Positions 1 to 64,000 of a DNA stretch of 64,000 nucleotides are shown in pieces. Within the stretch, counting starts at the first letter, position 1. The number at the start of each line of letters is the position of its first letter. A model generated the notes under the pieces. It had not been told where the DNA came from, searched no databases, and saw only the letters and a list, made by a program, of their open reading frames with translations. Source of the stretch: Rathayibacter caricis DSM 15933 (lineage in GTDB: Bacteria; Actinomycetota; Actinomycetes; Actinomycetales; Microbacteriaceae); NCBI RefSeq assembly GCF_003044275.1, contig NZ_PZPL01000001.1, positions 310,001 to 374,000 of the forward strand, read 5' to 3'. The position numbers and the translations under genes were made by a program.

Positions 1-376
1 CGAGCGGCGCGTGCGCCAGTGCTGCGAGCAGGTCGCGGACCATGCCGGCGTTGACGGCGATGTTCTCCTCCTCCGTCTCCTGGCGCGACCAGGCGGTGAA
101 GAAGACGTGGGTGGGGCGCTCGTCGGCGAGGACGCGGGCGAGGTCCTCGGCCGAGCGGAGGTCGGCCGACAGGGGGCGGACACCGGGCCGCTCGGCGATC
201 GGCCGGCGGGAGAGGGCCGTCACGGGCCAGCCCTGCCCGGTCAGCAGGTCGACGAGGGCGGAGCCGCCGATGCCGGTCGCACCGACGACGAGGGCGCGGC
301 GGTCGGTCGCGGAGGCGTCGGAGTCGGAGGCAGTGGTGGAGGAGGTGGACGGGGTGGACGGGTGCGTCGAAGTCAT
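1..376 (-). CDS. SDR/NAD-dependent epimerase-like reductase (C-terminus outside window)
   Basis: The reading frame starts at the ATG at 376 and runs off the left edge, so only about 125 N-terminal residues are visible. After a Ser/Thr-rich leader of about 25 residues comes a beta-alpha-beta dinucleotide-binding motif (ALVVGATGIGGSALVDLL), then a basic residue pair after the second strand (LSRRP) and the segment THVFFTAWSRQETEEEN. These features fit the extended SDR family, and the last segment resembles the PRISE (progesterone 5-beta-reductase/iridoid synthase-like) branch. It probably reduces a carbonyl or enone with NAD(P)H in the cytoplasm. It is transcribed away from the flavoenzyme gene at 562. 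The substrate cannot be told, and the catalytic Tyr/Lys lie outside the window. Confidence 0.75.
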   Translation of the reverse strand, partial: MTSTHPSTPSTSSTTASDSDASATDRRALVVGATGIGGSALVDLLTGQGWPVTALSRRPIAERPGVRPLSADLRSAEDLARVLADERPTHVFFTAWSRQETEEENIAVNAGMVRDLLAALAHAPL

Positions 377-561
377 CCCCAGGGGCAACGCCGACCGCCG
401 CGAGGCATTCCCTACCGGGTCCCGCCGTGGCCGTCCTCCCCAGGCGACTCGTCCGTTCCTCCCTCCCCGTAACACCTGGACACAGACGGCGGCCCGCCAC
501 CGCCGGCGGCTACCGTCGCACCCGTGCCGCCACTCCGGCGCGCCGATCGAGAGGAGCCGAC

Positions 562-1815
562 ATGCCTGTCGCCACCACCGCCGCGCCCACCGCGACGACC
601 GAGAAGGTCCCCTACGAGACCCTCGCCGCGCGCTTCCGGCCGCTCTTCGCCGAGATCGCGGCGGGCGCCTCCGCTCGCGAGCGCGACCACGTGCTGCCCG
701 CCGAGCAGATCCGAGCCCTCGCCGAGGCCGGGTTCGGCGCCGTCCGCGTCCCGATCGAGAACGGAGGAGCGGGGGCGTCGCTCCCCCAGCTCTTCCGCCT
801 GCTGACCGAGCTCGCGGCGGCCGACTCCAACATCCCGCAGGCCTTGCGCGGCCACTTCGCTCTCGTCGAGGACCGCCTGGTCGCGACCGACGGCACCCGC
901 GAGCGCTGGCTGTCGCGCTTCGCCGACGGGCAGCTCGGCGGCAACGCCTGGACCGAGATCGGCACCGTCGCGATCGGCGACGTGAACACGAAGGTCAGCC
1001 CGATCGAGGGCGACCCGACCCGGTTCCGCGTGAACGGCACCAAGTACTACTCCACCGGCAGCATCTTCGCCGACTGGATCGACACCTTCGCCCAGCGCTC
1101 CGACACGGGTGCGACGGTGATCGCGATCGTCGACGCGCACCAGAGCGGAGTGACGCACGCCGACGACTGGGACGGCTTCGGCCAGCGCACCACGGGCTCC
1201 GGCACCAGCACCTTCGTGGACGCGGAGGTCGCCGCCGAGGACGTGATCGACTTCGGGACCCGGTTCCGCTACCAGACCGCGTTCTACCAGGCGGTGCTGC
1301 TGTCCGTGCTCGCGGGGTCGATCGCCGCCGCCGAGCGGGAGCTCGCCGAAGCGGTCCGCGCCCGCACCCGCATCTACTCGCACGGCAACGCCGACTCGTA
1401 CGCGGCGGACCCGCAGATCCTGCAGGTCGTCGGCCAGATCTCGGCGGCCGCGTGGGCGGGCTCGGCGATCGTCGAGAAGGCCGCGCAGGCCCTGCAGCTC
1501 GCGCACGACGCCGCCTCCGGCGACGATCTCGTGCAGGAGGAGCACCTGAACGACCTCGCGGAGCTCGAGACGGCCCAGGCGCAGATCGTGCTGACGCAGC
1601 TCGCCACCCGCGCGACCTCCGACGTCTTCGACGCGCTCGGCGCCTCCGGAGTGAGCACCTCGAAGAACCTCGACCGGCACTGGCGCAACTCGCGCACCGC
1701 CGCCAGCCACAACCCGTGGGTCTTCAAGGCGCGGATCGTCGGCGATCACTCCGTGACCGGGGCACTTCCTCCGCGGGTCTGGTCGATCGGTGCGGGACCC
1801 GGGCGTCGCGGGTAG
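562..1815 (+). CDS. Acyl-CoA dehydrogenase-fold flavoprotein (SfnB/DszC-like monooxygenase)
   Basis: A 417-residue protein starting at the ATG at 562, behind a GAGGAG ribosome site at 551-556; the open frame extends upstream but has no better start. The layout is that of acyl-CoA dehydrogenases: an alpha-helical N-terminal domain with LPAEQIRALAEAGFGAVRVP, a beta domain with GGNAWTEIGT and FRVNGTKYYSTG, and a helical C-terminal domain ending in the NLDRHWRNSRTAASHNPWVFKAR signature. That ending is typical of the flavin-dependent monooxygenase branch (DszC, SfnB), which uses FMNH2 from a separate reductase to attack sulfur or nitrogen compounds, rather than of true acyl-CoA dehydrogenases. The role in organosulfur use is inferred from family; no sulfonate genes lie nearby. 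Confidence 0.78.
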   Translation: MPVATTAAPTATTEKVPYETLAARFRPLFAEIAAGASARERDHVLPAEQIRALAEAGFGAVRVPIENGGAGASLPQLFRLLTELAAADSNIPQALRGHFALVEDRLVATDGTRERWLSRFADGQLGGNAWTEIGTVAIGDVNTKVSPIEGDPTRFRVNGTKYYSTGSIFADWIDTFAQRSDTGATVIAIVDAHQSGVTHADDWDGFGQRTTGSGTSTFVDAEVAAEDVIDFGTRFRYQTAFYQAVLLSVLAGSIAAAERELAEAVRARTRIYSHGNADSYAADPQILQVVGQISAAAWAGSAIVEKAAQALQLAHDAASGDDLVQEEHLNDLAELETAQAQIVLTQLATRATSDVFDALGASGVSTSKNLDRHWRNSRTAASHNPWVFKARIVGDHSVTGALPPRVWSIGAGPGRRG

Positions 1816-1856
1816 CCTCGGCGCAGGGGCAGCACCCGCGACGAAGGGGGACGACG

Positions 1857-2570
1857 ATGAGCCGGTTCACGAGGGACAGCATCGGGCCGACACGAAGCAC
1901 GATGCGGACACGCACGGTGCCGCTGGGCCTCGGCCTCCTGGGGGTGCTCGCGCTGACCGGGTGCACGGAGCCCGCGCCGGTCGACACAGTGGCCCCGACG
2001 GCGACGACCACGGCCACCCGCGCTCCCGCCGCGACTCCGACCGCCACCGCCGCGGCTGCCACTCCGACCGCGGAGTCGCCGACGGGCGAGACGGCGGCGC
2101 CGGCGGCCGAGGCACCTGCCGCGGAAGCACCCGCAGCCGAAGCACCGGCGGCCCCGGCGGCCCCGGTCGCCGGCGGCCTCACCCCCTGCCCCGAGCTGCT
2201 CATCGCGGCGGAGCTCGCCGACCTCGAGTCCGAGGGGCTGCGGCTGAATCCGGAGCCGGCGACGTACTTCGACTACCCGATCGTCGAGGAGATGCAGCAG
2301 GCCGGCCTGCTCTGCCGGTGGACCGGGCAGGGCGACGTGTACGTCGTCGTCGGCCAGCTCGCCCTGAGCGATGAGCAGTGGCCGACCGCCCGGGAGGGGT
2401 TCCTGTCCGAGGGCTTCACGGTGGACGACGCCTCGGCACCCGGATTCCTCAACGGACCGGACGTGGAGGACGAGAGCTACCCCGGACGCGGCGTGCTGCA
2501 CAGCGACGGCGTCCTCTACTACGTCAGCTACCCGGGGATCCTGCCCTCGGTCGTGCCGCTGGCCGGCTGA
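1857..2570 (+). CDS. Hypothetical secreted lipoprotein with Pro/Ala/Thr linker
   Basis: Starts at the ATG at 1857 (237 residues); an in-frame ATG at 1902 is an alternative that gives a more standard signal peptide. A hydrophobic stretch ends in a lipobox, LALTGC, with the lipidated cysteine at about residue 36. It is followed by about 60 residues of Ala/Pro/Thr/Glu repeats (for example the AAPAAEAP units), which look like a wall-spanning linker. The C-terminal 130 residues (from about TPCPELL) form a compact domain with two cysteines and several aromatic residues. The function is not recognisable. It is probably anchored on the outer face of the membrane. It follows the flavoenzyme with 41 bases between them. 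Confidence 0.75.
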   Translation: MSRFTRDSIGPTRSTMRTRTVPLGLGLLGVLALTGCTEPAPVDTVAPTATTTATRAPAATPTATAAAATPTAESPTGETAAPAAEAPAAEAPAAEAPAAPAAPVAGGLTPCPELLIAAELADLESEGLRLNPEPATYFDYPIVEEMQQAGLLCRWTGQGDVYVVVGQLALSDEQWPTAREGFLSEGFTVDDASAPGFLNGPDVEDESYPGRGVLHSDGVLYYVSYPGILPSVVPLAG

Positions 2571-2621
2571 CGGCTTTGCGCCTCGTCCCTTCATGGGGGA
2601 CATGACCGGTAGCGTCGGGGG

Positions 2622-3799
2622 GTGAGACTTCCGTGGCAGGACCGGGGCGGGCGCGAGAGGCTTCCGCGCGACGTCCTCGTCCTCGGGATCGTGGCGTTCT
2701 TCGTCATGCTCGGCTTCGGCGTCGTCGTGCCCGTGCTGCCGGTCTACGTGCGCAGCTTCGGGGTCGGCTACGTCGAGGTCGGAGCGGTGGTGTCGGCTTT
2801 CGCGCTGATGCGGCTGGTCGCGAATCCGTTCGTCGGACCGCTCGTCGACCGGCTCGGTGAGCGCGTGGTGCTCGCGACGGGCATCGGCATCGTGGCGCTC
2901 TCGAGCGCGCTGGTCGGCCTGGCGGGCGACTACGCGCACCTGCTGCTGCTGCGCGGCGCGGGCGGCATCGGTTCGGCGATGTTCTCGGTCGCCGCGATGA
3001 CGCTCCTCCTGCGCACGGCGGCGCCCGAGCGGAGGGGCCGCTCGATCGGCTTCTACCAGGGCGGGTTCCTGCTCGGCGGCATGGCCGGGCCCGCCGTCGG
3101 CGGCGTGCTGACGGCGATCTCGCTGACCGCGCCGTTCTTCTTCTACGCCGGCACGCTGGCCGTGGCCGGACTCGTCGGCCTGGTCCTGCTGCGGCGGCCG
3201 GAGCGGGACGCGGACGCGGCGAAGGCGGCGGTCGTCACTCCGATGCGCGAGGTGATCCGCGATCGCCGCTACCAGAGCGCCGTGCTCGCGAACTTCGCGC
3301 TCGGCTGGTCGGCCATGGGGGTGCGGGCGACGCTCGTGCCCGTCCTCGTGGTCGAGGGTCTCGGCGACGACCCGGCGTGGACCGGCATCGCCTTCGCGAT
3401 CGCCGCGGTCGTGCAGACCGTCGCGCTCGCTCCGGCCGGTCGCTTCGTCGACACGGTGGGTCGCCGCCCGGCGCTGATCGGCGGATTCGCGGTCGCGGCG
3501 CTGGCGATGCTCGCGATGCCGCTGGTGTCGGAGCTCTGGCTGCTCGTGCTGCTGCTCTGCTTCTACGGAGCGGCCGCCGCCTTCATGGGGACGGCGCCGG
3601 GCGCTCTCGTGGGCGACGCGGCGGGCGGCCCGTCTCGGTGTTCCAGGCGGCGTCCGACCTCGGCGGAGTGATCGGGCCCCTCCTCGCGGGAGCGCTGGCG
3701 GATGCGGCCTCGCCGACCGCCGCGTTCGGCTCGGCGTTCGTGCTGCTCGCGCTCACCGCGCTGGTCGGACTGCGGATCCCGCGGAGCCGCGCGCTCTAG
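2622..3799 (+). pseudogene. MFS transporter, broken by an apparent frameshift near 3627
   Basis: The GTG at 2622 opens a major-facilitator protein with a clear first half (MLGFGVVVPVLPVYVRSFG, LVDRLGERVVLATG between TM2 and TM3) and about ten membrane helices up to residue 336. There the frame breaks: in the starting frame the sequence becomes PSRCSRRRPTSAE and stops at 3671, while the frame one base earlier, from about 3629, continues with PVSVFQAASDLGGVIGPLLAGALAD and two last helices to 3799. Both halves together give the usual length of about 392 residues and 12 helices. A one-base loss in the GC-rich run at 3618-3632 explains it, either as a real mutation or as a sequencing error. Its stop shares the CTAG at 3796-3799 with the opposing gene. 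Confidence 0.85.
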
Positions 3800-4899
3800 C
3801 TGTTGCGCCCGCGGGCGTCCACGGGCCAGACGGCCGCGCCGCCGTCGCGGGTGAGCACGCGGTACTCGTCGGCGAGGTTCACCGCGACGCAGACGTGGTT
3901 CGGAGCGATCCGCACGCGCGATCCGACCGGGAGGTCGAGCCCGGTGATCGTGGCGTGGTGCTCGGACAGCACGGTGACCCGCGCCTCCGGGTGCTCGGGC
4001 AGGCGCCCGAACCCGCTCGACACGGCGCCGCGGTCGGAGGAGAGCACCTTGCTCCCGGCATCGGCGATCAGCCGGTCGGCGCGGCGGGAGACGATCGTGG
4101 CGAGGACCGTGACCGCGATCGACTCGGGGCCGATCGTGCCCATCTCCCACTGCTGCGCGTCGCCGAGGGCCGATACCCCCGGTCGCAGCTCGGTGAGCAC
4201 GCCGGGATCGGCGAAGTCGGCGGAGGGAGTCGATCCCCCGCTGATCACGCGGGCCTGGACGCCGACCGACGCGAGCGACGCGGCGGCCGCGGCGAGCGCC
4301 TCCGCTTCGTCGCGGGCCGCGGCGGCGCGCGCCTCGAGCGCGTAGCTGTGCCCGGGGAACGTGAAGACGCCGACCACGTCGAGCCCGGCGGCGACGGCGG
4401 CGGCCGCGACCCCGCCCGCCTCCTGCGAGGGGACTCCGCTGCGGTGGTGGCCCGAGTCGACCTCGACGACGACCTCGAGGCGCTCGCGCTCGGCGGCCGG
4501 GATCGCCGCGGCCGCGCGCTCGGCGGACTCCGCGGAGTCGACTCCGATGCGCACGCGCGCGGTCCGCAGGACCCGGCGCAGGCGTCCGGCGCGCTCGGCG
4601 TCGAGCCAGAGCGGGTAGGCGATGAAGAGGTCGTCGCAGCCGCCCGCGGCGAAGACCTCGGCCTCGGCCACCGTCGCGACCGTGAGGCCGACGGCGCCCG
4701 CCGCGAGCTGGCGGCGCGCGATCTCGAGCGACTTGTGCGTCTTGGCGTGCGGGCGCAGCGCCAGGCCGCGCTCGCGAGCCCGGTCGGCGGTCGCCGCGAC
4801 GTTCGCGTCGAGGACGGCCTCGTCGAGGACGAGCGCGGGGGTCACGAGGGCGTCGAGGACATGCGCGGGGGCGGGGACGGGCGCGGAGGCGGAGGCCAT
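3796..4899 (-). CDS. D-threonine aldolase/D-serine dehydratase-like PLP enzyme
   Basis: A 367-residue protein; the start is placed at the ATG at 4899 because it precedes the conserved opening HVLDALVTPALVLDEAVLDAN. The motif RPHAKTHK (residues 49-56) carries the PLP-binding lysine of the fold-III alanine-racemase-like family, and PNHVCVAVNLADEYRV near the C-terminus is the metal-binding histidine/cysteine segment of metal-activated D-threonine aldolases and D-serine dehydratases. The middle has the barrel strands VVVEVDSGHHRSG and VISGGSTPS. It likely cleaves D-beta-hydroxy amino acids in the cytoplasm; the exact substrate is not determined. Convergent with the broken transporter, and divergent from the DUF1801 gene at 4952. 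Confidence 0.85.
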   Translation of the reverse strand: MASASAPVPAPAHVLDALVTPALVLDEAVLDANVAATADRARERGLALRPHAKTHKSLEIARRQLAAGAVGLTVATVAEAEVFAAGGCDDLFIAYPLWLDAERAGRLRRVLRTARVRIGVDSAESAERAAAAIPAAERERLEVVVEVDSGHHRSGVPSQEAGGVAAAAVAAGLDVVGVFTFPGHSYALEARAAAARDEAEALAAAAASLASVGVQARVISGGSTPSADFADPGVLTELRPGVSALGDAQQWEMGTIGPESIAVTVLATIVSRRADRLIADAGSKVLSSDRGAVSSGFGRLPEHPEARVTVLSEHHATITGLDLPVGSRVRIAPNHVCVAVNLADEYRVLTRDGGAAVWPVDARGRNS

Positions 4900-4951
4900 G
4901 CTCCCGATCCTGACAGTTCCCGATCGCGTCGGCGAGGAGCAGAATGGCGCC

Positions 4952-5323
4952 ATGAGCGCCTCCGTCGCCACCGTCGAGGAGTACCTCGCCGCGTTCCCGC
5001 CCGAGCGGCGGGCGAGGCTGGAAGAGGTGCGGCGCCTGCTCCTGCAGGCAGTCCCCGACGCCGAGGAGCGCATCCGCTACGGCATGCCCGCCGTGATGCT
5101 CGGCGGGCGCTACGCGATCCACTGGGCCGGGTGGAAGACGCACGTCGGCCTGCATCCGGTGCCGCGCCTGTCGCCCGAGCTCGAGCACGAGCTCGCGGCG
5201 CTGCGCACCGGGAAGGACACGGTGGCGCTGCCGTGGAACCGGGAGCTGCCGGCCGAGCTCGTGTCGCGGGTCGCCGAGGCGATCGTGGAGCTGCGGGCAC
5301 CTGAGGGCACGGCTCCGCACTGA
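4952..5323 (+). CDS. DUF1801 (YdhG-like) small protein
   Basis: A 123-residue protein starting at the ATG at 4952, with GAGGAG about 12 bases upstream. It begins VEEYLAAFPPERRARLEEVRRLLLQAVPDAEERIRYGMPAV, the family signature of DUF1801, followed by the FxxHVGLHP-type strand (here WAGWKTHVGLHPVP) and an ALPWNRELP segment before the C-terminal helix. Proteins of this fold are small cytosolic alpha-beta domains; some are called iron chaperone-like from a frataxin resemblance, but the function is unproven. It stands alone, with 52 bases to the divergent aldolase-like gene. Confidence 0.85.
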   Translation: MSASVATVEEYLAAFPPERRARLEEVRRLLLQAVPDAEERIRYGMPAVMLGGRYAIHWAGWKTHVGLHPVPRLSPELEHELAALRTGKDTVALPWNRELPAELVSRVAEAIVELRAPEGTAPH

Positions 5324-5350
5324 CAGGCGCGCACTGACAAGCTGGGTGCC

Positions 5351-6334
5351 ATGACATCGCAGTCCTCGACTCCCGCCTCACCCCTCCTCCGCCCGTTCGG
5401 GCCCTCCGGCGCCCAGGTCACGCGCCTCACCCTCGGCACGTCGTGGAAGCCCGAGCGCGTCCGCGACCTCGAGCGGGTGCCCGCCCTCGAACGCGTGCTC
5501 GACTCCTCCGCCGACCGCGCCGTCTCGGTGATCGACACCTCGAACGAGTACGCCCAGGGTCACAGCGAGCGCCTGATCGGCGAGGCCCTGCGGGCGCACG
5601 GCGGCGTGCCCGAGGGCATCACCGTCGTCACCAAGCTCGACCGCGATCCCGAGACCGGCAGCTACTCGGGCGAGCGGATGCGGCGCAGCCTCGACGAGAG
5701 CCGCGAGCGCCTGGGCATGGACGTCCTCCCCCTCCTCTACCTGCACGACCCGGAGCGGATCTCGTACGAGGAGGCCTTCGCCGAGGACGGCCCCGTGCGC
5801 GCCCTCGTCGCGATGAAGGAGGCGGGAGTCGCGCTCTCGATCGGCATCTCGGGCGGACCGGCGCCCATGCTGCAGCACTACGTCGAGACGGGGCTCTTCG
5901 ACGCCGTCATCACCCACAACCGCTACACGCTGGTCGACCGCTCGTCGGACGAGCTGATCGACGTCTCGGTCGACCGCGGCGTCGTCGTGGTGAACGCGGC
6001 GGTCTACGGAGGAGGGGCGCTCGCGCGCTGGCCGCAGCCGGTCGAGACGTACGCCTACCGCCCCGCTCCCCCCGAGATCGTGCAGGCGGTCACCGAGATG
6101 GGCGAGGCGTGCGACCGCGCCGGCGTGCCGCTGCGCGCGGCCGCTCTGCAGTTCTCGACCCGCGACGAGCGGATCACGACCACCGTGGTCGGCGCCACGA
6201 CCGCCGAGCACTTCGACGAGTTCGTCGCCGACGACGCGCTCGCGATCCCGGACTCGCTGTTCGAGGAGCTCGCGGCGCTGGCTCCCTCGAGCGCCGTCTG
6301 GCAGGAGGCGCCCGGCTCGACCTGGCCGAGCTGA
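5351..6334 (+). CDS. Aldo-keto reductase (aldose/L-fucose dehydrogenase-like)
   Basis: A 327-residue protein from the ATG at 5351. The (beta/alpha)8 aldo-keto reductase core is visible: LTLGTSW early, SVIDTSNEYAQGHSERLIGEAL with the catalytic Asp62 and Tyr67, VVTKLDRD with Lys95, DVLPLLYLHDPE holding the active-site His, and the C-terminal cofactor region TTTVVGATTAEHFDEF. The insertions resemble the D-threo-aldose 1-dehydrogenase/L-fucose dehydrogenase branch, which oxidises free sugars with NAD(P)+. It precedes the Old Yellow Enzyme gene by 43 bases and may be cotranscribed. The substrate is inferred from family only. Confidence 0.85.
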   Translation: MTSQSSTPASPLLRPFGPSGAQVTRLTLGTSWKPERVRDLERVPALERVLDSSADRAVSVIDTSNEYAQGHSERLIGEALRAHGGVPEGITVVTKLDRDPETGSYSGERMRRSLDESRERLGMDVLPLLYLHDPERISYEEAFAEDGPVRALVAMKEAGVALSIGISGGPAPMLQHYVETGLFDAVITHNRYTLVDRSSDELIDVSVDRGVVVVNAAVYGGGALARWPQPVETYAYRPAPPEIVQAVTEMGEACDRAGVPLRAAALQFSTRDERITTTVVGATTAEHFDEFVADDALAIPDSLFEELAALAPSSAVWQEAPGSTWPS

Positions 6335-6377
6335 CGGCTCCCGGCATAATCCGCGGGCGGGAGCGGTTGTCCCCTGG

Positions 6378-7457
6378 ATGACCACCGCTCCTGCTCTCTT
6401 CCAGCCCCTCACCCTCCGCTCCCTCACCGCCCGCAACCGCCTGTGGGCGGCTCCGATGTGCCAGTACTCGGTCGAGGCGCGCGACGGCGTGCCCACCACC
6501 TGGCACCTCGTGCACCTCGGCTCGATCGCCCGCGGAGGCGTGGGCGTGGTGATCGCCGAGGCGACGGGAGTGGTCCCGGAGGGGCGGATCAGCCCCTGGG
6601 ACACCGGGCTCTGGAACGACGAGCAGCGCGACGCGTGGGCGCCGATCGTCGACTTCGTGCACGAGCAGGGCGCGCTCGCCGGGGTGCAGCTCGCCCACGC
6701 CGGCCGCAAGGCGTCGACCTACCGCGAGTGGAGCGGGCGCGGCACGGTGCCGGCGGAGGAGGGCGGCTGGAGAACTGTCGCTCCGTCGGCCGTGGCGTTC
6801 GAGGGCTACGCCGCGCCGCGGGCCCTCGCGGCGGACGAGCTGCCGGGCCTCGTGCGCGCGTTCCGCGACTCCGCTCGCCGCGCCGTCGAGGCGGGCTTCG
6901 ACGTGATCGAGCTGCACGCCGCCCACGGCTACCTGCTGCACCAGTTCCTGTCGCCGCTGTCGAACCGGCGCCAGGACGAGTACGGCGGCTCCCTCGAGAA
7001 CCGCGCGCGGCTCCTGCTCGAGATCGTGCGCGAGGTGCGCGCCGAGATCGGCGAGCTGCCGCTGCTCGTGCGCTTCTCGGCGACCGACTGGGCCGAGGGC
7101 GGCTGGGACCTCGACGAGACCGTCGTGGTCGCCGGCTGGGCGAGGGAGGCGGGGGCCGACCTCTTCGACGTCTCGACCGGCGGCCTGGTCCGCGGCACCG
7201 AGATCCCGGTTGCCCCGCTCTACCAGGTGCCGTTCGCGAGCGCGGTGCGCCGGACGACCGGGGCGCCGGTGGGAGCGGTGGGCCTGATCACGACGGCGGA
7301 GCAGGCCGAGGGCGTGCTCGCGGCGGGCGAGGCCGACGTGGTGCTGCTCGCGCGGGAGCTGCTCCGCGACCCGCACGCCGCCTCGCGCATGGCGCAGGAG
7401 CTGGGGGCGGACCTCGGCTCCGTCCTGCCGCCGCAGTACACGCGCGCCTGGCGCTGA
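6378..7457 (+). CDS. Old Yellow Enzyme, YqjM-type NADH:flavin oxidoreductase
   Basis: A 359-residue FMN enzyme from the ATG at 6378. It shows the YqjM-class features: APMCQYS near the N-terminus with Cys28 as the redox-tuning cysteine, VQLAHAGRKAS, the substrate-binding pair in ELHAAHGYLLHQFLSPLSNRRQDEYGG, and the phosphate-binding strand GAVGLITTAEQAE with VLLARELLRDPHAA. It reduces activated alkenes such as enones using NAD(P)H in the cytoplasm. Tandem with the aldo-keto reductase. A nested hairpin at 7486-7546 follows its stop. Confidence 0.92.
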   Translation: MTTAPALFQPLTLRSLTARNRLWAAPMCQYSVEARDGVPTTWHLVHLGSIARGGVGVVIAEATGVVPEGRISPWDTGLWNDEQRDAWAPIVDFVHEQGALAGVQLAHAGRKASTYREWSGRGTVPAEEGGWRTVAPSAVAFEGYAAPRALAADELPGLVRAFRDSARRAVEAGFDVIELHAAHGYLLHQFLSPLSNRRQDEYGGSLENRARLLLEIVREVRAEIGELPLLVRFSATDWAEGGWDLDETVVVAGWAREAGADLFDVSTGGLVRGTEIPVAPLYQVPFASAVRRTTGAPVGAVGLITTAEQAEGVLAAGEADVVLLARELLRDPHAASRMAQELGADLGSVLPPQYTRAWR

Positions 7458-7485
7458 GGGTTCAGTGATCCCCGGGGCGCGGAAA

Positions 7486-7546
7486 CGCGAGATGCCACTC
7501 GCGTCTGCGACACGCCGTCAGGCGTGCGCACGAGTGGCATCTCGCG
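7486..7546. terminator. Nested hairpin between convergent genes
   Basis: Perfect 16-base arms CGCGAGATGCCACTCG (7486-7501) and its complement (7531-7546) enclose a second stem, CACGCC-gtca-GGCGTG (7511-7526). It lies between the stops of the Old Yellow Enzyme gene and the opposing 55-residue gene. No T-run follows. A bidirectional, factor-aided terminator is the likeliest role. Confidence 0.7.
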
Positions 7547-7567
7547 GGGTCGTGACCCGGGTGAGTC

Positions 7568-7735
7568 CTAGGACTCGTCCTCGGCGGGGGCGTCCTCTTC
7601 GGGGTTGAAGTGGGAGTCGCCCGAAACGCCGACGGCCAGGCCGCTCTCGGAGTCGGGGATGGTGCCCTCGTCGCCGAGGCCGCCGTCCTTCTTCTCACCC
7701 TCGGAGTCGTTGAGGGTCGTGCCGTTGTCGGACAC
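7568..7735 (-). CDS. 55-residue acidic microprotein, coupled to SRPBCC gene
   Basis: A short frame from a GTG at 7735 to a TAG at 7568. The product starts VSDNGTTLNDSEGEKKDGG and ends FNPEEDAPAEDES: strongly acidic, rich in Asp, Glu, Gly and Ser, with no cysteine, no hydrophobic stretch and no predicted fold. Its start lies three bases after the TGA of the upstream SRPBCC gene on the same strand, so translational coupling is likely. Third positions are strongly GC, as in neighbouring real genes. It may be a disordered cytoplasmic protein; no function is suggested. Confidence 0.6.
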   Translation of the reverse strand: MSDNGTTLNDSEGEKKDGGLGDEGTIPDSESGLAVGVSGDSHFNPEEDAPAEDES

Positions 7736-7738
7736 GGC

Positions 7739-8194
7739 TCAGGCCTCGACGTCGCCGCGCCAGGCGCCGTCCGGGGTGCCCTTGGACTCGATGTACTCCT
7801 TGAAGTTCTTCAGGTCCTTCTTGACCGCGTGGCTGCCGGCGCCGACGAGCGAGCCGATCGACTCGAGGAAGCCCTTGGGCTCCCAGTCCAGCTGCACGGT
7901 GACGCGGGTCTCGGAGTCCGAGAGCTTGTGGAAGGTGACGACACCGGCGTGGTCGGTCTCGCCTCCGGTGCTGTTCCACGCGACGCGCTCGTCGGGGTGC
8001 TGCTCGGTGATGTTGGCCTCGAACTCGCGCTCGACGGGGCCGACCTTCACCTTCCAGACGGTGAGGACGTCGGTGACCTGCTGGATCGACTCGACCTCGT
8101 CGAGGAACTTGGGGAACTCCTCGAACTGGGTCCACTGGTTGTAGGCGACGGACACGGGGACGTTGACGTCGACGGTCTCGATGATCTGCGGCAC
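7739..8194 (-). CDS. SRPBCC (polyketide cyclase/START-like) family protein
   Basis: A 151-residue protein from the ATG at 8194. The opening IIETVDVNVPVSVAYNQWTQFEEFPKFLDEVESI is the signature of the coenzyme Q-binding/polyketide-cyclase type SRPBCC domain, with the helix-grip strands WKVKVGPVEREFEANI and WNSTGGETDHAGVVTFHKL and the long C-terminal helix GAGSHAVKKDLKNFKEYIES. Such domains bind hydrophobic ligands or act in stress responses; the ligand is unknown. It is followed at three bases by a small acidic protein gene. Confidence 0.87.
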   Translation of the reverse strand: MPQIIETVDVNVPVSVAYNQWTQFEEFPKFLDEVESIQQVTDVLTVWKVKVGPVEREFEANITEQHPDERVAWNSTGGETDHAGVVTFHKLSDSETRVTVQLDWEPKGFLESIGSLVGAGSHAVKKDLKNFKEYIESKGTPDGAWRGDVEA

Positions 8195-8348
8195 GGTGGT
8201 GCTCCTTGCTGTCTCACTCGGTGTGCGGCGGTCCGCTCTTGCGGCCGTCTTCCTCGACGTTAAGCGCGAGCCGCCTGGGAACGCACCGGGTTGCGGGATG
8301 ACCCGAACGTGATAGAAACCCGCTCCGGACCCCGCTCCCAGGAAGGCG

Positions 8349-8387
8349 GAGCGGAACTCCCAGGAACGGCCCGGGAGTCCCGCTCCG
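8349..8387. terminator. Hairpin terminator of the GH3 gene
   Basis: Fourteen-base arms (8349-8362 and 8374-8387, one mismatch) with an 11-base loop lie just past the stop of the beta-glucosidase gene, which reads right to left. There is no T-run. Confidence 0.6.
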
Positions 8388-8390
8388 GTC

Positions 8391-10913
8391 TCAGACCACC
8401 AGCTCGAGCGGGGTCGTCAGCGGGACGTCCTCGAGCGAGGTGCCGATGCGGATCGTGAAGGCGCCGGCCTCGTAGTCCCAGCCGTCGTTCCACGTCGCGA
8501 GCAGGCGCGTCGGCACGGTCACGGTGAGCTGAGCCGCCGCTCCCGCCTCGATCCGCGCGCTCTCGAACCCGACGAGCCAGCGCACCGGGCGCTCGATGGC
8601 GGAGTCGCGGCGCTCGGCGTACGCCTGCAGCACGATCTTGCCCGCGCGCTCCCCCGTGTTGACCACGTCGACGAGCAGCTCGGCGTCCTCGCCGGCGCGG
8701 GTCGGCGCGACCGGGGCGACCGAGACGAGGTCGAAGGAGGTGTAGCCCAGACCGTGGCCGAAGCCGTAGGCCGGCTCGACCTCGCTCCGGAGCCACGCGC
8801 GGTAGCCGATGTGGATGCCCTCGTCGTAGTGCAGCTCGCCGTCGGTGGGCAGCGTCGACAGCACGGGGACGTCCTCGATCGCGGCCGGCCAGGTCGTGGG
8901 GAGGCGTCCACCCGGCTCCACGGTGCCGAGCAGGACGTCGGCGACCGCGTCGCCCATCTCCTGGCCGCCGAAGTAGCCGACGAGCACGGCGGCGACCTCG
9001 TCGCGCCAGGGCAGCAGCACGGGCGATCCGGAGTTGACGACGACGACCGTGCGCGGGTTCGCCGCGGCGACGGCGCGCACCAGGGCATCCTGCTGACCGG
9101 GGAGGTCGAGCGAGCTGCGGTCGTAGCCCTCGGACTCGACGGCGGAGTTGGTGCCGACGACCACGAGGGCGACGTCGGCGTCGCGGGCGAGCGCCACCGC
9201 CTCCTCGATGAGCTGCTCGGCCGGGGTGTCCTCGGGCTCGATGCCGTAGGTGAAGCCGAGGGCGCCCTCGAGCTCGCCGTCGGTGTGCTCGATGTCGTAC
9301 TCGATGCGGATGTCGACGGGCGTGCCCGCGGTGACCTGCAGCGGGCCCGAGACCGACGGCGGCGCCAGGAGCGCGGCTCCGAGGTCGGCGCCGACCGGGG
9401 CGAGGGTCTCCTCGAGGAACAGGTCGCCGTCGACGAAGATCCGCGCGGTGCCCACGACCGCGAAGCCCAGGCGCACGGTCGCGTCGGCCTCGGGGGTCAG
9501 CACCGTGGAGAACTCGACGCGAGCGGACGCCGCGATCGGCGCGCTGCCGCCGAACCAGACGAGCGCGGTGGCGCGGCGGTCCTCGACGAACAGCTCGGAT
9601 CCCTCCGCGTCGAGGAAGCGCACGCGCTGGCCGGGCTCGCCCGTGGCGGGGTTCGTGATGGTCTCGAGCGCGAGGGGCGCGACTCCGTCCTGCACGACCG
9701 CGCCGAGCGCGTAGTCGACGCGGGCGCCGGGGAGGGCGTTCCGGACGCCGTCGAGCGGAGTGACGACCTTCTCGGGCAGCACCGTCGCGGATCCGCCGCC
9801 CTGCGTGCGGGCGTCGCGGGCGTTGTGGCCGATGACGGCGACGGAGGTGAGGGCGGAGGCGTCCCACGGCAGCTCCCCCGTGTTGCGCAGCAGCACGCTG
9901 CCGGCCGCGGCGGCCTCGCGCGCGAACGCACGGCCGTCCTCGACGAGGACCGGCTCGGCGACGGCGGGCTCGAAGCCCTCAAGCGCGCCGACGCGGGCGG
10001 CGAGGCGGAGGATGCGGCGCACCTTGCGGTCGATCACCGACTCCTCGATCTCTCCCGCGCGCACCGCGGAGACCAGCGCGGCTCCCCAGGGCCCGTCGGG
10101 GCCGGGCATGACGAGGTCCTGCGCCGCGCGGGCGCTGTCGACGGAGCGCACCGCGGTCCAGTCGCTGATGACGACGCCGTCGAAGCCCCACTCGCTGTTC
10201 AGCGGGGTCTCGAGCAGGTCGTTCTCGGTGGCGGTCGTGCCGTTGATCGAGTTGTAGGAGCTCATCACGAGCCAGGCGCGGGTCTCGACGATCGCGCGCT
10301 CGAAGGCGAGGAGGTAGAGCTCGCGCAGCGCGCGGTCGCCCACGCGCACGTCGACGGTGAAGCGGTCGGTCTCGGAGTCGTTGGCGATGTAGTGCTTCGG
10401 AGTCGCTCCGACGCCGTTCTCCTGCACGCCGCTCACGTAGGCCGCGGCCAGATCGGCGGTGAGGACCGGGTCCTCGCTGAAGCCCTCGAAGTGGCGGCCG
10501 CCCAGCGGCGAGCGGTGCAGGTTGATGGTCGGGCCGAGGACGACGTCGACGTCCTTGCGGCGGGCCTCGACCGCGGCGGCGGCTCCGTAGCGCTTCGCGA
10601 TCGAGCGGTCCCAGGAGGAGGACAGCGCCGTCGCCGAGGGCAGGTTCAGCGAGGGCGAGCGCTCGTCCCAGACCTCGCCGCGCACACCGGAGGGGCCGTC
10701 CGAGACGAGCATGCGGCGCAGGCCGATCTTCTCGATCGGCCAGGTGGTCCAGAAGTCGCGGCCGGTGAGCAGCTGCACCTTCTCTTCGAGGGTGAGTCGG
10801 CCGAGGAGCTCGGTGAAGCGGGCGTCGGCGTCGGGGCCCTCGGCGCTGGGGCGCGGGGCGGTGCCGGAGGAGAGGGCGGTGCCGGTCGGAGAGGCGGTGG
10901 AGCTGTCGGTCAC
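8391..10913 (-). CDS. GH3 beta-glucosidase with PA14-like insert
   Basis: The start is placed at the GTG at 10913 (840 residues); the frame stays open further upstream into the operator region, without family similarity. The (beta/alpha)8 domain carries KHYIAND and the nucleophile Asp251 in GFDGVVISDWTAV. The second domain carries the acid/base Glu594 in ESEGYDRSSLDLPG. Residues about 430-565 look like an inserted PA14 carbohydrate-binding domain (VRLGFAVVGTARIFVDGDLF), and the last 100 residues form the fibronectin-III-like domain. No signal peptide is seen, so it probably splits imported oligosaccharides in the cytoplasm. Divergent from the TetR gene at 11161, with two matching dyads between them. 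Confidence 0.93.
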   Translation of the reverse strand: MTDSSTASPTGTALSSGTAPRPSAEGPDADARFTELLGRLTLEEKVQLLTGRDFWTTWPIEKIGLRRMLVSDGPSGVRGEVWDERSPSLNLPSATALSSSWDRSIAKRYGAAAAVEARRKDVDVVLGPTINLHRSPLGGRHFEGFSEDPVLTADLAAAYVSGVQENGVGATPKHYIANDSETDRFTVDVRVGDRALRELYLLAFERAIVETRAWLVMSSYNSINGTTATENDLLETPLNSEWGFDGVVISDWTAVRSVDSARAAQDLVMPGPDGPWGAALVSAVRAGEIEESVIDRKVRRILRLAARVGALEGFEPAVAEPVLVEDGRAFAREAAAAGSVLLRNTGELPWDASALTSVAVIGHNARDARTQGGGSATVLPEKVVTPLDGVRNALPGARVDYALGAVVQDGVAPLALETITNPATGEPGQRVRFLDAEGSELFVEDRRATALVWFGGSAPIAASARVEFSTVLTPEADATVRLGFAVVGTARIFVDGDLFLEETLAPVGADLGAALLAPPSVSGPLQVTAGTPVDIRIEYDIEHTDGELEGALGFTYGIEPEDTPAEQLIEEAVALARDADVALVVVGTNSAVESEGYDRSSLDLPGQQDALVRAVAAANPRTVVVVNSGSPVLLPWRDEVAAVLVGYFGGQEMGDAVADVLLGTVEPGGRLPTTWPAAIEDVPVLSTLPTDGELHYDEGIHIGYRAWLRSEVEPAYGFGHGLGYTSFDLVSVAPVAPTRAGEDAELLVDVVNTGERAGKIVLQAYAERRDSAIERPVRWLVGFESARIEAGAAAQLTVTVPTRLLATWNDGWDYEAGAFTIRIGTSLEDVPLTTPLELVV

Positions 10914-10961
10914 GAGGAGTCTCTTTCTACGCTGAAGGGGGCGGCGGACGACCGTCCCAGA

Positions 10962-10982
10962 AAACCTAGCACCGCTCGGTTT
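10962..10982. promoter_or_regulatory. Candidate TetR operator O1 (AAACC-N11-GGTTT)
   Basis: AAACC at 10962-10966 and GGTTT at 10978-10982 are separated by 11 bases. The same half-sites and spacing recur at 11063-11083, both in the divergent space between the GH3 gene and the TetR gene. This one sits about 50 bases before the GH3 start. Confidence 0.6.
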
Positions 10983-11059
10983 ACCAGGGAAGGGCGTGGA
11001 GGGACCGTGCAGGATGTCGGAGTGGGTGGTTCCGCCAGGGCACCCCTGGGGCTTTGACG

Positions 11060-11086
11060 GAGAAACCACGAGGAGTTAGGTTTCTC
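11060..11086. promoter_or_regulatory. Candidate TetR operator O2 (GAGAAACC-N11-GGTTTCTC)
   Basis: A perfect dyad with eight-base arms (11060-11067 and 11079-11086) around an 11-base spacer. It contains the same AAACC-N11-GGTTT core as the site at 10962 and lies about 75 bases before the TetR start, so autoregulation is plausible. Confidence 0.65.
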
Positions 11087-11160
11087 GGACCGCGTACCAG
11101 CGCATCCCGCATCGACCCGTCCGCCCCTCACCACCGCACCGAAGCGCCAGGAGGCACACG

Positions 11161-11781
11161 TTGGCACTCCCCACTTCTCCTCCGCGGCGACCGCGCGGCC
11201 AGTACGCGAAGACCGCCGCCCGGCGTGCCGAGATCGTCGCCGCCGGGCTCGAGGTGTTCTCGGCGAGCGGGTACCACGCCGCATCCCTCCGCGAGATCGC
11301 CGAGAAGGTCGGGCTCAGCCAGGCCGGCGTGCTGCACCACTTCGCGAACAAGTGGGAGCTGCTCTCGGCCGTGCTGGCCCTGCGGGACGACAGGTCGATC
11401 GCGCGGGTGCCGAGCGGCGGGACGATCCCGGGGGTGGACACCGTGCGCGCCCTCGTCGACCTCGTGGCGTACAACACGTGCATCCCCGGGCTCATCGAGC
11501 TGCAGTGCGCCCTCTCGGCGGAGGCGACGCACGCCGACCACCCGGCGCACGGGTACTTCGCCGAGCGGTACCGCGTGATCATCGACCTGTTCACCGACGC
11601 GTTCGGCGACATGCTCACCCGCGGCCAGCTCCTCCCCGGCGTCGACCCGCGCAGCGCGGCGATCCGGACGATCGCGACGATGGACGGGCTGCAGGTGCAG
11701 TGGCTGCTGCAGCGCGACTCGCTCGACATGCAGGCGGAGTTCCGGAGCGCGGTGCAGGCGCTGTGCACGGTGGAGATCTGA
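11161..11781 (+). CDS. TetR/AcrR-family regulator of the GH3 gene
   Basis: A 206-residue protein starting at TTG 11161, chosen for the AGGAGG at 11149-11154. The N-terminal helix-turn-helix is clear: RRAEIVAAGLEVFSASGYHAASLREIAEKVGLSQAGVLHHFANKWELLSAVL. The rest is the helical ligand and dimer domain, containing MDGLQVQWLLQRDSLDM, typical of TetR C-terminal domains. Divergent to the beta-glucosidase gene; the two AAACC-N11-GGTTT dyads between them are the likely binding sites. The ligand is probably a sugar or glycoside, by inference from the neighbour. Confidence 0.88.
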   Translation: MALPTSPPRRPRGQYAKTAARRAEIVAAGLEVFSASGYHAASLREIAEKVGLSQAGVLHHFANKWELLSAVLALRDDRSIARVPSGGTIPGVDTVRALVDLVAYNTCIPGLIELQCALSAEATHADHPAHGYFAERYRVIIDLFTDAFGDMLTRGQLLPGVDPRSAAIRTIATMDGLQVQWLLQRDSLDMQAEFRSAVQALCTVEI

Positions 11782-11896
11782 GGGGCGCGACGGGGTGAGG
11801 GGCTCGCAGTCGTGAGGGGCTCAGAGTCCTGAGGGCGCGAAGGCGGGCTGCTCGCACAAGGCGCGTCGGAGTCCCGGTGGACCACTGCCCCCGCGC

Positions 11897-13255
11897 TCAG
11901 AACGGCACCTTCTCGCGACTCATCGGCGGTGGCCCCGGCGGCTCCACCGTCAGCACTCGTCCCGCCGGGCTGCGCCAGCGGACGCCGCCGTCGCCGAGGT
12001 TCTCAGGACTCCAGGTGCTGAGGTGCCGGAGTCGGTGGTGGGAGGCGCAGAGGTGGGCGAGGTTCGCGGCGTCGGTCGCGCCTCCGTGCTGCCACGGGAC
12101 CGTGTGGTCGAGGTCGGCGGTGCGCGCCGTGCGGAGGCACCCCGGGAACCGGCAGGTCTCGTCTCGGTGCGCGAGCGCCCGACGCAGCTCGGCGGGCGGG
12201 CGGTAGCTGCGGCGTCCGACGCCGAGCGTCGCTCCGGTGTGCGGATCGGTGAGGATGCGGATGAGGCTCGGGGCGCCGGCAGCGAGTTCCCGCGCCGTCT
12301 CGGCGTCGACCGGCCCGTAGCCGTCGAGGATCGCGGGCTCGTCGGAGCGGCCGAGCAGGGTGAGGACCGGGACGGTGACGGCGACCACAGCACGGATGCC
12401 GCGCGGGACGGCGGTGCGGGCGGGCCCGGCGAGGGGGTCTCGCGCATCGTGCGCCTCCTCCGGAGCAGCCACGGTCTCGCCGTCGAGCAGTAGCGCCGTC
12501 GCCACATCGGCGCGGACCTGCCGGAGGTTCCGCGCGTCGCGCTCGTCGGGCGTCGCGTCGGAACCCGCCTCCTGGACGGAGCGCGCAGCACGATCGATCC
12601 GGTCGTACGCGCCGAACGCGTCCTGAGCGGGCAGATGGAGGTGCAGCGTCGCCATGCCGTCGAGCTCGCCGTCGACCCAGACGGCGCGATCCTCCCGGCA
12701 GCGGCGGTGGCGCTCGCGCAACGTCTCGGGGTGCAGCCGCTCGCGCAGCGCACGGAGCCGACGCCGCAGCTGCGGAGGTGTGCACGACGCGGCGAGGACC
12801 GCCGCCTCCTCGTCGAACCGGCCGCGCACCTCCGGCGGCACGGTCGCCGCCTCGGCGACCACGACCCGCGCGTGCTCGGCGGCGCACGCCCCCTCCTTCA
12901 GGGCGGCGAGCGTCGCCGGCAGCTCGTTCACGAGGAGGCGGCTCTCCTCGACGAGGGCCCCGGCGTGCGCCTCGGACAGCCGGAACGACGTGGCGATCTC
13001 GGCGATGTGCGCACGGGCCGCCGCCTCGATCCGCTCGCCCCTGCCGAGCACGCCGGCGTCGACCAGCGCCTCCGGCACCGCCATCGCGAGGCGCCGCGAC
13101 AGCTCGATCAGCTCGGCCTGCTCACCGTCGATCCGCCCCCGGAACCGCCGCAGCGCCTCGGCCGCATCGATCGCGCCGCCGTACGCCTCCTCGAAGCACG
13201 CGTGCACCGAGGGAACGCCCTCGGCGGGTGCTGTGTACGGGTCGATCGTGGCCAT
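11897..13255 (-). CDS. DUF222/HNH endonuclease-domain protein
   Basis: A 452-residue protein from the ATG at 13255. The N-terminal 300 residues are the long helical DUF222 domain (IELSRRLAMAVPEALVDAG, PPQLRRRLRALRERLHP). The C-terminal HNH motif reads RDETCRFPGCLRTARTADLDHTVPWQHGGATDAANLAHLCASHHRLRH, with the zinc-binding cysteines and the active-site His. This family is expanded in actinobacteria, often in many copies per genome; its role is unsettled (mobile-element-derived nuclease or repair are proposals). It stands alone, with convergent and codirectional neighbours of unrelated function. Confidence 0.93.
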   Translation of the reverse strand: MATIDPYTAPAEGVPSVHACFEEAYGGAIDAAEALRRFRGRIDGEQAELIELSRRLAMAVPEALVDAGVLGRGERIEAAARAHIAEIATSFRLSEAHAGALVEESRLLVNELPATLAALKEGACAAEHARVVVAEAATVPPEVRGRFDEEAAVLAASCTPPQLRRRLRALRERLHPETLRERHRRCREDRAVWVDGELDGMATLHLHLPAQDAFGAYDRIDRAARSVQEAGSDATPDERDARNLRQVRADVATALLLDGETVAAPEEAHDARDPLAGPARTAVPRGIRAVVAVTVPVLTLLGRSDEPAILDGYGPVDAETARELAAGAPSLIRILTDPHTGATLGVGRRSYRPPAELRRALAHRDETCRFPGCLRTARTADLDHTVPWQHGGATDAANLAHLCASHHRLRHLSTWSPENLGDGGVRWRSPAGRVLTVEPPGPPPMSREKVPF

Positions 13256-13340
13256 ACACGGATGATGCCAGCGACCACCGACATTCGAACACGAGTTCGG
13301 CTCATCTGTGGAGAAGAAGACGCGTACAGCAGGTGTGAAG

Positions 13341-14315
13341 TCAACTCAAGGACGTCTCGACGGCGGCGCGACGCAGCACATCGTCCGCGAAGAACGCGTT
13401 GTGATGCCTGCGCAGAGGCGATCCGCCTCGGCGCATCATCGTCGTGTTCAGCTTGTACGCGGCCTCGAGGAACGGCGGGTACTCGAGCGCTGCAGCGAAC
13501 TCCTCCCACCCGGCGAACAGGTAGGACGCGACGTCAGCGCTGCGATAGGCGGCATCCTCGCCGTCGTAGAAGACGACCGGGATCTCGCCCAGCGCCTCCA
13601 CGGCCGCGTCGAACGTCGGCGCATCGACGTTGGCCCTGACCGCGACGTGCCACTCGCCCCCGTCGAAGTACTCGACCGCGAAGACGGTCTCGAGCGTTCC
13701 GCAGCTGAACGTGAAGAGACGGCGCGAAGTCTTGGACCGCTTCGTCGACGGCTGGGCAGACAGGACCCAGAGCACACGTTGTGTTCCGAACGGATCGGCG
13801 ATCGTCTCGGCGGTGTATCGAGCGAGTACTCGTGACAAAGCCGCGTAGTCGTCACGGCGCGCAAGCTCCCAGAAGCGACCCGGAAGCGTCGACGCCCCCT
13901 CCTCGCCGATCCTCCCGCGCCGCTCGCGCTCCCACGGCAGCAGGACGCTCTTGCCCTCCTCGACCGTCGCGGCACGGTCGCCGGTACCACCCGGCCAGCC
14001 CGTCAGCGTGAGGTTGCGCAGACCGTGCGTCTGCTCCTGACGGCGGATCTCCGCGCGCTCCTCCTCGTCGAGCCGCGCTCGCGGGCACTTCGCGAAACGG
14101 AAGGCCACCACGTCTCCGTGGTGACGACGATGCGACGCGTACCGGCTCACGATGTTCGTCGTCTGGCCCACGTAGCGCTGGCCGTTCTCGAACTCGAGCA
14201 CGTAGATCCCGCACAGCCCTACGGCGCCGGACGCCGTGAACAGCGACGCCGCAGACCCCGCCTCGCTCATGTCGTAGCGGAGGAAGGACAGAGCGGAGGG
14301 GGCATCGTCGACCAT
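13341..14315 (-). CDS. GIY-YIG nuclease-domain protein with novel C-terminal region
   Basis: A 324-residue protein from the ATG at 14315; an internal ATG at residue 16 (MSEAGS) is an alternative. Residues about 36-110 form a GIY-YIG fold: GIYVLEF, then QRYVGQT, an arginine-containing helix (NIVSRYASHRRHH) and a candidate catalytic Glu in LDEEERAEIRR. The following 200 residues (with WELARRDDYAALSRVLARYTAETIADPFG and TFSCGTLETVFAVEYFDGGEWHVAV) match nothing I recognise. Codon use looks a little less GC-biased than the neighbours. It lies near another nuclease gene and may belong to a small accessory patch. Target and role unknown. Confidence 0.75.
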   Translation of the reverse strand: MVDDAPSALSFLRYDMSEAGSAASLFTASGAVGLCGIYVLEFENGQRYVGQTTNIVSRYASHRRHHGDVVAFRFAKCPRARLDEEERAEIRRQEQTHGLRNLTLTGWPGGTGDRAATVEEGKSVLLPWERERRGRIGEEGASTLPGRFWELARRDDYAALSRVLARYTAETIADPFGTQRVLWVLSAQPSTKRSKTSRRLFTFSCGTLETVFAVEYFDGGEWHVAVRANVDAPTFDAAVEALGEIPVVFYDGEDAAYRSADVASYLFAGWEEFAAALEYPPFLEAAYKLNTTMMRRGGSPLRRHHNAFFADDVLRRAAVETSLS

Positions 14316-14346
14316 TCCGGCACCTTAGCGGCGACTCGCCCCTCCC

Positions 14347-15669
14347 CTACTTCTGCACGTCCCCGCCCAGCTGCCCGATCGCCGGCAGCGGCCCGCCGTC
14401 GTCAGCGCCCGTCCGGCGCCAGCGCGCGATCGCGTTGCCCAGGTGGTAGATCACCAGCGCCGCTCCCGCTCCGAGCACGATGCCGCCGAGCTGGAACCCA
14501 CCGGAGGCAAAGTTGAAGCCCGCGATCGCGATGACCAGGGCGACGGCGGCCGTGTACTGGTTGACCGGACGCGAGAAGTCGACGCGGTTGTCGACCCAGA
14601 TCTTGATGCCGATGACGCCGATGAGGCCGTAGAGAGCGGTGGTCGCGCCGCCGAGGACGCCCGCGGGGATGGAGTTGAAGACCGCGCCGACCTTGGGCGA
14701 GAGGCTGAGCAGAACGGCGGTGACGCCGGCGACCCAGTACGCGGCGGTCGAGTAGACGCGCGTGGCGGCCATCACTCCGATGTTCTCGCCGTAGGTCGTG
14801 GTGCCCGAGCCGCCGAACGTGCCCGAGACCGCGGTCGCGACGCCGTCGGCGATCAGGGCGCGGCCGGTGTGGGCGTTGACGGAGGAGTCGGTCATGGTCG
14901 CGACGCCGCGCACGTGGCCGACGTTCTCGGCGATGAGGACGAGCACGACGGGGAGGAACATCGCGATGCCCGACCACGTCGATCCGGACGCGAAGTCGGG
15001 GAAGGAGAAGGGCGGCAGGCCGATCCAGGCTGCGTCACCGACCGCGGAGTAGTCGATCTCGTCGCGCAGCAGCGCCACGACGTAGCCGATCACGACGCCG
15101 ACGAAGATCGAGACGCGGCCGAGGAAGCCGCGGAAGAACACTCCGCCGAGGATGATCGCGGCGAGCGTGACGGTCGCGGTGACGGGCGCCTTCTCGAAGC
15201 TGTCCCAGGCGGTGGGAGCGAGGTTGAAGCCGATCAGGGCCACGATCGCACCCGACACCACCGGGGGCATCAGGCGGTCGATCCAGCCGAGGCCGACGAA
15301 CTGCACCAGGACCCCGACCGCGGCGAGCAGGAGGCCGACGGCGACGATCCCGGCGAGCGCCGACCCGGTTCCGCCCACGGCGGTCGCGGCGGTGACGGGA
15401 GCGATGAACGCGAAGCTCGACCCGAGGTAGCTGGGCAGCTTGTTGCGCGTGATCAGGAGGAAGAGGAGCGTGCCGACACCCGAGAAGAGCAGGGTCGTGG
15501 CGACGGGGAAGCCGGTGAGGACGGGGACGAGGAACGTCGCTCCGAACATGGCGACGACGTGCTGGATGCCGATCGCGATCGTCGCGGGCCAGCTGAGCCG
15601 CTCGTCGGGGGCGACGACGGCGCCGGGCTCGACGGTGCGGCCGTCTCCGTGCAGGGACCAGGTGGGCAT
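14347..15669 (-). CDS. NCS2 uracil/xanthine permease (UraA-type)
   Basis: A 440-residue membrane protein from the ATG at 15669, with about 14 helices. It opens with the RLSWPATIAIGIQHVVAMFGATFLVPVLTG segment typical of NCS2 carriers and has the substrate-binding Glu segments VLIAENVGHV and TTTYGENIGVMAATRVYS; the latter is the uracil permease signature. It takes up uracil (or another nucleobase) by proton symport across the inner membrane. No pyrimidine genes or riboswitch are visible next to it, and the upstream 100 bases are a G-rich leader. Confidence 0.9.
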   Translation of the reverse strand: MPTWSLHGDGRTVEPGAVVAPDERLSWPATIAIGIQHVVAMFGATFLVPVLTGFPVATTLLFSGVGTLLFLLITRNKLPSYLGSSFAFIAPVTAATAVGGTGSALAGIVAVGLLLAAVGVLVQFVGLGWIDRLMPPVVSGAIVALIGFNLAPTAWDSFEKAPVTATVTLAAIILGGVFFRGFLGRVSIFVGVVIGYVVALLRDEIDYSAVGDAAWIGLPPFSFPDFASGSTWSGIAMFLPVVLVLIAENVGHVRGVATMTDSSVNAHTGRALIADGVATAVSGTFGGSGTTTYGENIGVMAATRVYSTAAYWVAGVTAVLLSLSPKVGAVFNSIPAGVLGGATTALYGLIGVIGIKIWVDNRVDFSRPVNQYTAAVALVIAIAGFNFASGGFQLGGIVLGAGAALVIYHLGNAIARWRRTGADDGGPLPAIGQLGGDVQK

Positions 15670-15785
15670 GAGGCTCCTCGGGCGGGGAAAGGGGCGGGGC
15701 GGGCGGATCGCCGGGGTACAGGCTAGCGAGCGGGCTCCCCCGCGCGGGTGACGACTCCGCCGGTCCGCGTCCGTAGGCTCGCCGG

Positions 15786-16124
15786 ATGTTCTACGGACTC
15801 GTCGGATGGCACATCGCGATCATCCTGCTCGTGCTCTCGCCGGTGATCGTGCTCGCGATCGCCGTGCCGGTCTCGTACGCGCAGGGGCGGGCGCGGAGGG
15901 ACGCGGGGCTGGTCACCGATCCGGCCGTGGAGCCGATGGCGATCGCCGGATTCGTGCTCGCGTTCCTGGTGGGACCCGCCGCCATCGTCTGCGGCCTGCT
16001 CGGCCGTGCGCGGATCCGCCGGTCGGGGCGCGCGGGCTGGGGGTTCGCGACCTACGCCGTGATCGTGGGCTGGCTCCTGACCGCGATCCAGGTCATCGCA
16101 GTGATCGGGACGCTGACGTCGTAG
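15786..16124 (+). CDS. DUF4190-like small membrane protein
   Basis: A 112-residue protein from the ATG at 15786. Three hydrophobic helices are visible (IAIILLVLSPVIVLAIAVPV; MAIAGFVLAFLVGPAAIVCGLLG; YAVIVGWLLTAIQVIAVIG). The middle pair, with GLLGRARIRRSGRAGWGFA between them, is the DUF4190 pattern. A membrane role is sure; function unknown. It converges on another DUF4190 protein with only 11 bases between their stops. Confidence 0.7.
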   Translation: MFYGLVGWHIAIILLVLSPVIVLAIAVPVSYAQGRARRDAGLVTDPAVEPMAIAGFVLAFLVGPAAIVCGLLGRARIRRSGRAGWGFATYAVIVGWLLTAIQVIAVIGTLTS

Positions 16125-16135
16125 AAGGCGCGCGA

Positions 16136-16429
16136 CTACAGGAAGAACAGCACCATCAGCACGTACGGCGCCAGCACCTGCGCCGCGCCCACGACCAGCG
16201 CGGCCGTCCCGAGCACGAAGCCGAGCAGGCTCGCGCGGGCCCCGCGGAGCGACGGCTCGGCGCGCAGCTGCTCCCGCGACGAGCGGGCGAGAAGGACCGC
16301 CACGAGACCCGCGGCCGCGGACAGCAGCGGAACCGGGAACGCGACGAGCGCGACCAGGCCGAGAGCGGAGCTCGCCACCGCAGCAGGCGCCACCGGGCGG
16401 GCGGAGGCCGGGCGTCCATCGTGATCCAT
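16136..16429 (-). CDS. DUF4190-like small membrane protein
   Basis: Started at the ATG at 16429 (97 residues). After a Pro/Ala-rich N-terminus come two hydrophobic helices (SSALGLVALVAFPVPLLSAAAGLVAVLLA and ASLLGFVLGTAALVVGAAQVLAPYVLMVLFF) joined by RSSREQLRAEPSLRG, in the DUF4190 arrangement. It is divergent from the sigma-like gene at 16522 and convergent with a second DUF4190-like gene. No function can be assigned. Confidence 0.65.
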   Translation of the reverse strand: MDHDGRPASARPVAPAAVASSALGLVALVAFPVPLLSAAAGLVAVLLARSSREQLRAEPSLRGARASLLGFVLGTAALVVGAAQVLAPYVLMVLFFL

Positions 16430-16521
16430 GCCTCCAGCCTCCCGCGCCCCGGCCCCGATCGCCACCGGCCCCTCGAGACCCCGGATGTGCGATCCGGCGC
16501 GCGAGGGGCGACCATGAGGTC

Positions 16522-17562
16522 ATGCAGGATCCTCTCGCCGACCCCGAACGGTTCGCCGTGCTCGCCGCCACGGTCGCCGACCCGGTCCGCCGCTACCTGT
16601 GGCGCCGCGCCGACGCCGGCACCGCCGACGACGTCCTCGCGCTGACGATCACCGTGCTGCGCGAGCGGAGGATCGCCCCGCCCGATCCGGTCGCGCAGGC
16701 GCTCGCGATCGCCCGCGCCCTGCTGCGGAACGCGCTCCGCGGTCAGCGCCGGCAGTCCCTCCTCTCGCAGCGGCTCGCGCTGGTCGAACCGCCGCAGCTG
16801 CAGACCGACGAGGAGTCGCGGCGGCTGCACGACCGGGTGCGCCTGGCCCTCTCGCGCGTGGCGGAATCGGATGCGGAGCCGCTCCGCCTGTGGGCGTGGG
16901 ACGGCCTCGACGCGCACGCGATCGGCATCGTGCTCGGCATGCCCGAGGAGGACGCGACGGACCGTCTCGAGCGCGGACGCCGCCGCATCGGGCAGGAGCT
17001 CCTGCGGGGATCGCCCGAGAGGGACGGCGATCTGCGCGCGCTCCTCCGCGCGATCGATCCGGCTGCGAGCCTGCCTCCGCTCTCGGACCGCGAGCTGGCC
17101 GTGGTCCTCGCGGGCACCGACCGCGACGACGCACCGCCGCGCCGCCGCTCGCCCTGGCTGATCGCGGGAGTGGGCGCGCTCGCCGTCGCGGCCATCGCCT
17201 CCCTCCTCCTGCCGCTCGCGTTCGCCCTGGCCACGTCGTCGGCACGGCTGTCGGGAGCGACGAACGGCTGCCCCGCGGATCCCGCGGCGGCGCTCGCCTC
17301 GGCGCAGGTCGCGTTCCGGGCCGAGGTGCGCTCGATCGACGACGGCACGGTCGAGCTGAGGGTGCTCGAGCGGTTCGCCGGGGAGGTCGGCGACAGCGTC
17401 ACCGTGACGCAGGGCCGAGGCGTCACCTGGCAGACGGGGACCGACTACCTGCTCGCGGCCGACGAGAACGCGCTGCTGGGCTGCGGACTGACGGGGCCGA
17501 GCTCGCCGGAGCTGACCGGGTTGTACGAGGACGTGTTCGGGGCGGGGACGGGCGGGGCCTGA
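16522..17562 (+). CDS. Membrane-anchored ECF-sigma-like protein with extracytoplasmic NTR-like domain
   Basis: A 346-residue protein from the ATG at 16522. Residues 10-80 resemble sigma region 2 (FAVLAATVADPVRRYLWRRA, then ALAIARALLRNALRGQRR), and residues 105-160 resemble region 4 (EPLRLWAWDGLDAHAIGIVLGMPEEDATDRLERGRRRI). Residues 211-238 are a transmembrane helix. The outer 105 residues hold two cysteines (Cys250, Cys321) and a strand pattern (VAFRAEVRSIDDGTVELRVLERFAGEVGDSVTV, TDYLLAADENALLGCG) like the TIMP/netrin-type domains of secreted actinobacterial proteins. It may be a membrane-tethered transcription factor sensing an envelope signal. No anti-sigma gene is adjacent. Confidence 0.65.
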   Translation: MQDPLADPERFAVLAATVADPVRRYLWRRADAGTADDVLALTITVLRERRIAPPDPVAQALAIARALLRNALRGQRRQSLLSQRLALVEPPQLQTDEESRRLHDRVRLALSRVAESDAEPLRLWAWDGLDAHAIGIVLGMPEEDATDRLERGRRRIGQELLRGSPERDGDLRALLRAIDPAASLPPLSDRELAVVLAGTDRDDAPPRRRSPWLIAGVGALAVAAIASLLLPLAFALATSSARLSGATNGCPADPAAALASAQVAFRAEVRSIDDGTVELRVLERFAGEVGDSVTVTQGRGVTWQTGTDYLLAADENALLGCGLTGPSSPELTGLYEDVFGAGTGGA

Positions 17563-17573
17563 GGGGCGCTGCT

Positions 17574-17649
17574 CCTGCAGAGATAAGGCTGGGAGGGTCG
17601 ATTCTGCGAGATCGCGGCGACTCGCGGCGCTCAGCCTCATCTGTGCAGG
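17574..17649. terminator. Imperfect nested hairpin after the sigma-like gene
   Basis: Eighteen-base arms (17574-17591 and 17632-17649) pair at 16 of 18 positions around an inner GCGAG/CTCGC stem (17606-17610, 17621-17625). It begins 11 bases past the stop at 17562. Unlike the other nested hairpins here it lies between tandem, not convergent, genes. Confidence 0.5.
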
Positions 17650-17707
17650 ACTTCGGGCGCTGACAAGGCGGGTGAAGGGTCTTGCGGGGCCCCGCTACGA
17701 GCTGGCA

Positions 17708-17745
17708 GTATCGAATGTCGATACGAATCGCTCGATCTTCGATAC
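17708..17745. promoter_or_regulatory. TCGATAC dyad upstream of DUF2975-HTH operon
   Basis: GTATCGA (17708-17714), spacer ATG, TCGATAC (17718-17724) form a perfect 7-base dyad; another TCGATAC lies at 17739-17745. The cluster ends 24 bases before the start at 17770, so a bound protein would cover the promoter. The HTH protein encoded in the operon is the natural candidate. Confidence 0.6.
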
Positions 17746-17769
17746 GCCGCACCCTCCGAGAGGATCTCG

Positions 17770-18234
17770 ATGCCCCGCTCACTCCTCGTCGCACTCCGCG
17801 CCCTGCTCGCCGTGCTGCTGCTCGGCTGCGTCGTCGTGCAGGTCGCCGTCGGCCCGGTCGCCGCGACCGCGCTCGACGGCGGTCCGATCGACGGGGTGCT
17901 CGTCGCCGTCCTCGTCGCGGGCGGCCTCTGCGTCGAGGCCGTGCTCGTCGCGGTCTGGCGGCTGGTGTCGCTGGTGCGCGACGACGCGCTCTTCGCCGGC
18001 GATCACCGCTCCGACCTGTGGGTCGATCTGGCCATCGGCGCCTTCCTGTTCGGGGCCGTGCTCGCCGCGGGCGGTGCGGTCGCGGTCCTCGCGGTGGTGC
18101 CCGCTCCGATCCCCGCGCTCGCCTTCGGGCTGGTCGCGGTGTCGAGCGCGACGCTGGGCCTTCTCGTCATGGTGATGCGGCGGCTCCTGCACCTCGCGGT
18201 CGAGCAGCGCAGCGAGCTGGCGGAGATCGTCTGA
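17770..18234 (+). CDS. DUF2975 membrane protein
   Basis: A 154-residue protein from the ATG at 17770, with four hydrophobic helices (LLVALRALLAVLLLGCVVVQVAVG; VLVAVLVAGGLCVEAVLVAVW; LAIGAFLFGAVLAAGGAVAVLAVVPA; ALAFGLVAVSSATLGLLVMVM). The loop LVSLVRDDALFAGDHRSDLWVDLAIGAF is typical of DUF2975. Members are usually paired with a tiny HTH protein, as here: the next gene starts inside this stop codon. It may be a membrane sensor or target for that regulator; its biochemical role is unknown. Confidence 0.85.
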   Translation: MPRSLLVALRALLAVLLLGCVVVQVAVGPVAATALDGGPIDGVLVAVLVAGGLCVEAVLVAVWRLVSLVRDDALFAGDHRSDLWVDLAIGAFLFGAVLAAGGAVAVLAVVPAPIPALAFGLVAVSSATLGLLVMVMRRLLHLAVEQRSELAEIV

Positions 18235-18467
18235 TGGCGATCGTGCTGCAGCTGGACGTCGAGCTCGCCAAGCGGAAGATGTCGGTGACCGAGCTGGCCT
18301 CGGCGATCGGCATCACGACGGCGAACGTCTCGATCCTGAAGAACGGCCGGGCGAAGGCGATCCGCTTCTCGACGCTCGACGCGATCTGCTCGGTGCTCGG
18401 CTGCCAGCCGGGCGACATCTTAACGTTCGCTCCGGAGGAACTCCCCGTTCCCGAGGCCGCGCGGTGA
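18234..18467 (+). CDS. Small XRE-type HTH regulator (HTH_26/YozG-like)
   Basis: A 77-residue protein whose ATG at 18234 overlaps the TGA of the DUF2975 gene. Almost the whole protein is one helix-turn-helix domain: LAKRKMSVTELASAIGITTANVSILKNGRAKAIRFSTLDAICSVLGCQPGDIL. This is the compact YozG-like form that goes with DUF2975. It probably binds the TCGATAC dyad at 17708-17745 and controls its own operon. It is followed in a GTGA overlap by a 39-residue membrane microprotein. Confidence 0.88.
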   Translation: MAIVLQLDVELAKRKMSVTELASAIGITTANVSILKNGRAKAIRFSTLDAICSVLGCQPGDILTFAPEELPVPEAAR

Positions 18468-18583
18468 CCCGGAGCGAGCGGCGCGCGGTCGCGATCCTGC
18501 TCGGGGCGGTCGGCGCCGCCCTGCTCGTGGGCTGGGCCCTCATGACGAGCGGAGTGCTCGCAGCGCTTCTCGACCGCGGCTGA
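18464..18583 (+). CDS. 39-residue single-helix membrane microprotein
   Basis: The GTG at 18464 overlaps the TGA of the HTH gene (GTGA). The product begins VTRSERRAVAILLGAV, continues through one uninterrupted hydrophobic helix of about 24 residues and ends with LLDRG: positive inside, short tail outside. The coupling to the HTH and DUF2975 genes and the GC-rich third positions support a real gene, although it is too short to be called by most gene finders. It may bind or regulate the DUF2975 membrane protein. Confidence 0.6.
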   Translation: MTRSERRAVAILLGAVGAALLVGWALMTSGVLAALLDRG

Positions 18584-18700
18584 GCGCAGCGACGGGCCTG
18601 ATCGGCCGAGATCGAAACCGGTCGGAAACGGATCCGCAACACGCGACCCGAAGACTGGGGAGGTTCCAAGCCTCTTCCCACTCGATCCGAAGGTCCTCGC

Positions 18701-20611
18701 TTGTCCCATTCCTCCTTCCGGAGGGTCGCCCGACTCTCCGCCGCCGTCTCCCTCTGCTCGGGCCTCGCGCTCGGCGCCGCGATCACCGCCCCCGCCGCCG
18801 TCGGTGCGACGGCCCCCGCGTCCGCCCCCGCGGTCGTCGATCTGAGCATCACCGACGCTCTCGCCCTCCTCGAGTCCGGAGCGACCACGTCGGTCGCCCT
18901 GACGCAGCAGTACCTCGACCGCATCGCGGCCTACGACGACCCGTACGGCGACCAGCCCGGCCTCGCCGCCGTGATCCTCGCCAACCCCGACGCCCTCGCC
19001 ACGGCCGCCGAGCTCGACGCCGAGCGCGCCGAGGGCACGATCCGCGGACCGCTGCACGGCATCCCGATCCTGGTGAAGGACAACTACGCCACGTTCGACA
19101 TGCCCACGACCGCCGGCAGCGCCTCGCTGCACACGTACCAGACGAAGCTCGACTCGACCGCGGTCGAGCGCCTGCGCGACGCCGGAGCGATCATCCTCGC
19201 GAAGACGAACATGGCCGAGTTCGCGTGGCACGGCACCTACACGCTGAGCTCCGAGCGCGGCCGCACCACCAACCCGTACAACCAGGCGAACAGCGCCAGC
19301 GGGTCGAGCGGAGGAACGGGCGCGGCCGTCGCGGCCGGCTACGCCCCCGCGGGCCTGGGCACCGACTCCTGCGGGTCGATCGTCGGGCCGAGCGCCCACC
19401 AGAGCCTCGTCGGCTACCGCCCGACCATGGGACTCACGAGCGTCACCGGCATCGTGCCGCTGTCGCTCCGCCAGGACGTGTCGGGGCCGATGACGACGAC
19501 CGTGACGGATGCCGCGCTGCTGATGGAGGTGCTCGCCGGCGTCGATCCGACCGACCCGCAGACCGTGATCGCCGCGGAGCAGGACACCGACTCGTACGTC
19601 GAGGGCCTCAGCGACACCGCGCTCGAGGGCAAGCGGATCGGCTACGTGCGCTGGGACTACGAGGAGGACCCTGCGCGTCCGGGCCTCGCCGAGACCACCG
19701 CGCTGGTCGACCAGGCGGTCCGCGATCTGGCCGCACAGGGCGCCGAGATCGTGCCCGTGCCCGACTTCACCCGCGAGTTCGTCTCGGGGACGCTGAAGAG
19801 CGGCGGCTGGATCGACATGCGCCCGAGCATCGACTCGTTCTTCGCCTCGACGGACGCGACCTGGCCCGAGGGCCTCGCCGCACTCACCGAGCCGGCCGAT
19901 GCGCTCACCTTCTCGGACGTCATCGCGGACGGCAAGACGTCGCTGCTCCCCGGCGACGTCGAGTACTTCCAGAGCAACGAGGACATCCCGAACCCCGCCT
20001 ACGACGCGGCGGTCGCCGAGCAGGACGCCGGCAAGATCGCGATGGACCAGTACTTCGTCGACCACGACCTCGACGCCCTCGCCATGCCGACGAGCGCGAC
20101 GTCCGCGACTCCGGAGTGGGCGGGCACGACGTTCTGCGATGTGGGAGCGAACACGGGCATCCCGACGGTCTCGCTGCCCGCCGGGTTCACCTCGACCGGA
20201 GCGGCCGCGGGTCTCGAGCTGGCCGCCCCGCGCAGCCAGGACGCGGCGCTGCTGGCGATGTCGTACGACTACGAGCAGGCGACGCTGCACCGCGTGGCGC
20301 CGGCGTCGACTCCGGAGCTGATGGCGGCGGAGCCGACGCCGGAGCCGACCGTGACGCCGACGGTGGAGCCGACCGTGACGCCGACGGTCGCACCGACGGC
20401 CGAGCCGACCGCGGCGCCGACCGCGACCGCGGCTCCCGTCGCGCCCGTGCCGTCGTCCACTCCGAACCCCGGCACCGCGAAGCCCGCTGCAGCCCTCGCG
20501 CACACCGGAGCGGAGGGGACGACCGGTCTCGCCGCCCTCGCCTTCGCCCTCGTGGCAGGAGGAGGAGCGGTGCTCGCCCTGACCAGGCGCCGCCGCCCGA
20601 GCGAGCAGTAG
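18701..20611 (+). CDS. Secreted, wall-anchored amidase (AS family) with LAHTG signal
   Basis: Starts at TTG 18701 (636 residues). An N-terminal signal peptide (RLSAAVSLCSGLALGAAITAPAAVGA) leads to an amidase-signature domain with the Lys126-Ser202-Ser226 triad, in ILVKDN, SGSSGGTGAAV and GTDSCGSIVGPSA; the serine spacing of 24 matches the family. After residue 535 comes a Pro/Thr/Glu linker with repeated EPTVTPTV units, then LAHTG, a hydrophobic helix and RRRRP, the LAXTG anchor of class E sortases. It hydrolyses amides outside the cell, fixed to the wall. No sortase gene lies in the window. Confidence 0.9.
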   Translation: MSHSSFRRVARLSAAVSLCSGLALGAAITAPAAVGATAPASAPAVVDLSITDALALLESGATTSVALTQQYLDRIAAYDDPYGDQPGLAAVILANPDALATAAELDAERAEGTIRGPLHGIPILVKDNYATFDMPTTAGSASLHTYQTKLDSTAVERLRDAGAIILAKTNMAEFAWHGTYTLSSERGRTTNPYNQANSASGSSGGTGAAVAAGYAPAGLGTDSCGSIVGPSAHQSLVGYRPTMGLTSVTGIVPLSLRQDVSGPMTTTVTDAALLMEVLAGVDPTDPQTVIAAEQDTDSYVEGLSDTALEGKRIGYVRWDYEEDPARPGLAETTALVDQAVRDLAAQGAEIVPVPDFTREFVSGTLKSGGWIDMRPSIDSFFASTDATWPEGLAALTEPADALTFSDVIADGKTSLLPGDVEYFQSNEDIPNPAYDAAVAEQDAGKIAMDQYFVDHDLDALAMPTSATSATPEWAGTTFCDVGANTGIPTVSLPAGFTSTGAAAGLELAAPRSQDAALLAMSYDYEQATLHRVAPASTPELMAAEPTPEPTVTPTVEPTVTPTVAPTAEPTAAPTATAAPVAPVPSSTPNPGTAKPAAALAHTGAEGTTGLAALAFALVAGGGAVLALTRRRRPSEQ

Positions 20612-20682
20612 GACGGACGCCGGAGCGGGGTCGACGAGAGTCGGCCCCGCTTCTGCGTGCATCGTGCCAGCGGCCGTTGCTC

Positions 20683-20777
20683 GCTGGTCGAGTAGCCCCG
20701 GAGGGGCGTATCGAGACCCGCCCACTCCGAGACATCGTGGATCTCGATACGCCCGCTCCGCGGGCTACTCGATCAGC
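20683..20777. repeat. Large intergenic inverted repeat (TCGAGTAGCC...TATCGAGA type)
   Basis: Arms at 20683-20716 (34 bases) and 20742-20777 (36 bases) pair almost throughout, each with its own GC-rich mini-hairpin (GCCCCggaGGGGC; GCCCGCtccGCGGGC), around a 25-base loop. It lies between the convergent amidase and membrane protein genes. I recall this sequence type as a common dispersed intergenic repeat in Microbacteriaceae; here it probably also stops transcription both ways. Confidence 0.75.
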
Positions 20778-20801
20778 AGAAGGAGGCGCTCCTCCCTGCA
20801 G

Positions 20802-21923
20802 CTACGCCGCCACCGCGCTCTCGGCCGGCCGCACCACGACCCGCGGAGCCCAGCCAAGCAGGATCGCGGCCGCCGCGAACGACAGCTGGCCGACGATCGC
20901 GAGCGCCGCCGAGACGACCGAGCCGTCGCCGCCCGAGGTGGAGAACGTGTCGGCGATCGACATGCCGATGCCGAATCCGGTGAAGAAGCGGCAGAAGATC
21001 GCCGCGCCGACGAGCGCGAGCATCGCGATCGCGAGGCGTCGAGGAGTGAGCGGGCCACCTGCGCGATGCACGGCCAGCGCGGTGATGAGCAAGGTCGGCA
21101 CCGTCCAGAAGACAACCCAGACCACGAGCGCGACGAGCGTGGGCTGCAGCGAGAACCCGTCGCGCTCGGCCATCAGCGCGTAGATCGTCGAGAGCTCGGT
21201 GCCGGGCACCTTGGCGAGCGGATTCCAGACGAGCAGGTCGATCGAGCCGAGCACGATGACGGCGAGCATCAGCGCGGCACCGGCGACCGCGACCGGGAGG
21301 CGCTGCCGCCGGGTCGCGACGCGGTGCTCGAGAGCGACCGGCCGCGTGCCTCCGATGACGGCGAGGCCGGTCGCGAGCCCGGCGAGCACGATCACGAAGC
21401 CGAGCAGGGTCAGCCACCAGGGCGCCCCGGGGAGGAGGGTGCCGAGGACGACCGTCAGCGGCCCGACGACCGCCAGGAGCAGCGACACCCGGGCCGTGCG
21501 GGTCTCGGCCGAGCGGGCGGCGCCGATCAGGTGCGCGACTCCGACGACCCCCGCGAGGAGCGCGAGAGCGACGACGAGCCAGCGAACCGCACTCGTTGTG
21601 GCGACGACACCCTCCGGAGCGTTCTCGGGCACGATGCCGCCGGCGGTCAAAGAGAAGCCGATCAGCACGACCGCGGTGGCCGTCAGCAGCCCGAGCCCGC
21701 GGCGGGCAAGGCGGCGCGGGCGGAGGAACCGCGGCTCCCCCGAGTGCGCCGGCAGCGCGCGATCGAGGGTCGCGCTGAGCACGAGGGCGCCGAGCACGAC
21801 GTCGCGGCGGGGCAGACCCGCCTCGGCGGCGCCGGCCGCATCGGCTCGCCACTCCTCGAGGTAGCGCTCACGGGCGAGAGGCGGGAGGAGGCGGGCGAGC
21901 AGGCGCAGCAGCAGGTCGATCAC
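20802..21923 (-). CDS. Multi-spanning membrane protein coupled to PadR regulator
   Basis: Started at the GTG at 21923 (373 residues), whose GTGA overlaps the stop of the PadR gene. The first 30 residues (VIDLLLRLLARLLPPLARERYLEEWRADAAGA) resemble the cytosolic start of permease-like proteins that travel with PadR regulators. About nine hydrophobic helices follow. No ATP-binding or catalytic motif is visible. Genes in this position often encode PadR-controlled membrane proteins responding to envelope stress; the function here is unknown. Confidence 0.75.
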   Translation of the reverse strand: MIDLLLRLLARLLPPLARERYLEEWRADAAGAAEAGLPRRDVVLGALVLSATLDRALPAHSGEPRFLRPRRLARRGLGLLTATAVVLIGFSLTAGGIVPENAPEGVVATTSAVRWLVVALALLAGVVGVAHLIGAARSAETRTARVSLLLAVVGPLTVVLGTLLPGAPWWLTLLGFVIVLAGLATGLAVIGGTRPVALEHRVATRRQRLPVAVAGAALMLAVIVLGSIDLLVWNPLAKVPGTELSTIYALMAERDGFSLQPTLVALVVWVVFWTVPTLLITALAVHRAGGPLTPRRLAIAMLALVGAAIFCRFFTGFGIGMSIADTFSTSGGDGSVVSAALAIVGQLSFAAAAILLGWAPRVVVRPAESAVAA

Positions 21924-22273
21924 GCGCGGGCCTCCGCTCCGGAGAGACGGACGGCGGCCGGAGCGGGCCGGCTTGCCTTGGATGCTTTCGCCACCGCTGC
22001 CGCGGCAAAGCGCTCGACCGCCGCGCGCGCCGCCTGCGCCCCGTCGCCCGTCAGCTCGTACAGCCGCCGCCGCGGACCGCTGCGGTCGGTGTCCGGCTCC
22101 CACGACGAGGCCACCCAGCCCGCCCCCTCGAGCCGCTCGAGGATCGGGTAGACGCTGCCCGCCGGGCGTCCCGTGCGCTTGATGACGAGCATCCCCCAGA
22201 CGGAGGCGCCGTCGTCGAGGAGGACGCGCAGCACGTCGACCGTGGCGGGCGTGAGGCGGGCGAGCGGGATCAT
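21920..22273 (-). CDS. PadR-family transcriptional regulator
   Basis: A 117-residue protein from the ATG at 22273. The winged helix reads LTPATVDVLRVLLDDGASVWGMLVIKRTGRPAGSVYPILERLEGAGWVASSWEPDTDRSGPRRRLYELTGDGAQAARAAVERF, the PadR signature including the wing (GPRRRLYELTGDG). There is no long C-terminal dimer domain, so it is the short subfamily. It forms an operon with the downstream membrane protein by a four-base overlap and most likely represses it. Confidence 0.93.
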   Translation of the reverse strand: MIPLARLTPATVDVLRVLLDDGASVWGMLVIKRTGRPAGSVYPILERLEGAGWVASSWEPDTDRSGPRRRLYELTGDGAQAARAAVERFAAAAVAKASKASRPAPAAVRLSGAEARA

Positions 22274-22280
22274 GGCGCAA

Positions 22281-22298
22281 ATCTAGCTATGTAGAGAT
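22281..22298. promoter_or_regulatory. Weak dyad in the PadR/MmpS-like divergent space
   Basis: TCTA (22282-22285) and TAGA (22292-22295) face each other, flanked by ATCT and AGAT, within the 60 bases between the divergent starts. It overlaps the region where the PadR promoter must lie. Short arms make this only a candidate. Confidence 0.3.
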
Positions 22299-22333
22299 GG
22301 CCCGGTCAATGCCACTGCTGGTTGACTGGCGGC

Positions 22334-23026
22334 ATGACCCTGTACAACCCCGCCGTCTTCCCCGAGCCCGCTCCCGGCCCGTCGACGCCCCCGCCCGGGC
22401 GGAAGACCGGGAACGGACTCGGTCTCGCGTCCCTCATCATCGGCATCGTCGCGCTCATCGGCGCCGCGATCCCGATCGTGAACTACGTCTCGGGCTTCGT
22501 CGCCTTCGTGGGTCTGGTGCTCGGAGTGATCGCCCTGTTCCTGAAGAACCGGAGCCGCAAGGCCGCGATCGCCGGCACGGCCTTGAACCTGGTGGCGCTG
22601 ATCCTGTCGATCGTGCTCGCCGTGATCTACACGGCCGGCTTCGTGACCGGAGTCACGAACGCCGTCGAGGACGCCGAGTCGAGCCGCGCACCCCTGTCGG
22701 AGAGCACGGAACCGGCCGGCCCCACCCGGACCCTCCTCCTCGAGGTCACCGGCGACGCCCCCGACGCCTCCATCGGCTACGCCACCTCGAGCGACCTCGC
22801 CGACGGCACCGCGGCCGCCGCCGATCAGCCCCTCCCCTTCACGAAGGAGGTGCAGGTGCCCGCCGCCGGCGAGTTCGCCGTGCAGGTCCAGTCCCTCACC
22901 GCGACCACCGGCGCCGACGACACCGGCGCGATCACCTGCCGCATCACCCTCGACGGCGAGATCATCGCGGAGCAGACGAGCACCGGCGCGTTCGCCGCGG
23001 CGTTCTGCATGGGGACGTCGGAGTGA
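22334..23026 (+). CDS. DUF4190/MmpS-like membrane-anchored protein
   Basis: Started at the ATG at 22334 (230 residues). A Pro-rich N-terminus is followed by three hydrophobic helices in the DUF4190 style (LGLASLIIGIVALIGAAIPIVNYVSGFVAFVGLVLGVIALFLKNRSRKAA). The outer 100 residues (TRTLLLEVTGDAPDASIGYATSSD, LPFTKEVQVP, ITCRITLDGEIIAEQTSTGAFAAAFC) follow the pattern of the MmpS transport-accessory fold, with two cysteines. MmpS proteins usually accompany MmpL exporters; an MMPL gene lies about 5 kb away but is not adjacent. Confidence 0.72.
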   Translation: MTLYNPAVFPEPAPGPSTPPPGRKTGNGLGLASLIIGIVALIGAAIPIVNYVSGFVAFVGLVLGVIALFLKNRSRKAAIAGTALNLVALILSIVLAVIYTAGFVTGVTNAVEDAESSRAPLSESTEPAGPTRTLLLEVTGDAPDASIGYATSSDLADGTAAAADQPLPFTKEVQVPAAGEFAVQVQSLTATTGADDTGAITCRITLDGEIIAEQTSTGAFAAAFCMGTSE

Positions 23027-23036
23027 CCCGCGCGCT

Positions 23037-23513
23037 GTGAACGAGCTTCTCGCGGCGATCGTCGGTGCTGTGGTCGGAGCCGGCGCCACGCTGTACATCG
23101 AGTCCTGGCGGCGGAGCGCCACGGACCGCAAGCGCGAGTGGGGCGCACTCGACCTGCTCCTCCTCGATCTGGGGCGGCGGCGCGTGTTCCTGATCCCCGA
23201 CCGCCGCCGGATCCCGTCCCCCGACATCACCGCTGGTTCGGACTTCGACCGCATGCGGAGGTCCGTGCTGAGTATCCGAGAGGAGATCCGCGCCACGATT
23301 CGGGAGGAACGCACCGGGTCACCCGCTCGCGCACCGCTCCGCGCCATGTACCGCTCGTGCAACGCGTACCTCGAGACCGTGGAAGCCGATCCTCCGGAGT
23401 ACTGGATCGCTGCCGACGACCTCCGTGTCGCGCTGGAGGGAGAGGCACGCGCGATCACGGACCATCGGAAGACGAAGGTCGAGTTCGTCGCTCCGGGGTC
23501 TGAAGCGGTCTGA
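23037..23513 (+). CDS. Hypothetical protein with N-terminal membrane anchor
   Basis: A 158-residue protein from a GTG at 23037, 10 bases after the previous stop. An N-terminal helix (LLAAIVGAVVGAGATLYIESW) is followed by a charged, mostly helical cytoplasmic region rich in Arg and Glu (RRSATDRKREWGALDLLLLDLGRRR, IREEIRATIREERTG). The GC content is slightly lower than its neighbours. It matches no family I can name. It may be cotranscribed with the MmpS-like gene. Confidence 0.6.
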   Translation: MNELLAAIVGAVVGAGATLYIESWRRSATDRKREWGALDLLLLDLGRRRVFLIPDRRRIPSPDITAGSDFDRMRRSVLSIREEIRATIREERTGSPARAPLRAMYRSCNAYLETVEADPPEYWIAADDLRVALEGEARAITDHRKTKVEFVAPGSEAV

Positions 23514-23546
23514 GGCAGGTCTGCACACCGGCGGCGGACCCCCACC

Positions 23547-23633
23547 GTTCACAACGAAGGAAGGATGCCTCTCGGACACGCAGATCCCGGTGATCTGCGG
23601 CCTCGATGAGGCGATCCTTCCTTCGTTGTGAAC
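23547..23633. terminator. Nested double-stem hairpin between convergent genes
   Basis: The outer arms (23547-23571, 23608-23633) share 20 perfect bases starting GTTCACAACGAAGG, then a one-base bulge and five more pairs. Inside, CGCAGATC-ccggt-GATCTGCG (23579-23599) forms a second perfect stem. It is AT-richer than its surroundings and sits between the convergent genes ending at 23513 and 23645. Confidence 0.7.
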
Positions 23634-23644
23634 CGCGAACCCCG

Positions 23645-24199
23645 TTACTTGCGGAACATGCGCGCCGTGGTCTCGAAGAGGCCCTTCACCGGGCGCTGCT
23701 GCTCGCCCTGCTGGGCGCCGAGGATGATGATGACCGAGGTCAGCACCGGGATCAGCCACTGGGTGGCCTTCTGCACGCGCAGGGCAGTGGTCATCTCGGG
23801 CGAATTCGACGGCGAGGCCTCGGTGACTCCCTCTGCTCCCTCGTCGATGTGCTTGGCCTGAGTCGCTCCCGCGATCGCAGCGGTGACCGAGGCGGCGCCG
23901 GCGAGACCGGTGACGACGGTCTTGATGATCGTGTTGGTGCGGCTCTCCTGCTGATTCGCGAGGCGGGTCTTGTTCGCGAGGATCAGGCCGATGCCTCCGA
24001 CGCCGTGGGCGATGATCGCGGCGAACTGCACCGGGCTCCAGCGGGCCCAGCCGACCGACGCGACGCGGAGGCGCTCGGACGGGTCGGAGGAGGTCGCGGC
24101 GGCTCCGTTCAGCCCGACGGCACCCATGAGGGATCCGCCGAACCAGGCGGCGGCGCCGAGGTCGTGGAGGCTGCGGACGAGCGTGTTCCGTGACGGCAT
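23645..24199 (-). CDS. Hypothetical membrane protein
   Basis: A 184-residue protein from the ATG at 24199. It begins MPSRNTLVRSLHDLGAAAWFGGSLMGAVGLNGAA, a motif seen in small actinobacterial membrane proteins, then shows three further hydrophobic helices (FAAIIAHGVGGIGLILAN, IIKTVVTGLAGAASVTAAIAGAT, WLIPVLTSVIIILGAQQG) and an acidic loop (HIDEGAEGVTEASPSNSPE). Function unknown. The upstream 160 bases to the DUF3140 gene are the divergent promoter space. Confidence 0.7.
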   Translation of the reverse strand: MPSRNTLVRSLHDLGAAAWFGGSLMGAVGLNGAAATSSDPSERLRVASVGWARWSPVQFAAIIAHGVGGIGLILANKTRLANQQESRTNTIIKTVVTGLAGAASVTAAIAGATQAKHIDEGAEGVTEASPSNSPEMTTALRVQKATQWLIPVLTSVIIILGAQQGEQQRPVKGLFETTARMFRK

Positions 24200-24361
24200 G
24201 CGTGTCTCTTCTCTTCTCGGTCGACAGGCGGGAGCTCTGGCCCCCGTATACGGGCGACGCTACGCGTGGGCGGGGGTGTGCGGTCGGGGCTTGACCTCTC
24301 CCCGCGCAGACGCTCTGGTAGGAGCACGAGGGCGCCCGGCGTCCGCGACGGGAGGAGTGAC

Positions 24362-24700
24362 ATGCCGGATCAGGACGAGCAGCGGAGCATCCGCGACGAC
24401 TTCCACGAGGCCGTGAACATGACGGCGAAGGAGATCGAGAGCTGGCTCGAGACCGACGAGTCGAAGGAGGTCGGCCAGAAGTCCGACGGCGGCGAATCGG
24501 TCGGCCACCACAGCGGCCGCCGCATCATCGAGATCCTCGGCACCAAGCAGGCCGACCTCAGCGACGACGACTACGCCCACATGAAGAAGGTCGTCGGCTA
24601 CGTGCACCGGCACTCGGCGCAGCGTCCGGACGGGGACGTGACGGAGACGAAGTGGCGGTACTCGCTGATGAACTGGGGGAACGACCCGCTGAAGAAGTGA
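24362..24700 (+). CDS. DUF3140 protein
   Basis: A 112-residue protein from the ATG at 24362, behind GGAGGAG. The core IRDDFHEAVNMTAKEIESWLETDESKEVGQK and the C-terminal YVHRHSAQRPDGDVTETKWRYSLMNWGNDPLKK are the DUF3140 signature, including the KWRYSLMNWGHDP-type ending. It is a soluble, charged small domain, sometimes proposed to bind DNA; not shown. Monocistronic or leading into the NUDIX gene 35 bases on. Confidence 0.9.
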   Translation: MPDQDEQRSIRDDFHEAVNMTAKEIESWLETDESKEVGQKSDGGESVGHHSGRRIIEILGTKQADLSDDDYAHMKKVVGYVHRHSAQRPDGDVTETKWRYSLMNWGNDPLKK

Positions 24701-24735
24701 CGGATGCCCAGCCTGTCGGCGACCATGATCGTCGG

Positions 24736-25128
24736 ATGCAGATTCTCGAGGTCGTGGCCGCTGTCATCACCGACGGGGATCGCATCCTCGCCTGCCGGCG
24801 CAGGTCTGAGAAATCGGCCGGCGGTCTGTGGGAGTTCCCGGGCGGGAAGATCGAGCCTGGGGAGACGCCTGAGCAGGCGCTTGAGCGGGAGATCGCCGAG
24901 GAGCTGGGAGTGGTCGTCAGCGTGGGTCATTTGCTCACGGTCGACGACACCGAGGTGGGCCCTCGCGTCATCCGATTGAGCTGCTGGTGGACGACTCTGC
25001 ACGGTGACCCGCCGCTCACGAGCACGGATCACGACGCGCTTCGCTGGCTGACTCGGGACGAGTTGCCTGCCCTCGAGTGGGCCACCCCGGATCTTCCTGC
25101 TGTGGCGAAGCTCACCGCAAAGGCCTAA
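24736..25128 (+). CDS. NUDIX hydrolase (MutT/CTP pyrophosphohydrolase type)
   Basis: Started at the ATG at 24736 (130 residues), where similarity begins (MQILEVVAAVITDGDRILACRRR). The Nudix box is intact: GGKIEPGETPEQALEREIAEELGV, with all metal-binding glutamates. The domain form, with EFPGGK and RWLTRDELPALEWATPDLP, is that of short MutT-type enzymes that remove oxidised or non-canonical nucleoside triphosphates. Its TAA overlaps the opposing TAG within CTAA at 25125-25128. Confidence 0.92.
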   Translation: MQILEVVAAVITDGDRILACRRRSEKSAGGLWEFPGGKIEPGETPEQALEREIAEELGVVVSVGHLLTVDDTEVGPRVIRLSCWWTTLHGDPPLTSTDHDALRWLTRDELPALEWATPDLPAVAKLTAKA

Positions 25129-26210
25129 GCCTCAATCAGCTCGAACTCCTCGCCGTGCCGCACGGCCGTAATGATGTTCAAGCTCGTGATGAGTTGCTGG
25201 AGGTCCACCTCGGGGTGGCCAGGAAGCAGGATGACCGGAACAGCCGCGAGCCCCTTCTCGTTGGCGACATGGGCGTAGTCGAGGACCTGCCCGATTGCCG
25301 TTCGCACGTACGAGCGCGCGGTCGACTTCTTCGCCTCCACGATCCAGCCACTGGTCGTCACGTAGAGATCCGGCTCGATGCGCGAAGAACCAACGGGAAG
25401 TGTCAGTCGACTGGGAGGAGTTCCATTCCTCGTCAGCCATTCGCCGAAGGCCGCTTGCAGCTCGAATTCGACACGGGAGACAACTCGCTCGTCGATCGGT
25501 GCTGACTCCTCTCCTGCCACGACGATGTCGGAATAGGCGGGAGCTGCCCACTCGCTGACGTGAGCATCGGCGGGCTTCGCACCGCCGTAAGCGGGCAGCG
25601 TCGTGACGTCGGCATCGACCGGGAGCAGATTGAAGATGATCCCCCGGCGCAACGTTCCCTCGTTGTCCGGGATGATCTCGTAGCGATAGGTCGGAAGGCC
25701 TGTTGTAAACGCTCCGATATACGTGACGCGGGTGTTCTGGACCGTGAAAAGCCGGATGATTCGACCATTCTTGGCCGCATCCCGGAGGGCAAGATTTCCG
25801 CGAAGGAACACCTGATCTCCCACCTGACCCTCACCCGTGTAGGAGTAGGAACCGTCCTCCCGCAGGCCTTCGAACCTGTCGTAGCCGTGCCGTGCGCCTT
25901 TCGCGGGATCAGTGAAGATGAAGATCTCACCGAGAGATCGCGGAGTGGAGATTCCGCCCTGCTGCTGGCCTCCATACGCTCGATGAACGGCGCGACGCAG
26001 CACCTGGTCACCGACGGAAAGGGAGAACCGTGGGATCTCGACTGGTTCCACCCGGAGGCGATCGCGAACCGCATCCGCTTGCTCATCGCTGAGTTCCCAG
26101 CGCGTCGTGCCGATGTCGAGAGTTCCGAAGAATTCTCGGAGAACGTCGCGAATTCGTTTCTGCGGAACTCCGAGCTCGAGTGATAGATCGGCCGGGGTGA
26201 GGGTGGGCAT
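25125..26210 (-). CDS. Lone modification-dependent restriction-like endonuclease (SRA-like head, PD-(D/E)XK)
   Basis: A 361-residue protein from the ATG at 26210. Residues 1-50 look like a small HTH (SLELGVPQKRIRDVLREFFG). Residues about 75-195 (YGGQQQGGISTPRSLGEIFIFTD, YTGEGQVGDQVFLRGNLAL, IIRLF, YIGAF) match the head domain found with modification-dependent restriction enzymes such as ScoMcrA-type proteins. The C-terminal domain has the PD-(D/E)XK pattern: Asp281, Glu292-Ala-Lys294 and a QxxxY helix at 308-312. It probably cuts foreign modified DNA. No methyltransferase or partner is adjacent, which fits a type IV enzyme. The DNA here is less GC-rich than its surroundings, suggesting transfer. 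Confidence 0.75.
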   Translation of the reverse strand: MPTLTPADLSLELGVPQKRIRDVLREFFGTLDIGTTRWELSDEQADAVRDRLRVEPVEIPRFSLSVGDQVLRRAVHRAYGGQQQGGISTPRSLGEIFIFTDPAKGARHGYDRFEGLREDGSYSYTGEGQVGDQVFLRGNLALRDAAKNGRIIRLFTVQNTRVTYIGAFTTGLPTYRYEIIPDNEGTLRRGIIFNLLPVDADVTTLPAYGGAKPADAHVSEWAAPAYSDIVVAGEESAPIDERVVSRVEFELQAAFGEWLTRNGTPPSRLTLPVGSSRIEPDLYVTTSGWIVEAKKSTARSYVRTAIGQVLDYAHVANEKGLAAVPVILLPGHPEVDLQQLITSLNIITAVRHGEEFELIEA

Positions 26211-26544
26211 GAGCCCGACATTACGAAGAGCGGATTCGAACGCCGGCGAATATCGCTCGTGTTAGAACCACCATCCGCTCGACGAAGACGAGCATGCTTC
26301 GAATTACAGCTCGGCGAGCGTGAGGGGGCCGCTTCCTGCTCAGCCTCCTTTGAACATCACGAGGCTGCCGGCTTGGTCCGAACGGTCACGCCAGGCGATC
26401 CCCGCCAGTACCGAATCGTTACCGAGAGAGCGCTCTCTTCCGGTCTATCCTGGCCAGGCACGCCGCGACGGCCCGCCTCCGCGACCAGCCGATCCTCCAC
26501 TCGCCGATCACCGGCCCGCCGATCCCACTCACTGAGGAGTACCC
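26211..26544. other. 334-base intergenic region
   Basis: Between the nuclease start and the sugar-binding protein start. The left 200 bases are comparatively AT-rich and hold no frame I can support. The right part carries a LacI-type palindrome (26425-26438), a TATCCT -10-like hexamer at 26446-26451, and a GAGGAG ribosome site before 26545. Confidence 0.6.
26425..26438. promoter_or_regulatory. LacI/CebR-type operator AGAGAGCGCTCTCT
   Basis: A perfect 14-base palindrome with the central AGCGCT core used by LacI-family sugar repressors such as CebR (TGGGAGCGCTCCCA). It lies about 107 bases before the binding-protein start and beside a TATCCT hexamer at 26446, so repression in the absence of an inducing sugar is likely. 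Confidence 0.7.
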
Positions 26545-27888
26545 ATGCGATCGTCCCTGCACCGCCGTCTCACCCTTCCGGTCGCCGTTCTGGCGGCGGC
26601 CGGACTCGCGCTCGCGGGCTGCTCGAGCAGCAGCGACCCGAACGATCCGAACGCGGGCGGCGGCTCCGGCGGCGGCTCGGTCGGCACCGCCGACGGGGTC
26701 GTGAACGTCTACGGCACCATCAACGGTGACGAGGCGACGCTCCTCGAGGAGTCCTGGGCGGACTGGGAGGAGGAGTCGGGCATCGACATCAAGTACACGG
26801 GCGACAAGGGCTTCGAGCAGCAGATCGGCATCAAGGTGCAGGGCGGCGACACTCCGGACCTCGCGATCTTCCCGCAGCCGGGGCTGCTGGCCGACACGGT
26901 GGCCTCGGGGAAGGTGAAGGAGCTGCCCGAGGGCGCCCTCACGAACGTCCAGAACAACTGGTCGGAGGACTGGCAGAAGTACGGCCAGGTCGACGGGACG
27001 CAGTACGGCGCTCCGCTGATGGCGAGCGTGAAGGGCTACGTCTGGTACTCCCCGGCGAAGTTCGCGGAGTGGGGCGTCTCGGTTCCGACGACCTGGGACG
27101 AGATGGAGGCGCTCGGGAAGACGATCGCCGAGAAGAGCGGCGGGCCCTCGTGGTGCGCCGGCTTCGCCTCCGATGCCGCGTCGGGCTGGCCGGGAACGGA
27201 CTGGATCGAGGACGCGGTGCTGCGCGAGGCCGGCCCCGACGTGTACGACCAGTGGGTCGCGGGCGATGTGCCCTTCACCGACCCCCAGATCAAGGCGGCG
27301 TTCGACTCCGTCGGCTCGATCCTCCTCGACCCGACGCTCGTCAACGCGGGCTACGGCGACGTCTCGTCGATCAACTCGACCGCATTCGGCGACGTCGCGC
27401 AGAACATCGCGAACGACTCCTGCGCGCTGACCCACCAGGCGTCGTTCTTCGAGGGCTTCATCATCGGCGCCGACGCGACGGTGGCCGAGGACGGCGACGT
27501 GTGGGCGTTCCTCACTCCGCCGATCAGCGCCGAGGACGACCAGGCCGTGACCGGCGGTGGCGAGTTCGTCGCCGCGTTCGCCGACGACGAGGACACCGCG
27601 AAGGTGCAGGAGTACCTCGCGAGCGCCGACTGGGCCAACAGCCGCGTCTCGCTCGGCGGAGTCATCTCGGCCAACAAGGGCCTCGACCCCGAGAACGCGA
27701 GCAGCGAGCTGCTGAAGGACTCGATCGCGATCCTGCAGAGCGAGGACACCACGTTCCGCTTCGACGCGTCCGACCTGATGCCCAAGGCGGTCGGCTCGGA
27801 CAGCTTCTTCAAGGGGATCGTCGACTGGGTCGACGGGTCGAGCACGGACCAGGTCCTCGAGTCCATCCAGGCCGGGTACACCTCCTAG
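26545..27888 (+). CDS. Sugar ABC-transporter substrate-binding lipoprotein (AglE-like), solitary
   Basis: A 447-residue protein from the ATG at 26545. A lipoprotein signal ends in LALAGC (Cys26), then a Ser/Gly-rich linker. The body is a family-1 solute-binding fold: VVNVYGTINGDEATLLEESWADWEEESGIDIKYTGDKGFEQQIGIKVQGGDTPDLAIFPQPG and YGAPLMASVKGYVWYSPAKFAEWGVSVPTTWDEM, the arrangement of alpha-glucoside binders such as AglE. It captures a sugar outside the membrane. The permease genes that normally follow are absent; a hairpin and a convergent gene come next. Confidence 0.9.
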   Translation: MRSSLHRRLTLPVAVLAAAGLALAGCSSSSDPNDPNAGGGSGGGSVGTADGVVNVYGTINGDEATLLEESWADWEEESGIDIKYTGDKGFEQQIGIKVQGGDTPDLAIFPQPGLLADTVASGKVKELPEGALTNVQNNWSEDWQKYGQVDGTQYGAPLMASVKGYVWYSPAKFAEWGVSVPTTWDEMEALGKTIAEKSGGPSWCAGFASDAASGWPGTDWIEDAVLREAGPDVYDQWVAGDVPFTDPQIKAAFDSVGSILLDPTLVNAGYGDVSSINSTAFGDVAQNIANDSCALTHQASFFEGFIIGADATVAEDGDVWAFLTPPISAEDDQAVTGGGEFVAAFADDEDTAKVQEYLASADWANSRVSLGGVISANKGLDPENASSELLKDSIAILQSEDTTFRFDASDLMPKAVGSDSFFKGIVDWVDGSSTDQVLESIQAGYTS

Positions 27889-27907
27889 GAGGAGTCACCG
27901 GCTCCAG

Positions 27908-27967
27908 GGAACCCCGGACCGTCGAGAGAGCCCGCAGCTGCGGGTTCCCTCGGCGGGCCGGGGTTCC
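27908..27967. terminator. Long hairpin, copy 1 of a shared repeat family
   Basis: An almost continuous stem: the left arm starts GGAACCCCGGACCGTCGAGA (27908-27927) and pairs with the bases up to 27967, with two mismatches, closing on the 14-base palindrome CCCGCAGCTGCGGG (27931-27944). It lies between convergent stops at 27888 and 27973. The element at 37021-37098 has the same core. Confidence 0.75.
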
Positions 27968-27972
27968 GTCGT

Positions 27973-30465
27973 TCAGGCGTGCGGGTGCGGGTGCGTCCGC
28001 TCGAGCGACGCGCCCTCGATGTCGACGTCGGGCAGCAGCCGGTCGAGCCAGCGGGGCAGCCACCAGGCGGAGCGGCCGAGCAGGTGCATCAGAGCGGGCA
28101 TCAGCAGCATCCGGACGACGAAGGCGTCGAGGAGCACGCCGAACGCGAGGCCGAAGCCCATCGAGCGGATGATGGTCGACTCCGAGAAGATGAAGCCGCC
28201 GAACACCGCCACCATGATCAGCGCGGCGGCGATCACGACGGACTTGCCGGCCTGGAAGCCCTGCGCCACGGCGAGGCGGGCGTTCGCGCCGTGCACGTAC
28301 GCCTCCCGCATCCCCGACGCGAGGAAGAGCTGGTAGTCCATCGCGAGCCCGAAGAGGATGCCGACGAGGATCACGGGCAGGAAGCTCAGGATCGGACCGG
28401 TGGCGTGCAGGCCGATCAGGTCTGCGCCCCAGCCGAACTGGAACACCGCGGTGATCAGGCCGTAGGTCGCGAACAGCGACAGGATGAAGCCTCCCGTGGC
28501 GATGACCGGGACGAGCAGCGAGCGGAACACCATGATCATGATGAGCAGCGAGAGCCCGACGACGACCGCCAGGTAGGTCGGCAGGACCGCGTTCAGCCCC
28601 TCCGAGATGTCGATGTTGGTCGCGGCCTGGCCGGCCACTCCGAGCACGATGCCGTCACCCACGGGAGGCAGGTCGCGGAGGTCCTGCACGAGCTGCTCGG
28701 TGGAGGCGCTGTTGGGGCCCTCGGCGGGCAGCACCTGGAAGGCCAGGAGCGTGCCGTCGTCGGACGTGGCGACGGGCGCGACGGCGACCACGTCGTCCTG
28801 CTCCGAGATCGTGCGGGCGATGTCGACCTGCGTGCGCAGGAGGTCGTCGTCGGCGACTCCGCTCGGCACGGAGGCGCTGACGAGCAGCGGGCCGTTCGCG
28901 CCGGCGCCGAACTCGTCGCCCACGATCTCGAAGGCGCGGGCGCTGGTCGAGCCCTCGGGCTCGCTGGAGCCGTCGGGCAGGCCGAGGCGCATCGAGAGCG
29001 ACGGGATCGCGATGATCAGCAGGGCGACGATCGTGCCGACGACCGTGACGACGGCGCGGACGGTCGACATGGGCCGGGCGGGCGCGAGCACCTTCTGCGT
29101 GCCGACGGCGGCGCGGGCCTTGCGGCGCAGGAGTCGCGTGCCGAGGAGGCCGAGGATCGCGGGTGCGAGGGTGATCGCGATGAGCACGGCCACCGCGACG
29201 CAGATCGCGCCGACGGTGCCCATGAGCGCGAGGAACGGGATGCCGGTGATGTTCAGGGCGAGCAGTGCGACGACGACGGTCGAGCCGGCGAAGACGACCG
29301 CGGTGCCGGAGGTGCCGTTGGCCAGTCCGATCGACTCGCGGACCTCGACTCCCGCGAGCAGCTGCCTCCGGTGCCGGTTCACGATGAAGAGGGAGTAGTC
29401 GATGCCGACCGCGAGGCCGAGCATCACGCCGAGGACGGGGGTGACCGACGCCATGTCGATGACGCCGGAGAAGGCGAGCGAAGCGGTGACGCCCACTCCG
29501 ACGCCGACCAGCGCGGTCACGATCGGGAGGGCCGCGGCGACGAGGGAGCCGAGCATCACGATGAGGACGACCGCCGCGAACACGAGGCCGACGACCTCGC
29601 CGACTCCGAAGATCTGCGGGACGCCCTGGGCGAGGTCGGTCGCGAAGCTGACGTCGGCGCCGGCGACCGGGGACTCCTCGAAGTGGTCGACGACACCCTG
29701 CTTGACCTCCTCGGACAGCTCGAGGCGCGGATCGGTGAACGAGATGTTCACGATGGCGGTGGAGCCGTCGTCGGACACGACTCCGATGCCGTCGGCATAG
29801 CCGAGCAGCTCCTCGCCGAGGTCGAGGGGCTCGGCCCCGGCCTCGAGCTCCTGACGGGACGCGTCGAGGGTCGCCTGCTGCTCGTCGAGGAGCGCCTTCT
29901 GCGGATCGAGCTGCGCCTGCTGCGCGTCGATCGCCGCGAGCTGCTGCGCCGGCGCACCGGCCGCCACGGCCTGCTCGCGGGCGGCGGTGAGCTGCTGCTG
30001 CGCGGCGTCGAGCTGCGCGCGGCCGGCGTCGAGCTGCGCCTGCCCGGCCTCCAGCTGCTCCTCCCCCGCCTCGAGCTGCGCGCGGCCGTCGGCCAGCTGC
30101 GCGGCTCCGTCGAGCTGCGACTGCCGCGCCTGGAACGGATCGACGACCGCGGCCACCCCGTCGAGGTCGGCGGCGGAGGCGGCGAGCGCCGAGATCGCGG
30201 ACTCCTGCTCGGCGGTCAGGGCCGAGCCGTCGTCGGTGCGGTAGACGACCGTGCCGGTGCCGCCCGCCGTGTCGGGCAGCTTCTCGGCGAGCTGATCGGT
30301 GACCGCGCCGGACGCCGTGCCCGGGATGTCGAAGCTGTTGGTCAGCGTGCCGCCGGCCGCGAGGAACGCGCCCACCGAGACTCCGAGGATCACGACCCAG
30401 GCGACGATCACCGCCCACGCGCGACGAGCGGCGAACGAGCCGAGACGGAAGAGCAGGGTGGCCAC
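27973..30465 (-). CDS. MMPL/RND-family exporter
   Basis: Started at the GTG at 30465 (830 residues), behind AGGAGA; the open frame upstream runs into the divergent TetR gene. The first helix (AWAVIVAWVVILGVSVGAFLA) is followed by a large outer loop containing about 110 residues of Gln/Ala-rich heptad-like repeats (QLEAGEEQLEAGQAQLDAG), probably a coiled coil. Next come helices 2-6 with GIDYSLFIVNRHR, a second outer loop, and helices 8-12 with GLAMDYQLFLASGMREAYVHG. The GxDY/GxDY pair is the proton-relay signature of MMPL proteins. It likely exports lipids or hydrophobic drugs under control of the adjacent TetR. Confidence 0.92.
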   Translation of the reverse strand: MATLLFRLGSFAARRAWAVIVAWVVILGVSVGAFLAAGGTLTNSFDIPGTASGAVTDQLAEKLPDTAGGTGTVVYRTDDGSALTAEQESAISALAASAADLDGVAAVVDPFQARQSQLDGAAQLADGRAQLEAGEEQLEAGQAQLDAGRAQLDAAQQQLTAAREQAVAAGAPAQQLAAIDAQQAQLDPQKALLDEQQATLDASRQELEAGAEPLDLGEELLGYADGIGVVSDDGSTAIVNISFTDPRLELSEEVKQGVVDHFEESPVAGADVSFATDLAQGVPQIFGVGEVVGLVFAAVVLIVMLGSLVAAALPIVTALVGVGVGVTASLAFSGVIDMASVTPVLGVMLGLAVGIDYSLFIVNRHRRQLLAGVEVRESIGLANGTSGTAVVFAGSTVVVALLALNITGIPFLALMGTVGAICVAVAVLIAITLAPAILGLLGTRLLRRKARAAVGTQKVLAPARPMSTVRAVVTVVGTIVALLIIAIPSLSMRLGLPDGSSEPEGSTSARAFEIVGDEFGAGANGPLLVSASVPSGVADDDLLRTQVDIARTISEQDDVVAVAPVATSDDGTLLAFQVLPAEGPNSASTEQLVQDLRDLPPVGDGIVLGVAGQAATNIDISEGLNAVLPTYLAVVVGLSLLIMIMVFRSLLVPVIATGGFILSLFATYGLITAVFQFGWGADLIGLHATGPILSFLPVILVGILFGLAMDYQLFLASGMREAYVHGANARLAVAQGFQAGKSVVIAAALIMVAVFGGFIFSESTIIRSMGFGLAFGVLLDAFVVRMLLMPALMHLLGRSAWWLPRWLDRLLPDVDIEGASLERTHPHPHA

Positions 30466-30500
30466 GGAGGTCTCCTGACGTGCGGGGGAAGGGGGACGCG

Positions 30501-30527
30501 CTAGATCATACGGTACGTCTCGTCTAG
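30501..30527. promoter_or_regulatory. 27-base dyad, candidate operator for the MMPL/TetR pair
   Basis: CTAGA (30501-30505) and TCTAG (30523-30527) are outer arms and ACG/CGT (30510-30512 region and 30516-30518) inner arms of a palindrome centred on 30514. Nine of 13 positions pair. It is in the 84-base space between the divergent MMPL and TetR starts. Confidence 0.6.
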
Positions 30528-30549
30528 GCAATGGGAGTAGCCTGAGAAC

Positions 30550-31122
30550 ATGACGGAGCATCGGAGCGGCCCGGTCCGCAGCGTCGCGGCGCGCGAATCG
30601 GTCCTCGAGGCGACGGCGCGGCTCTTCGCTCAGCAGGGCTGGGACCACCTCACGATGGAGGGCATCGCCAAGGAGGCGGGTGTCTCGAAGCAGACGGTCT
30701 ACCGCTGGTGGCCCTCGCGCGGGGCGCTGATCGCCGACTGCATGATCGACGGCCGCCTCGTCGCGATCGAGATCGAGATCGCCGACACGGGCGACCTGCG
30801 CCGCGACCTGGAGGACTGGCTGACACCGATCCTGGAGCTCGCGGCGACCGAGCAGGGCACGACCCTCATCCGCTCGCTCGTCGCGGCCGGGTCCGAGGAC
30901 GCCGCGGTCGGCGAGCGGCTCATCGACGCGTTCGGCGTCGACCAGACGCTGTCGGAGCGGTTCGCGAGCGCGGTGCGCGCCGGTCAGCTGCCCGAGGACA
31001 CCCCGGTCGACGAGATCGGCTACGCGATCCTCGGCGCGATCGTCCTGCCGACGGTCGGCCGGCGGCAGAGCGTGCCGGCATCGGTGCGGCGGCTGGTCGA
31101 CTTCCTGGTGCGGCCGGCGTAG
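30550..31122 (+). CDS. TetR-family regulator of the MMPL exporter
   Basis: A 190-residue protein from the ATG at 30550. The DNA-binding domain is plain: SVLEATARLFAQQGWDHLTMEGIAKEAGVSKQTVYRWWPSRGALIADCMIDG; the YRWWPSRGALI ending is typical of the TetR_C_11-like group. The C-terminal domain (LRRDLEDWLTPILELAATEQGTTLIRSLVAAGSED) forms the ligand pocket. Divergent from the exporter over 84 bases that contain a 27-base dyad; it most likely represses the exporter and itself until a substrate of the pump appears. Confidence 0.92.
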   Translation: MTEHRSGPVRSVAARESVLEATARLFAQQGWDHLTMEGIAKEAGVSKQTVYRWWPSRGALIADCMIDGRLVAIEIEIADTGDLRRDLEDWLTPILELAATEQGTTLIRSLVAAGSEDAAVGERLIDAFGVDQTLSERFASAVRAGQLPEDTPVDEIGYAILGAIVLPTVGRRQSVPASVRRLVDFLVRPA

Positions 31123-31129
31123 CGGCCCG

Positions 31130-31810
31130 TCAGGACGAGGAGCGGTTCGACCCGTGTGGAGCGACGGGCGCGAAGCCCTGCTCGCGAAGCAGGTGCTTGA
31201 TGCCGTCGTGCTCGTCGAAGACGTAGGCCCGCGCGAGCAGCTCGGTGAAGCGGCGCGCCGCCGTCGGGTCCTGCTCGTCCACGGGAACCGTGAGCGTGCG
31301 GGGCGGTTGCTCGCGGATCACCAGAGCGTTGGCCACGAGGATCGCGGTCCTCTTGTTCCCGTCCATGAACGGCTGGGCTTTCGCCAGGTGCACGAACAGG
31401 TCCAGCGCCTGCTCGGACGCGTCGGGCTCCGCCAGGGCCCGATCGACGATCCGCTGCACTCCGACGAGGTCGGGGGCCGCGGGCTCGTGCCGGCCGAACG
31501 GCGTGCTGACACCGATCCTGTCGTCGTCGCGGCGGAACCGCCCGGGATGCAGCGCGGCGCTGCGGGTGAGCTGCGCGTTCACGTCGCGGACGTACGCCGC
31601 ATCGATCGGTCGGTCGCGGGTGTCGATGATGAACTGCGACGCGTCGCGGAGATCCTCCAGCAGCGCGAGGTCCGAGCGCGAGGTGACGCCCGTCAGATCG
31701 CCCGACCGCAGGAAGTTCTCGGTGTCGAGACGTCCAGTGGACAGGCCGTCGAAGACCTTGCCCGACGAGTACACGACAGCGGCGAGGTCGGCGACCACGA
31801 GGTCGGTCAT
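31130..31810 (-). CDS. Fic/Doc-family protein with atypical Fic motif
   Basis: A 226-residue protein from the ATG at 31810. The Fic core helices are present, with the motif QPFMDGNKRTA at residues 146-156. In the standard motif HPFxDGN(G/K)R the first residue is the catalytic His; here it is Gln146, while the phosphate-binding DGNKR is intact. The N-terminal part (GRLDTENFLRSGDLTGVTSRSDLALLEDLRDASQFI) resembles Fic N-terminal extensions. Fic proteins transfer AMP or phosphate groups to target proteins. No antitoxin-sized gene lies beside it. It could be inactive, or belong to a branch that uses a different chemistry. Confidence 0.78.
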   Translation of the reverse strand: MTDLVVADLAAVVYSSGKVFDGLSTGRLDTENFLRSGDLTGVTSRSDLALLEDLRDASQFIIDTRDRPIDAAYVRDVNAQLTRSAALHPGRFRRDDDRIGVSTPFGRHEPAAPDLVGVQRIVDRALAEPDASEQALDLFVHLAKAQPFMDGNKRTAILVANALVIREQPPRTLTVPVDEQDPTAARRFTELLARAYVFDEHDGIKHLLREQGFAPVAPHGSNRSSS

Positions 31811-31866
31811 GAGCGGCCCCTTCCTCGAACAGCGGATGCGCGCTCGACTCTACCCAGACGCAGCGA

Positions 31867-32835
31867 TCAGTCCCCCGTCGGGAACGGGTCGGAGTAGCGG
31901 GCCCACGCCCGCGGCCCCGCCAGCAGCTCGGACGGGGTCAGCAGGCACTCCGCGAGCGCCGACGTGACCCGCCGCGTCTCGAGCGAGAGGCCGTAGAGCA
32001 CCAGCTCCTGCCCGGTGACGACCTCCGAGAGGTCGAGGTCGGCGGGGGTCGGCGAGAGGCCGAGCACCTCCCCCACGCTCGACCACGACAGGGCGCGCTC
32101 GGCGCGGGTGGCGAGGGTGACGAAGCCGCGCGAGCGCACGACGTCGCCGACCCGCTGCGGGAACTGCTCGACGAGCGCGCCGAGGCGGCCCGGGTGGAAC
32201 GGCCGCGGGTCGCGGAAGACGACGGTGCCGAGCGGCACCTCCGACGAGAGGCGCAGGGCCCGGCGCCCGCCGAGCTCGCCGATCCAGCCGGGCGCGCGCC
32301 GCACGCGCCGGAGCGCCTCGACCGGCACCGGAGGCGGCACGACGCGGCCGGCGGTGAGCGCGGCGAGCGAGACGGCCGACGCGGAGGGGGCGAGGAGGGC
32401 GATCAGGGCGAGACCGGCCTCGTGGGCGGCCCGCTGCCCCTCCGCCGGACCCGCGACGACGACGAGCGTGCTCCACTCGAGCTGCTCGACGAGCCGCTCG
32501 ACGGCGGTCACGCCGGGCTCGGGGCCCGAGAAGTCGTCCGCGGTCCGCACCGCGACCCAGAGGGCGGCCGGCTCGACCACCGTCACCACGTGCCCGAGGC
32601 AGAGCGGCCCGCAGCCGTCCTCGAGCAGGGCGGCGAGCTGCTCGAGCGGGGCGTGATCGGAGGTGGTGCCCGGTCCGCAGAAGTGCACGAACGCGGCCGC
32701 CTCCACGGGCTCGAGCTGACGGTCGTTCTCGACGACGTGGCCCTCGAGACGCAGGGCGAGCAGCGCGGCGATGCGGCGGCGCCGCTCCGGGTCACCGTCG
32801 CTGACGATCGAGACGACGGAGCGCTCGGCTGGCAT
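31867..32835 (-). CDS. COG0523/CobW-like protein lacking a P-loop, zinc-responsive
   Basis: Started at the ATG at 32835, behind GGAGGAGG (322 residues). The C-terminal half is clearly CobW C-terminal-like: [58 protein letters not shown]. The N-terminal half keeps parts of a G3E GTPase ([11 protein letters not shown]) but shows no Walker A GxxGxGK(S/T) and no CxCC metal motif, so GTPase activity is doubtful. Such degenerate COG0523 proteins are found with zinc-independent ribosomal proteins; here it is divergent from a cysteine-free L36, with a Zur-like dyad between them. It probably serves in zinc-starvation homeostasis. Confidence 0.75.
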
Positions 32836-32883
32836 GGGTCCTCCTCCTGGCCCGGTCGGCACCGGACGGGCATACCCTACTAT

Positions 32884-32898
32884 CGAGAACTGTTCTCA
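32884..32898. promoter_or_regulatory. Zur-like box between COG0523 and L36 genes
   Basis: CGAGAACTGTTCTCA contains the perfect dyad GAGAAC-T-GTTCTC and, read on the minus strand, TGAGAACAGTTCTCG fits the actinobacterial Zur pattern TGANAANNNTTNTCA. It lies 26 bases before the L36 start and 48 bases before the divergent COG0523 start, so it could control both. Confidence 0.72.
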
Positions 32899-32924
32899 TT
32901 AACATCGACAACACGGAGGAACGC

Positions 32925-33047
32925 ATGAAGGTCCGCAATTCGCTCAAGAACCTCAAGGACCAGCCCGGCTCGCAGATCGTGCGGCGCCGCGGCCGGGTGT
33001 TCGTGATCAACAAGCAGAACCCGCGGCTGAAGGCGCGGCAGGGCTGA
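32925..33047 (+). CDS. rpmJ: 50S ribosomal protein L36, cysteine-free (zinc-independent) paralog
   Basis: A 40-residue protein from the ATG at 32925 behind GGAGG. It reads [20 protein letters not shown]..., then [20 protein letters not shown]. The residues match the YkgO-type L36: the zinc-ribbon cysteines and His are absent. Such C-minus paralogs replace the zinc-containing L36 in the large ribosomal subunit when zinc is scarce, freeing metal, and are repressed by Zur in zinc-replete cells. The Zur-like box just upstream and the divergent COG0523-like gene agree with this role. Confidence 0.93.
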
Positions 33048-33102
33048 CACCGGGAGTCACATCGATTCGACCCCGGCCGGGCGGGCTGCTTCACTACCTA
33101 GC

Positions 33103-34320
33103 ATGAGTAGGGATTGCATCGTCGTCGGGGCCGGTCTGTTCGGGACCGCCACCGCGCTGCACCTCGCGCGAGCGGGGGCGCGGGTCGTGCTGGTCGACTC
33201 CGGAGCCGCGGCGCACGGCACCACCGCCGCGGGGGCCGGCTTCGTCGGCCTCTGGGCCGCGGGCTACGCCTGGTACTGGAACGAGTCCGAGCGCGACCTC
33301 GAGCAGTACGGCATCGACTTCTACCGCGGGCTCGCCGGGCCGATCCACCTGCGCGAGACCGGCAGCGCCTGGCTCGCCGTGACGGAGGAGGGGGTCCGCG
33401 ACCACCTCGGACCCCTCGCCGCGCATCCGCTGCGCCCCGAGGGGGCGCGGTCGCTCTCGCCCGACGAGGCGGCCGAGCTCGTGCCCGGTCTCGACCCGGC
33501 GGCCGTCGCGGGCGGCTTCGTGCACCCCGGCGGCATCCAGATCAGCGCTCCGGATGCGGGGCTCGCGCTCGTCGCCGCCGCCCGCGCCGCGGGGGTCGAG
33601 GTGATCGAGCACACCGCCGTCGCCGAGGTCGTCGCGGCGGACGGGCGCGCGAGCGGGGTGCGCACGGCCGACGGTCGGGTCCTCGGCGCCGACGCGGTCG
33701 TGCTCGCCGCGGGGTCGTGGACGAACGCGCTCCTCGCCCCGCTCGGCCGGCGGCTGCCGCTGGCGCGGGTCGTCGCGAGCCGGCTGACTACGCGGCCCTT
33801 CGGACTCCCTCCGCTGCCCACGCTGATGCTGCCCGAGCTCGACGGCCTCTGGGTGCGTGAGCACCTCGGCGGCCTCACCTACGGCAACGGCGTCGGCTAC
33901 GAGGCGCTCGGCGAGGCCGCGGCCGACCGCCGCCCGCAGCGCACCGACCTGATCGAGCGGATGGACGCGCACCTCGCGCCGATCCTCGCCCGCCTGCTCC
34001 CCTCCTCCGCCGACGCGGTGCGCGACACCGAGTGGACCCAGGGCGTCGTCTCCTACACCGCCGATCGGCGCTTCCTCGCCGGCCCGATCCCCGAGCTGCC
34101 CGGGCTGTTCGTCGCCGCGGGCGACAACGAGAGCGGAGTGACGCACGGGCCCGGCCTCGGCCGTCTCGTCGCCGAGCTCGTGCTCGAGGGCCGCAGCAGC
34201 CTCGGCGACGCGAGCCGGTACGCGCCCGGCCGCTTCGCTCCGCAGCCCTTCGCCGACGAGGCCGCCGTGCTCGCCGCGATGCCGCCGCGGCGCGAGGTCG
34301 ACGCGGAGGAGGCGCGATGA
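33103..34320 (+). CDS. FAD-dependent amine/amino-acid oxidoreductase (DAO family)
   Basis: A 405-residue protein from the ATG at 33103. It starts with the FAD-binding motif IVVGAGLFGTATALHLARAGARVVLVDSG; a second nucleotide strand GADAVVLAAGSWTNALL and the C-terminal VSYTADRRFLAGPIPELPGLFVAAGDNESGVTHGPGLGRLVAELVLEG complete the DAO fold, close to sarcosine oxidase beta-subunit/D-amino-acid dehydrogenase types. It oxidises a secondary or alpha-amine in the cytoplasm. It overlaps the next FAD enzyme by ATGA, and a peptide-type binding protein follows, so the operon likely imports and oxidises an amino-acid derivative. Confidence 0.85.
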   Translation: MSRDCIVVGAGLFGTATALHLARAGARVVLVDSGAAAHGTTAAGAGFVGLWAAGYAWYWNESERDLEQYGIDFYRGLAGPIHLRETGSAWLAVTEEGVRDHLGPLAAHPLRPEGARSLSPDEAAELVPGLDPAAVAGGFVHPGGIQISAPDAGLALVAAARAAGVEVIEHTAVAEVVAADGRASGVRTADGRVLGADAVVLAAGSWTNALLAPLGRRLPLARVVASRLTTRPFGLPPLPTLMLPELDGLWVREHLGGLTYGNGVGYEALGEAAADRRPQRTDLIERMDAHLAPILARLLPSSADAVRDTEWTQGVVSYTADRRFLAGPIPELPGLFVAAGDNESGVTHGPGLGRLVAELVLEGRSSLGDASRYAPGRFAPQPFADEAAVLAAMPPRREVDAEEAR

Positions 34321-35408
34321 GCGGCCGCGACGTCGTCGTCGTGGGCGCGGGGCTGGTCGGAGCCGCCGCCGCCCGCTCCCTCGCCGAGCGCGGCGACCGC
34401 GTGATCGTGTTCGAGCGCTTCGAGCGCGGCCACGACCGCGGCTCCTCCCACGGCGCGACGCGCATCTTCCGCCGGGGCTACCCGCAGGACGACTACCGCG
34501 CCCTCACCGGCCGCGCCGCCCGCGAATGGGCCCGGCTCGAGCGCGAGAGCGGGCGGAGCCTCCTCACCGCGACGGGAGCGATCGACCACGGCGACGCCGA
34601 CGCCCTGCGCGAGATCGAGGACGCGTTCGTGCGCGACGGGATCGCGGTGGAGCGCCTCGACGCCGCCGAGGCCTCGCGCCGCTGGCCGGGACTCCGCTTC
34701 GAGACCGACGTGCTGCTGCACCCCGAGGGCGGGCGGCTCGACGCGACCGCCGCGATCGAGGCGCTGCTGGCGTCGGCCGAAGCGCACGGCGCGATCGTCC
34801 GCGAGCGCGCGGGCGTGCAGAGCATCGAGGAACGCGACGGAGGCGTGCGGGTCGTCACCGACGAGGGCCCGCTCACCGCCGACGCCGTCGTCGTGGCGGG
34901 CGGATCGTGGACCCCGGCACTCGTGGGCGGACTGGTCGAGGCGGCGGGCCGGCACCTTCCTCCGCTGCGCGTGACCCAGGAGCAGCCCGTGCACGTCACG
35001 ACGGAGCTGCCGCTGGACGCGTGGCCGAGCTTCGTGCACCACCGCGGCGACCGGCCCGTGATCTACGGACTCGCGACCCCCGGAGTCGGCGTGAAGGTCG
35101 GCGAGCACGGCACCGGACGCGTCGTCGACCCCGACCACCGCGACTTCCGCCCCGAGCCCGAGCGGCACGCGCGCCTCGTCGCCTACCTCGAGGAGTGGCT
35201 GCCCGGCGTCGACGCGGCGAGCGCCGAGGCGATCAGCTGCCTCTACGACACCACCCCCACCGAGGACTTCGTGATCGACCGGATCGGGCGGGTGGCGCTC
35301 GCCACCGGCTTCTCGGGCCACGGCTTCAAGTTCGGGCCGGTCCTCGGCGACCTGCTCGCCGATCTGGTCGACGGGGGCGAGCCGCTGGCCCGCTTCCGGC
35401 TCGGCTGA
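34317..35408 (+). CDS. Monomeric sarcosine oxidase-like FAD enzyme (MTOX family)
   Basis: Starts at the ATG at 34317 inside the previous stop (363 residues). The FAD motif VVVVGAGLVGAAAARSLAERGDRVIVFER is followed by HDRGSSHGATRIFRRGYPQDDY, the HGxTR motif of monomeric sarcosine and N-methyltryptophan oxidases. Cys308 in SCLYDTTPTEDFVIDR matches the cysteine that binds FAD covalently in that family, and TGFSGHGFKFGPVLGDLLADL is its C-terminal signature. It oxidatively demethylates an N-methyl amino acid or related amine, releasing peroxide. The substrate is unknown. Confidence 0.9.
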   Translation: MSGRDVVVVGAGLVGAAAARSLAERGDRVIVFERFERGHDRGSSHGATRIFRRGYPQDDYRALTGRAAREWARLERESGRSLLTATGAIDHGDADALREIEDAFVRDGIAVERLDAAEASRRWPGLRFETDVLLHPEGGRLDATAAIEALLASAEAHGAIVRERAGVQSIEERDGGVRVVTDEGPLTADAVVVAGGSWTPALVGGLVEAAGRHLPPLRVTQEQPVHVTTELPLDAWPSFVHHRGDRPVIYGLATPGVGVKVGEHGTGRVVDPDHRDFRPEPERHARLVAYLEEWLPGVDAASAEAISCLYDTTPTEDFVIDRIGRVALATGFSGHGFKFGPVLGDLLADLVDGGEPLARFRLG

Positions 35409-35445
35409 GTCCGCCCCTCCCCTTCCCTCCGACGAAAGCAGCAGC

Positions 35446-37011
35446 ATGCACTCCTCCCGCGCACTCGGCGCCCTCGCCCTGCTCGGCACGACCGCCCTCC
35501 TCGCCGCCTGCACCGGCGCGAGCGACGGCGGCGGCTCCTCCGACCGCCTCGTGATCGGCACGACCGACTCGATCGTCTCGCTCGACCCGGCCGGCGCCTG
35601 GGACCGCGGCAGTTTCACTCCGCAGAACCAGATCTACCAGCACCTGCTGAGCTACGAGGACGGCGACACCACGCCGGTTCCGGAGGCCGCGGAGGAGTGC
35701 GGGTTCGACGACCCGACGACGTACCGCTGCTCGATCGCGCCCGGGCTGACCTTCTCGAACGGCGACGAGCTGACCGCGTCGGACGTCGTCTTCTCGTTCC
35801 AGCGCGTGGTCGACATCGCGGCCGACAACGGGCCCTCCCCTCTGCTCGCGAACATGGAGTCGGTGGCGCAGGACGGCGAGGACGTGGTGTTCACGCTCGC
35901 GGTGCCGGACGACCAGACCTGGTCGTACGTGCTCTCGAGCATGGCCGGTCCGATCGTGGACGAGGAGGTGTACCCCGCCGACGAGCTGCTGGAGGACGCC
36001 GACGTGATCGGCTCGGGCCCCTACGCGGTCGAGAGCTACGAGGACGGCGGACTTCTGCTGCTCGCGGCGAACGAGGCCTACTCGGGCGATGCTCCCGTGA
36101 CCTCGCAGGTCGTGCTGAAGCCGTACACCTCGTCGACGAACCTGCGCCTGGACGTCGAGAACGGCGGGGTGGACGTGGCCTATCGCTCGCTCACCGCGAC
36201 CGACGTCGAGGACCTGCGCGACGACTCCGATCTTCAGGTCGTCGACGGCCCGGGCGGCTCGGTGCGCTTCCTCACCTTCAACGTGACCACGCAGCCGGGC
36301 GGCACTCCGGAGCAGAAGCTCGCGATCCGCCAGGCGGTCGCGTCGCTCGTCGACCGCGAGGAGCTGGCGGAGCAGGTCTACCGCGGCACCTACGCACCCG
36401 CCTACTCGGTCGTGCTCGACGGGCAGACCGGCGCGACGGAGGCGTTCGCCGACGCCTACGGAGCGACTCCCGACCCAGACGCCGCCGCCGCGCTGCTCGC
36501 CGCCGCCGGGGTGCCGGTGCCCGTCGCCCTGCCGATCCAGTACACGAGCGACCACTACGGGCCCGACTCGGCCCAGGAGTACGCGCTGGTGAAGTCGCAG
36601 CTCGAGGAATCCGGGCTGTTCACGGTCGACCTGCAGTCGACGGAGTGGACCAGCTACGTCACCGAGCTGGTGCCCGAGTCGGGTTACCCCGCGTACCAGC
36701 TCGGCTTCTTCCCGGACTACCCGGACCCCGACAACTTCCTCCGCGCGGCGTACTCGTCGACCGGATCCTCGGTCGCGAACGGCTACACGAGCGCCGAGGT
36801 CGACGCACTGATCGACACGGAGGCGACGGCCACGGACCTCGGGGCGCGCACGGCCGCGATCCAGGAGCTGCAGCGCGTGACGGCGGCCGACGCGCCGATC
36901 GTCCCGCTGCTGCAGGGCCGCGAGACGGTCGTGGCGGCGTCGGGCGTGACGGGTCTGGAGGACACGCTCGACGCGACGTACCTGTTCCGGTTCTCGGCGC
37001 TGGGGAAGTAG
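35446..37011 (+). CDS. Peptide/nickel-type ABC substrate-binding lipoprotein (SBP_bac_5)
   Basis: A 521-residue protein from the ATG at 35446. A lipoprotein signal ends in LLAAC (Cys22). The fold is the large family-5 binding protein: LVIGTTDSIVSLDPAGAWDRGSFTPQNQIYQHLLSYEDG, the signature-type FSNGDELTASDVVFSFQRV, and TYAPAYSVVLDGQTGATEAFADAYGATPDPDAAAALLAAAG. It delivers oligopeptides, opines or similar amines to an ABC importer. It closes the operon with the two FAD enzymes; its permease and ATPase genes are not here, and a hairpin ends the unit. Confidence 0.92.
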   Translation: MHSSRALGALALLGTTALLAACTGASDGGGSSDRLVIGTTDSIVSLDPAGAWDRGSFTPQNQIYQHLLSYEDGDTTPVPEAAEECGFDDPTTYRCSIAPGLTFSNGDELTASDVVFSFQRVVDIAADNGPSPLLANMESVAQDGEDVVFTLAVPDDQTWSYVLSSMAGPIVDEEVYPADELLEDADVIGSGPYAVESYEDGGLLLLAANEAYSGDAPVTSQVVLKPYTSSTNLRLDVENGGVDVAYRSLTATDVEDLRDDSDLQVVDGPGGSVRFLTFNVTTQPGGTPEQKLAIRQAVASLVDREELAEQVYRGTYAPAYSVVLDGQTGATEAFADAYGATPDPDAAAALLAAAGVPVPVALPIQYTSDHYGPDSAQEYALVKSQLEESGLFTVDLQSTEWTSYVTELVPESGYPAYQLGFFPDYPDPDNFLRAAYSSTGSSVANGYTSAEVDALIDTEATATDLGARTAAIQELQRVTAADAPIVPLLQGRETVVAASGVTGLEDTLDATYLFRFSALGK

Positions 37012-37020
37012 GGGCGCGCT

Positions 37021-37098
37021 GCAACCGAGGGAACCCCGGACCGTCGAGACGTCCCGCTGCTGCGGGCTCCCTCGACGGGTCGGGGTTCCCTCGGTTGC
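37021..37098. terminator. Long nested hairpin, copy 2 of a shared repeat family
   Basis: The arms 37021-37048 and 37071-37098 pair at 27 of 28 positions (one G-T, one A/G mismatch); inside, CCCGC-tgct-GCGGG (37053-37066) forms a second stem. The core GGAACCCCGGACCGTCGAGA is identical to that at 27908. It lies between convergent stops at 37011 and 37105. Confidence 0.78.
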
Positions 37099-37104
37099 GC
37101 GGGG

Positions 37105-37416
37105 TCAGCGGGTGAGGAGGACGGCGTCCTGCTGCCAGGGGTCGTCCTCCTCCGCGGGGACGGGGGCGGGGCGCTTCGTGCGGGCGACGGAGAGGGCGAC
37201 GGTCGCGGCGGTCTGGGCGAAGGCGGCGGTCAGCACCGCCGGCGCGACGACCCGCAGGGCGTTCTGCAGGATCGCGATCGGAGGGATCTCGTCGTTCGAC
37301 CACTCGTAGCTCGTCGGGAGGGACGCGGCCACGGCGAGGACGGCGGCGACGACCAGCCAGAGCAGGATCGTCCACGCGAGCAGGAGCCCGCGCCAGAAGA
37401 CAGGCCGCCGGCTCAC
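37105..37416 (-). CDS. Small two-helix membrane protein
   Basis: Started at the GTG at 37416, in a GTGA overlap with the upstream gene (103 residues). Two hydrophobic helices (LLLAWTILLWLVVAAVLAVAASL and RVVAPAVLTAAFAQTAATVALSVA) are separated by a loop with SYEWSNDEIPPIAIL, and the tail is charged (RTKRPAPVPAEEDDPWQQ). It matches no family I recognise. Coupled to another small membrane protein, with which it may act. Confidence 0.65.
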   Translation of the reverse strand: MSRRPVFWRGLLLAWTILLWLVVAAVLAVAASLPTSYEWSNDEIPPIAILQNALRVVAPAVLTAAFAQTAATVALSVARTKRPAPVPAEEDDPWQQDAVLLTR

Positions 37417-37964
37417 GTGCGGACGGCCTTCACGGCCACGGCGGCTCCCAGCGACAGCGTTCCGACGGTGATCGCCGGGCCGGGCACGAAGCTCCCGACG
37501 AGCATCATCAGCTGATCCGTCGGACTGCCGTCGGAGTAGTAGACCATCGAGCTCCCCGACCACAGGACCGAGACTCCGATCACCACGAACAGGACGCCCA
37601 TCGCGGCGAGGACGAGCGGAACGCGGAAGTCGAGGGCCGACCACGCCTTCTCCTCCGGCTCGGTCGGCCGCTCATCGGAGTCGTCCTGCGGCAGGGACGA
37701 GAGGGGTTCCGGCGCCGTCGAGGTGCGCTCCGCCTGCCGCTCGAAGCCGAGCGTGCGGATCGGGTCGAGGACCGGCTCCGACGTCGGGAGCGCGGTGGTG
37801 CGCGGGCGGGTCGCGGCGGTGTCGCGGCGCCTCGGGCGGCGGAACCGCTCCTCCGCCTTCGCGCCCCGCTCGGGAGCGGGACCGTCGTAGCCGCGCTGGA
37901 ACGCGGCGTGGTAGCGCGGATCGGTCCCCGCGTCGGTGTCGTGCGTCCGGCGTGCGTCGCTCAC
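37413..37964 (-). CDS. Membrane protein with long charged cytoplasmic N-terminus
   Basis: Started at the GTG at 37964 (183 residues); the open frame upstream overlaps the MFS gene and is not coding. About 115 N-terminal residues are polar and rich in Arg, Pro, Glu and Thr (DPRYHAAFQRGYDGPAPERG; EPLSSLPQDDSDERPTEPEEKAW), probably disordered. Two hydrophobic helices follow (FRVPLVLAAMGVLFVVIGVSVLW and LMMLVGSFVPGPAITVGTLSLGAAVAV) with SSMVYYSDGSPTD between. No function is evident. It overlaps the next small membrane protein gene by four bases. Confidence 0.65.
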   Translation of the reverse strand: MSDARRTHDTDAGTDPRYHAAFQRGYDGPAPERGAKAEERFRRPRRRDTAATRPRTTALPTSEPVLDPIRTLGFERQAERTSTAPEPLSSLPQDDSDERPTEPEEKAWSALDFRVPLVLAAMGVLFVVIGVSVLWSGSSMVYYSDGSPTDQLMMLVGSFVPGPAITVGTLSLGAAVAVKAVRT

Positions 37965-38026
37965 ATGTCCCCCCGGGCTCGTGCGTTCGCGCCCATCCTC
38001 CCCCACGGGCGGCGGAGGAGCGAGCG

Positions 38027-39226
38027 TCAGCGGGAGACCGCCGCGCGCGACGGGAGGCTCGCGACGGCCGCGCCGACGAGGAGCAGCGCGATCGTCACCG
38101 CGGTGAAGAGCGGCCAGCCGCCCGCCTCGACGACGAGGCCGAGGAGCCAGCCGCCCACTCCGGAGCCGACGTAGAAGGCGATCGTGTAGACCGCGCCGGC
38201 GTGACCGCGCAGGGCCGGAGCCGCCCGCGCGCCGGTCCACGCCGCTCCGGTCGCGTGCACGGCGAAGAAGCCGGCGGTGAGCACGACGAGGCCGGCGATC
38301 ACGACGGCGACGACGTCCGAGAGCATCACCGCGAGGCCGACGACCATGGCGGCGATGCCGACGCGCATGAGCGTGCGCGGTCCGATGCGCGGAGCCCAGC
38401 GGCCGGCGAGGCGCGAGGAGACCGTGCCCGCCAGGTAGGTCGCGAACAGCAGTGAGGCCAGCGCGGGCGGGAGGGCGAACGGCGGCGCCTCGAGGCGGAA
38501 GGCGAGGTAGTTGTAGACCGCGACGAACACGCCGACGACGAGCACGGTCTGCACGGCGAGCGCCAGCAGCACCGGATCGCGCAGGACGCGCACGGTCTTG
38601 GACCAGCCGCTCCCCCGCTCCGGAGCGACGGCCCGAGCCGAGGGTCCTCGGGGGGCGAGGAGCGCGAACGCGAGCGCGGCGGCGGCGCAGACCAGCGTCA
38701 CGACGAGCAGCGCGGGGCGCCAGCCGAGCAGCGGAGCGAGGGGCCCGGCGATAAGGCGGCCCGCGGCTCCCCCGATCGTGGTCCCCGAGACGTAGGCCGC
38801 GGCGGCGGCCGTGGCGACCGCTCCGCCGACCCGGTCGTGGATCGCGGCGACGGCGAGGGCCGGCACCGCCCCGAGGACCGCTCCGCCGAGGAAGCGGAGC
38901 ACGAGCAGCACCTCGAAGGACGGCGCGACGCAGGCGAGCAGCGCGAGGACCACCGACGAGAGCACGGCGATGCGCATCGACTCGAGCCGGCCGATGCGCT
39001 CGGCGATCGACGCCCACGGCAGCACCATCAGCGCGAGGCCGAGCGTGGCGGCCGAGACGGTGAGCGCGGCCTCGGCCGGGGTGAGCGCGAACTCGCGAGC
39101 GAGCTGCGGGAGCACGCTCTGCACGGCGTAGAGCTCGGCGAAGGTGGCGACTCCGGCGGCCAGGAGCGCGAGGGTCATGCGGCGGTCGGTGCGCTCCGCC
39201 GTTCGCGGACGCTCGACGGTGCTCAT
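38027..39226 (-). CDS. MFS exporter (YnfM-like), divergent from LysR
   Basis: Started at the ATG at 39226 (399 residues), ahead of RMTLALLAAGVATFAELYAVQSVLPQLAREFALTPAEAALTVSAATLGLALMVLP. This opening is that of the YnfM-type major-facilitator subgroup, and twelve helices follow, with WASIAERIGRLESMRIAV as the loop 2-3 motif. It is a probable proton-driven drug or metabolite exporter. The LysR gene starts 70 bases away on the other strand and most likely controls it. Confidence 0.9.
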   Translation of the reverse strand: MSTVERPRTAERTDRRMTLALLAAGVATFAELYAVQSVLPQLAREFALTPAEAALTVSAATLGLALMVLPWASIAERIGRLESMRIAVLSSVVLALLACVAPSFEVLLVLRFLGGAVLGAVPALAVAAIHDRVGGAVATAAAAAYVSGTTIGGAAGRLIAGPLAPLLGWRPALLVVTLVCAAAALAFALLAPRGPSARAVAPERGSGWSKTVRVLRDPVLLALAVQTVLVVGVFVAVYNYLAFRLEAPPFALPPALASLLFATYLAGTVSSRLAGRWAPRIGPRTLMRVGIAAMVVGLAVMLSDVVAVVIAGLVVLTAGFFAVHATGAAWTGARAAPALRGHAGAVYTIAFYVGSGVGGWLLGLVVEAGGWPLFTAVTIALLLVGAAVASLPSRAAVSR

Positions 39227-39296
39227 GACTGCGAGGCTAGATCGGCTCGGAACGGATGACCAATGGCGATCGCGGCCCGACCTATACGATTCGGAC

Positions 39297-40211
39297 ATGA
39301 GCGACGACGCCGTCTGGCCCGCGATCCTGAAGCTGCTGCCCGTGCTCGTGGCCGTCGCCCAGACCGGCAGCGTCACCGCCGCGGCCGAGGAGCTGGGAGT
39401 GCCGCAGCCGACGGCGAGCCGCTCGCTCGCGCGGCTCGCCGAGCTCGTGCGCACGCCGCTGGTGCGCCGCGAGGGCCGCGGAGTGGTGCTGACGGAGGCG
39501 GGGCGCCGGCTCGCCGAGGCGGCGCAGGACGGGATGGCGGTCATCCGCACGGGGCTCGCCGAGGTGCGCCAGGCCGGCGAGCTCGAGGACGGGCGCATCT
39601 CGATCGCCTTCCAGACGCTGCTCGGCGAGAGCTACGTGCCGGACGTGATCCGCCGCTTCCGCCGTCGCTGGCCGCGAGTGGGCTTCGGCCTCCGGCATGG
39701 GTCGCGGGCGCTGTGCCTTCGCGCGGTGGCCGACGGCGAGGCCGAGCTCGCGATCGTCGCCGATCCGCCGACCCTGTCCGGCACCACCACGACCACCCTC
39801 TACACCGAGCCGCTGCTCGCGGTGGTGCACCACCGCCATCCGCTCGCCTCGCGCCGCTCGGTGACGGTGGAGGATCTGCGCGGGCTCGATCTGATCATGC
39901 TGTCGGCCGGCTACGGACTGCACGAGTCGGCGCGGCGGCTCCTGCGCCACGACGGCCGCGACCCGGAGCCGGTGTTCGAGGTGGGCGACTACCGGGCCGC
40001 ACGCGGGCTGGCGGCAGCGGGGCTGGGGATGACGATCCTGCCCGCGAGCCCGTCCTCGATCGACGACGGAGTGCGCGAGATCCCGATCGACGATCCGAGG
40101 GCGATGCGCGAGATCGGGGTGCTGGTGGCGGACACCGGCAACCCGGTGGTGCCCGAGTTCGTGCGGGCGCTGCGGGTCGCAGCGGGAGCGCGCGGGCGGG
40201 TCGTGGGGTGA
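39297..40211 (+). CDS. LysR-family transcriptional regulator
   Basis: Started at the ATG at 39297 (304 residues). The winged HTH reads LPVLVAVAQTGSVTAAAEELGVPQPTASRSLARLAELVRTPLVRREGRGVVLTEAGRRLAE, and the effector domain follows (GRISIAFQTLLGESYVPDVIRRFRRRWPRVGFGLRHG; ELAIVADPP; AGLGMTILPAS). Divergent from the MFS exporter; LysR proteins usually activate the divergent gene when bound to an inducer. The inducer is unknown. Confidence 0.93.
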   Translation: MSDDAVWPAILKLLPVLVAVAQTGSVTAAAEELGVPQPTASRSLARLAELVRTPLVRREGRGVVLTEAGRRLAEAAQDGMAVIRTGLAEVRQAGELEDGRISIAFQTLLGESYVPDVIRRFRRRWPRVGFGLRHGSRALCLRAVADGEAELAIVADPPTLSGTTTTTLYTEPLLAVVHHRHPLASRRSVTVEDLRGLDLIMLSAGYGLHESARRLLRHDGRDPEPVFEVGDYRAARGLAAAGLGMTILPASPSSIDDGVREIPIDDPRAMREIGVLVADTGNPVVPEFVRALRVAAGARGRVVG

Positions 40212-40320
40212 CGCTCTGCTGTCAAGTACAGGACACGGCGGGGCGTCGTAAAGGATGCTCGGAGAGGATCCACCCACTCCCCCTGCCGCGCACCACTGTC
40301 ACCCGAGGACGGCACCGGCC

Positions 40321-40638
40321 ATGATCCTGCTCCGCACCCACTCCAACCGCTGGATCGCGCGTGCCCGCCGCGCGGGCACCGTCGTCGGCGTCATCACGCT
40401 CGACACCGACCCGGGGCGCCCCGTCCACCGCACCGTCCGGCTCGATCCGAGCGGCGAGCGCGTGCTGCTGCGCGACACCGAGTCGCTCGAGGAGGCGTTC
40501 GCGGTGCTGCTCGCGGGCGTCGAGCGGGCCCGGCTCGCCCTGGAGGCGGAGCTCGCCGGACCCGCCGCTCCGGTGAGCGTGCGCGAGATCCTCGAGGACG
40601 CGGCGACACCGCCCGACGAAGACGGGATCGCCGCCTGA
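40321..40638 (+). CDS. Hypothetical 105-residue protein
   Basis: Started at the ATG at 40321, as the sequence becomes protein-like from MILLRTHSNRWIARARRAGTVVGVITLDTDPGRP. It has a short beta-rich half and a helical half (TESLEEAFAVLLAGVERARLALEAELAG), then an acidic tail. No signal, helix or known motif. The TGA at 40636 is one base from the opposing MFS stop at 40640. Function unknown. Confidence 0.55.
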   Translation: MILLRTHSNRWIARARRAGTVVGVITLDTDPGRPVHRTVRLDPSGERVLLRDTESLEEAFAVLLAGVERARLALEAELAGPAAPVSVREILEDAATPPDEDGIAA

Positions 40639-40639
40639 G

Positions 40640-42909
<2,270 letters not shown>

Positions 42910-42912
42910 GAA

Positions 42913-42949
42913 GTGCATTGTTGCACGAGATGCATACTCGGTTGCACGA
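42913..42949. promoter_or_regulatory. Repeated GTTGCACGA operator before the TetR-DHA2 operon
   Basis: GTGCA (42913-42917) and TGCAC (42922-42926) form a dyad with a four-base spacer; GTTGCACGA occurs at 42920-42928 and again at 42941-42949, exactly two helical turns apart, with ATGCAT between them. The cluster starts four bases from the TetR start. Confidence 0.68.
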
Positions 42950-43029
42950 CTCACGTGGCTCGCGAAGCACCGGTTGGCATATCTAAACCCTTTCCACTCA
43001 ATTGGTTCGTAGAGTTTTAGAATGAGCAG

Positions 43030-43995
43030 GTGAGCACTGCAGGGCCATCGTCTTTGAGCGAGTTGCTCCTCGATACGGGGATCGCAGCGGACATCTCCGA
43101 TGCCCGGCACCTGCGGATAGCGCTGCCCTTCCGTGACGTGATCCATGTGCATCTCGTCGTCGGCTCTCGTCCGCCTACTCCGTCCGAGATGCGGGCGCGC
43201 CGGGCGTCGGCGGACCCGGGCACGGTCACGGGGTTCGTGACACCCCGCGTGAACGCGGCAGCCCGACGCGTGGCGCTCGAGGACACGCGCTTCGCCCTCT
43301 TCGGCCTCGACGACGGCGTCGTGATCCTCGGAGGAGAGGAGCGGAGCACCCGCGGAGAGGAGCCGGCCCACCGCATCAGCCCTCGTGCGCCGTACGCGCG
43401 CTTCGCGCTCTACCGGGCGCTCGTGCGAACTCGGGAGCCCAGATCGCAGACGACCCTCGCCGGGGAGTGCGGCGTCTCGCAGATGAGCATCTCGAAGCTC
43501 CTCGCGGCGGACCCGGCTTTGGCCGGGAGGACCTCGGGCGGATGGCTCGCGCACGACCCGACGTCGCTCGTCGAGCGCTTCCTCGCCGACTATCCGGGCC
43601 CGGGCGGGCTCTCCGAGTTCTGGTTCTCTCCCCGCCCGGTCGTGGAGCAGGGGGAGATCGCGTCGACCACCGACGTCTCAGTGCTGCTCTCCGGTGACAC
43701 GGCCGCCGACCGTCTCGCCCCGTGGAGGATCCCGAGACGAGCGCGGGTCTACTGCGATCACAGTCTTCCGCTCGAGGAAGCCGGCTTCGGCCGGACCGAT
43801 CCCCGCGAGGCCTCGTTGCACGTCACGATCCCGGCGGACCGGACGATCCGGGCCACCGCGACAGCGTGGTACCCGGACGGCCGGACCGTCGATCCCCTCG
43901 TCGCCGCCTGGGACCTCCGGTCCACCGGTGGTGCCGATTCCTCCGAGGCAGTCGATCGCCTTCTGAGCACGGCGATGACGTCGTGGACGCGATGA
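43030..43995 (+). CDS. AbiEi-like HTH protein, putative antitoxin
   Basis: A 321-residue protein from a GTG at 43030; the ATG at 43023 is in another frame and stops at once. Residues 138-160 (RSQTTLAGECGVSQMSISKLLAADP) look like a helix-turn-helix. The N-terminal part (FRDVIHVHLVVGSRPP, TPRVNAAARRVALEDTRFALFGLDDGVVILGG) and the C-terminal part (WRIPRRARVYCDHSLPLEEAGF) match nothing well known. The gene overlaps a nucleotidyltransferase-like gene by ATGA, the arrangement of AbiEi/AbiEii toxin-antitoxin systems. The promoter region 42960-43022 is strikingly AT-rich for this genome, suggesting acquisition. Confidence 0.65.
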   Translation: MSTAGPSSLSELLLDTGIAADISDARHLRIALPFRDVIHVHLVVGSRPPTPSEMRARRASADPGTVTGFVTPRVNAAARRVALEDTRFALFGLDDGVVILGGEERSTRGEEPAHRISPRAPYARFALYRALVRTREPRSQTTLAGECGVSQMSISKLLAADPALAGRTSGGWLAHDPTSLVERFLADYPGPGGLSEFWFSPRPVVEQGEIASTTDVSVLLSGDTAADRLAPWRIPRRARVYCDHSLPLEEAGFGRTDPREASLHVTIPADRTIRATATAWYPDGRTVDPLVAAWDLRSTGGADSSEAVDRLLSTAMTSWTR

Positions 43996-44744
43996 GAGCC
44001 GTCGCGCTTCCTTCTCTGTCGCGCGCCGACGATGCAGCTTTTCTCGCCCTCCACGACGCCTCGCTCGCGATCGCCGATCTCGAGGAGGCCTGCATCGTCG
44101 GCGGTCAGATGGTGGCGCTCCTGTCCGCCGCCTTTCCGAGTCCGTCGACGACCACGCGCCGGACAGTCGACGCGGATGCCGCCGTCTCGCCCGTCATCGC
44201 GGCATCGGGAGCGCTTCACGCGAGTCTGACGTCTCGTGGATACACGTCGACGGCGGGCAACCACTACATCCTGGGCGAGCGTGAGATCGACGTCCTGGTA
44301 CCGGCGACCGGCGGCGGGTTCGAGAAGGCGGAGTACGGAGGACGCGGATTCGATGGTGCGCCCGGACTGCACCTCGCGTTGAGCGGCACGATCGCCCTCG
44401 ATGTCACGGCGGTCCTCCTCGCGGGCGCTCCCCTGCGGTTCGCCACTCGAGTGCCCGGAGTGGAGCGGGCGCTGATCGTCAAGGCGCTCGCGTACGAGTC
44501 GCGCCGATCGCAGAAGGACCTGGCGGACCTCTTCACACTGCTCCTCATCAGGGAGGCTCACGACGCCGATGCCCTCGGCGGCTGGCACATAGGCGACGCC
44601 GCCGCCCCCGGAGCTCGCCGGGACGCCGCGCTCGCGCTGCACCGGCTCGCAGGAGCGCCCGGCCTCCGCCTGATGTTGAGGGGATCGGACGTGCCGCAGG
44701 GGCGCTTCGCCTCCCTCATCCGCACCTACGTTGCGGAAAGCTGA
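43992..44744 (+). CDS. AbiEii-like nucleotidyltransferase, putative toxin
   Basis: Started at the ATG at 43992, overlapping the upstream stop (250 residues). The MNT-fold pattern is visible: CIVGGQMVALLSAAF, then RTVDADAAV with Asp60 and Asp62, a third acidic strand REIDVLVP (Asp100), and a later helix PGVERALIVKALAYESRRSQKDLADLFTLLL, which matches the Lys...KD signature of AbiEii/AbiGii-type enzymes. Such proteins modify RNA or protein acceptors with nucleotides and arrest growth during phage infection. Role in defence is inferred from the pair and motifs. Confidence 0.72.
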   Translation: MRAVALPSLSRADDAAFLALHDASLAIADLEEACIVGGQMVALLSAAFPSPSTTTRRTVDADAAVSPVIAASGALHASLTSRGYTSTAGNHYILGEREIDVLVPATGGGFEKAEYGGRGFDGAPGLHLALSGTIALDVTAVLLAGAPLRFATRVPGVERALIVKALAYESRRSQKDLADLFTLLLIREAHDADALGGWHIGDAAAPGARRDAALALHRLAGAPGLRLMLRGSDVPQGRFASLIRTYVAES

Positions 44745-44841
44745 CCCGCCGGGCCCGACATCCGGAGGCCGGAGTCCACCTCCGTCGAGAGGCGAGCGAG
44801 GGCACTCACGCCCTCCGAACCGAGCGGGCGGGTCCCCTAGC

Positions 44842-46374
44842 TCAACCGACCGATCCGGCTGCGACGCTCGCGAGGTACTCCTCGGAAGCTACCTCGGTTC
44901 GGAACTCGAGGATCTCCACCGCATGCGCCTTCAACTCAAGAAGCACCTCCTCAGGAGTCACGTAGAAGAACTCGCGTCGGAGGTTGATGCGATTCACCCG
45001 CTTGTCCGAGAACACCTGGTGCAGCATCGACTCGACCCCGACCGCGTCGTCGGCGAAGAACAGGGCGTGAACGTCGAAACGGAACGGCACCGAGGCGTCG
45101 CCCAGCTCGTTCACCCGGTCCATCGGCTCGAGACGCCTCGTCATGCCGATCTTGACCATCTGATCGCCGAACGCACCCCGATTGGAGATGACGTAGACGT
45201 AGCCCGCGCGGATGTTGGCCGCGCGATAGTCGACGTCGTGCAGCGCTCGATCGACATCCGCGATACGTGCACGCAGACGCTGGGCTCCCTCGGCGTCCCC
45301 GTTCGCTTCCAGCGCGGCGAGCGTGGCCGTGTAGTGCGCCTTCTCTTTGTCGAGCCGCTCGTGCTCTCGCGCCAGTTCCTGCTCGGCCTTGCGCTGCTCT
45401 CGCAGCTCCTCCCGACGGGCCCGCTCCATCTCCTTCTCCCGCTGGAGAGCCTGAAGATGCTGATTGGCGAGCTGGATCTCGGTCAGCCGCAAGTGGTGGT
45501 AGTCGGGATCGATGGTCAGCGTGATCATCTTTCCCTGACGCTCGATCATCTCGACCGCCTTGCTCAGGCGAGCCTGTGCGACGGCGAGGTTGCCTGCGCG
45601 GACCGTCTTGACGCAGTTCTCGGCTTCGGCGTTGTACGCGCGCAGCAGGATCTTCGTCATGTCGCTCACGAAGCGTCGACCCTGCGCTTCGGAGCCGTTG
45701 AAGGTGAAACCGCTCGATGCGCGGGCGGCGGTCTTGTCCCTGACCGCGGCTTTGATCCGGGACCGCACGCCCTCGAGCCGGGTCGCGAGATCGGCCGACG
45801 CCTCCGCCGGATGCTCGTAGTCGTACAGGCCGAGCTCCTGGATGTCTGCCGTCTGGCGGACACCGACGATCTGCGACAGGACGCCGTCGAGCTCACGCCC
45901 GCGGTCCAGGAGCTGTGCCTCCACTTCGGCAAGGGCGGCCCGCACGGAAGCCGCTCGCGCCTCCTCCTGCGCCGAGCGCGACTCGAGTTCCTGCTGCCAT
46001 CGGCTCTGCTCCTCGGCGATCTCCATGCGCCGACGGTTCTTCTCCGCGTCGAGCTCGGTGAGATCAAGGATTCCGTAGCGCTCAAGAGCGTCCTCGAGCT
46101 CGGCGACGCGCGACCCCAGTTCCCTCGCCCTCTTCCTCGCCCCGAAGAAGGGGACATCGACGCCTGGAGAGGCATCGGCAGCGGAGTCCGCGGTGCTCTG
46201 CTCCGCTCGCTTCTCCGCGCGGCGGCTCTCACGCCGGGACACCGGCTCCCGGTCAGCGTTCGTCTCGGTGACCGGAGCCACCGGGTGGGTGTGCTCCGTC
46301 CATGAGGCACCGTCCCAGTACCGGAGTATCGACGGATCGGTCGGGTCGGGGTACCAGTTGGCTGCGGCGCTCAC
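44842..46374 (-). CDS. DUF2510-coiled coil-DUF4041-GIY-YIG (T5orf172-like) protein
   Basis: Started at the GTG at 46374 (510 residues), directly before AANWYPDPTDPSILRYWDGASWTEHTHP, a DUF2510 domain; ATGs at 46395 and 46455 are possible but add an unrelated leader. Then come Arg/Glu-rich helices, a DUF4041-like core (GFTFNGSEAQGRRFVSDMTKILLRAYNAEAENCVKTVRAGNL), and a long coiled coil (QALQREKEMERARREELREQRKAEQELAREHERLDKEKAHY). The end is a T5orf172/Mug113-type GIY-YIG domain: GYVYVISN, MVKIGMTRR, and Glu in VESMLHQVF. Related proteins occur in phages and defence islands. Function unproven. Confidence 0.85.
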   Translation of the reverse strand: MSAAANWYPDPTDPSILRYWDGASWTEHTHPVAPVTETNADREPVSRRESRRAEKRAEQSTADSAADASPGVDVPFFGARKRARELGSRVAELEDALERYGILDLTELDAEKNRRRMEIAEEQSRWQQELESRSAQEEARAASVRAALAEVEAQLLDRGRELDGVLSQIVGVRQTADIQELGLYDYEHPAEASADLATRLEGVRSRIKAAVRDKTAARASSGFTFNGSEAQGRRFVSDMTKILLRAYNAEAENCVKTVRAGNLAVAQARLSKAVEMIERQGKMITLTIDPDYHHLRLTEIQLANQHLQALQREKEMERARREELREQRKAEQELAREHERLDKEKAHYTATLAALEANGDAEGAQRLRARIADVDRALHDVDYRAANIRAGYVYVISNRGAFGDQMVKIGMTRRLEPMDRVNELGDASVPFRFDVHALFFADDAVGVESMLHQVFSDKRVNRINLRREFFYVTPEEVLLELKAHAVEILEFRTEVASEEYLASVAAGSVG

Positions 46375-46494
46375 GAGTCCGAGCGTAAAGGGCATCTGTC
46401 GGCCAAGTGTTCGCCTCTCGGTGCGACACGGGAAATCTCCGGTACTCCGGCTCACAGAACAGCAGAAAGACTCTGATCGCCTTTCATCTACCCG

Positions 46495-48756
46495 CTACAG
46501 CATGAGCGCGTGCTCCCCCGCCGCCAGCTCGCGGTCCTCGGCGCCGGGCGAGCGGACGACCGCGGTCGATCCCTCCGGGACCGTGACGGCGAGCTGGACG
46601 CCCTCGGCGGTGCGGTCCCAGCGCACGCGGGCGAGGCCGTGCGGGGTCTCGAGGGTCGACTCCGCCCACTGCAGCCGGTCGCCGGGCTGGGGGGCGACGA
46701 GGATGCGGGAGTAGCCGGGCTCGAGCGGGGCGAGGCCGCCGACGACGCGGTGCAGCCAGTCGGCGACGGCGCCCAGGGCGTAGTGGTTGAAGCTCGTCAT
46801 CTCGCCGGGGTTGATGGTGCCGTCGGGGAGCATCGAGTCCCAGCGCTCCCAGATCGTGGTCGCACCCATGGTCACGGGGTAGAGCCACGACGGGCACTCG
46901 CGCTGCAGGAGGAGGCGGTAGGCGGCGTCGACGTGACCGGTCGACGACAGGGCGTCGGTGATGAACGGAGTGCCGGCGAAGCCCGTCGAGATCGTGTAGC
47001 CGCTCTCGGCCACGAGCTCCTCGAGCCGGTCGCCGGCCCAGCCGAGCTCGTCGTCGTCGAGGAGGCCGAAGACGATCGCGAGGGAGTAGACGGTCGTGCA
47101 GTCGCTGACGATCCGGCGGTCGGCGACGTACTGCGAGCGGAAACCCGTGCGCAGGCGCTCGGCCAGCTCGGCGAACTCGGCCCGCTCCTCCTCGAGGCCC
47201 AGCACCGCGGCGCTGTCGGCGACGATCCGGGCGGTGCGGTACGCGCAGGCCGTGGCGACGACTCCGGTGTCGGCCTTCGCGTCGGCGGGGTCGTCGGGTG
47301 CCGCGTCGGGGTCGAGCCAGTCGCCGAACTGGAAGCCGGTGTCCCAGACGTCGGTGCCCGAGAGCTTCGAGCGGACGCGGCGGGCGTGCGAAGCCATCGA
47401 CGGGAACGACTCCTCGAGCACGGTCGGGTCGCCGTAGGCCTCCCAGACGGCCCACGGCACCCAGGCGGCCGCGTCGCTCCAGAGCGCGGTGGAGTCCATC
47501 GGCGGGAAGTCCGTGCCGGCGGCGCGGCGCTTGAGCACGTCCGGCACGACGAACGGCACGGCGCCGTCGTGATGGGTCTGCTCGAGGGCGAGGTCGCGCA
47601 GCCAGTCGCGGAGGAAGTCCTGCGCGTCGGCGAGGTACACGGCGGTCGGTGCGAACGCGGCGATGTCGCCGGTCCAGCCCAGGCGCTCGTCGCGCTGCGG
47701 GCAGTCGGTGGGGACGTCGAGGAAGTTGCCGACCATGCCGCGGTAGACGTTGTCGTGCAGCTGATTCACGAGCTCGTCGGAGCTGCGGAAGGTGCCGATG
47801 CGGCGCAGGTCGCTGCTCGCGACGACCGCGGCGAGGGCGCCGGGCTCGAGGGCGCCGGGCTCGAGGGCGCCGGGCCAGCCGTCGATCTCGGCGTAGCGGA
47901 AGCCGTGGAACGTCAGCGTCGGCTCGAACACGTCCTCGCCGCCCGAGAGCGTGAAGCGGTCGGTCGCCTTCGCCTCGCGCAGCGGGCGCACGCCCAGCTC
48001 GTCGTCCTCGAGGACCTCCGCGTGGCGCACCGTGACGACGGTCCCCTCCGGACCCTGCACCCGGACGCGCAGCCAGCCGACGAGGTTCTCGCCGAAGTCG
48101 ACGAGGGTTCGGCCGGACGGGCTGGTCCAGATCCGCTGGGGCGCGACCTCGCGCAGGCGCCGGACCGGCGGGGCGAGGTACGGCTCGAGGAGCCTCAGGT
48201 CGACGTCGAGCTCGTGCACGCCCGACCAGCCGGAGTCGTCGAAGCCCGGACGGTTCCAGCCGTGCGGCTCGCGGCGGGCGTCGATGTCCTGGCCGTCGTA
48301 GATGCTGTCGGCGGTGGTCGCGCCCGCGCCGGCCCTCCAGCCCTCGCCCGTGGCGACGATCTGCTCGAACCCGTCGGCGAAGCGGAGGCGCAGCTCGGCG
48401 AAGCCCGCGATCTCGTCGCCGTAGGGCGCGGCTCCCTCGCCCCAGGTCAGGCGACCCCGGTACCAGCCGTCGCCCAGGGCGAGGCCGAGGGTCACGGAGT
48501 CGGTGCCGATCAGGGCGGTGACGTCGTGCTCGGAGTAGCGCAGGCGCCACTCGTAGCTGGTCCAGCCGGGCGTGAAGAGCTCGTCCGAGACGGGGACGCC
48601 GTCGATCCAGGCCTCGACGATCCCGAGCGCCGACAGCCGGAGGACGGCCGAGACGACGGCACCGTGGCCGGTCTCGAGCGCGGTCTCGCGGCGGAGGAGG
48701 GGCGCGCCGTCGAGGGCGTCGTCGGGGGCTGCGAAGCGGGCGGTCCAGTCGGTCAT
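46495..48756 (-). CDS. Alpha-L-rhamnosidase (GH78)
   Basis: Started at the ATG at 48756, overlapping the LacI stop (753 residues); the frame remains open upstream through the LacI gene, but that part is a shadow. The N-terminal beta domains carry VEAWIDGVPVSDELFTPGWTSYEWRLRYSEHDVT and GDGWYRGRL, typical of GH78. The (alpha/alpha)6 barrel contains DVPTDCPQRDERLGWTGDI with the catalytic acid region, WDTGFQFGDWLDPD, and TTIWERWDSMLPDGTINPGEMTSFNHYALGAVADWLHR. No signal peptide: it trims rhamnose from imported oligosaccharides or glycosides. An in-frame triplicated EPGAL unit lies at 47833-47875. Confidence 0.95.
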   Translation of the reverse strand: MTDWTARFAAPDDALDGAPLLRRETALETGHGAVVSAVLRLSALGIVEAWIDGVPVSDELFTPGWTSYEWRLRYSEHDVTALIGTDSVTLGLALGDGWYRGRLTWGEGAAPYGDEIAGFAELRLRFADGFEQIVATGEGWRAGAGATTADSIYDGQDIDARREPHGWNRPGFDDSGWSGVHELDVDLRLLEPYLAPPVRRLREVAPQRIWTSPSGRTLVDFGENLVGWLRVRVQGPEGTVVTVRHAEVLEDDELGVRPLREAKATDRFTLSGGEDVFEPTLTFHGFRYAEIDGWPGALEPGALEPGALAAVVASSDLRRIGTFRSSDELVNQLHDNVYRGMVGNFLDVPTDCPQRDERLGWTGDIAAFAPTAVYLADAQDFLRDWLRDLALEQTHHDGAVPFVVPDVLKRRAAGTDFPPMDSTALWSDAAAWVPWAVWEAYGDPTVLEESFPSMASHARRVRSKLSGTDVWDTGFQFGDWLDPDAAPDDPADAKADTGVVATACAYRTARIVADSAAVLGLEEERAEFAELAERLRTGFRSQYVADRRIVSDCTTVYSLAIVFGLLDDDELGWAGDRLEELVAESGYTISTGFAGTPFITDALSSTGHVDAAYRLLLQRECPSWLYPVTMGATTIWERWDSMLPDGTINPGEMTSFNHYALGAVADWLHRVVGGLAPLEPGYSRILVAPQPGDRLQWAESTLETPHGLARVRWDRTAEGVQLAVTVPEGSTAVVRSPGAEDRELAAGEHALML
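47833..47875. repeat. 15-base tandem repeat inside the rhamnosidase gene
   Basis: GAGGGCGCCGGGCTC is repeated at 47833-47847 and 47848-47862 and again, cut short, at 47863-47875. It encodes the in-frame peptide PGALEPGALEPGAL in a loop, so a change in copy number keeps the frame. Confidence 0.85.
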
Positions 48757-49820
48757 CGTCGTCCTTCTGTGGTGGTGGGGTCGTCGGTCGCGCCGACGAG
48801 CGGGGCGGAGGAGGAGCGGGCGCGCAGCACCGGCTCCACCTCGAAGTGCGTCGGCTCCGTCCGTCCGGCCAGACGCTCGAGGAGCAGCCGGACGGCCCGC
48901 TCGCCGAGGTCCTCGCCGGACTGGTCGATCGTCGTCAGGGAGATGCCCGGATGGGCGGCGACCTCGATGTCGTCGTAGCCGACGATCGAGAGCTGCTCGG
49001 CCGACAGGCCGGCGTCGGCGCGAGCCCAGAGGGCGTCGAGCGCGAGAGCGTCGTTGCCCGCGAACAGCGCGGTCGGACGATCTGGAGAGCGGAACAGCTC
49101 GAGCGAGCGGGCGTAGGCGTCGTCCTGGCCGGGCCCCAGATGGACGACCTCCGGCTCGAGTCCCGCTGCCCGCATCCGCTCCTCGTACCGGGCGAGACGG
49201 ACGGCGTGCGGAGCGCCGAGGACGCGGCGGACGATGTCCTCGCTCACGGTCAGGTGCGCGATGCGCCGGTGGCCGAGTCCGAGCAGGTGGTCCATCAGCT
49301 GATCGGTGCCGGAGACGTCGTCGTTGGTGACGGTGTCGTAGCCGACGGAGTCGTCGTGCCGGCCGAGCATGACGATCGGGGTGTGCAGGGCGAGCTTCTC
49401 GAGCCACGACGGCTCGACCATCGGCGAGACGGCGATCAGGCCGTCGACCTGGCGGTCGACGAGCGCCTCGATCGCCCGGAAGCCCTCGCGGGAGTCGCTC
49501 TGGGCCGGGGCGACGATCAGCTGGTAGCGGCTGCCGTCGAGCGCGGCGGCGGCACCCGTGACGATGCGGTTGAAGAAGGAGTTGTCGAGCTGGGGCACCT
49601 CGACGCCGATGGTGAAGCTGGCACCGCGCATGGCCCTGGCGGCGACGCTGGGCCGGTAGCCGAGCTCGTCGATCGCCGCGGCGACTCGCTCGCGCATGGC
49701 GGGGCTCACTCCGTAGGCGTTGCGGATGACCTTCGAGACCGCTGCCCGCGAGACTCCGGCACGCAGCGCGACGTCCTGGATGGTGGCCGGTCCGCGGGGT
49801 CGTCCGTCGGTCGCGCTCAT
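48753..49820 (-). CDS. LacI-family repressor of the rhamnoside locus
   Basis: Started at the ATG at 49820 (355 residues). The HTH is typical: ATIQDVALRAGVSRAAVSKVIRNAYGVSPAMRERVAAAIDELGYRPSVAARAMRG, with hinge AARAMRG, and the periplasmic-binding-like sugar domain follows (IGVEVPQLDNSFFNRIVTGAAAAL; SIVGYDDIEVAAHPGISLTTIDQSGEDLGERAVRLLLERL). It overlaps the rhamnosidase gene by ATGA and is divergent from the ABC-importer operon. CACGAATTCGTG in the space between is the probable operator. The inducer is likely rhamnose or a rhamnoside. Confidence 0.94.
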   Translation of the reverse strand: MSATDGRPRGPATIQDVALRAGVSRAAVSKVIRNAYGVSPAMRERVAAAIDELGYRPSVAARAMRGASFTIGVEVPQLDNSFFNRIVTGAAAALDGSRYQLIVAPAQSDSREGFRAIEALVDRQVDGLIAVSPMVEPSWLEKLALHTPIVMLGRHDDSVGYDTVTNDDVSGTDQLMDHLLGLGHRRIAHLTVSEDIVRRVLGAPHAVRLARYEERMRAAGLEPEVVHLGPGQDDAYARSLELFRSPDRPTALFAGNDALALDALWARADAGLSAEQLSIVGYDDIEVAAHPGISLTTIDQSGEDLGERAVRLLLERLAGRTEPTHFEVEPVLRARSSSAPLVGATDDPTTTEGRR

Positions 49821-49913
49821 CGCGGTCCCCTCGTCGTGATGCTCGGCGGTCCTCCGCCGGACGGCTTCGGGAGCGACGCCGCGAACGCCACTGTAACGCG
49901 CGGAGCACGATTC

Positions 49914-49944
49914 TGTAGATCGGTCCACGAATTCGTGTAGATCG
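49914..49944. promoter_or_regulatory. LacI operator candidate CACGAATTCGTG with flanking direct repeats
   Basis: A perfect 12-base palindrome at 49926-49937 lies between two copies of TGTAGATCG (49914-49922 and 49936-49944), immediately before the -35 box of the divergent importer operon. Confidence 0.7.
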
Positions 49945-49945
49945 A

Positions 49946-49975
49946 TTGACACGTTTCACGGCGCCGACGTATGTT
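49946..49975 (+). promoter_or_regulatory. Promoter of the ABC importer operon
   Basis: TTGACA (49946-49951), an 18-base spacer, and TATGTT (49970-49975) form a sigma-70-like promoter. The candidate LacI site abuts the -35 box, so binding would block polymerase. Confidence 0.72.
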
Positions 49976-50072
49976 CTCCCTGCGCGGCCCGCCGGACGGC
50001 CCTCCGGCCACTGCGGCCGACCGCCGCAGGGCACCCCGCAACAACGAAGTTGTCTTTACATGGAGGTAAAGG

Positions 50073-51389
50073 ATGTCGACCCGACAGAACCGGCGAGCAG
50101 TGCTCGCCCTCGGCGCAGGAGGAGCGGCGCTCGCTCTCGCGCTCACCGGCTGCAGCACCGGCGGCGGCGATTCCGCCGACGGATCGACGCTGTCGATCCT
50201 CATCGACAACACGGAGCTCGCCGGCGCCCAGATGGACGCCCTGGTCACCGCCTACAAGGAGGTGAACCCCGACGTCACGATCGAGGTCGAGACCCGCCCC
50301 GCCGGCAGCGAGGGCGACAACGTCGTCAAGACCCGCCTGGCCACGGGCGAGATGGCCGACCTGTTCGGCTACAACTCCGGATCGCTGTTCCAGGCGCTGA
50401 ACCCGGACCAGAACCTCGCCGACCTCTCGGACGTCGAGTGGAAGGACTCGCTGACCGAGGACTTCCAGCGCGTCGTCTCGACCGAGTCCGGCTTCTACGG
50501 CGCTCCGCTGGGCCAGTCCTTCGGCGGCGCGGTGCTCTACAACAAGGACGTGTACGCCGAGCTCGGCCTCTCGGTCCCGACGACGTGGGACGAGTTCCTC
50601 GCGAACAGCGAGGCGATCAAGGCCGCCGGCGACGTCGCCCCGATCGTGCAGACCTACGGCGACACCTGGACCTCGCAGCTCATGGTCCTCGGCGACTTCG
50701 CCAACGTCCTCGCCGAGAACCCGGACTGGGCCGACGAGTACACGGCCGGCGACGCGAAGTACGTCGACCAGCCCGCTCTGGCCGGTTTCGAGCACCTGCA
50801 GGAGGCCGGCGAGGCCGGGCTGTTCAACGAGGACTTCGCCTCGGCGACCTACGACGACGGCGTGCGGATGGTCGCCACCGGCGAGGGAGCGCAGTACCCG
50901 ATGCTGACGTTCGCGTCGCAGCCCCTCGTTGCCAACTACCCCGACGCGGCGCAGACGGTCGGCACGTTCCCCCTCCCCGGCGAGTCGGCGGACTCGAACC
51001 CGCTCACCGTCTGGCAGCCCGGCGCGGTCTACGTCTCGAAGACCGTCGAGGGCGAGAAGCTCGAGGCGGCGAAGGACTTCCTCGCGTTCCTCGTCTCGCC
51101 CGAGAGCTGCGACATCCAGAGCGAGCAGACCGTCGTGCAGGGCCCGTACGTCATCGACGGCTGCGACCTCCCCGAGGACGTCCCCGCGATGATCTCGGAC
51201 ATGCAGCCCTACTTCGACAGCGGGGACACGGCGCCCGCGCTGGAGTTCCTCTCGCCCATCAAGGGACCTGCGCTCGAGCAGATCACCGTGGCCGTCGGCT
51301 CCGGGATCACCTCGGCCGCCGAGGGCGCCCAGCAGTACGACGACGACGTGACCAAGCAGGCCCAGCAGCTCGGCCTCGAGGGCTGGTGA
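50073..51389 (+). CDS. Sugar ABC-transporter substrate-binding lipoprotein
   Basis: A 438-residue protein from the ATG at 50073, behind GGAGGTAAAGG. A lipoprotein signal ends in ALTGC (Cys27). The body is a family-1 solute-binding protein: LSILIDNTELAGAQMDALVTAYKEVNPDVTIEVETRPAGSEGDNVVKTRLATGEMADLFGYNSG and GAPLGQSFGGAVLYNKDVYAELGLSVPTTWDEFL. First gene of the importer operon, with two permeases following. It captures an oligosaccharide, probably containing rhamnose, on the outer face of the membrane. Confidence 0.93.
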   Translation: MSTRQNRRAVLALGAGGAALALALTGCSTGGGDSADGSTLSILIDNTELAGAQMDALVTAYKEVNPDVTIEVETRPAGSEGDNVVKTRLATGEMADLFGYNSGSLFQALNPDQNLADLSDVEWKDSLTEDFQRVVSTESGFYGAPLGQSFGGAVLYNKDVYAELGLSVPTTWDEFLANSEAIKAAGDVAPIVQTYGDTWTSQLMVLGDFANVLAENPDWADEYTAGDAKYVDQPALAGFEHLQEAGEAGLFNEDFASATYDDGVRMVATGEGAQYPMLTFASQPLVANYPDAAQTVGTFPLPGESADSNPLTVWQPGAVYVSKTVEGEKLEAAKDFLAFLVSPESCDIQSEQTVVQGPYVIDGCDLPEDVPAMISDMQPYFDSGDTAPALEFLSPIKGPALEQITVAVGSGITSAAEGAQQYDDDVTKQAQQLGLEGW

Positions 51390-51472
51390 CCGGCGGGGCT
51401 CCGGCCCCGCACCCCGGGGGCGGCGCACGTCGCGCCGCCCCTCCCCCTTCCCGCCCGATCGACGGAGATCCG

Positions 51473-52402
51473 ATGACCGCACTGACGCAGGAGCGCCCCA
51501 CTCCGGCGAGCGCACCAGCCCCCGAGAAGCCCGCGCGGCGCAGGGCCATGAAGAGCCCGTACCCGACCTGGTTCTACCTGCCCGCCGGCGTCTTCTACGT
51601 GGTGTTGTTCCTCGTGCCGACCGCGGCCTCCCTCTACTTCTCGCTCACGCGCTGGACGCTGTTCGACTCGACCTTCATCGGCTTCGACAACTTCGTCGCG
51701 TTCTTCCAGGACCCGGCGCTCACGACCGGGTTCGTCAACACGTTCGTCTACGCGGCGATCACCTCGGGGCTCAAGATCGTCCTCGGGATGCTGCTGGGCC
51801 TGCTGCTCAGCTCGCAGATCATCGGCCGCGGATTCCTGCGCAGCGTCGTGTTCTTCCCGGTGCTGGTGTCGACGATCGGCATCGGCATCACCTTCAAGGT
51901 GCTCCTGGACCCGTTCGACGGCGTCGTGAACCAGGGGCTGGCAGCGCTCGGAGTGGCCGGCCCCGGCTGGCTGACGGATCCGCAGTGGGCCCTGTTCTCG
52001 GTCGCCCTGGTCGACGTCTGGAAGGGCGTCGGACTCGCGACGCTCATCTACATCGCGGGCATCGTCGCGATCCCGCAGGACTACTTCGAGGCGGCCCGCG
52101 TCGACGGCGCCGGCGCCTGGCACAACTTCCGGCACATCACTCTGCCGCTGCTGCGTCCCGCCACGGTCACCGTGATCCTCCTCTCGCTCATCGGCGGGCT
52201 GCGCTCGTTCGATCTGATCTGGGCGATGACGAAGGGCGGGCCGGGCTTCACGAGCGACGTGGTCGCGTCGGTCATCTACAAGCAGTACCAGGCGGGCTTC
52301 TACGGTCTCTCGACCGCCGGCAACGTGATCCTCTTCCTCGTCGTGGCGGCGCTGATCTTCCCGCTCTCGGCCTGGCTCAACCGGAAGGACAAGGAGCTGT
52401 GA
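51473..52402 (+). CDS. Sugar ABC-transporter permease, MalF-type
   Basis: Started at the ATG at 51473, behind CGGAGA (309 residues). Six hydrophobic helices are seen, beginning PTWFYLPAGVFYVVLFLVPTAASLYFSLT. The EAA loop that contacts the ATPase is YFEAARVDGAGAWHNFRHITLPLLRPATVTVIL. It overlaps the MalG-type gene by GTGA. It forms the channel with that partner; no ATPase gene is in the operon. Confidence 0.95.
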   Translation: MTALTQERPTPASAPAPEKPARRRAMKSPYPTWFYLPAGVFYVVLFLVPTAASLYFSLTRWTLFDSTFIGFDNFVAFFQDPALTTGFVNTFVYAAITSGLKIVLGMLLGLLLSSQIIGRGFLRSVVFFPVLVSTIGIGITFKVLLDPFDGVVNQGLAALGVAGPGWLTDPQWALFSVALVDVWKGVGLATLIYIAGIVAIPQDYFEAARVDGAGAWHNFRHITLPLLRPATVTVILLSLIGGLRSFDLIWAMTKGGPGFTSDVVASVIYKQYQAGFYGLSTAGNVILFLVVAALIFPLSAWLNRKDKEL

Positions 52403-53316
52403 CCGCGACACCGATCACCCCCACTCCGCTCTCGACGACCCCTCTCGATCCTCCGGCCGCGAAGGTGCGGCAGCGCGGCGTCGGCCGCGGCTCGCGCCTC
52501 TGGCGCTGGGGCGGCGGCATCACCGCGATCGTCCTCGCCGTGATCGTCTTCATCGTGCCCTTCCTCTTCATCGTGCTGACCGCGTCCAAGACGCAGCAGG
52601 AGGCGTCGCTGCTCGGCTTCACGCTGCCGACGCAGTGGAACTTCGTCGAGAACCTGCAGGAGGTCGTCTCGGCGCGGAACTTCGTGCTGCTGCGGGCGTT
52701 CGTGAACAGCGCGGTGCTGACGATCGTGTCGGTCGCGATCATGGTGGTCCTGGCCGCGATGGTCGGCTACGTTCTCCAGCGCCGCCGGTCGAGGTGGAAC
52801 CCGCTCGTCAACGGGTTCGTGCTCGCAGGCCTGATCATCCCTCCGGCGGTCGTGCCGACGATCTGGGTGCTGCAGGGCCTCGAGCTCTTCAAGACACTGC
52901 CCGGCCTGATCGCCGTGCACGTGGCCTTCGGCCTCTCGTTCTGCATCCTCCTGTTCCGCGCCTTCGTCTCGACGATCCCGCGCGAGCTCGACGAGGCCGC
53001 GACGATCGACGGAGCCGGACCGTTCCGCCTGTTCTTCACGGTGGTGCTGCCGCTGCTGAAGCCCGTGATCGTGACGGTGATCGTGGTGCAGGCGGTGACC
53101 GTGTTCAACGACTTCACCTACGCCCTGTACTTCCTGCCGGGCGACGAGAACGCCACCGTGCAGCTGACGCTGTACAACTTCTCGTCGCAGTCGGTGTCGT
53201 CGTGGAACCTGCTCTTCATGGACGTGCTGCTCATCACGATCCCGCCGCTGGTGATGTACATCTTCTTCAACCGCCAGATCGTCGCTGGCATGACCTCCGG
53301 AGCCGTGAAGGGCTGA
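52399..53316 (+). CDS. Sugar ABC-transporter permease, MalG-type
   Basis: Starts at the GTG at 52399 within the previous stop (305 residues). A cytosolic N-terminus with Thr/Pro repeats leads into six helices (ITAIVLAVIVFIVPFLFIVLTASK). The EAA motif is ELDEAATIDGAGPFRLFFTVVLPLLKPVIVTVIV. It forms the inner-membrane pore with the MalF-type partner. An external ATPase of the MsiK kind, shared between sugar importers in actinobacteria, would have to power it. Confidence 0.95.
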   Translation: MTATPITPTPLSTTPLDPPAAKVRQRGVGRGSRLWRWGGGITAIVLAVIVFIVPFLFIVLTASKTQQEASLLGFTLPTQWNFVENLQEVVSARNFVLLRAFVNSAVLTIVSVAIMVVLAAMVGYVLQRRRSRWNPLVNGFVLAGLIIPPAVVPTIWVLQGLELFKTLPGLIAVHVAFGLSFCILLFRAFVSTIPRELDEAATIDGAGPFRLFFTVVLPLLKPVIVTVIVVQAVTVFNDFTYALYFLPGDENATVQLTLYNFSSQSVSSWNLLFMDVLLITIPPLVMYIFFNRQIVAGMTSGAVKG

Positions 53317-53350
53317 TCCGAGGACGGGGCCCGCCCTCCTGCGCGCCCCG

Positions 53351-53596
53351 TCACGGGCGCGGCGGCCCGTTCGGGGAGACCGGCTCGCGCGGGCCTGCCT
53401 GCGGGGTGACGCGCACGGTCGACAGGACCTCGATCTCCGACTCCGGGAGGTCGAGGAGCAGGGCGGCCGCCGCGCGGGCCACGGTGTCCACCTCGCTGAC
53501 GGTGGACGCCCGCACCGCGGTGCCGAGCTCGGGGATGCGCACGAGCCACGTGCGCCCGTCGCGCTCCGCGACCGCGGCGAGGGTGCGGACCGTCAC
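53351..53596 (-). CDS. HicB-like small protein, putative antitoxin
   Basis: An 81-residue protein from a GTG at 53596, in a GTGA overlap with the upstream gene. Its core VRTLAAVAERDGRTWLVRIPELGTAVRASTVSEVDTVARAAAALLLDLPESEIEVL follows the HicB pattern: two strands with D-G-x-W, a PELG turn, then a helix beginning (S)EVDTVAR. A short Pro-rich tail follows. HicB-like proteins usually neutralise a coupled toxin; here the partner would be the upstream unknown protein. Lies 35 bases from the end of the importer operon, convergent to it. Confidence 0.62.
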   Translation of the reverse strand: MTVRTLAAVAERDGRTWLVRIPELGTAVRASTVSEVDTVARAAAALLLDLPESEIEVLSTVRVTPQAGPREPVSPNGPPRP

Positions 53597-53991
53597 GGGC
53601 CGATCCCCTCCGCCCGCTCCGTCCGGCGGCCGAGGGATCGAGGGGATCCCGGGTCCGGCAGGTCCGCGGGCCCGACGAGACGGCGGAGCCACGCGGGTCG
53701 GCGCGAGCGGCGGAGCGCCCGCGCCCAGCGGACGTCGGTGCGCGCCTCCTGCCGCGGGTCGAGGCGGTGGAGCACACCGCCGCGCGACTCCTCGATCAGG
53801 ACGAGGGAGGCGGGGACGAGGTGGAGCCGCCGGGGCGGCTCGCGGTCGGGGTGCGGGTGGCCGGCGCGGGTCCGCAGCAGCTGCTCCAGGCGCTCGGGGT
53901 CCGGAGCCGACCAGGTGCTGACACCGGTGAGTCCGCCGGGCAGGGCGAAGCGCTCCGTGACGTGGAGCGGGAGATCGGAGGGGGACGTCAT
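53593..53991 (-). CDS. Hypothetical basic protein coupled to HicB-like gene
   Basis: A 132-residue protein from the ATG at 53991. It begins MTSPSDLPLHVTERFALPGG, has a central HLVPASLVLIEESRGGVLHRLDPRQEARTDVRW stretch and ends in a strongly basic, Arg-rich region (ARALRRSRRPAWLRRLVG). No HicA double-stranded-RNA-binding motif is visible, and I recognise no family. The four-base overlap with a HicB-like gene makes a toxin or DNA-binding partner conceivable. Confidence 0.5.
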   Translation of the reverse strand: MTSPSDLPLHVTERFALPGGLTGVSTWSAPDPERLEQLLRTRAGHPHPDREPPRRLHLVPASLVLIEESRGGVLHRLDPRQEARTDVRWARALRRSRRPAWLRRLVGPADLPDPGSPRSLGRRTERAEGIGP

Positions 53992-54092
53992 GGACAGCGC
54001 CTTCTGGGTCGGGGCCCGCTGGAGACGGGGCGGTCTGAGAGGAAGAGGGTGCGGGTCCCCGCGCCGGTCGGCAGCGGGGACCCGCGGTCGCG

Positions 54093-56978
54093 TCAGGCGC
54101 GGCCGGACCTCGGACGGAGGCGTCGGACCAGCAGCAGGCCGCCGCCGGCCAGCAGCAGCGTCCCCGCGCCGAGCACGCCCGCTCCACCGGCGACACCGGT
54201 CGACGCGAGGGTCGCGGTGGTCGCGATCACCGTGGGGACCACCCCGATCGGCGGCACGACCACCTCGGCGCAGGACGCCGCGGTGTCATCGGCGCACGGG
54301 TTGCCCACGACGGTGGGCGCGAAGCCCTCGGGCAGATCGTCGATCGAGGCGCGGTTCGGGATCGTCCACGCGTCGACGCCGTCCGCGACGGTGCCGGTGA
54401 CGCGGAACACGGTCGTCGCTCCCGGAGCGAGGTTCAGGCCCTCGACCGACAGGTCCCCCGACTCCGGGCCGCCGTCCTGCGAGATCGTCACGTCGGAGAG
54501 GTGCGCGAGCGTCGGCAGGTCGACGACCGTGAATCCTCCGGCCGGTCGATCGCCCGTGTTGCGGACCGCGATCTCGAAGCCGGCCCGACCGCCGTGCGCG
54601 ACCGTCCCGGTCAGGGCGGTCTTGACGATCTCGAGCCGGCCCTCGAGGGGCGGCACCGGGATCTCGGCGCAGGAGGCGGTGGGCTCGTCGGCGCAGGCGT
54701 TCTCGACGAGGGGAGGCTCGAAGCCGGTCGGCTGCTCGGTGATCGTCGCGCGGTTGCGCACCGTGAGCGCGTCGTAGCCGTCGGCCACCCGGCCGCTGAC
54801 GTGCAGGGCGACCTGCCCGCCCGCCGGGATGCTGAGTCCCGTGACCGGCTCGGTCGCGGGCTGCACTCCTCCGGCGCCGTCCTCGATCGTCGCGTCCAGG
54901 AGGTGTTCGAGAGCAGGCACGTCGGTGACCGTCACTCCGGACGCGTCGACGGTGCCGGAGTTGCCCACGACGACGTCGAAGCCCGCCGCGCCGCCGTGCT
55001 CGGCCGACGGCTGCGAGGCCGTCTTGCGGAGCCACAGCCGGGCCTCGCCCACCGTGTGCGGCACCGTCGCGCAGGGGTTCGCATCGGTGCCGACGGTCGA
55101 CTCGGAGGGCTGGAAGGGCGCCGATGCGAGGCAGGCCGTGTTGACGAGCGAGCGGTCCCCGTCTCCGCCGACGTGGAGGACGACGTCGAAGAGGAGCTCC
55201 GCGACCGTGCCCACCGGCAGGGTCCCCGCCGCCCAGGTGATCCGCCCGGTCGCGGGATCGACCGCCGCCGAGCCGTGCGAGGTGCGGATCGAGGCCTCGT
55301 CCAGATCGGCGTCGTCGAGCACCCCCTCGTCGAGGAAGTCCACGGCCGAGGCGTCCACCGCGTCGCCGGTGCCGTCGGAGGTCAGGGTCACCCGGTAGGG
55401 CACCCGGGCTCCGGGGGTCAGCGGCGCGTCCGAGGCGACCGACGAGGTCTTGCCGATCGTGACGTGCGGGGCCAGCGCCCCGAGGCCCGCCTCGGCGGAC
55501 GTCCCGTCGGCTCCGTAGGCCCAGTCGTCGATGGCGCGCAGGTCCCCGTAGGACCCGTGCACGGAGTCGTTCGCGTTGGGCGTCCGGTCCTGGTCGGTGT
55601 CGTCGCTGCGCCAGCGGTGCACCCCTGCGCTCGAGTCGACCCCCTCGGCGCCGGAGGAGACGCGCGAGGTGACGGAGTAGCGCTCGGAGTTCGATTCCTC
55701 GAGCAGCGAGTCGTCCCAGTGGATCGCCGCGGGATCGCCGCCGCCGCCGGTGGAGCGCACGATCGATACGCCGCCGACCGAGGTCTCGGCGTCGACCCGG
55801 GTGAAGTGGAACTCGTTGGTACGGCCGATCGCGGCCCGGAACCGGACGTCGGGGTCGGTCGTGTCGACGGCGTCGCCGCGGCCGTCCAGGCCGTCCCATG
55901 CGACGGCGAAGGGCCCGGGCGCGGCGACGATCTCGGTCAGGTGGACGTCGCGCTCGCCGTCCCAGCGGCCGTCGCCGTCGGCGTCGATGTCGACTCCGAC
56001 CGTGCCGGGCTGGGTGCCGAGCACTCCGGTCAGCGAGCCGGCGTTCGAACCCGAGCCGGAGCGCCGGTAGGCGAGGTCGGCGATGGTGGGCGCGGCGTAG
56101 GCGGGCGCGATCGAGGCGGGCAGATCGGCCGAGGGAGGATCGAGGAACAGCTTGTACGTCTGCAGTCCGTCGACTCCCGTGCGGCCCGACGGCTGGAGGT
56201 ACTGCTCTCCGATACCTCCCGCCTCGGTCGACTGCGGCATCGGCACCGAGAGGTAGGAGGGATCGGAGGAGCCGACCCGCACGTTGCCCTTGTTCGTCGC
56301 CTGGAGCGTGGACGCGACTCCGTCGTAGTCGCGCAGCGTCATGTCGTAGCGCGCCCCCGTCTCGGTGACGGCGTGCAGCGTGAAAGTGGAGCGCCGGTCC
56401 TCGGCGCGCGGATAACTCTCGCGCGCTCCGGACTGGATCCCGTAGGACGTCGACCAGACCCGGCCCGCGATCGCCTCCCCCTCAGCCGACGAGACGCCGA
56501 TGCTCCAGACGAGGTTGACCGGCGCGGTCACGTCGTCGTCGGTCACGCTCACCCGGAAGACGCCGGTCGCGTCGGCGACGAAGGATCCGCCCGCGGCGGT
56601 GCTCGGCGGCGCCCCGCGCGGGAACACCTGCGCGTCGAGCACGGTGCCGTCGGGCGCGGTGACCGCCGCGGTCCCTCCGCCGCTCTCCCCCTCGCCCGAC
56701 CCCGAGCCGCCCTTCAGCGGATGCAGGTCGACCTGCAGCACCTCGCCCGCGCGCAGCCAGGCCGAGACGGTCGTGACGCCCCCGTTGGTCGCTCCGCCGT
56801 GCAGCAGGGTGTTGTCGAGCGTGGTCCGCGGAGGGTCGCCCGCCGCCGCCGCGGGCAGCGCCAGGGCTCCCCCGCCGAGCAGTCCGCCGACGAGCGCGCA
56901 GCCCGTCGCCGCGGTGACCGCCGCCCGGAGGCCGCCCCTCCGACGATCAGCCGGCCCCGATCGTTCCGTTCGACTCAT
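54093..56978 (-). CDS. Large surface protein with DUF11-like repeats and LASTG anchor
   Basis: Started at the ATG at 56978 (961 residues), from which a signal peptide follows (GLRAAVTAATGCALVGGLLGGGALALPAAAAG). The N-terminal half resembles adhesin-type surface proteins (TLDNTLLHGGATNGGVTTVSAWLRAGE; DADGDGRWDGERDVHLTEIV). The C-terminal half has at least three DUF11-type domains, as in LVNTACLA, VVGNSGTVDASGVTVTDVPALEHLLD and IAVRNTGDRPAGGFTVVDLPTLAHLSDVT, each ending in a Cys pair. It closes with LASTG, a hydrophobic helix and RRLRPRSGR, a LAXTG sortase signal. Probably an adhesin or coat protein on the wall. Confidence 0.87.
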   Translation of the reverse strand: MSRTERSGPADRRRGGLRAAVTAATGCALVGGLLGGGALALPAAAAGDPPRTTLDNTLLHGGATNGGVTTVSAWLRAGEVLQVDLHPLKGGSGSGEGESGGGTAAVTAPDGTVLDAQVFPRGAPPSTAAGGSFVADATGVFRVSVTDDDVTAPVNLVWSIGVSSAEGEAIAGRVWSTSYGIQSGARESYPRAEDRRSTFTLHAVTETGARYDMTLRDYDGVASTLQATNKGNVRVGSSDPSYLSVPMPQSTEAGGIGEQYLQPSGRTGVDGLQTYKLFLDPPSADLPASIAPAYAAPTIADLAYRRSGSGSNAGSLTGVLGTQPGTVGVDIDADGDGRWDGERDVHLTEIVAAPGPFAVAWDGLDGRGDAVDTTDPDVRFRAAIGRTNEFHFTRVDAETSVGGVSIVRSTGGGGDPAAIHWDDSLLEESNSERYSVTSRVSSGAEGVDSSAGVHRWRSDDTDQDRTPNANDSVHGSYGDLRAIDDWAYGADGTSAEAGLGALAPHVTIGKTSSVASDAPLTPGARVPYRVTLTSDGTGDAVDASAVDFLDEGVLDDADLDEASIRTSHGSAAVDPATGRITWAAGTLPVGTVAELLFDVVLHVGGDGDRSLVNTACLASAPFQPSESTVGTDANPCATVPHTVGEARLWLRKTASQPSAEHGGAAGFDVVVGNSGTVDASGVTVTDVPALEHLLDATIEDGAGGVQPATEPVTGLSIPAGGQVALHVSGRVADGYDALTVRNRATITEQPTGFEPPLVENACADEPTASCAEIPVPPLEGRLEIVKTALTGTVAHGGRAGFEIAVRNTGDRPAGGFTVVDLPTLAHLSDVTISQDGGPESGDLSVEGLNLAPGATTVFRVTGTVADGVDAWTIPNRASIDDLPEGFAPTVVGNPCADDTAASCAEVVVPPIGVVPTVIATTATLASTGVAGGAGVLGAGTLLLAGGGLLLVRRLRPRSGRA

Positions 56979-57201
56979 CCGTAGTCCTCTCCTCAGCCGC
57001 TCGTGCGCATCCGCGCCGGCGACGGTCCGCTTCAGCCCCGTGCGAGGAGAGTAGTGACCATCTGGATGTGGGCCGCGGGCGGGCGCGGGACACTGTGGAG
57101 AACTCACCGGACGAGATCGTGGGGAGGAGGGATCGCCGTCGGAGGATCGTCCAGGTCACCCCGCCATTCCCCCGGGCACCCCACCTCCCTACCCTCGGGG
57201 C

Positions 57202-60120
57202 ATGGGATCCACCGCCGCCTCCTCCCCCCTCCTCGCCGCGCCCGCCGAGGCCGCCGCCGTGCTCGCCGAGGGCGGTGCCGCTGTCTGGGAGACCGCGCTG
57301 ATCCTGTCCACCTACGCGCCGGAGGAGCCCAGCCGCCTGCCGATGTTCCTCGACCGCCGCGTCTACCAGGGCTCCAGCGGCCGGGTGTACCCGCTGCCGT
57401 TCATCGACCGGATCGCGCCCGAGCCGGTCGACCGCGAATGGCGGGCCGTCGTGCTCGAGAACGAGTTCGTGCAGGTCGTGGTCCTCCCGGATCTCGGCGG
57501 ACGCATCCATTCGGGCCGCGACAAGACCACCGGCTACGACTTCTTCTACCGCAACTCCGTCATCAAGCCGGCCCTCGTGGGCCTCGCCGGACCCTGGGTC
57601 AGCGGCGGCGTCGAGTTCAACTGGCCGCAGCACCACCGCCCCGGCACCTTCCTGCCCACCGACCACGAGATCGGGCGCGACGAGGACGGCTCCGTGGTCG
57701 TCTGGTGCGGCGACCACGACCCGCTCAGCCGCATGAAGGGGCTGCACGGAGTGCGCCTGCGACCCGGCTCGAGCCTCGTCGAGCTGGACGTGCGGCTGCA
57801 CAACCGCACCCGCGAGCGCCGCACCTTCCTCTGGTGGGCGAACGTCGCCGCCCGGGTCCACGACGACTACCAGTCCTTCTTCCCGCGCGACGTGCAGCAC
57901 GTCGCCGATCACGCACGGCGCGCCATCACCGCGTTCCCCGCGGCCGACCGCCCGTACTACGGAGTCGACTACCCCGCCCGGGCCGAGCAGGATCCGGGAG
58001 CGGACCGCCTCGACTTCTACCGCAGCATCCCGGTCCCCACCTCCTACATGGTCGTCCGCACCGAGGACTCCTTCTTCGGCGGCTACGACCACCGCGCCGG
58101 CGCGGGCTTCGTGCACTGGGCCGACCGCCGCGTCGCGCCCGGCAAGAAGCAGTGGACCTGGGGGGACGCGCCGTTCGGGCATGCCTGGGACGCGCAGCTG
58201 ACCGACTCCGACGGCCCCTACGTCGAACTCATGGCCGGAGTCTTCACCGACAACCAGCCCGACTTCTCGTGGCTGATGCCGGGCGAGACGAAGACGTTCA
58301 CGCAGTACTGGTACCCGATCAGCGGCATCGGAGTCGCGCACCAGGCGACCCGCGAGACGGCGGTGCACCTCGACGTCGAGGGCGGCCGCATCCGGATCGG
58401 AGTCGCGACGACGCGGCGGCACCCGGCCGCGACCGTCCAGCTCCTCGACGACGGCGCCGTCCTGCGCGAGTGGACCGTCGACCTCGGACCGGGCGCTCCG
58501 CTGGTCGCGGACGTCCCCACCTCCCGGACCGATCCGGCGGGACTCGCGGTCATCGTCCGCGCCGGCGGAGCGACCCTGCTCGCCTACGAGGTGCCCGCGA
58601 GGGTGCAGCAGGAGGAGCCGGAGACGGCCACCGAGCCGCCGTCGCCGCGGGAGACCGCCTCCGTCGACGAGCTGTACCTCACGGGCGTGCACCTCGCGCA
58701 GTACCGGCACCCGACCCGCTCGCCGCTGCCCTACTGGCGCGAGGCCCTACGGCGCGATCCCGGGGACGCGCGCGTCCACCTCGCGCTCGCCGAGCACGCG
58801 TACGGCCGCGGTGAGTACGACGTGGCGCTCGAGCACTGCGACGGGTCGCTCCGCCGCCTCACCGCGCACAACGGCAACCCCGCCGACACCGAGGCGCTGC
58901 ACCTGCGCGGGCTGGTCCTCGTGCGCCTGGGCCGCCGGCGCGAGGCCGCCGCCGCGTTCGGCAAGGCCGCGTGGGACGGCAAGTGGGCGCACGCCGCGCT
59001 CGTCGAGAGCGCGTGCCTCCTCGCGGCCGACGGCGACCACTCCGCAGCCCTCGACGACCTGCGGACCGCGCTGCGCCTGGACACCGACGACCTCCGCGCC
59101 CGCGCGCTCGCCGTCGTCTGCCTCCGCGCCCTCGGGCGTGCGGAGGAGGCGGCGCGGCTGCTCGGCGAGACCCTCGCGCTCGATCCGCTCGACCAGCTCG
59201 CCCGGACCCTCGACGGACGCGACCCCGCCGATCCGTTCGCGCGGATCGACGCGGCCCTCGACCTCGCCTCGTTCGGCGAGACGGCCGAGGCGGAGCGACT
59301 GCTCGCGTCGGTCCTGCACGGTGCACCCGCTCCGGAGGGGGCGGGCAGCGCCGCCGCACCCGCCGGCTACCTGCTCGCCCACCTCCTCGAGCGGCAGGGC
59401 CGACGCGATGACGCCGCCGCCGTCCGTCGCGACGCCGCCTCGGTCGACGCCGTCCGGGCGTTCCCCGCGGGCCTCGACGCGCACGACGCGCTCGTCGCGG
59501 CCGTCGCCGCCGATCCCGCCGACACCCGCGCGCACGCGCTCCTCGGGATGCTGCTCTACGACGCCGGACGCCGCGGGGAGGCCGCCGAGCACTGGCGACG
59601 CGCGATCGCCGGCGGCAGCACCGACGCGGTCACCCACCGCAACGCCGGCCTCGCCGCCTACAACGACTCCGGCGACGACGACGCGGCGTGGTCGGCCTAC
59701 CTGCGCGCCCGCGAGCTCGCTCCCGACGACGCCCGGATCCTCTACGAGCTCGACCAGCTCGCCGCGCGCCTCGGCCACGACGACCGGCTCGCCCGCCTCG
59801 AGAGCGAGCTGCCGCTCGTGCTCTCACGCGACGACCTCACCGTCGGGTACGCCGAGCTGCTCACCGCCGCGGGACGGGCCGCGGAGGCGCTCGACCTGCT
59901 CGAATCGCGCCCGTTCCAGCCCTGGGAGGGAGGCGAGGGACGCGCGCTCGCGGCCTGGGACGCGGCACGCGCGGCCCTCGGACTGCCGCTCGGCACCCCT
60001 CCCACATCGCTCGGCGAGGCGCGCCCCGCCTTCACCGCACCGGCGGCCGTGCGCGAGGACGGATCGACCGACTACTTCACGACGAGCCTGCCCGAGCTGC
60101 TGCTGTTCCACCGGGAGTGA
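57202..60120 (+). CDS. DUF5107 protein with TPR repeats
   Basis: A 972-residue cytoplasmic protein from the ATG at 57202. Residues about 20-430 form the DUF5107 domain: RVYQGSSGRVYPLPFIDRIAPEP, VVLENEFVQVVVLPDLGGRIHSGRDKTTGYDFFYRNSVIKPALVGLAGPWVSGGVEFNWPQHHRP, SWLMPGETKTFTQYWYPISGIG. This is a galactose-mutarotase-like sandwich. The second half is an array of about eight TPRs (DARVHLALAEHAYGRGEYDVALEHCDGSLRRL; TALRLDTDDLRARALAVVCLRALGRAEEAARLL). It is thought to act in glycan catabolism and lies beside the cellulase-like gene. Biochemical role unproven. Confidence 0.92.
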   Translation: MGSTAASSPLLAAPAEAAAVLAEGGAAVWETALILSTYAPEEPSRLPMFLDRRVYQGSSGRVYPLPFIDRIAPEPVDREWRAVVLENEFVQVVVLPDLGGRIHSGRDKTTGYDFFYRNSVIKPALVGLAGPWVSGGVEFNWPQHHRPGTFLPTDHEIGRDEDGSVVVWCGDHDPLSRMKGLHGVRLRPGSSLVELDVRLHNRTRERRTFLWWANVAARVHDDYQSFFPRDVQHVADHARRAITAFPAADRPYYGVDYPARAEQDPGADRLDFYRSIPVPTSYMVVRTEDSFFGGYDHRAGAGFVHWADRRVAPGKKQWTWGDAPFGHAWDAQLTDSDGPYVELMAGVFTDNQPDFSWLMPGETKTFTQYWYPISGIGVAHQATRETAVHLDVEGGRIRIGVATTRRHPAATVQLLDDGAVLREWTVDLGPGAPLVADVPTSRTDPAGLAVIVRAGGATLLAYEVPARVQQEEPETATEPPSPRETASVDELYLTGVHLAQYRHPTRSPLPYWREALRRDPGDARVHLALAEHAYGRGEYDVALEHCDGSLRRLTAHNGNPADTEALHLRGLVLVRLGRRREAAAAFGKAAWDGKWAHAALVESACLLAADGDHSAALDDLRTALRLDTDDLRARALAVVCLRALGRAEEAARLLGETLALDPLDQLARTLDGRDPADPFARIDAALDLASFGETAEAERLLASVLHGAPAPEGAGSAAAPAGYLLAHLLERQGRRDDAAAVRRDAASVDAVRAFPAGLDAHDALVAAVAADPADTRAHALLGMLLYDAGRRGEAAEHWRRAIAGGSTDAVTHRNAGLAAYNDSGDDDAAWSAYLRARELAPDDARILYELDQLAARLGHDDRLARLESELPLVLSRDDLTVGYAELLTAAGRAAEALDLLESRPFQPWEGGEGRALAAWDAARAALGLPLGTPPTSLGEARPAFTAPAAVREDGSTDYFTTSLPELLLFHRE

Positions 60121-60144
60121 CGGACGGCCGCTCCCGGTGCGAGC

Positions 60145-61530
60145 TCACTCCCCCGTGAAGAGCGCGTTGCACTCGAGCTGCAGCGCGACGTCGTCCCACA
60201 TCGGGTGCTGCGGAGCCGCGTTCGAGCAGACGATCGAGCCCCAGGCGCCGACGCGCCGCGACTCCGTCATCGCGAGACGGCAGTACTCGGCGCCGATCGC
60301 ACCCTCCTCGAAGCGGCCCTCGAGCGGCGTGTAGCCGACCCAGCCCTCGCCGAAGACGAGCGGGACGCCCCGCAGCGCCGCGTGATCGGCCGCGACCGCG
60401 ATCCACTGCCGCAGCGTCGAGCGCATCTCGAGGTGGTGCCGGGCGTAGTGCTCCTCGAGCCAGCGGTCGATGGCGGAGGCGTCGCCCCAGTCGTGCGCGT
60501 AGACCTCGCCGCGGCCCACGATCGTGGCCGTCAGCTTCCACTGCGACTCGGGCGGCAGGGTCCACTCGGCTATCGGAGGGGCGCCCTCGAGCAGGAACGC
60601 CCGCTCGGCGCGCTCCTGCTCGAACCCCTCGAGGGGTCCGCGCAGGCCGAACTCGCTGATCATCTCGTTCAGCACGCCGTAGATGTAGGGATGGAGGGCC
60701 AGCACGTCCGAGTTCCACGGGATCCCGCGCATCCCGCCGACGGGCACGTGCGCGTAGTTCACGGCGCACGGCAGCCCGGGCGCGAGCTCGTGGAACCGGT
60801 CGATCCCCCGGGTCAGGCGCGGAGTGAGGGCGACGGTCGCCGCGTCGATGTCCGTCAGGTCGACGTCCAGCCCGTCGGTGAGGTGCCCCGCCTGCACCTC
60901 GTTGTGCAGCTCGACGTAGGCGATCCGGTCGTCGAGACCGTGCTCGGCGACGAACGCGACCAGCGCGGCCTGCGCCTCGGCGAGCCGCTCGGCCCGCTCC
61001 TCCGGCGCCACGGCCGTCAGGGCGTCGAACCAGTCGCGCTCGAGGGCGAAGGACGAGGACTGCTGGTACTCCCACGACGAGACGATCACGAACACGCCGT
61101 GCCGTCGCGCGGCCTCGAACAGGGCGAGCAGGTGCGCGCGGCCGTCGATCACCGTCTCCTGCTGCACGTCGTACCAGCGCACGCGCTGCCCGTAGGCGCC
61201 GCCGAGCGGGCCCAGCCGGAGCGCGCGCGTGTCGAGGCCGGAGCCGAAGAGGAGGAACGGCATCGCGCAGATGCGGATCGTGTTGTACCCGCGCTCGACG
61301 GCGCCCGCGAAGGCCGCGTCGAGGTCCTCGAACGGCTCGCCGGGGCCGGTGCGGACGTACCAGGAGAAGTCCCAGAGGGTTATCGTCAGCCTCTCGGGCA
61401 GATGGGCGGGCAGCGGGACCGGGACGTAGCGGGAGTCGGGGTAGAGGGGTGCGCGGTTCCGGACTGCGGGGTTCTGGGCTGCGGGGTTCTGGGCTGCAGG
61501 GTTCTGGGCTGCGGAGTTCTGGGCCGTCAT
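60145..61530 (-). CDS. Cellulase-like (GH5/clan GH-A-type) hydrolase
   Basis: A 461-residue protein from the ATG at 61530. After a repetitive AQNPA leader (61464-61523) and a proline-rich turn comes a TIM-barrel sequence: LTITLWDFSWYVRTGPGEPFEDLDAAFAGAVERGYNTIRICAMP, IAYVELHNEVQAGHL (candidate acid/base Glu in HNE) and GVPLVFGEGWVGYTPLEG (candidate nucleophile Glu in FGEGW). There is no signal peptide. Such cellulase-like proteins occur in plant-cell-wall utilisation loci; the substrate is not known. Convergent with the DUF5107 gene, and divergent from the AraC gene. Confidence 0.85.
   Translation of the reverse strand: MTAQNSAAQNPAAQNPAAQNPAVRNRAPLYPDSRYVPVPLPAHLPERLTITLWDFSWYVRTGPGEPFEDLDAAFAGAVERGYNTIRICAMPFLLFGSGLDTRALRLGPLGGAYGQRVRWYDVQQETVIDGRAHLLALFEAARRHGVFVIVSSWEYQQSSSFALERDWFDALTAVAPEERAERLAEAQAALVAFVAEHGLDDRIAYVELHNEVQAGHLTDGLDVDLTDIDAATVALTPRLTRGIDRFHELAPGLPCAVNYAHVPVGGMRGIPWNSDVLALHPYIYGVLNEMISEFGLRGPLEGFEQERAERAFLLEGAPPIAEWTLPPESQWKLTATIVGRGEVYAHDWGDASAIDRWLEEHYARHHLEMRSTLRQWIAVAADHAALRGVPLVFGEGWVGYTPLEGRFEEGAIGAEYCRLAMTESRRVGAWGSIVCSNAAPQHPMWDDVALQLECNALFTGE
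61464..61523. repeat. 15-base tandem repeat (about four copies) at start of cellulase-like gene
   Basis: CTGCGGGGTTCTGGG and near copies at 61464, 61479, 61494 and 61509 encode the in-frame pentapeptide AQNPA repeatedly. Copy-number change preserves the frame but alters leader length. Confidence 0.85.
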
Positions 61531-61626
61531 CGCGCCAGCCTAGGCAGAGCCCCGCGCCGATCCCATGGCGGATCCGACGGACCAGCTGGACGATCCTCCG
61601 TTCCTCGTACACTCGACGACGTGGCG

Positions 61627-62496
61627 ATGACGGACGGCTTCCTCGGGCAGAGACTGCGAGTGCTCCCGGCTCCGCTGGCGCAGAGGGCCCTCACCGAGCC
61701 GATCACCGACCGGCTCCTCGTGACCGATGCTGGACACTTCCCGCATGCGGCGTCCCACAGCCGGAGTCGCCCCCACGGCGCGGACGAGGCGATCGTGATC
61801 CTGTGCACGGCCGGCCGTGGCGCGGTCCACGCGGGCGGAGCGACGACGGTGGTGTCGTCCGGGCAGGCCGTCGTGCTGCCCGCCGGCACCCCGCACCGCT
61901 ACGGCGCCGACCCCGCCGAGCCGTGGTCGGTCTGGTGGCTGCACGTGCGCGGCGCCGACGTGCCCGCGCTGGTCTCGGCCGCTCTCGGCGACGCCACCGG
62001 CCCGGTCGTGCCGGTCGGTGACGCCTTCGCCGCCAAGGCCCTGATCGAGCAGGCCGTCCTCGCGCTCGAGCGCGACGAGACCGCCGCGAGCCTCTACTCG
62101 GCGAGCGGAGCGGCGTTCCACCTCCTCGCGCAGCTCGCCGCCGACCGCTCCCGCGGCCCCGTCGAGTCCGGCGACCGCATCCGCCTGGCGCAGGAGCACC
62201 TCCGCGAGCACTTCGCGTCGCCGACCAGCATCACCGAGCTCGCCGCCCTCGCCGGCCTCAGCCCCTCGCACTTCTCGGCCCTGTTCACCCGCGCGACGGG
62301 CCTCGGAGCCGTGGAGTACGTGAAGCGGCTGCGCAGCGCCCGCGCCCGCGAGCTGCTGATCACCACCGACGACACCGTCGCCGAGATCGCCCAGGCGGTC
62401 GGCTACTCCGACGCCTTCTACTTCTCGCGCCAGTTCCGCGCCGTGAACGGCACGAGCCCGTCGCAGTACCGGGCGGACCACCGCGCTCAGGCCTGA
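61627..62496 (+). CDS. AraC-family transcriptional regulator
   Basis: Started at the ATG at 61627 (289 residues); an in-frame GTG at 61621 is possible. The N-terminal cupin-like sensor has EAIVILCTAGRGAVHAGGATTVVSSGQAVVLPAGTPHRYGAD. The C-terminal double HTH reads LAQEHLREHFASPTSITELAALAGLSPSHFSALFTRATGLGAVEYVKRLRSARARELLITTDDTVAEIAQAVGYSDAFYFSRQFRAVNGTSPSQYR, the full AraC signature. Divergent from the cellulase-like gene; probably a sugar-responsive activator of it. Confidence 0.94.
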   Translation: MTDGFLGQRLRVLPAPLAQRALTEPITDRLLVTDAGHFPHAASHSRSRPHGADEAIVILCTAGRGAVHAGGATTVVSSGQAVVLPAGTPHRYGADPAEPWSVWWLHVRGADVPALVSAALGDATGPVVPVGDAFAAKALIEQAVLALERDETAASLYSASGAAFHLLAQLAADRSRGPVESGDRIRLAQEHLREHFASPTSITELAALAGLSPSHFSALFTRATGLGAVEYVKRLRSARARELLITTDDTVAEIAQAVGYSDAFYFSRQFRAVNGTSPSQYRADHRAQA

Positions 62497-62666
62497 GCGC
62501 ACCGGGGCGGCCGATCCGTCGCGAACGGCAGTCCCATGACCTGGACACCGGGCCGGGGTCGGCCTACTCTGCCCCCGTCGGCGAATCCCCGCCGTCGCGG
62601 TCGGAGAAGCGGACCGCATGATCCGCCTGTCGCTCCGCCCGCACCCCGAGTGCAAAGGAGCATCTC

Positions 62667-63824
62667 GTGAACAAACGCCTCCTCGTCGCAGCGACAGCAG
62701 CCGTCGCCGTCACCACCCTCGGCCTCGCGCCCACCGCGCAGGCCGCTCCCTCCCCCCTCTCCTTCGTCTCCGTCACCGACCGGGCCACCGGTCTGTTCTC
62801 TCCGCTGAGCTTCGCCGTCGACGCCCGCGGCACCGCCTTCGTCGCGCAGAACTTCGCCGGCCTCCTCACCCGCGTCGCCCCCGACGGCACCACCTCGGTC
62901 GCCGCGTCCGCCCCGGGCTCCGAGATCGGGGCCGTCTCGGTCAGGGGCTCCACCGTCTACTACACCGAGGGGATACAGGAGGAGGGGACGGCGCTCCTGC
63001 GCTCCGTGCCGACCGGAGGCGGTTCGCCCACGACCCTCGCCGACCTCGGCGAGCACGAGGCCACCGCGAACCCGGACGCCGGCAACACCTACGGCTTCGT
63101 GGACCTGCCGGCCGAGTGCGCCGCCCAGGTCGATCCGTCGGTCGCGGGCCCCGCCTCCTACTCCGGAGTCGTGGACGTGCACCCCTACGCCTCCGCCGCG
63201 ACGAGCGCGGGCGTGTACGTCGCCGACGCCGCCGGCAACGCGATCGTGAAGGTCGCGCCCGGAGGGGACATCTCGACCGTGGCCGTCCTGCCGCCGACCG
63301 CGCCCGTCACGATCACCGCCGAGACCGCCGCCGCCTTCGGCTTCCCCGCCTGCAGCGCCGGCTACGGCTACTCCTTCGAGCCCGTCCCGACCGACATCGA
63401 GGTCGGCCCCGGAGGCTGGCTGTACGTCACCTCGCTGCCCGGCGGCCCCGAGGACCCGAGCCTCGGCGCCCGCGGCTCGGTCCTGAAGATCCACCCCGGC
63501 ACCGGCGAGATCCGCACGGTGGCGAAGGGCCTGATCAGCGCGACCGGCCTGGCCGTCGACCGCCTCACCGGCACGATCGCCGTGACCGAGCTGTTCGGAG
63601 GACCGCAGGGCTCCGGCCGCGTCGCCCTGATCCTGCCGCGCACCTCGACGCCGGTCACGGGACTCGCCGTGACGTCGCCGGCCGCGATCGAGCTGCGCGA
63701 CGGCGCCCTGTACGTCGCCCGCAACGCCTTAGTGCTCTCGCCGGACGGCGCTCCGCAGGCGGTCGGCACCCTGACCGTCGCGAGACTGAAAGGTCTGGGC
63801 GCGCGCATGACCGCGGTCGACTGA
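62667..63824 (+). CDS. Secreted ScyD/ScyE-like beta-propeller protein
   Basis: Starts at the GTG at 62667, behind AAAGGAG (385 residues). A signal peptide (RLLVAATAAVAVTTLGLAPTAQA) ends at an AQA cleavage site. The mature part consists of NHL-like blades: LSFAVDARGTAFVAQNFAGLLTRVAPDG, DVHPYASAATSAGVYVADAAGNAIVKVAPGG, PTDIEVGPGGWLYVTSLPGG and GLISATGLAVDRLTGTIAVTELFGG. Members of this family are annotated as ScyD/ScyE after scytonemin-cluster proteins, but the role in actinobacteria is unknown. A perfect hairpin terminator follows. Confidence 0.88.
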   Translation: MNKRLLVAATAAVAVTTLGLAPTAQAAPSPLSFVSVTDRATGLFSPLSFAVDARGTAFVAQNFAGLLTRVAPDGTTSVAASAPGSEIGAVSVRGSTVYYTEGIQEEGTALLRSVPTGGGSPTTLADLGEHEATANPDAGNTYGFVDLPAECAAQVDPSVAGPASYSGVVDVHPYASAATSAGVYVADAAGNAIVKVAPGGDISTVAVLPPTAPVTITAETAAAFGFPACSAGYGYSFEPVPTDIEVGPGGWLYVTSLPGGPEDPSLGARGSVLKIHPGTGEIRTVAKGLISATGLAVDRLTGTIAVTELFGGPQGSGRVALILPRTSTPVTGLAVTSPAAIELRDGALYVARNALVLSPDGAPQAVGTLTVARLKGLGARMTAVD

Positions 63825-63828
63825 GCGC

Positions 63829-63867
63829 CGTGCGGGCGGAGGAGCAGCACCCTCCTCCGCCCGCACG
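63829..63867. terminator. Perfect 16-base-stem hairpin terminator
   Basis: CGTGCGGGCGGAGGAG (63829-63844), loop of seven, and its exact complement (63852-63867), five bases past the stop at 63824. There is no T-run. Confidence 0.8.
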
Positions 63868-63895
63868 CCGATTCGCGGAGGGGCCCGCCGGCGTG

Positions 63896-63901
63896 TATAG
63901 T
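63896..63901 (+). promoter_or_regulatory. -10-like TATAGT before tRNA-Arg
   Basis: TATAGT lies 42 bases before the tRNA 5' end, in an otherwise GC-rich stretch. A good -35 is not evident. Confidence 0.5.
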
Positions 63902-63943
63902 CGTACCTCGTTGCGTGCGCCCCCCGGGGTCACGCGATGGACT

Positions 63944-64000
63944 GCGCCCGTAGCTCAACGGATAGAGCATCTGACTACGGATCAGAAGGTTGGGGGTTCG
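63944..64000 (+). tRNA. tRNA-Arg (anticodon ACG), cut by the window edge
   Basis: The 5' half of a tRNA beginning GCGCCCG, with the D-arm TAGCTCAACGGATAGAGCA and the anticodon stem-loop TCTGA-CTACGGA-TCAGA. The anticodon ACG (63977-63979) decodes Arg CGN codons. The window ends within the T-arm (GGTTCG), so the 3' end is not seen. tRNA genes are frequent integration sites, but no integrase is visible here. Confidence 0.95.

Follow-up and report, generated by a model that had tools for sequence, protein, structure and literature searches.

A probable toxin-antitoxin operon of the AbiE/MenAT superfamily, divergent in sequence, in the chromosome of Rathayibacter caricis

Two overlapping genes in the chromosome of Rathayibacter caricis raise the question of whether they encode a toxin-antitoxin system of the AbiE kind and, if so, whether it is of a new type. 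We analyzed a window of 64,000 nucleotides (positions 310001-374000 of its contig, in a 4.12-Mb genome), in whose coordinates all features are given. ORF1 (43030-43995, + strand, GTG start, 321 aa) is the candidate antitoxin and autorepressor, and ORF2 (43992-44744, + strand, ATG start at 43992, 250 aa) is the candidate toxin, an AbiEii/MenT-like nucleotidyltransferase; the two overlap by ATGA, as an earlier reading made from the sequence alone (the sequence-only reading) had proposed. A 340-aa frame (43722-44744) was rejected as the true ORF2, being an artefact of an in-frame GTG further upstream; the alignment with relatives begins at the ATG at 43992. When compared with six same-genus copies, both genes gave dN/dS values of 0.17-0.42 and thus appear to be genuine genes subject to purifying selection. 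We put at roughly four in five the probability that the two genes form a chromosomal toxin-antitoxin operon within the AbiE/MenAT superfamily, in a COG4861(AbiEi_2)-COG4849-like branch. The computed support for this reading, which the sequence-only reading had anticipated in outline, comes from the fold and motifs of the toxin, the distant homology of the antitoxin family to AbiEi_2, tight linkage, one-way decay and a widespread operator-like inverted repeat upstream.

An alignment of 44 rows placed motifs I and II of ORF2 (V36-G37-G38 ... R56-x-T58-x-D60-A-D62) at 44097-44177 and motifs III (K164-A-L-A-Y-E-S-R171) and IV (K175-D176-x-x-D179, +DxxD) at 44481-44528, all on the + strand. The GG...DAD...D and Lys...KD motifs already seen in the single sequence were borne out, with each named residue present in 38-43 of the 44 rows: V or I at position 36, G37, G38, R56, D62 and K164 in 43, D60, R171, D176 and D179 in 42, and K or R at 175 in 40. 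Within motif III, A167 occurred in 32 rows and an aromatic residue at 168 in at least 29. ORF2 thereby combines hG[G/S]...DhD and an Arg in motif II with the motif III Lys and motif IV +DxxD of DUF1814/AbiEii proteins, and its motif III partly resembles the KLxAaxxR of COG4849, as these motifs are defined in the sections of PMC3985639 used here; its GG-to-DAD spacing of 21 is, however, longer than the x9-13 or x15 given in those sections. T58 stands at the spacing of the MenT phosphoacceptor (compared with MenT1 T39/D41 and with MenT3 S78, D82 as named in the PDB title).

The structure predicted for ORF2 has a MenT/JHP933-type fold, not the fold unlike MNT/AbiEii that the sequence-only reading had named as evidence against itself. 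The Foldseek result was modest (best E 4.7e-3, TM 0.41), and other nucleotidyltransferase-like structures scored about as MenT4 did (5uvd 11.7, TM1012 10.2). Profile searches gave no relevant match for the window proteins in Pfam, PADLOC or NCBIfam; some relatives had matches in Pfam and PADLOC. PF08843 (cut-off 22.5 bits) did not match window ORF2; it matched 12 of the 44 aligned rows at E<=1, and among ten toxin relatives scanned singly one exceeded the cut-off (P0049, 23.1 bits), while the PADLOC AbiEii models gave weak matches in 14 of 44 toxin relatives (E<=0.1). Local hhalign comparison of the toxin alignment with 19 PF08843-detected same-family toxins covered 37 columns over motifs III-IV only, at a probability of 1.7%, which does not establish sequence homology to that sample. 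In searches that scored 8000 candidates, both proteins had their nearest named relatives in Rathayibacter species.

ORF1 is predicted to consist of three domains on the + strand. The N-terminal one (43030-43329, aa ~1-100) has a suggestive PD-(D/E)XK nuclease-like fold, with the presumed catalytic residues absent from the window protein; a winged helix-turn-helix, presumed to bind the operator, follows (43387-43557, aa ~120-176); and the C-terminal AbiEi_2-like domain (43558-43992, aa ~177-321), presumed to neutralise the toxin, carries the motif SGDxAADxxAPWRxP and possibly has a nucleotidyltransferase-like fold. The mid-protein HTH of the sequence-only reading was recovered both in the model of ORF1 (pLDDT 82.6, pTM 0.64) and in profile matches of aligned relatives, 48/62 of which matched MarR_2 and 35/62 HTH_Crp_2 over this region (E<=1). 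Matches to AbiEi_2 (PF09952) covered the C-domain in 9 of 62 antitoxin-family members at E<=1 and exceeded the 21-bit cut-off in two (L058, 27.2; P0074, 30.6). Furthermore, local hhalign comparison of the antitoxin family with AbiEi_2 proteins returned a probability of 99 over 294 columns, against 0.3 in control comparisons. An AbiEi_2 C-terminal domain is thus found in the family, whereas window ORF1 alone has no Pfam match. The two-domain layout of AbiEi (COG5340), with its N-terminal wHTH, is not that of ORF1, in which the HTH comes after a separate N-domain, and a literature search found no account of a restriction endonuclease-like domain joined to an AbiEi antitoxin/AbiEii.

Does this layout define a new type? 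In pairs of AbiEi_2 (PF09952) proteins with nucleotidyltransferases (L087, L088, L090), a regulator of ~320-370 aa likewise lies upstream of a nucleotidyltransferase-like gene and has a central HTH and an AbiEi_2 C-domain, its N-domain also aligning with ours; motif III of the L087 and L088 partners is, by eye, like KLxAaxxR, as here. The window proteins differ in having no such Pfam match, and their family in its SGDxAADxxAPWRxP motif; the L088 and L090 nucleotidyltransferase partners themselves fall below Pfam cut-offs. Of the earlier proposal that the system is divergent or new, the first part therefore stands and the second does not, since annotated AbiEi_2 proteins have the same layout and also precede nucleotidyltransferase-like genes: the pair is a real, divergent member of a known superfamily. 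The L090 pair (G010:C3, 871-1974 and 1956-2816) is a second, different AbiEi_2-like/NTP_transf_8-like pair in the genus, weakly related to the window pair. A COG4861-COG4849 gene pair is described in the sections of PMC3985639 used here. We infer that PF09952 equals COG4861. Rv0837c-Rv0836c (MenAT2) is counted with these AbiEi_2/COG4861-COG4849 pairs. Against the toxin-antitoxin reading, MenT2 of the COG4861-linked Mycobacterium tuberculosis pair is reported in the sections of PMC10435456 and PMC11375011 used here to have no detectable effect or activity.

Compared with AbiE of Streptococcus agalactiae (AbiEi COG5340 and AbiEii COG2253), the bicistronic order is alike, as are DUF1814 motifs I-IV, and the upstream inverted repeats of its autorepressor antitoxin AbiEi have a likeness here, where repression is putative (PMC3985639 and PMC7319586, in the sections used here). 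In contrast, S. agalactiae AbiEi has two domains with an N-terminal wHTH, whereas ORF1 has a central HTH and an extra N-domain, and it is described in those sections as binding 23-bp repeats 3 bp apart, whereas the arms here are ~9 bp long and 16-30 bp apart. ORF2 is 12-20% identical to MenT1 and MenT3/TglT of M. tuberculosis; the MenT antitoxins differ from ORF1, MenA1 having 68 aa and MenA3 and MenA4 being AbiEi homologues. Its identity to JHP933 of Helicobacter pylori (4o8s) and to 4ok0 is 17-18%, in a comparison of the toxins alone.

We also examined the DNA in front of the pair. The stretch 42980-43029 has 38% GC against 72% in the window and has few counterparts at that 50-bp scale: in 10-bp steps across the window, GC of <=46% over 50 bp recurs only at 32871-32940 and 49911-50090. 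An imperfect, operator-like inverted repeat (TCTAAACCC ... AGTTTTAGA; 42982-43021, + strand, arms 42982-42990 and 43013-43021) lies there. In relatives, CTAAAACC-N22-GGTTTTAG immediately precedes the start of the antitoxin gene (G007, G008 and G010) and is also present in the presumed deletion scar of G004 described below, and imperfect variants of it occur in G005, G006, G011, G013 and the window. In G009 and G012 the antitoxin is preceded by other repeats, and different repeats of similar spacing were found in mycobacteria (GTCAAACAA-N26-TTGTTTGAC) and Agromyces (TATAAGTTA-N18-TAACTTATA). We tallied such repeats (arms matching at >=8/9, gap 16-30) in the upstream stretches that remained after dereplication, 59 out of 68. 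An inverted repeat was present in 41/59 loci compared to a shuffle mean of 3.3 (maximum 7), and a perfect one in 18/59 compared to 0.2 in shuffles; control stretches at 8/9 gave 0/59 inside the gene and 6/59 at 700 bp upstream. An inverted repeat in the promoter, as in autoregulated toxin-antitoxin operons, thus suggests that this operon is autoregulated. A presumed -10 element read from the sequence, TAGAAT (43018-43023, + strand), overlaps the right repeat arm 6 nt before the GTG, which suggests a leaderless transcript for ORF1; a consensus promoter scan upstream of the pair found none. In Micromonospora (L059, L066, L067, L068) the start codon of the antitoxin gene falls partly within a repeat arm, ATGCTTATA, and repression could there be coupled to the start of translation.

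The sequence-only reading had called this promoter region AT-rich and foreign to the genome. AT-rich it is, but foreignness is not supported, because the stretch is the system's own promoter/operator region, present in relatives and at the empty site of G004. Two mild signs point in the opposite direction. The pair has a lower GC3 (0.81-0.84) than the TetR, MFS and LysR genes (0.92-0.97), with 0.82 in the neighboring GIY-YIG gene, and between same-site relatives it diverges more than its flanks, as described below. The TetR gene (42265-42909, - strand) lies upstream of the pair and is divergent from it, followed by the MFS gene; the GIY-YIG-type gene (DUF2510-DUF4041-T5orf172/MUG113; 44842-46455, - strand) is convergent and downstream. 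Three GTTGCAC(G/T)A direct repeats (42893-42949), at the TetR gene start and upstream of it, are possible TetR operators.

Among 15 same-genus genomes, 11 had a toxin match, with nine intact pairs and two decayed ones (G006, toxin broken and antitoxin whole; G003, antitoxin not found and toxin start gone); the toxin was not found in the other 4/15, which makes the locus dispensable. In 8/10 other same-genus carriers the pair, whole or in remnants, directly adjoined one and the same block downstream (starting at window 46499), placing it at one chromosomal site in 9/11 carriers when the window and the two broken copies are counted, and at other sites in G009 and G012. Between same-site relatives the pair had ~66-71% DNA identity (where it aligned separately from its flanks) compared to 79-87% for the flanks, and because of this greater divergence, seen in several of them, faster evolution of the pair or allele replacement at the site is possible. 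G004, a near relative with ~92-97% DNA identity, has neither the pair nor the GIY-YIG gene: ~130 bp stands in place of window 42934-46494 and keeps a perfect TCTAAAACC...GGTTTTAGA repeat (L163, G004:C19, about 7880-7960). This stretch appears to be what a deletion left behind, not a site that had never been occupied, and its orphan operator might still be recognised by a homologous antitoxin encoded elsewhere. The GIY-YIG gene, present at the site in the window genome, is absent there from eight same-site carriers and G004; its close relatives (73-81% identity) occur at other loci in G006, G010 and G014. Weak second toxin-profile matches were seen in two genomes with a main copy (L131, G012:C12, E 3e-9; L132, G007:C1, E 4e-8).

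What would maintain such an operon? One tentative answer is that, like AbiE, the pair is selected because abortive infection protects against phages, although we found no positive evidence for this role. ORF2 and AbiEii belong to the same toxin superfamily, weak PADLOC AbiEii matches occur among the toxin relatives, and a GIY-YIG/T5orf172 gene adjoins the pair in the window genome; however, the window proteins match no PADLOC model, most other same-genus carriers share a single site, and neither a pattern scan nor tblastn found a relative on viral contigs or in phage records. An equally tentative answer is an addiction or stabilisation module, spread by plasmids before it became resident in chromosomes, its benefit being its own maintenance alone. 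Toxin relatives occur in 25 plasmid records, among them a conjugative Rhodococcus plasmid, where mobF and a gene with a TraM domain are a few genes away, and a Frondihabitans plasmid, where recombinase and IS3 genes are close by. The decay of the toxin and the clean loss of the pair within the genus also fit this account, but the shared site and purifying selection suggest long residence.

To follow the linkage of the two genes, we scanned one genome per species, requiring a VGGQM-type motif, and obtained 70 loci, all from organisms read by title as Actinomycetota. Leaving out three at contig edges (L014, L035, L064), and taking as intact 205 of 254 model positions for the toxin and 265 of 329 for the antitoxin, both genes were intact in 59 of 67 loci, the toxin alone was broken in seven (L047, L053, L055, L057, L063, L069, L071) and both were broken in one (L070). 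No locus (0/67) combined an intact toxin with an antitoxin that was broken or absent, and an intact antitoxin homologue stood directly upstream of the nucleotidyltransferase in 66/67. In 398 same-family genomes, with the best 5-6 candidates per genome scored, 49 had any toxin match and 114 any antitoxin match, many of HTH only. The toxins adjoining 29 strong antitoxins (E<1e-60) were intact in 25 cases and broken in four (G108, G216, G255, G326), and each strong intact toxin adjoined its antitoxin; ~20 further toxin-profile matches were weaker (E about 1e-13 to 1e-4) and stand outside this count. G326 scores the same as L047 and was taken as the same genome; with G006 there were 11 apparently distinct toxin-only losses and none in reverse. 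G206 counted as intact, being above the 205-position threshold with its first ~28 positions in another frame. G317, a seeming counter-example with an antitoxin lacking an in-line N-domain, also counted as intact, because its single open frame has the N-domain with an internal insertion. Toxin pieces without a nearby antitoxin (G003, G015, G045) lacked the N-terminal part. The mirror-tree correlation over 59 loci (Pearson 0.91, Spearman 0.48) is not taken as proof, since a common species history would by itself be enough to produce such values.

Frameshift errors in draft assemblies could mimic one-way decay, and we consider this improbable. Draft contigs are common among the sources, a change of frame seems to underlie most of the seven cases, and L055 and L063, which are broken at one and the same model position, may not be separate events. 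Errors should, however, strike both genes by length, whereas all seven one-sided cases fell in the toxin (7/7, p = 0.003 as 0.438^7, or 0.008 as 0.5^7; 11/11, p = 0.0001; values that assume independence and no sequencing errors), and G006, G216 and G255 miss ~25-60 model positions, which are not single-base errors. Slightly less probable still is that the pair is not toxin-antitoxin at all but a transcription regulator with a co-regulated metabolic or antibiotic-modifying nucleotidyltransferase.

For a toxin-antitoxin operon, we infer toxicity, target, neutralisation and repression as follows. The central HTH of ORF1 would bind the inverted repeat and repress the operon. Upon loss of the antitoxin, the nucleotidyltransferase would add nucleotides to tRNA 3' ends, an activity reported for MenT1 and MenT3, and translation would stop. 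The antitoxin C-domain would neutralise the toxin, perhaps through induced phosphorylation of T58, a conserved Ser/Thr beside the catalytic Asp, and the nuclease-like N-domain, probably catalytically dead, may bind DNA or a partner. More speculatively, and in our judgement unlikely, the three domains could form a switch in which the dead PD-(D/E)XK domain senses foreign nucleic acid or a phage protein and frees a tRNA-modifying toxin; if so, the actinobacterial branch would represent trigger-coupled abortive infection rather than plain two-domain AbiE.

AbiE/MenAT-type systems are abundant, and we found little literature on the COG4861-linked branch; part of this superfamily escapes profile-based catalogues. 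In the family described here, actinobacterial pairs are numerous, an operator signature accompanies them, and copies with a dead toxin beside a live antitoxin occur naturally, so that it offers testable, non-tuberculous models.
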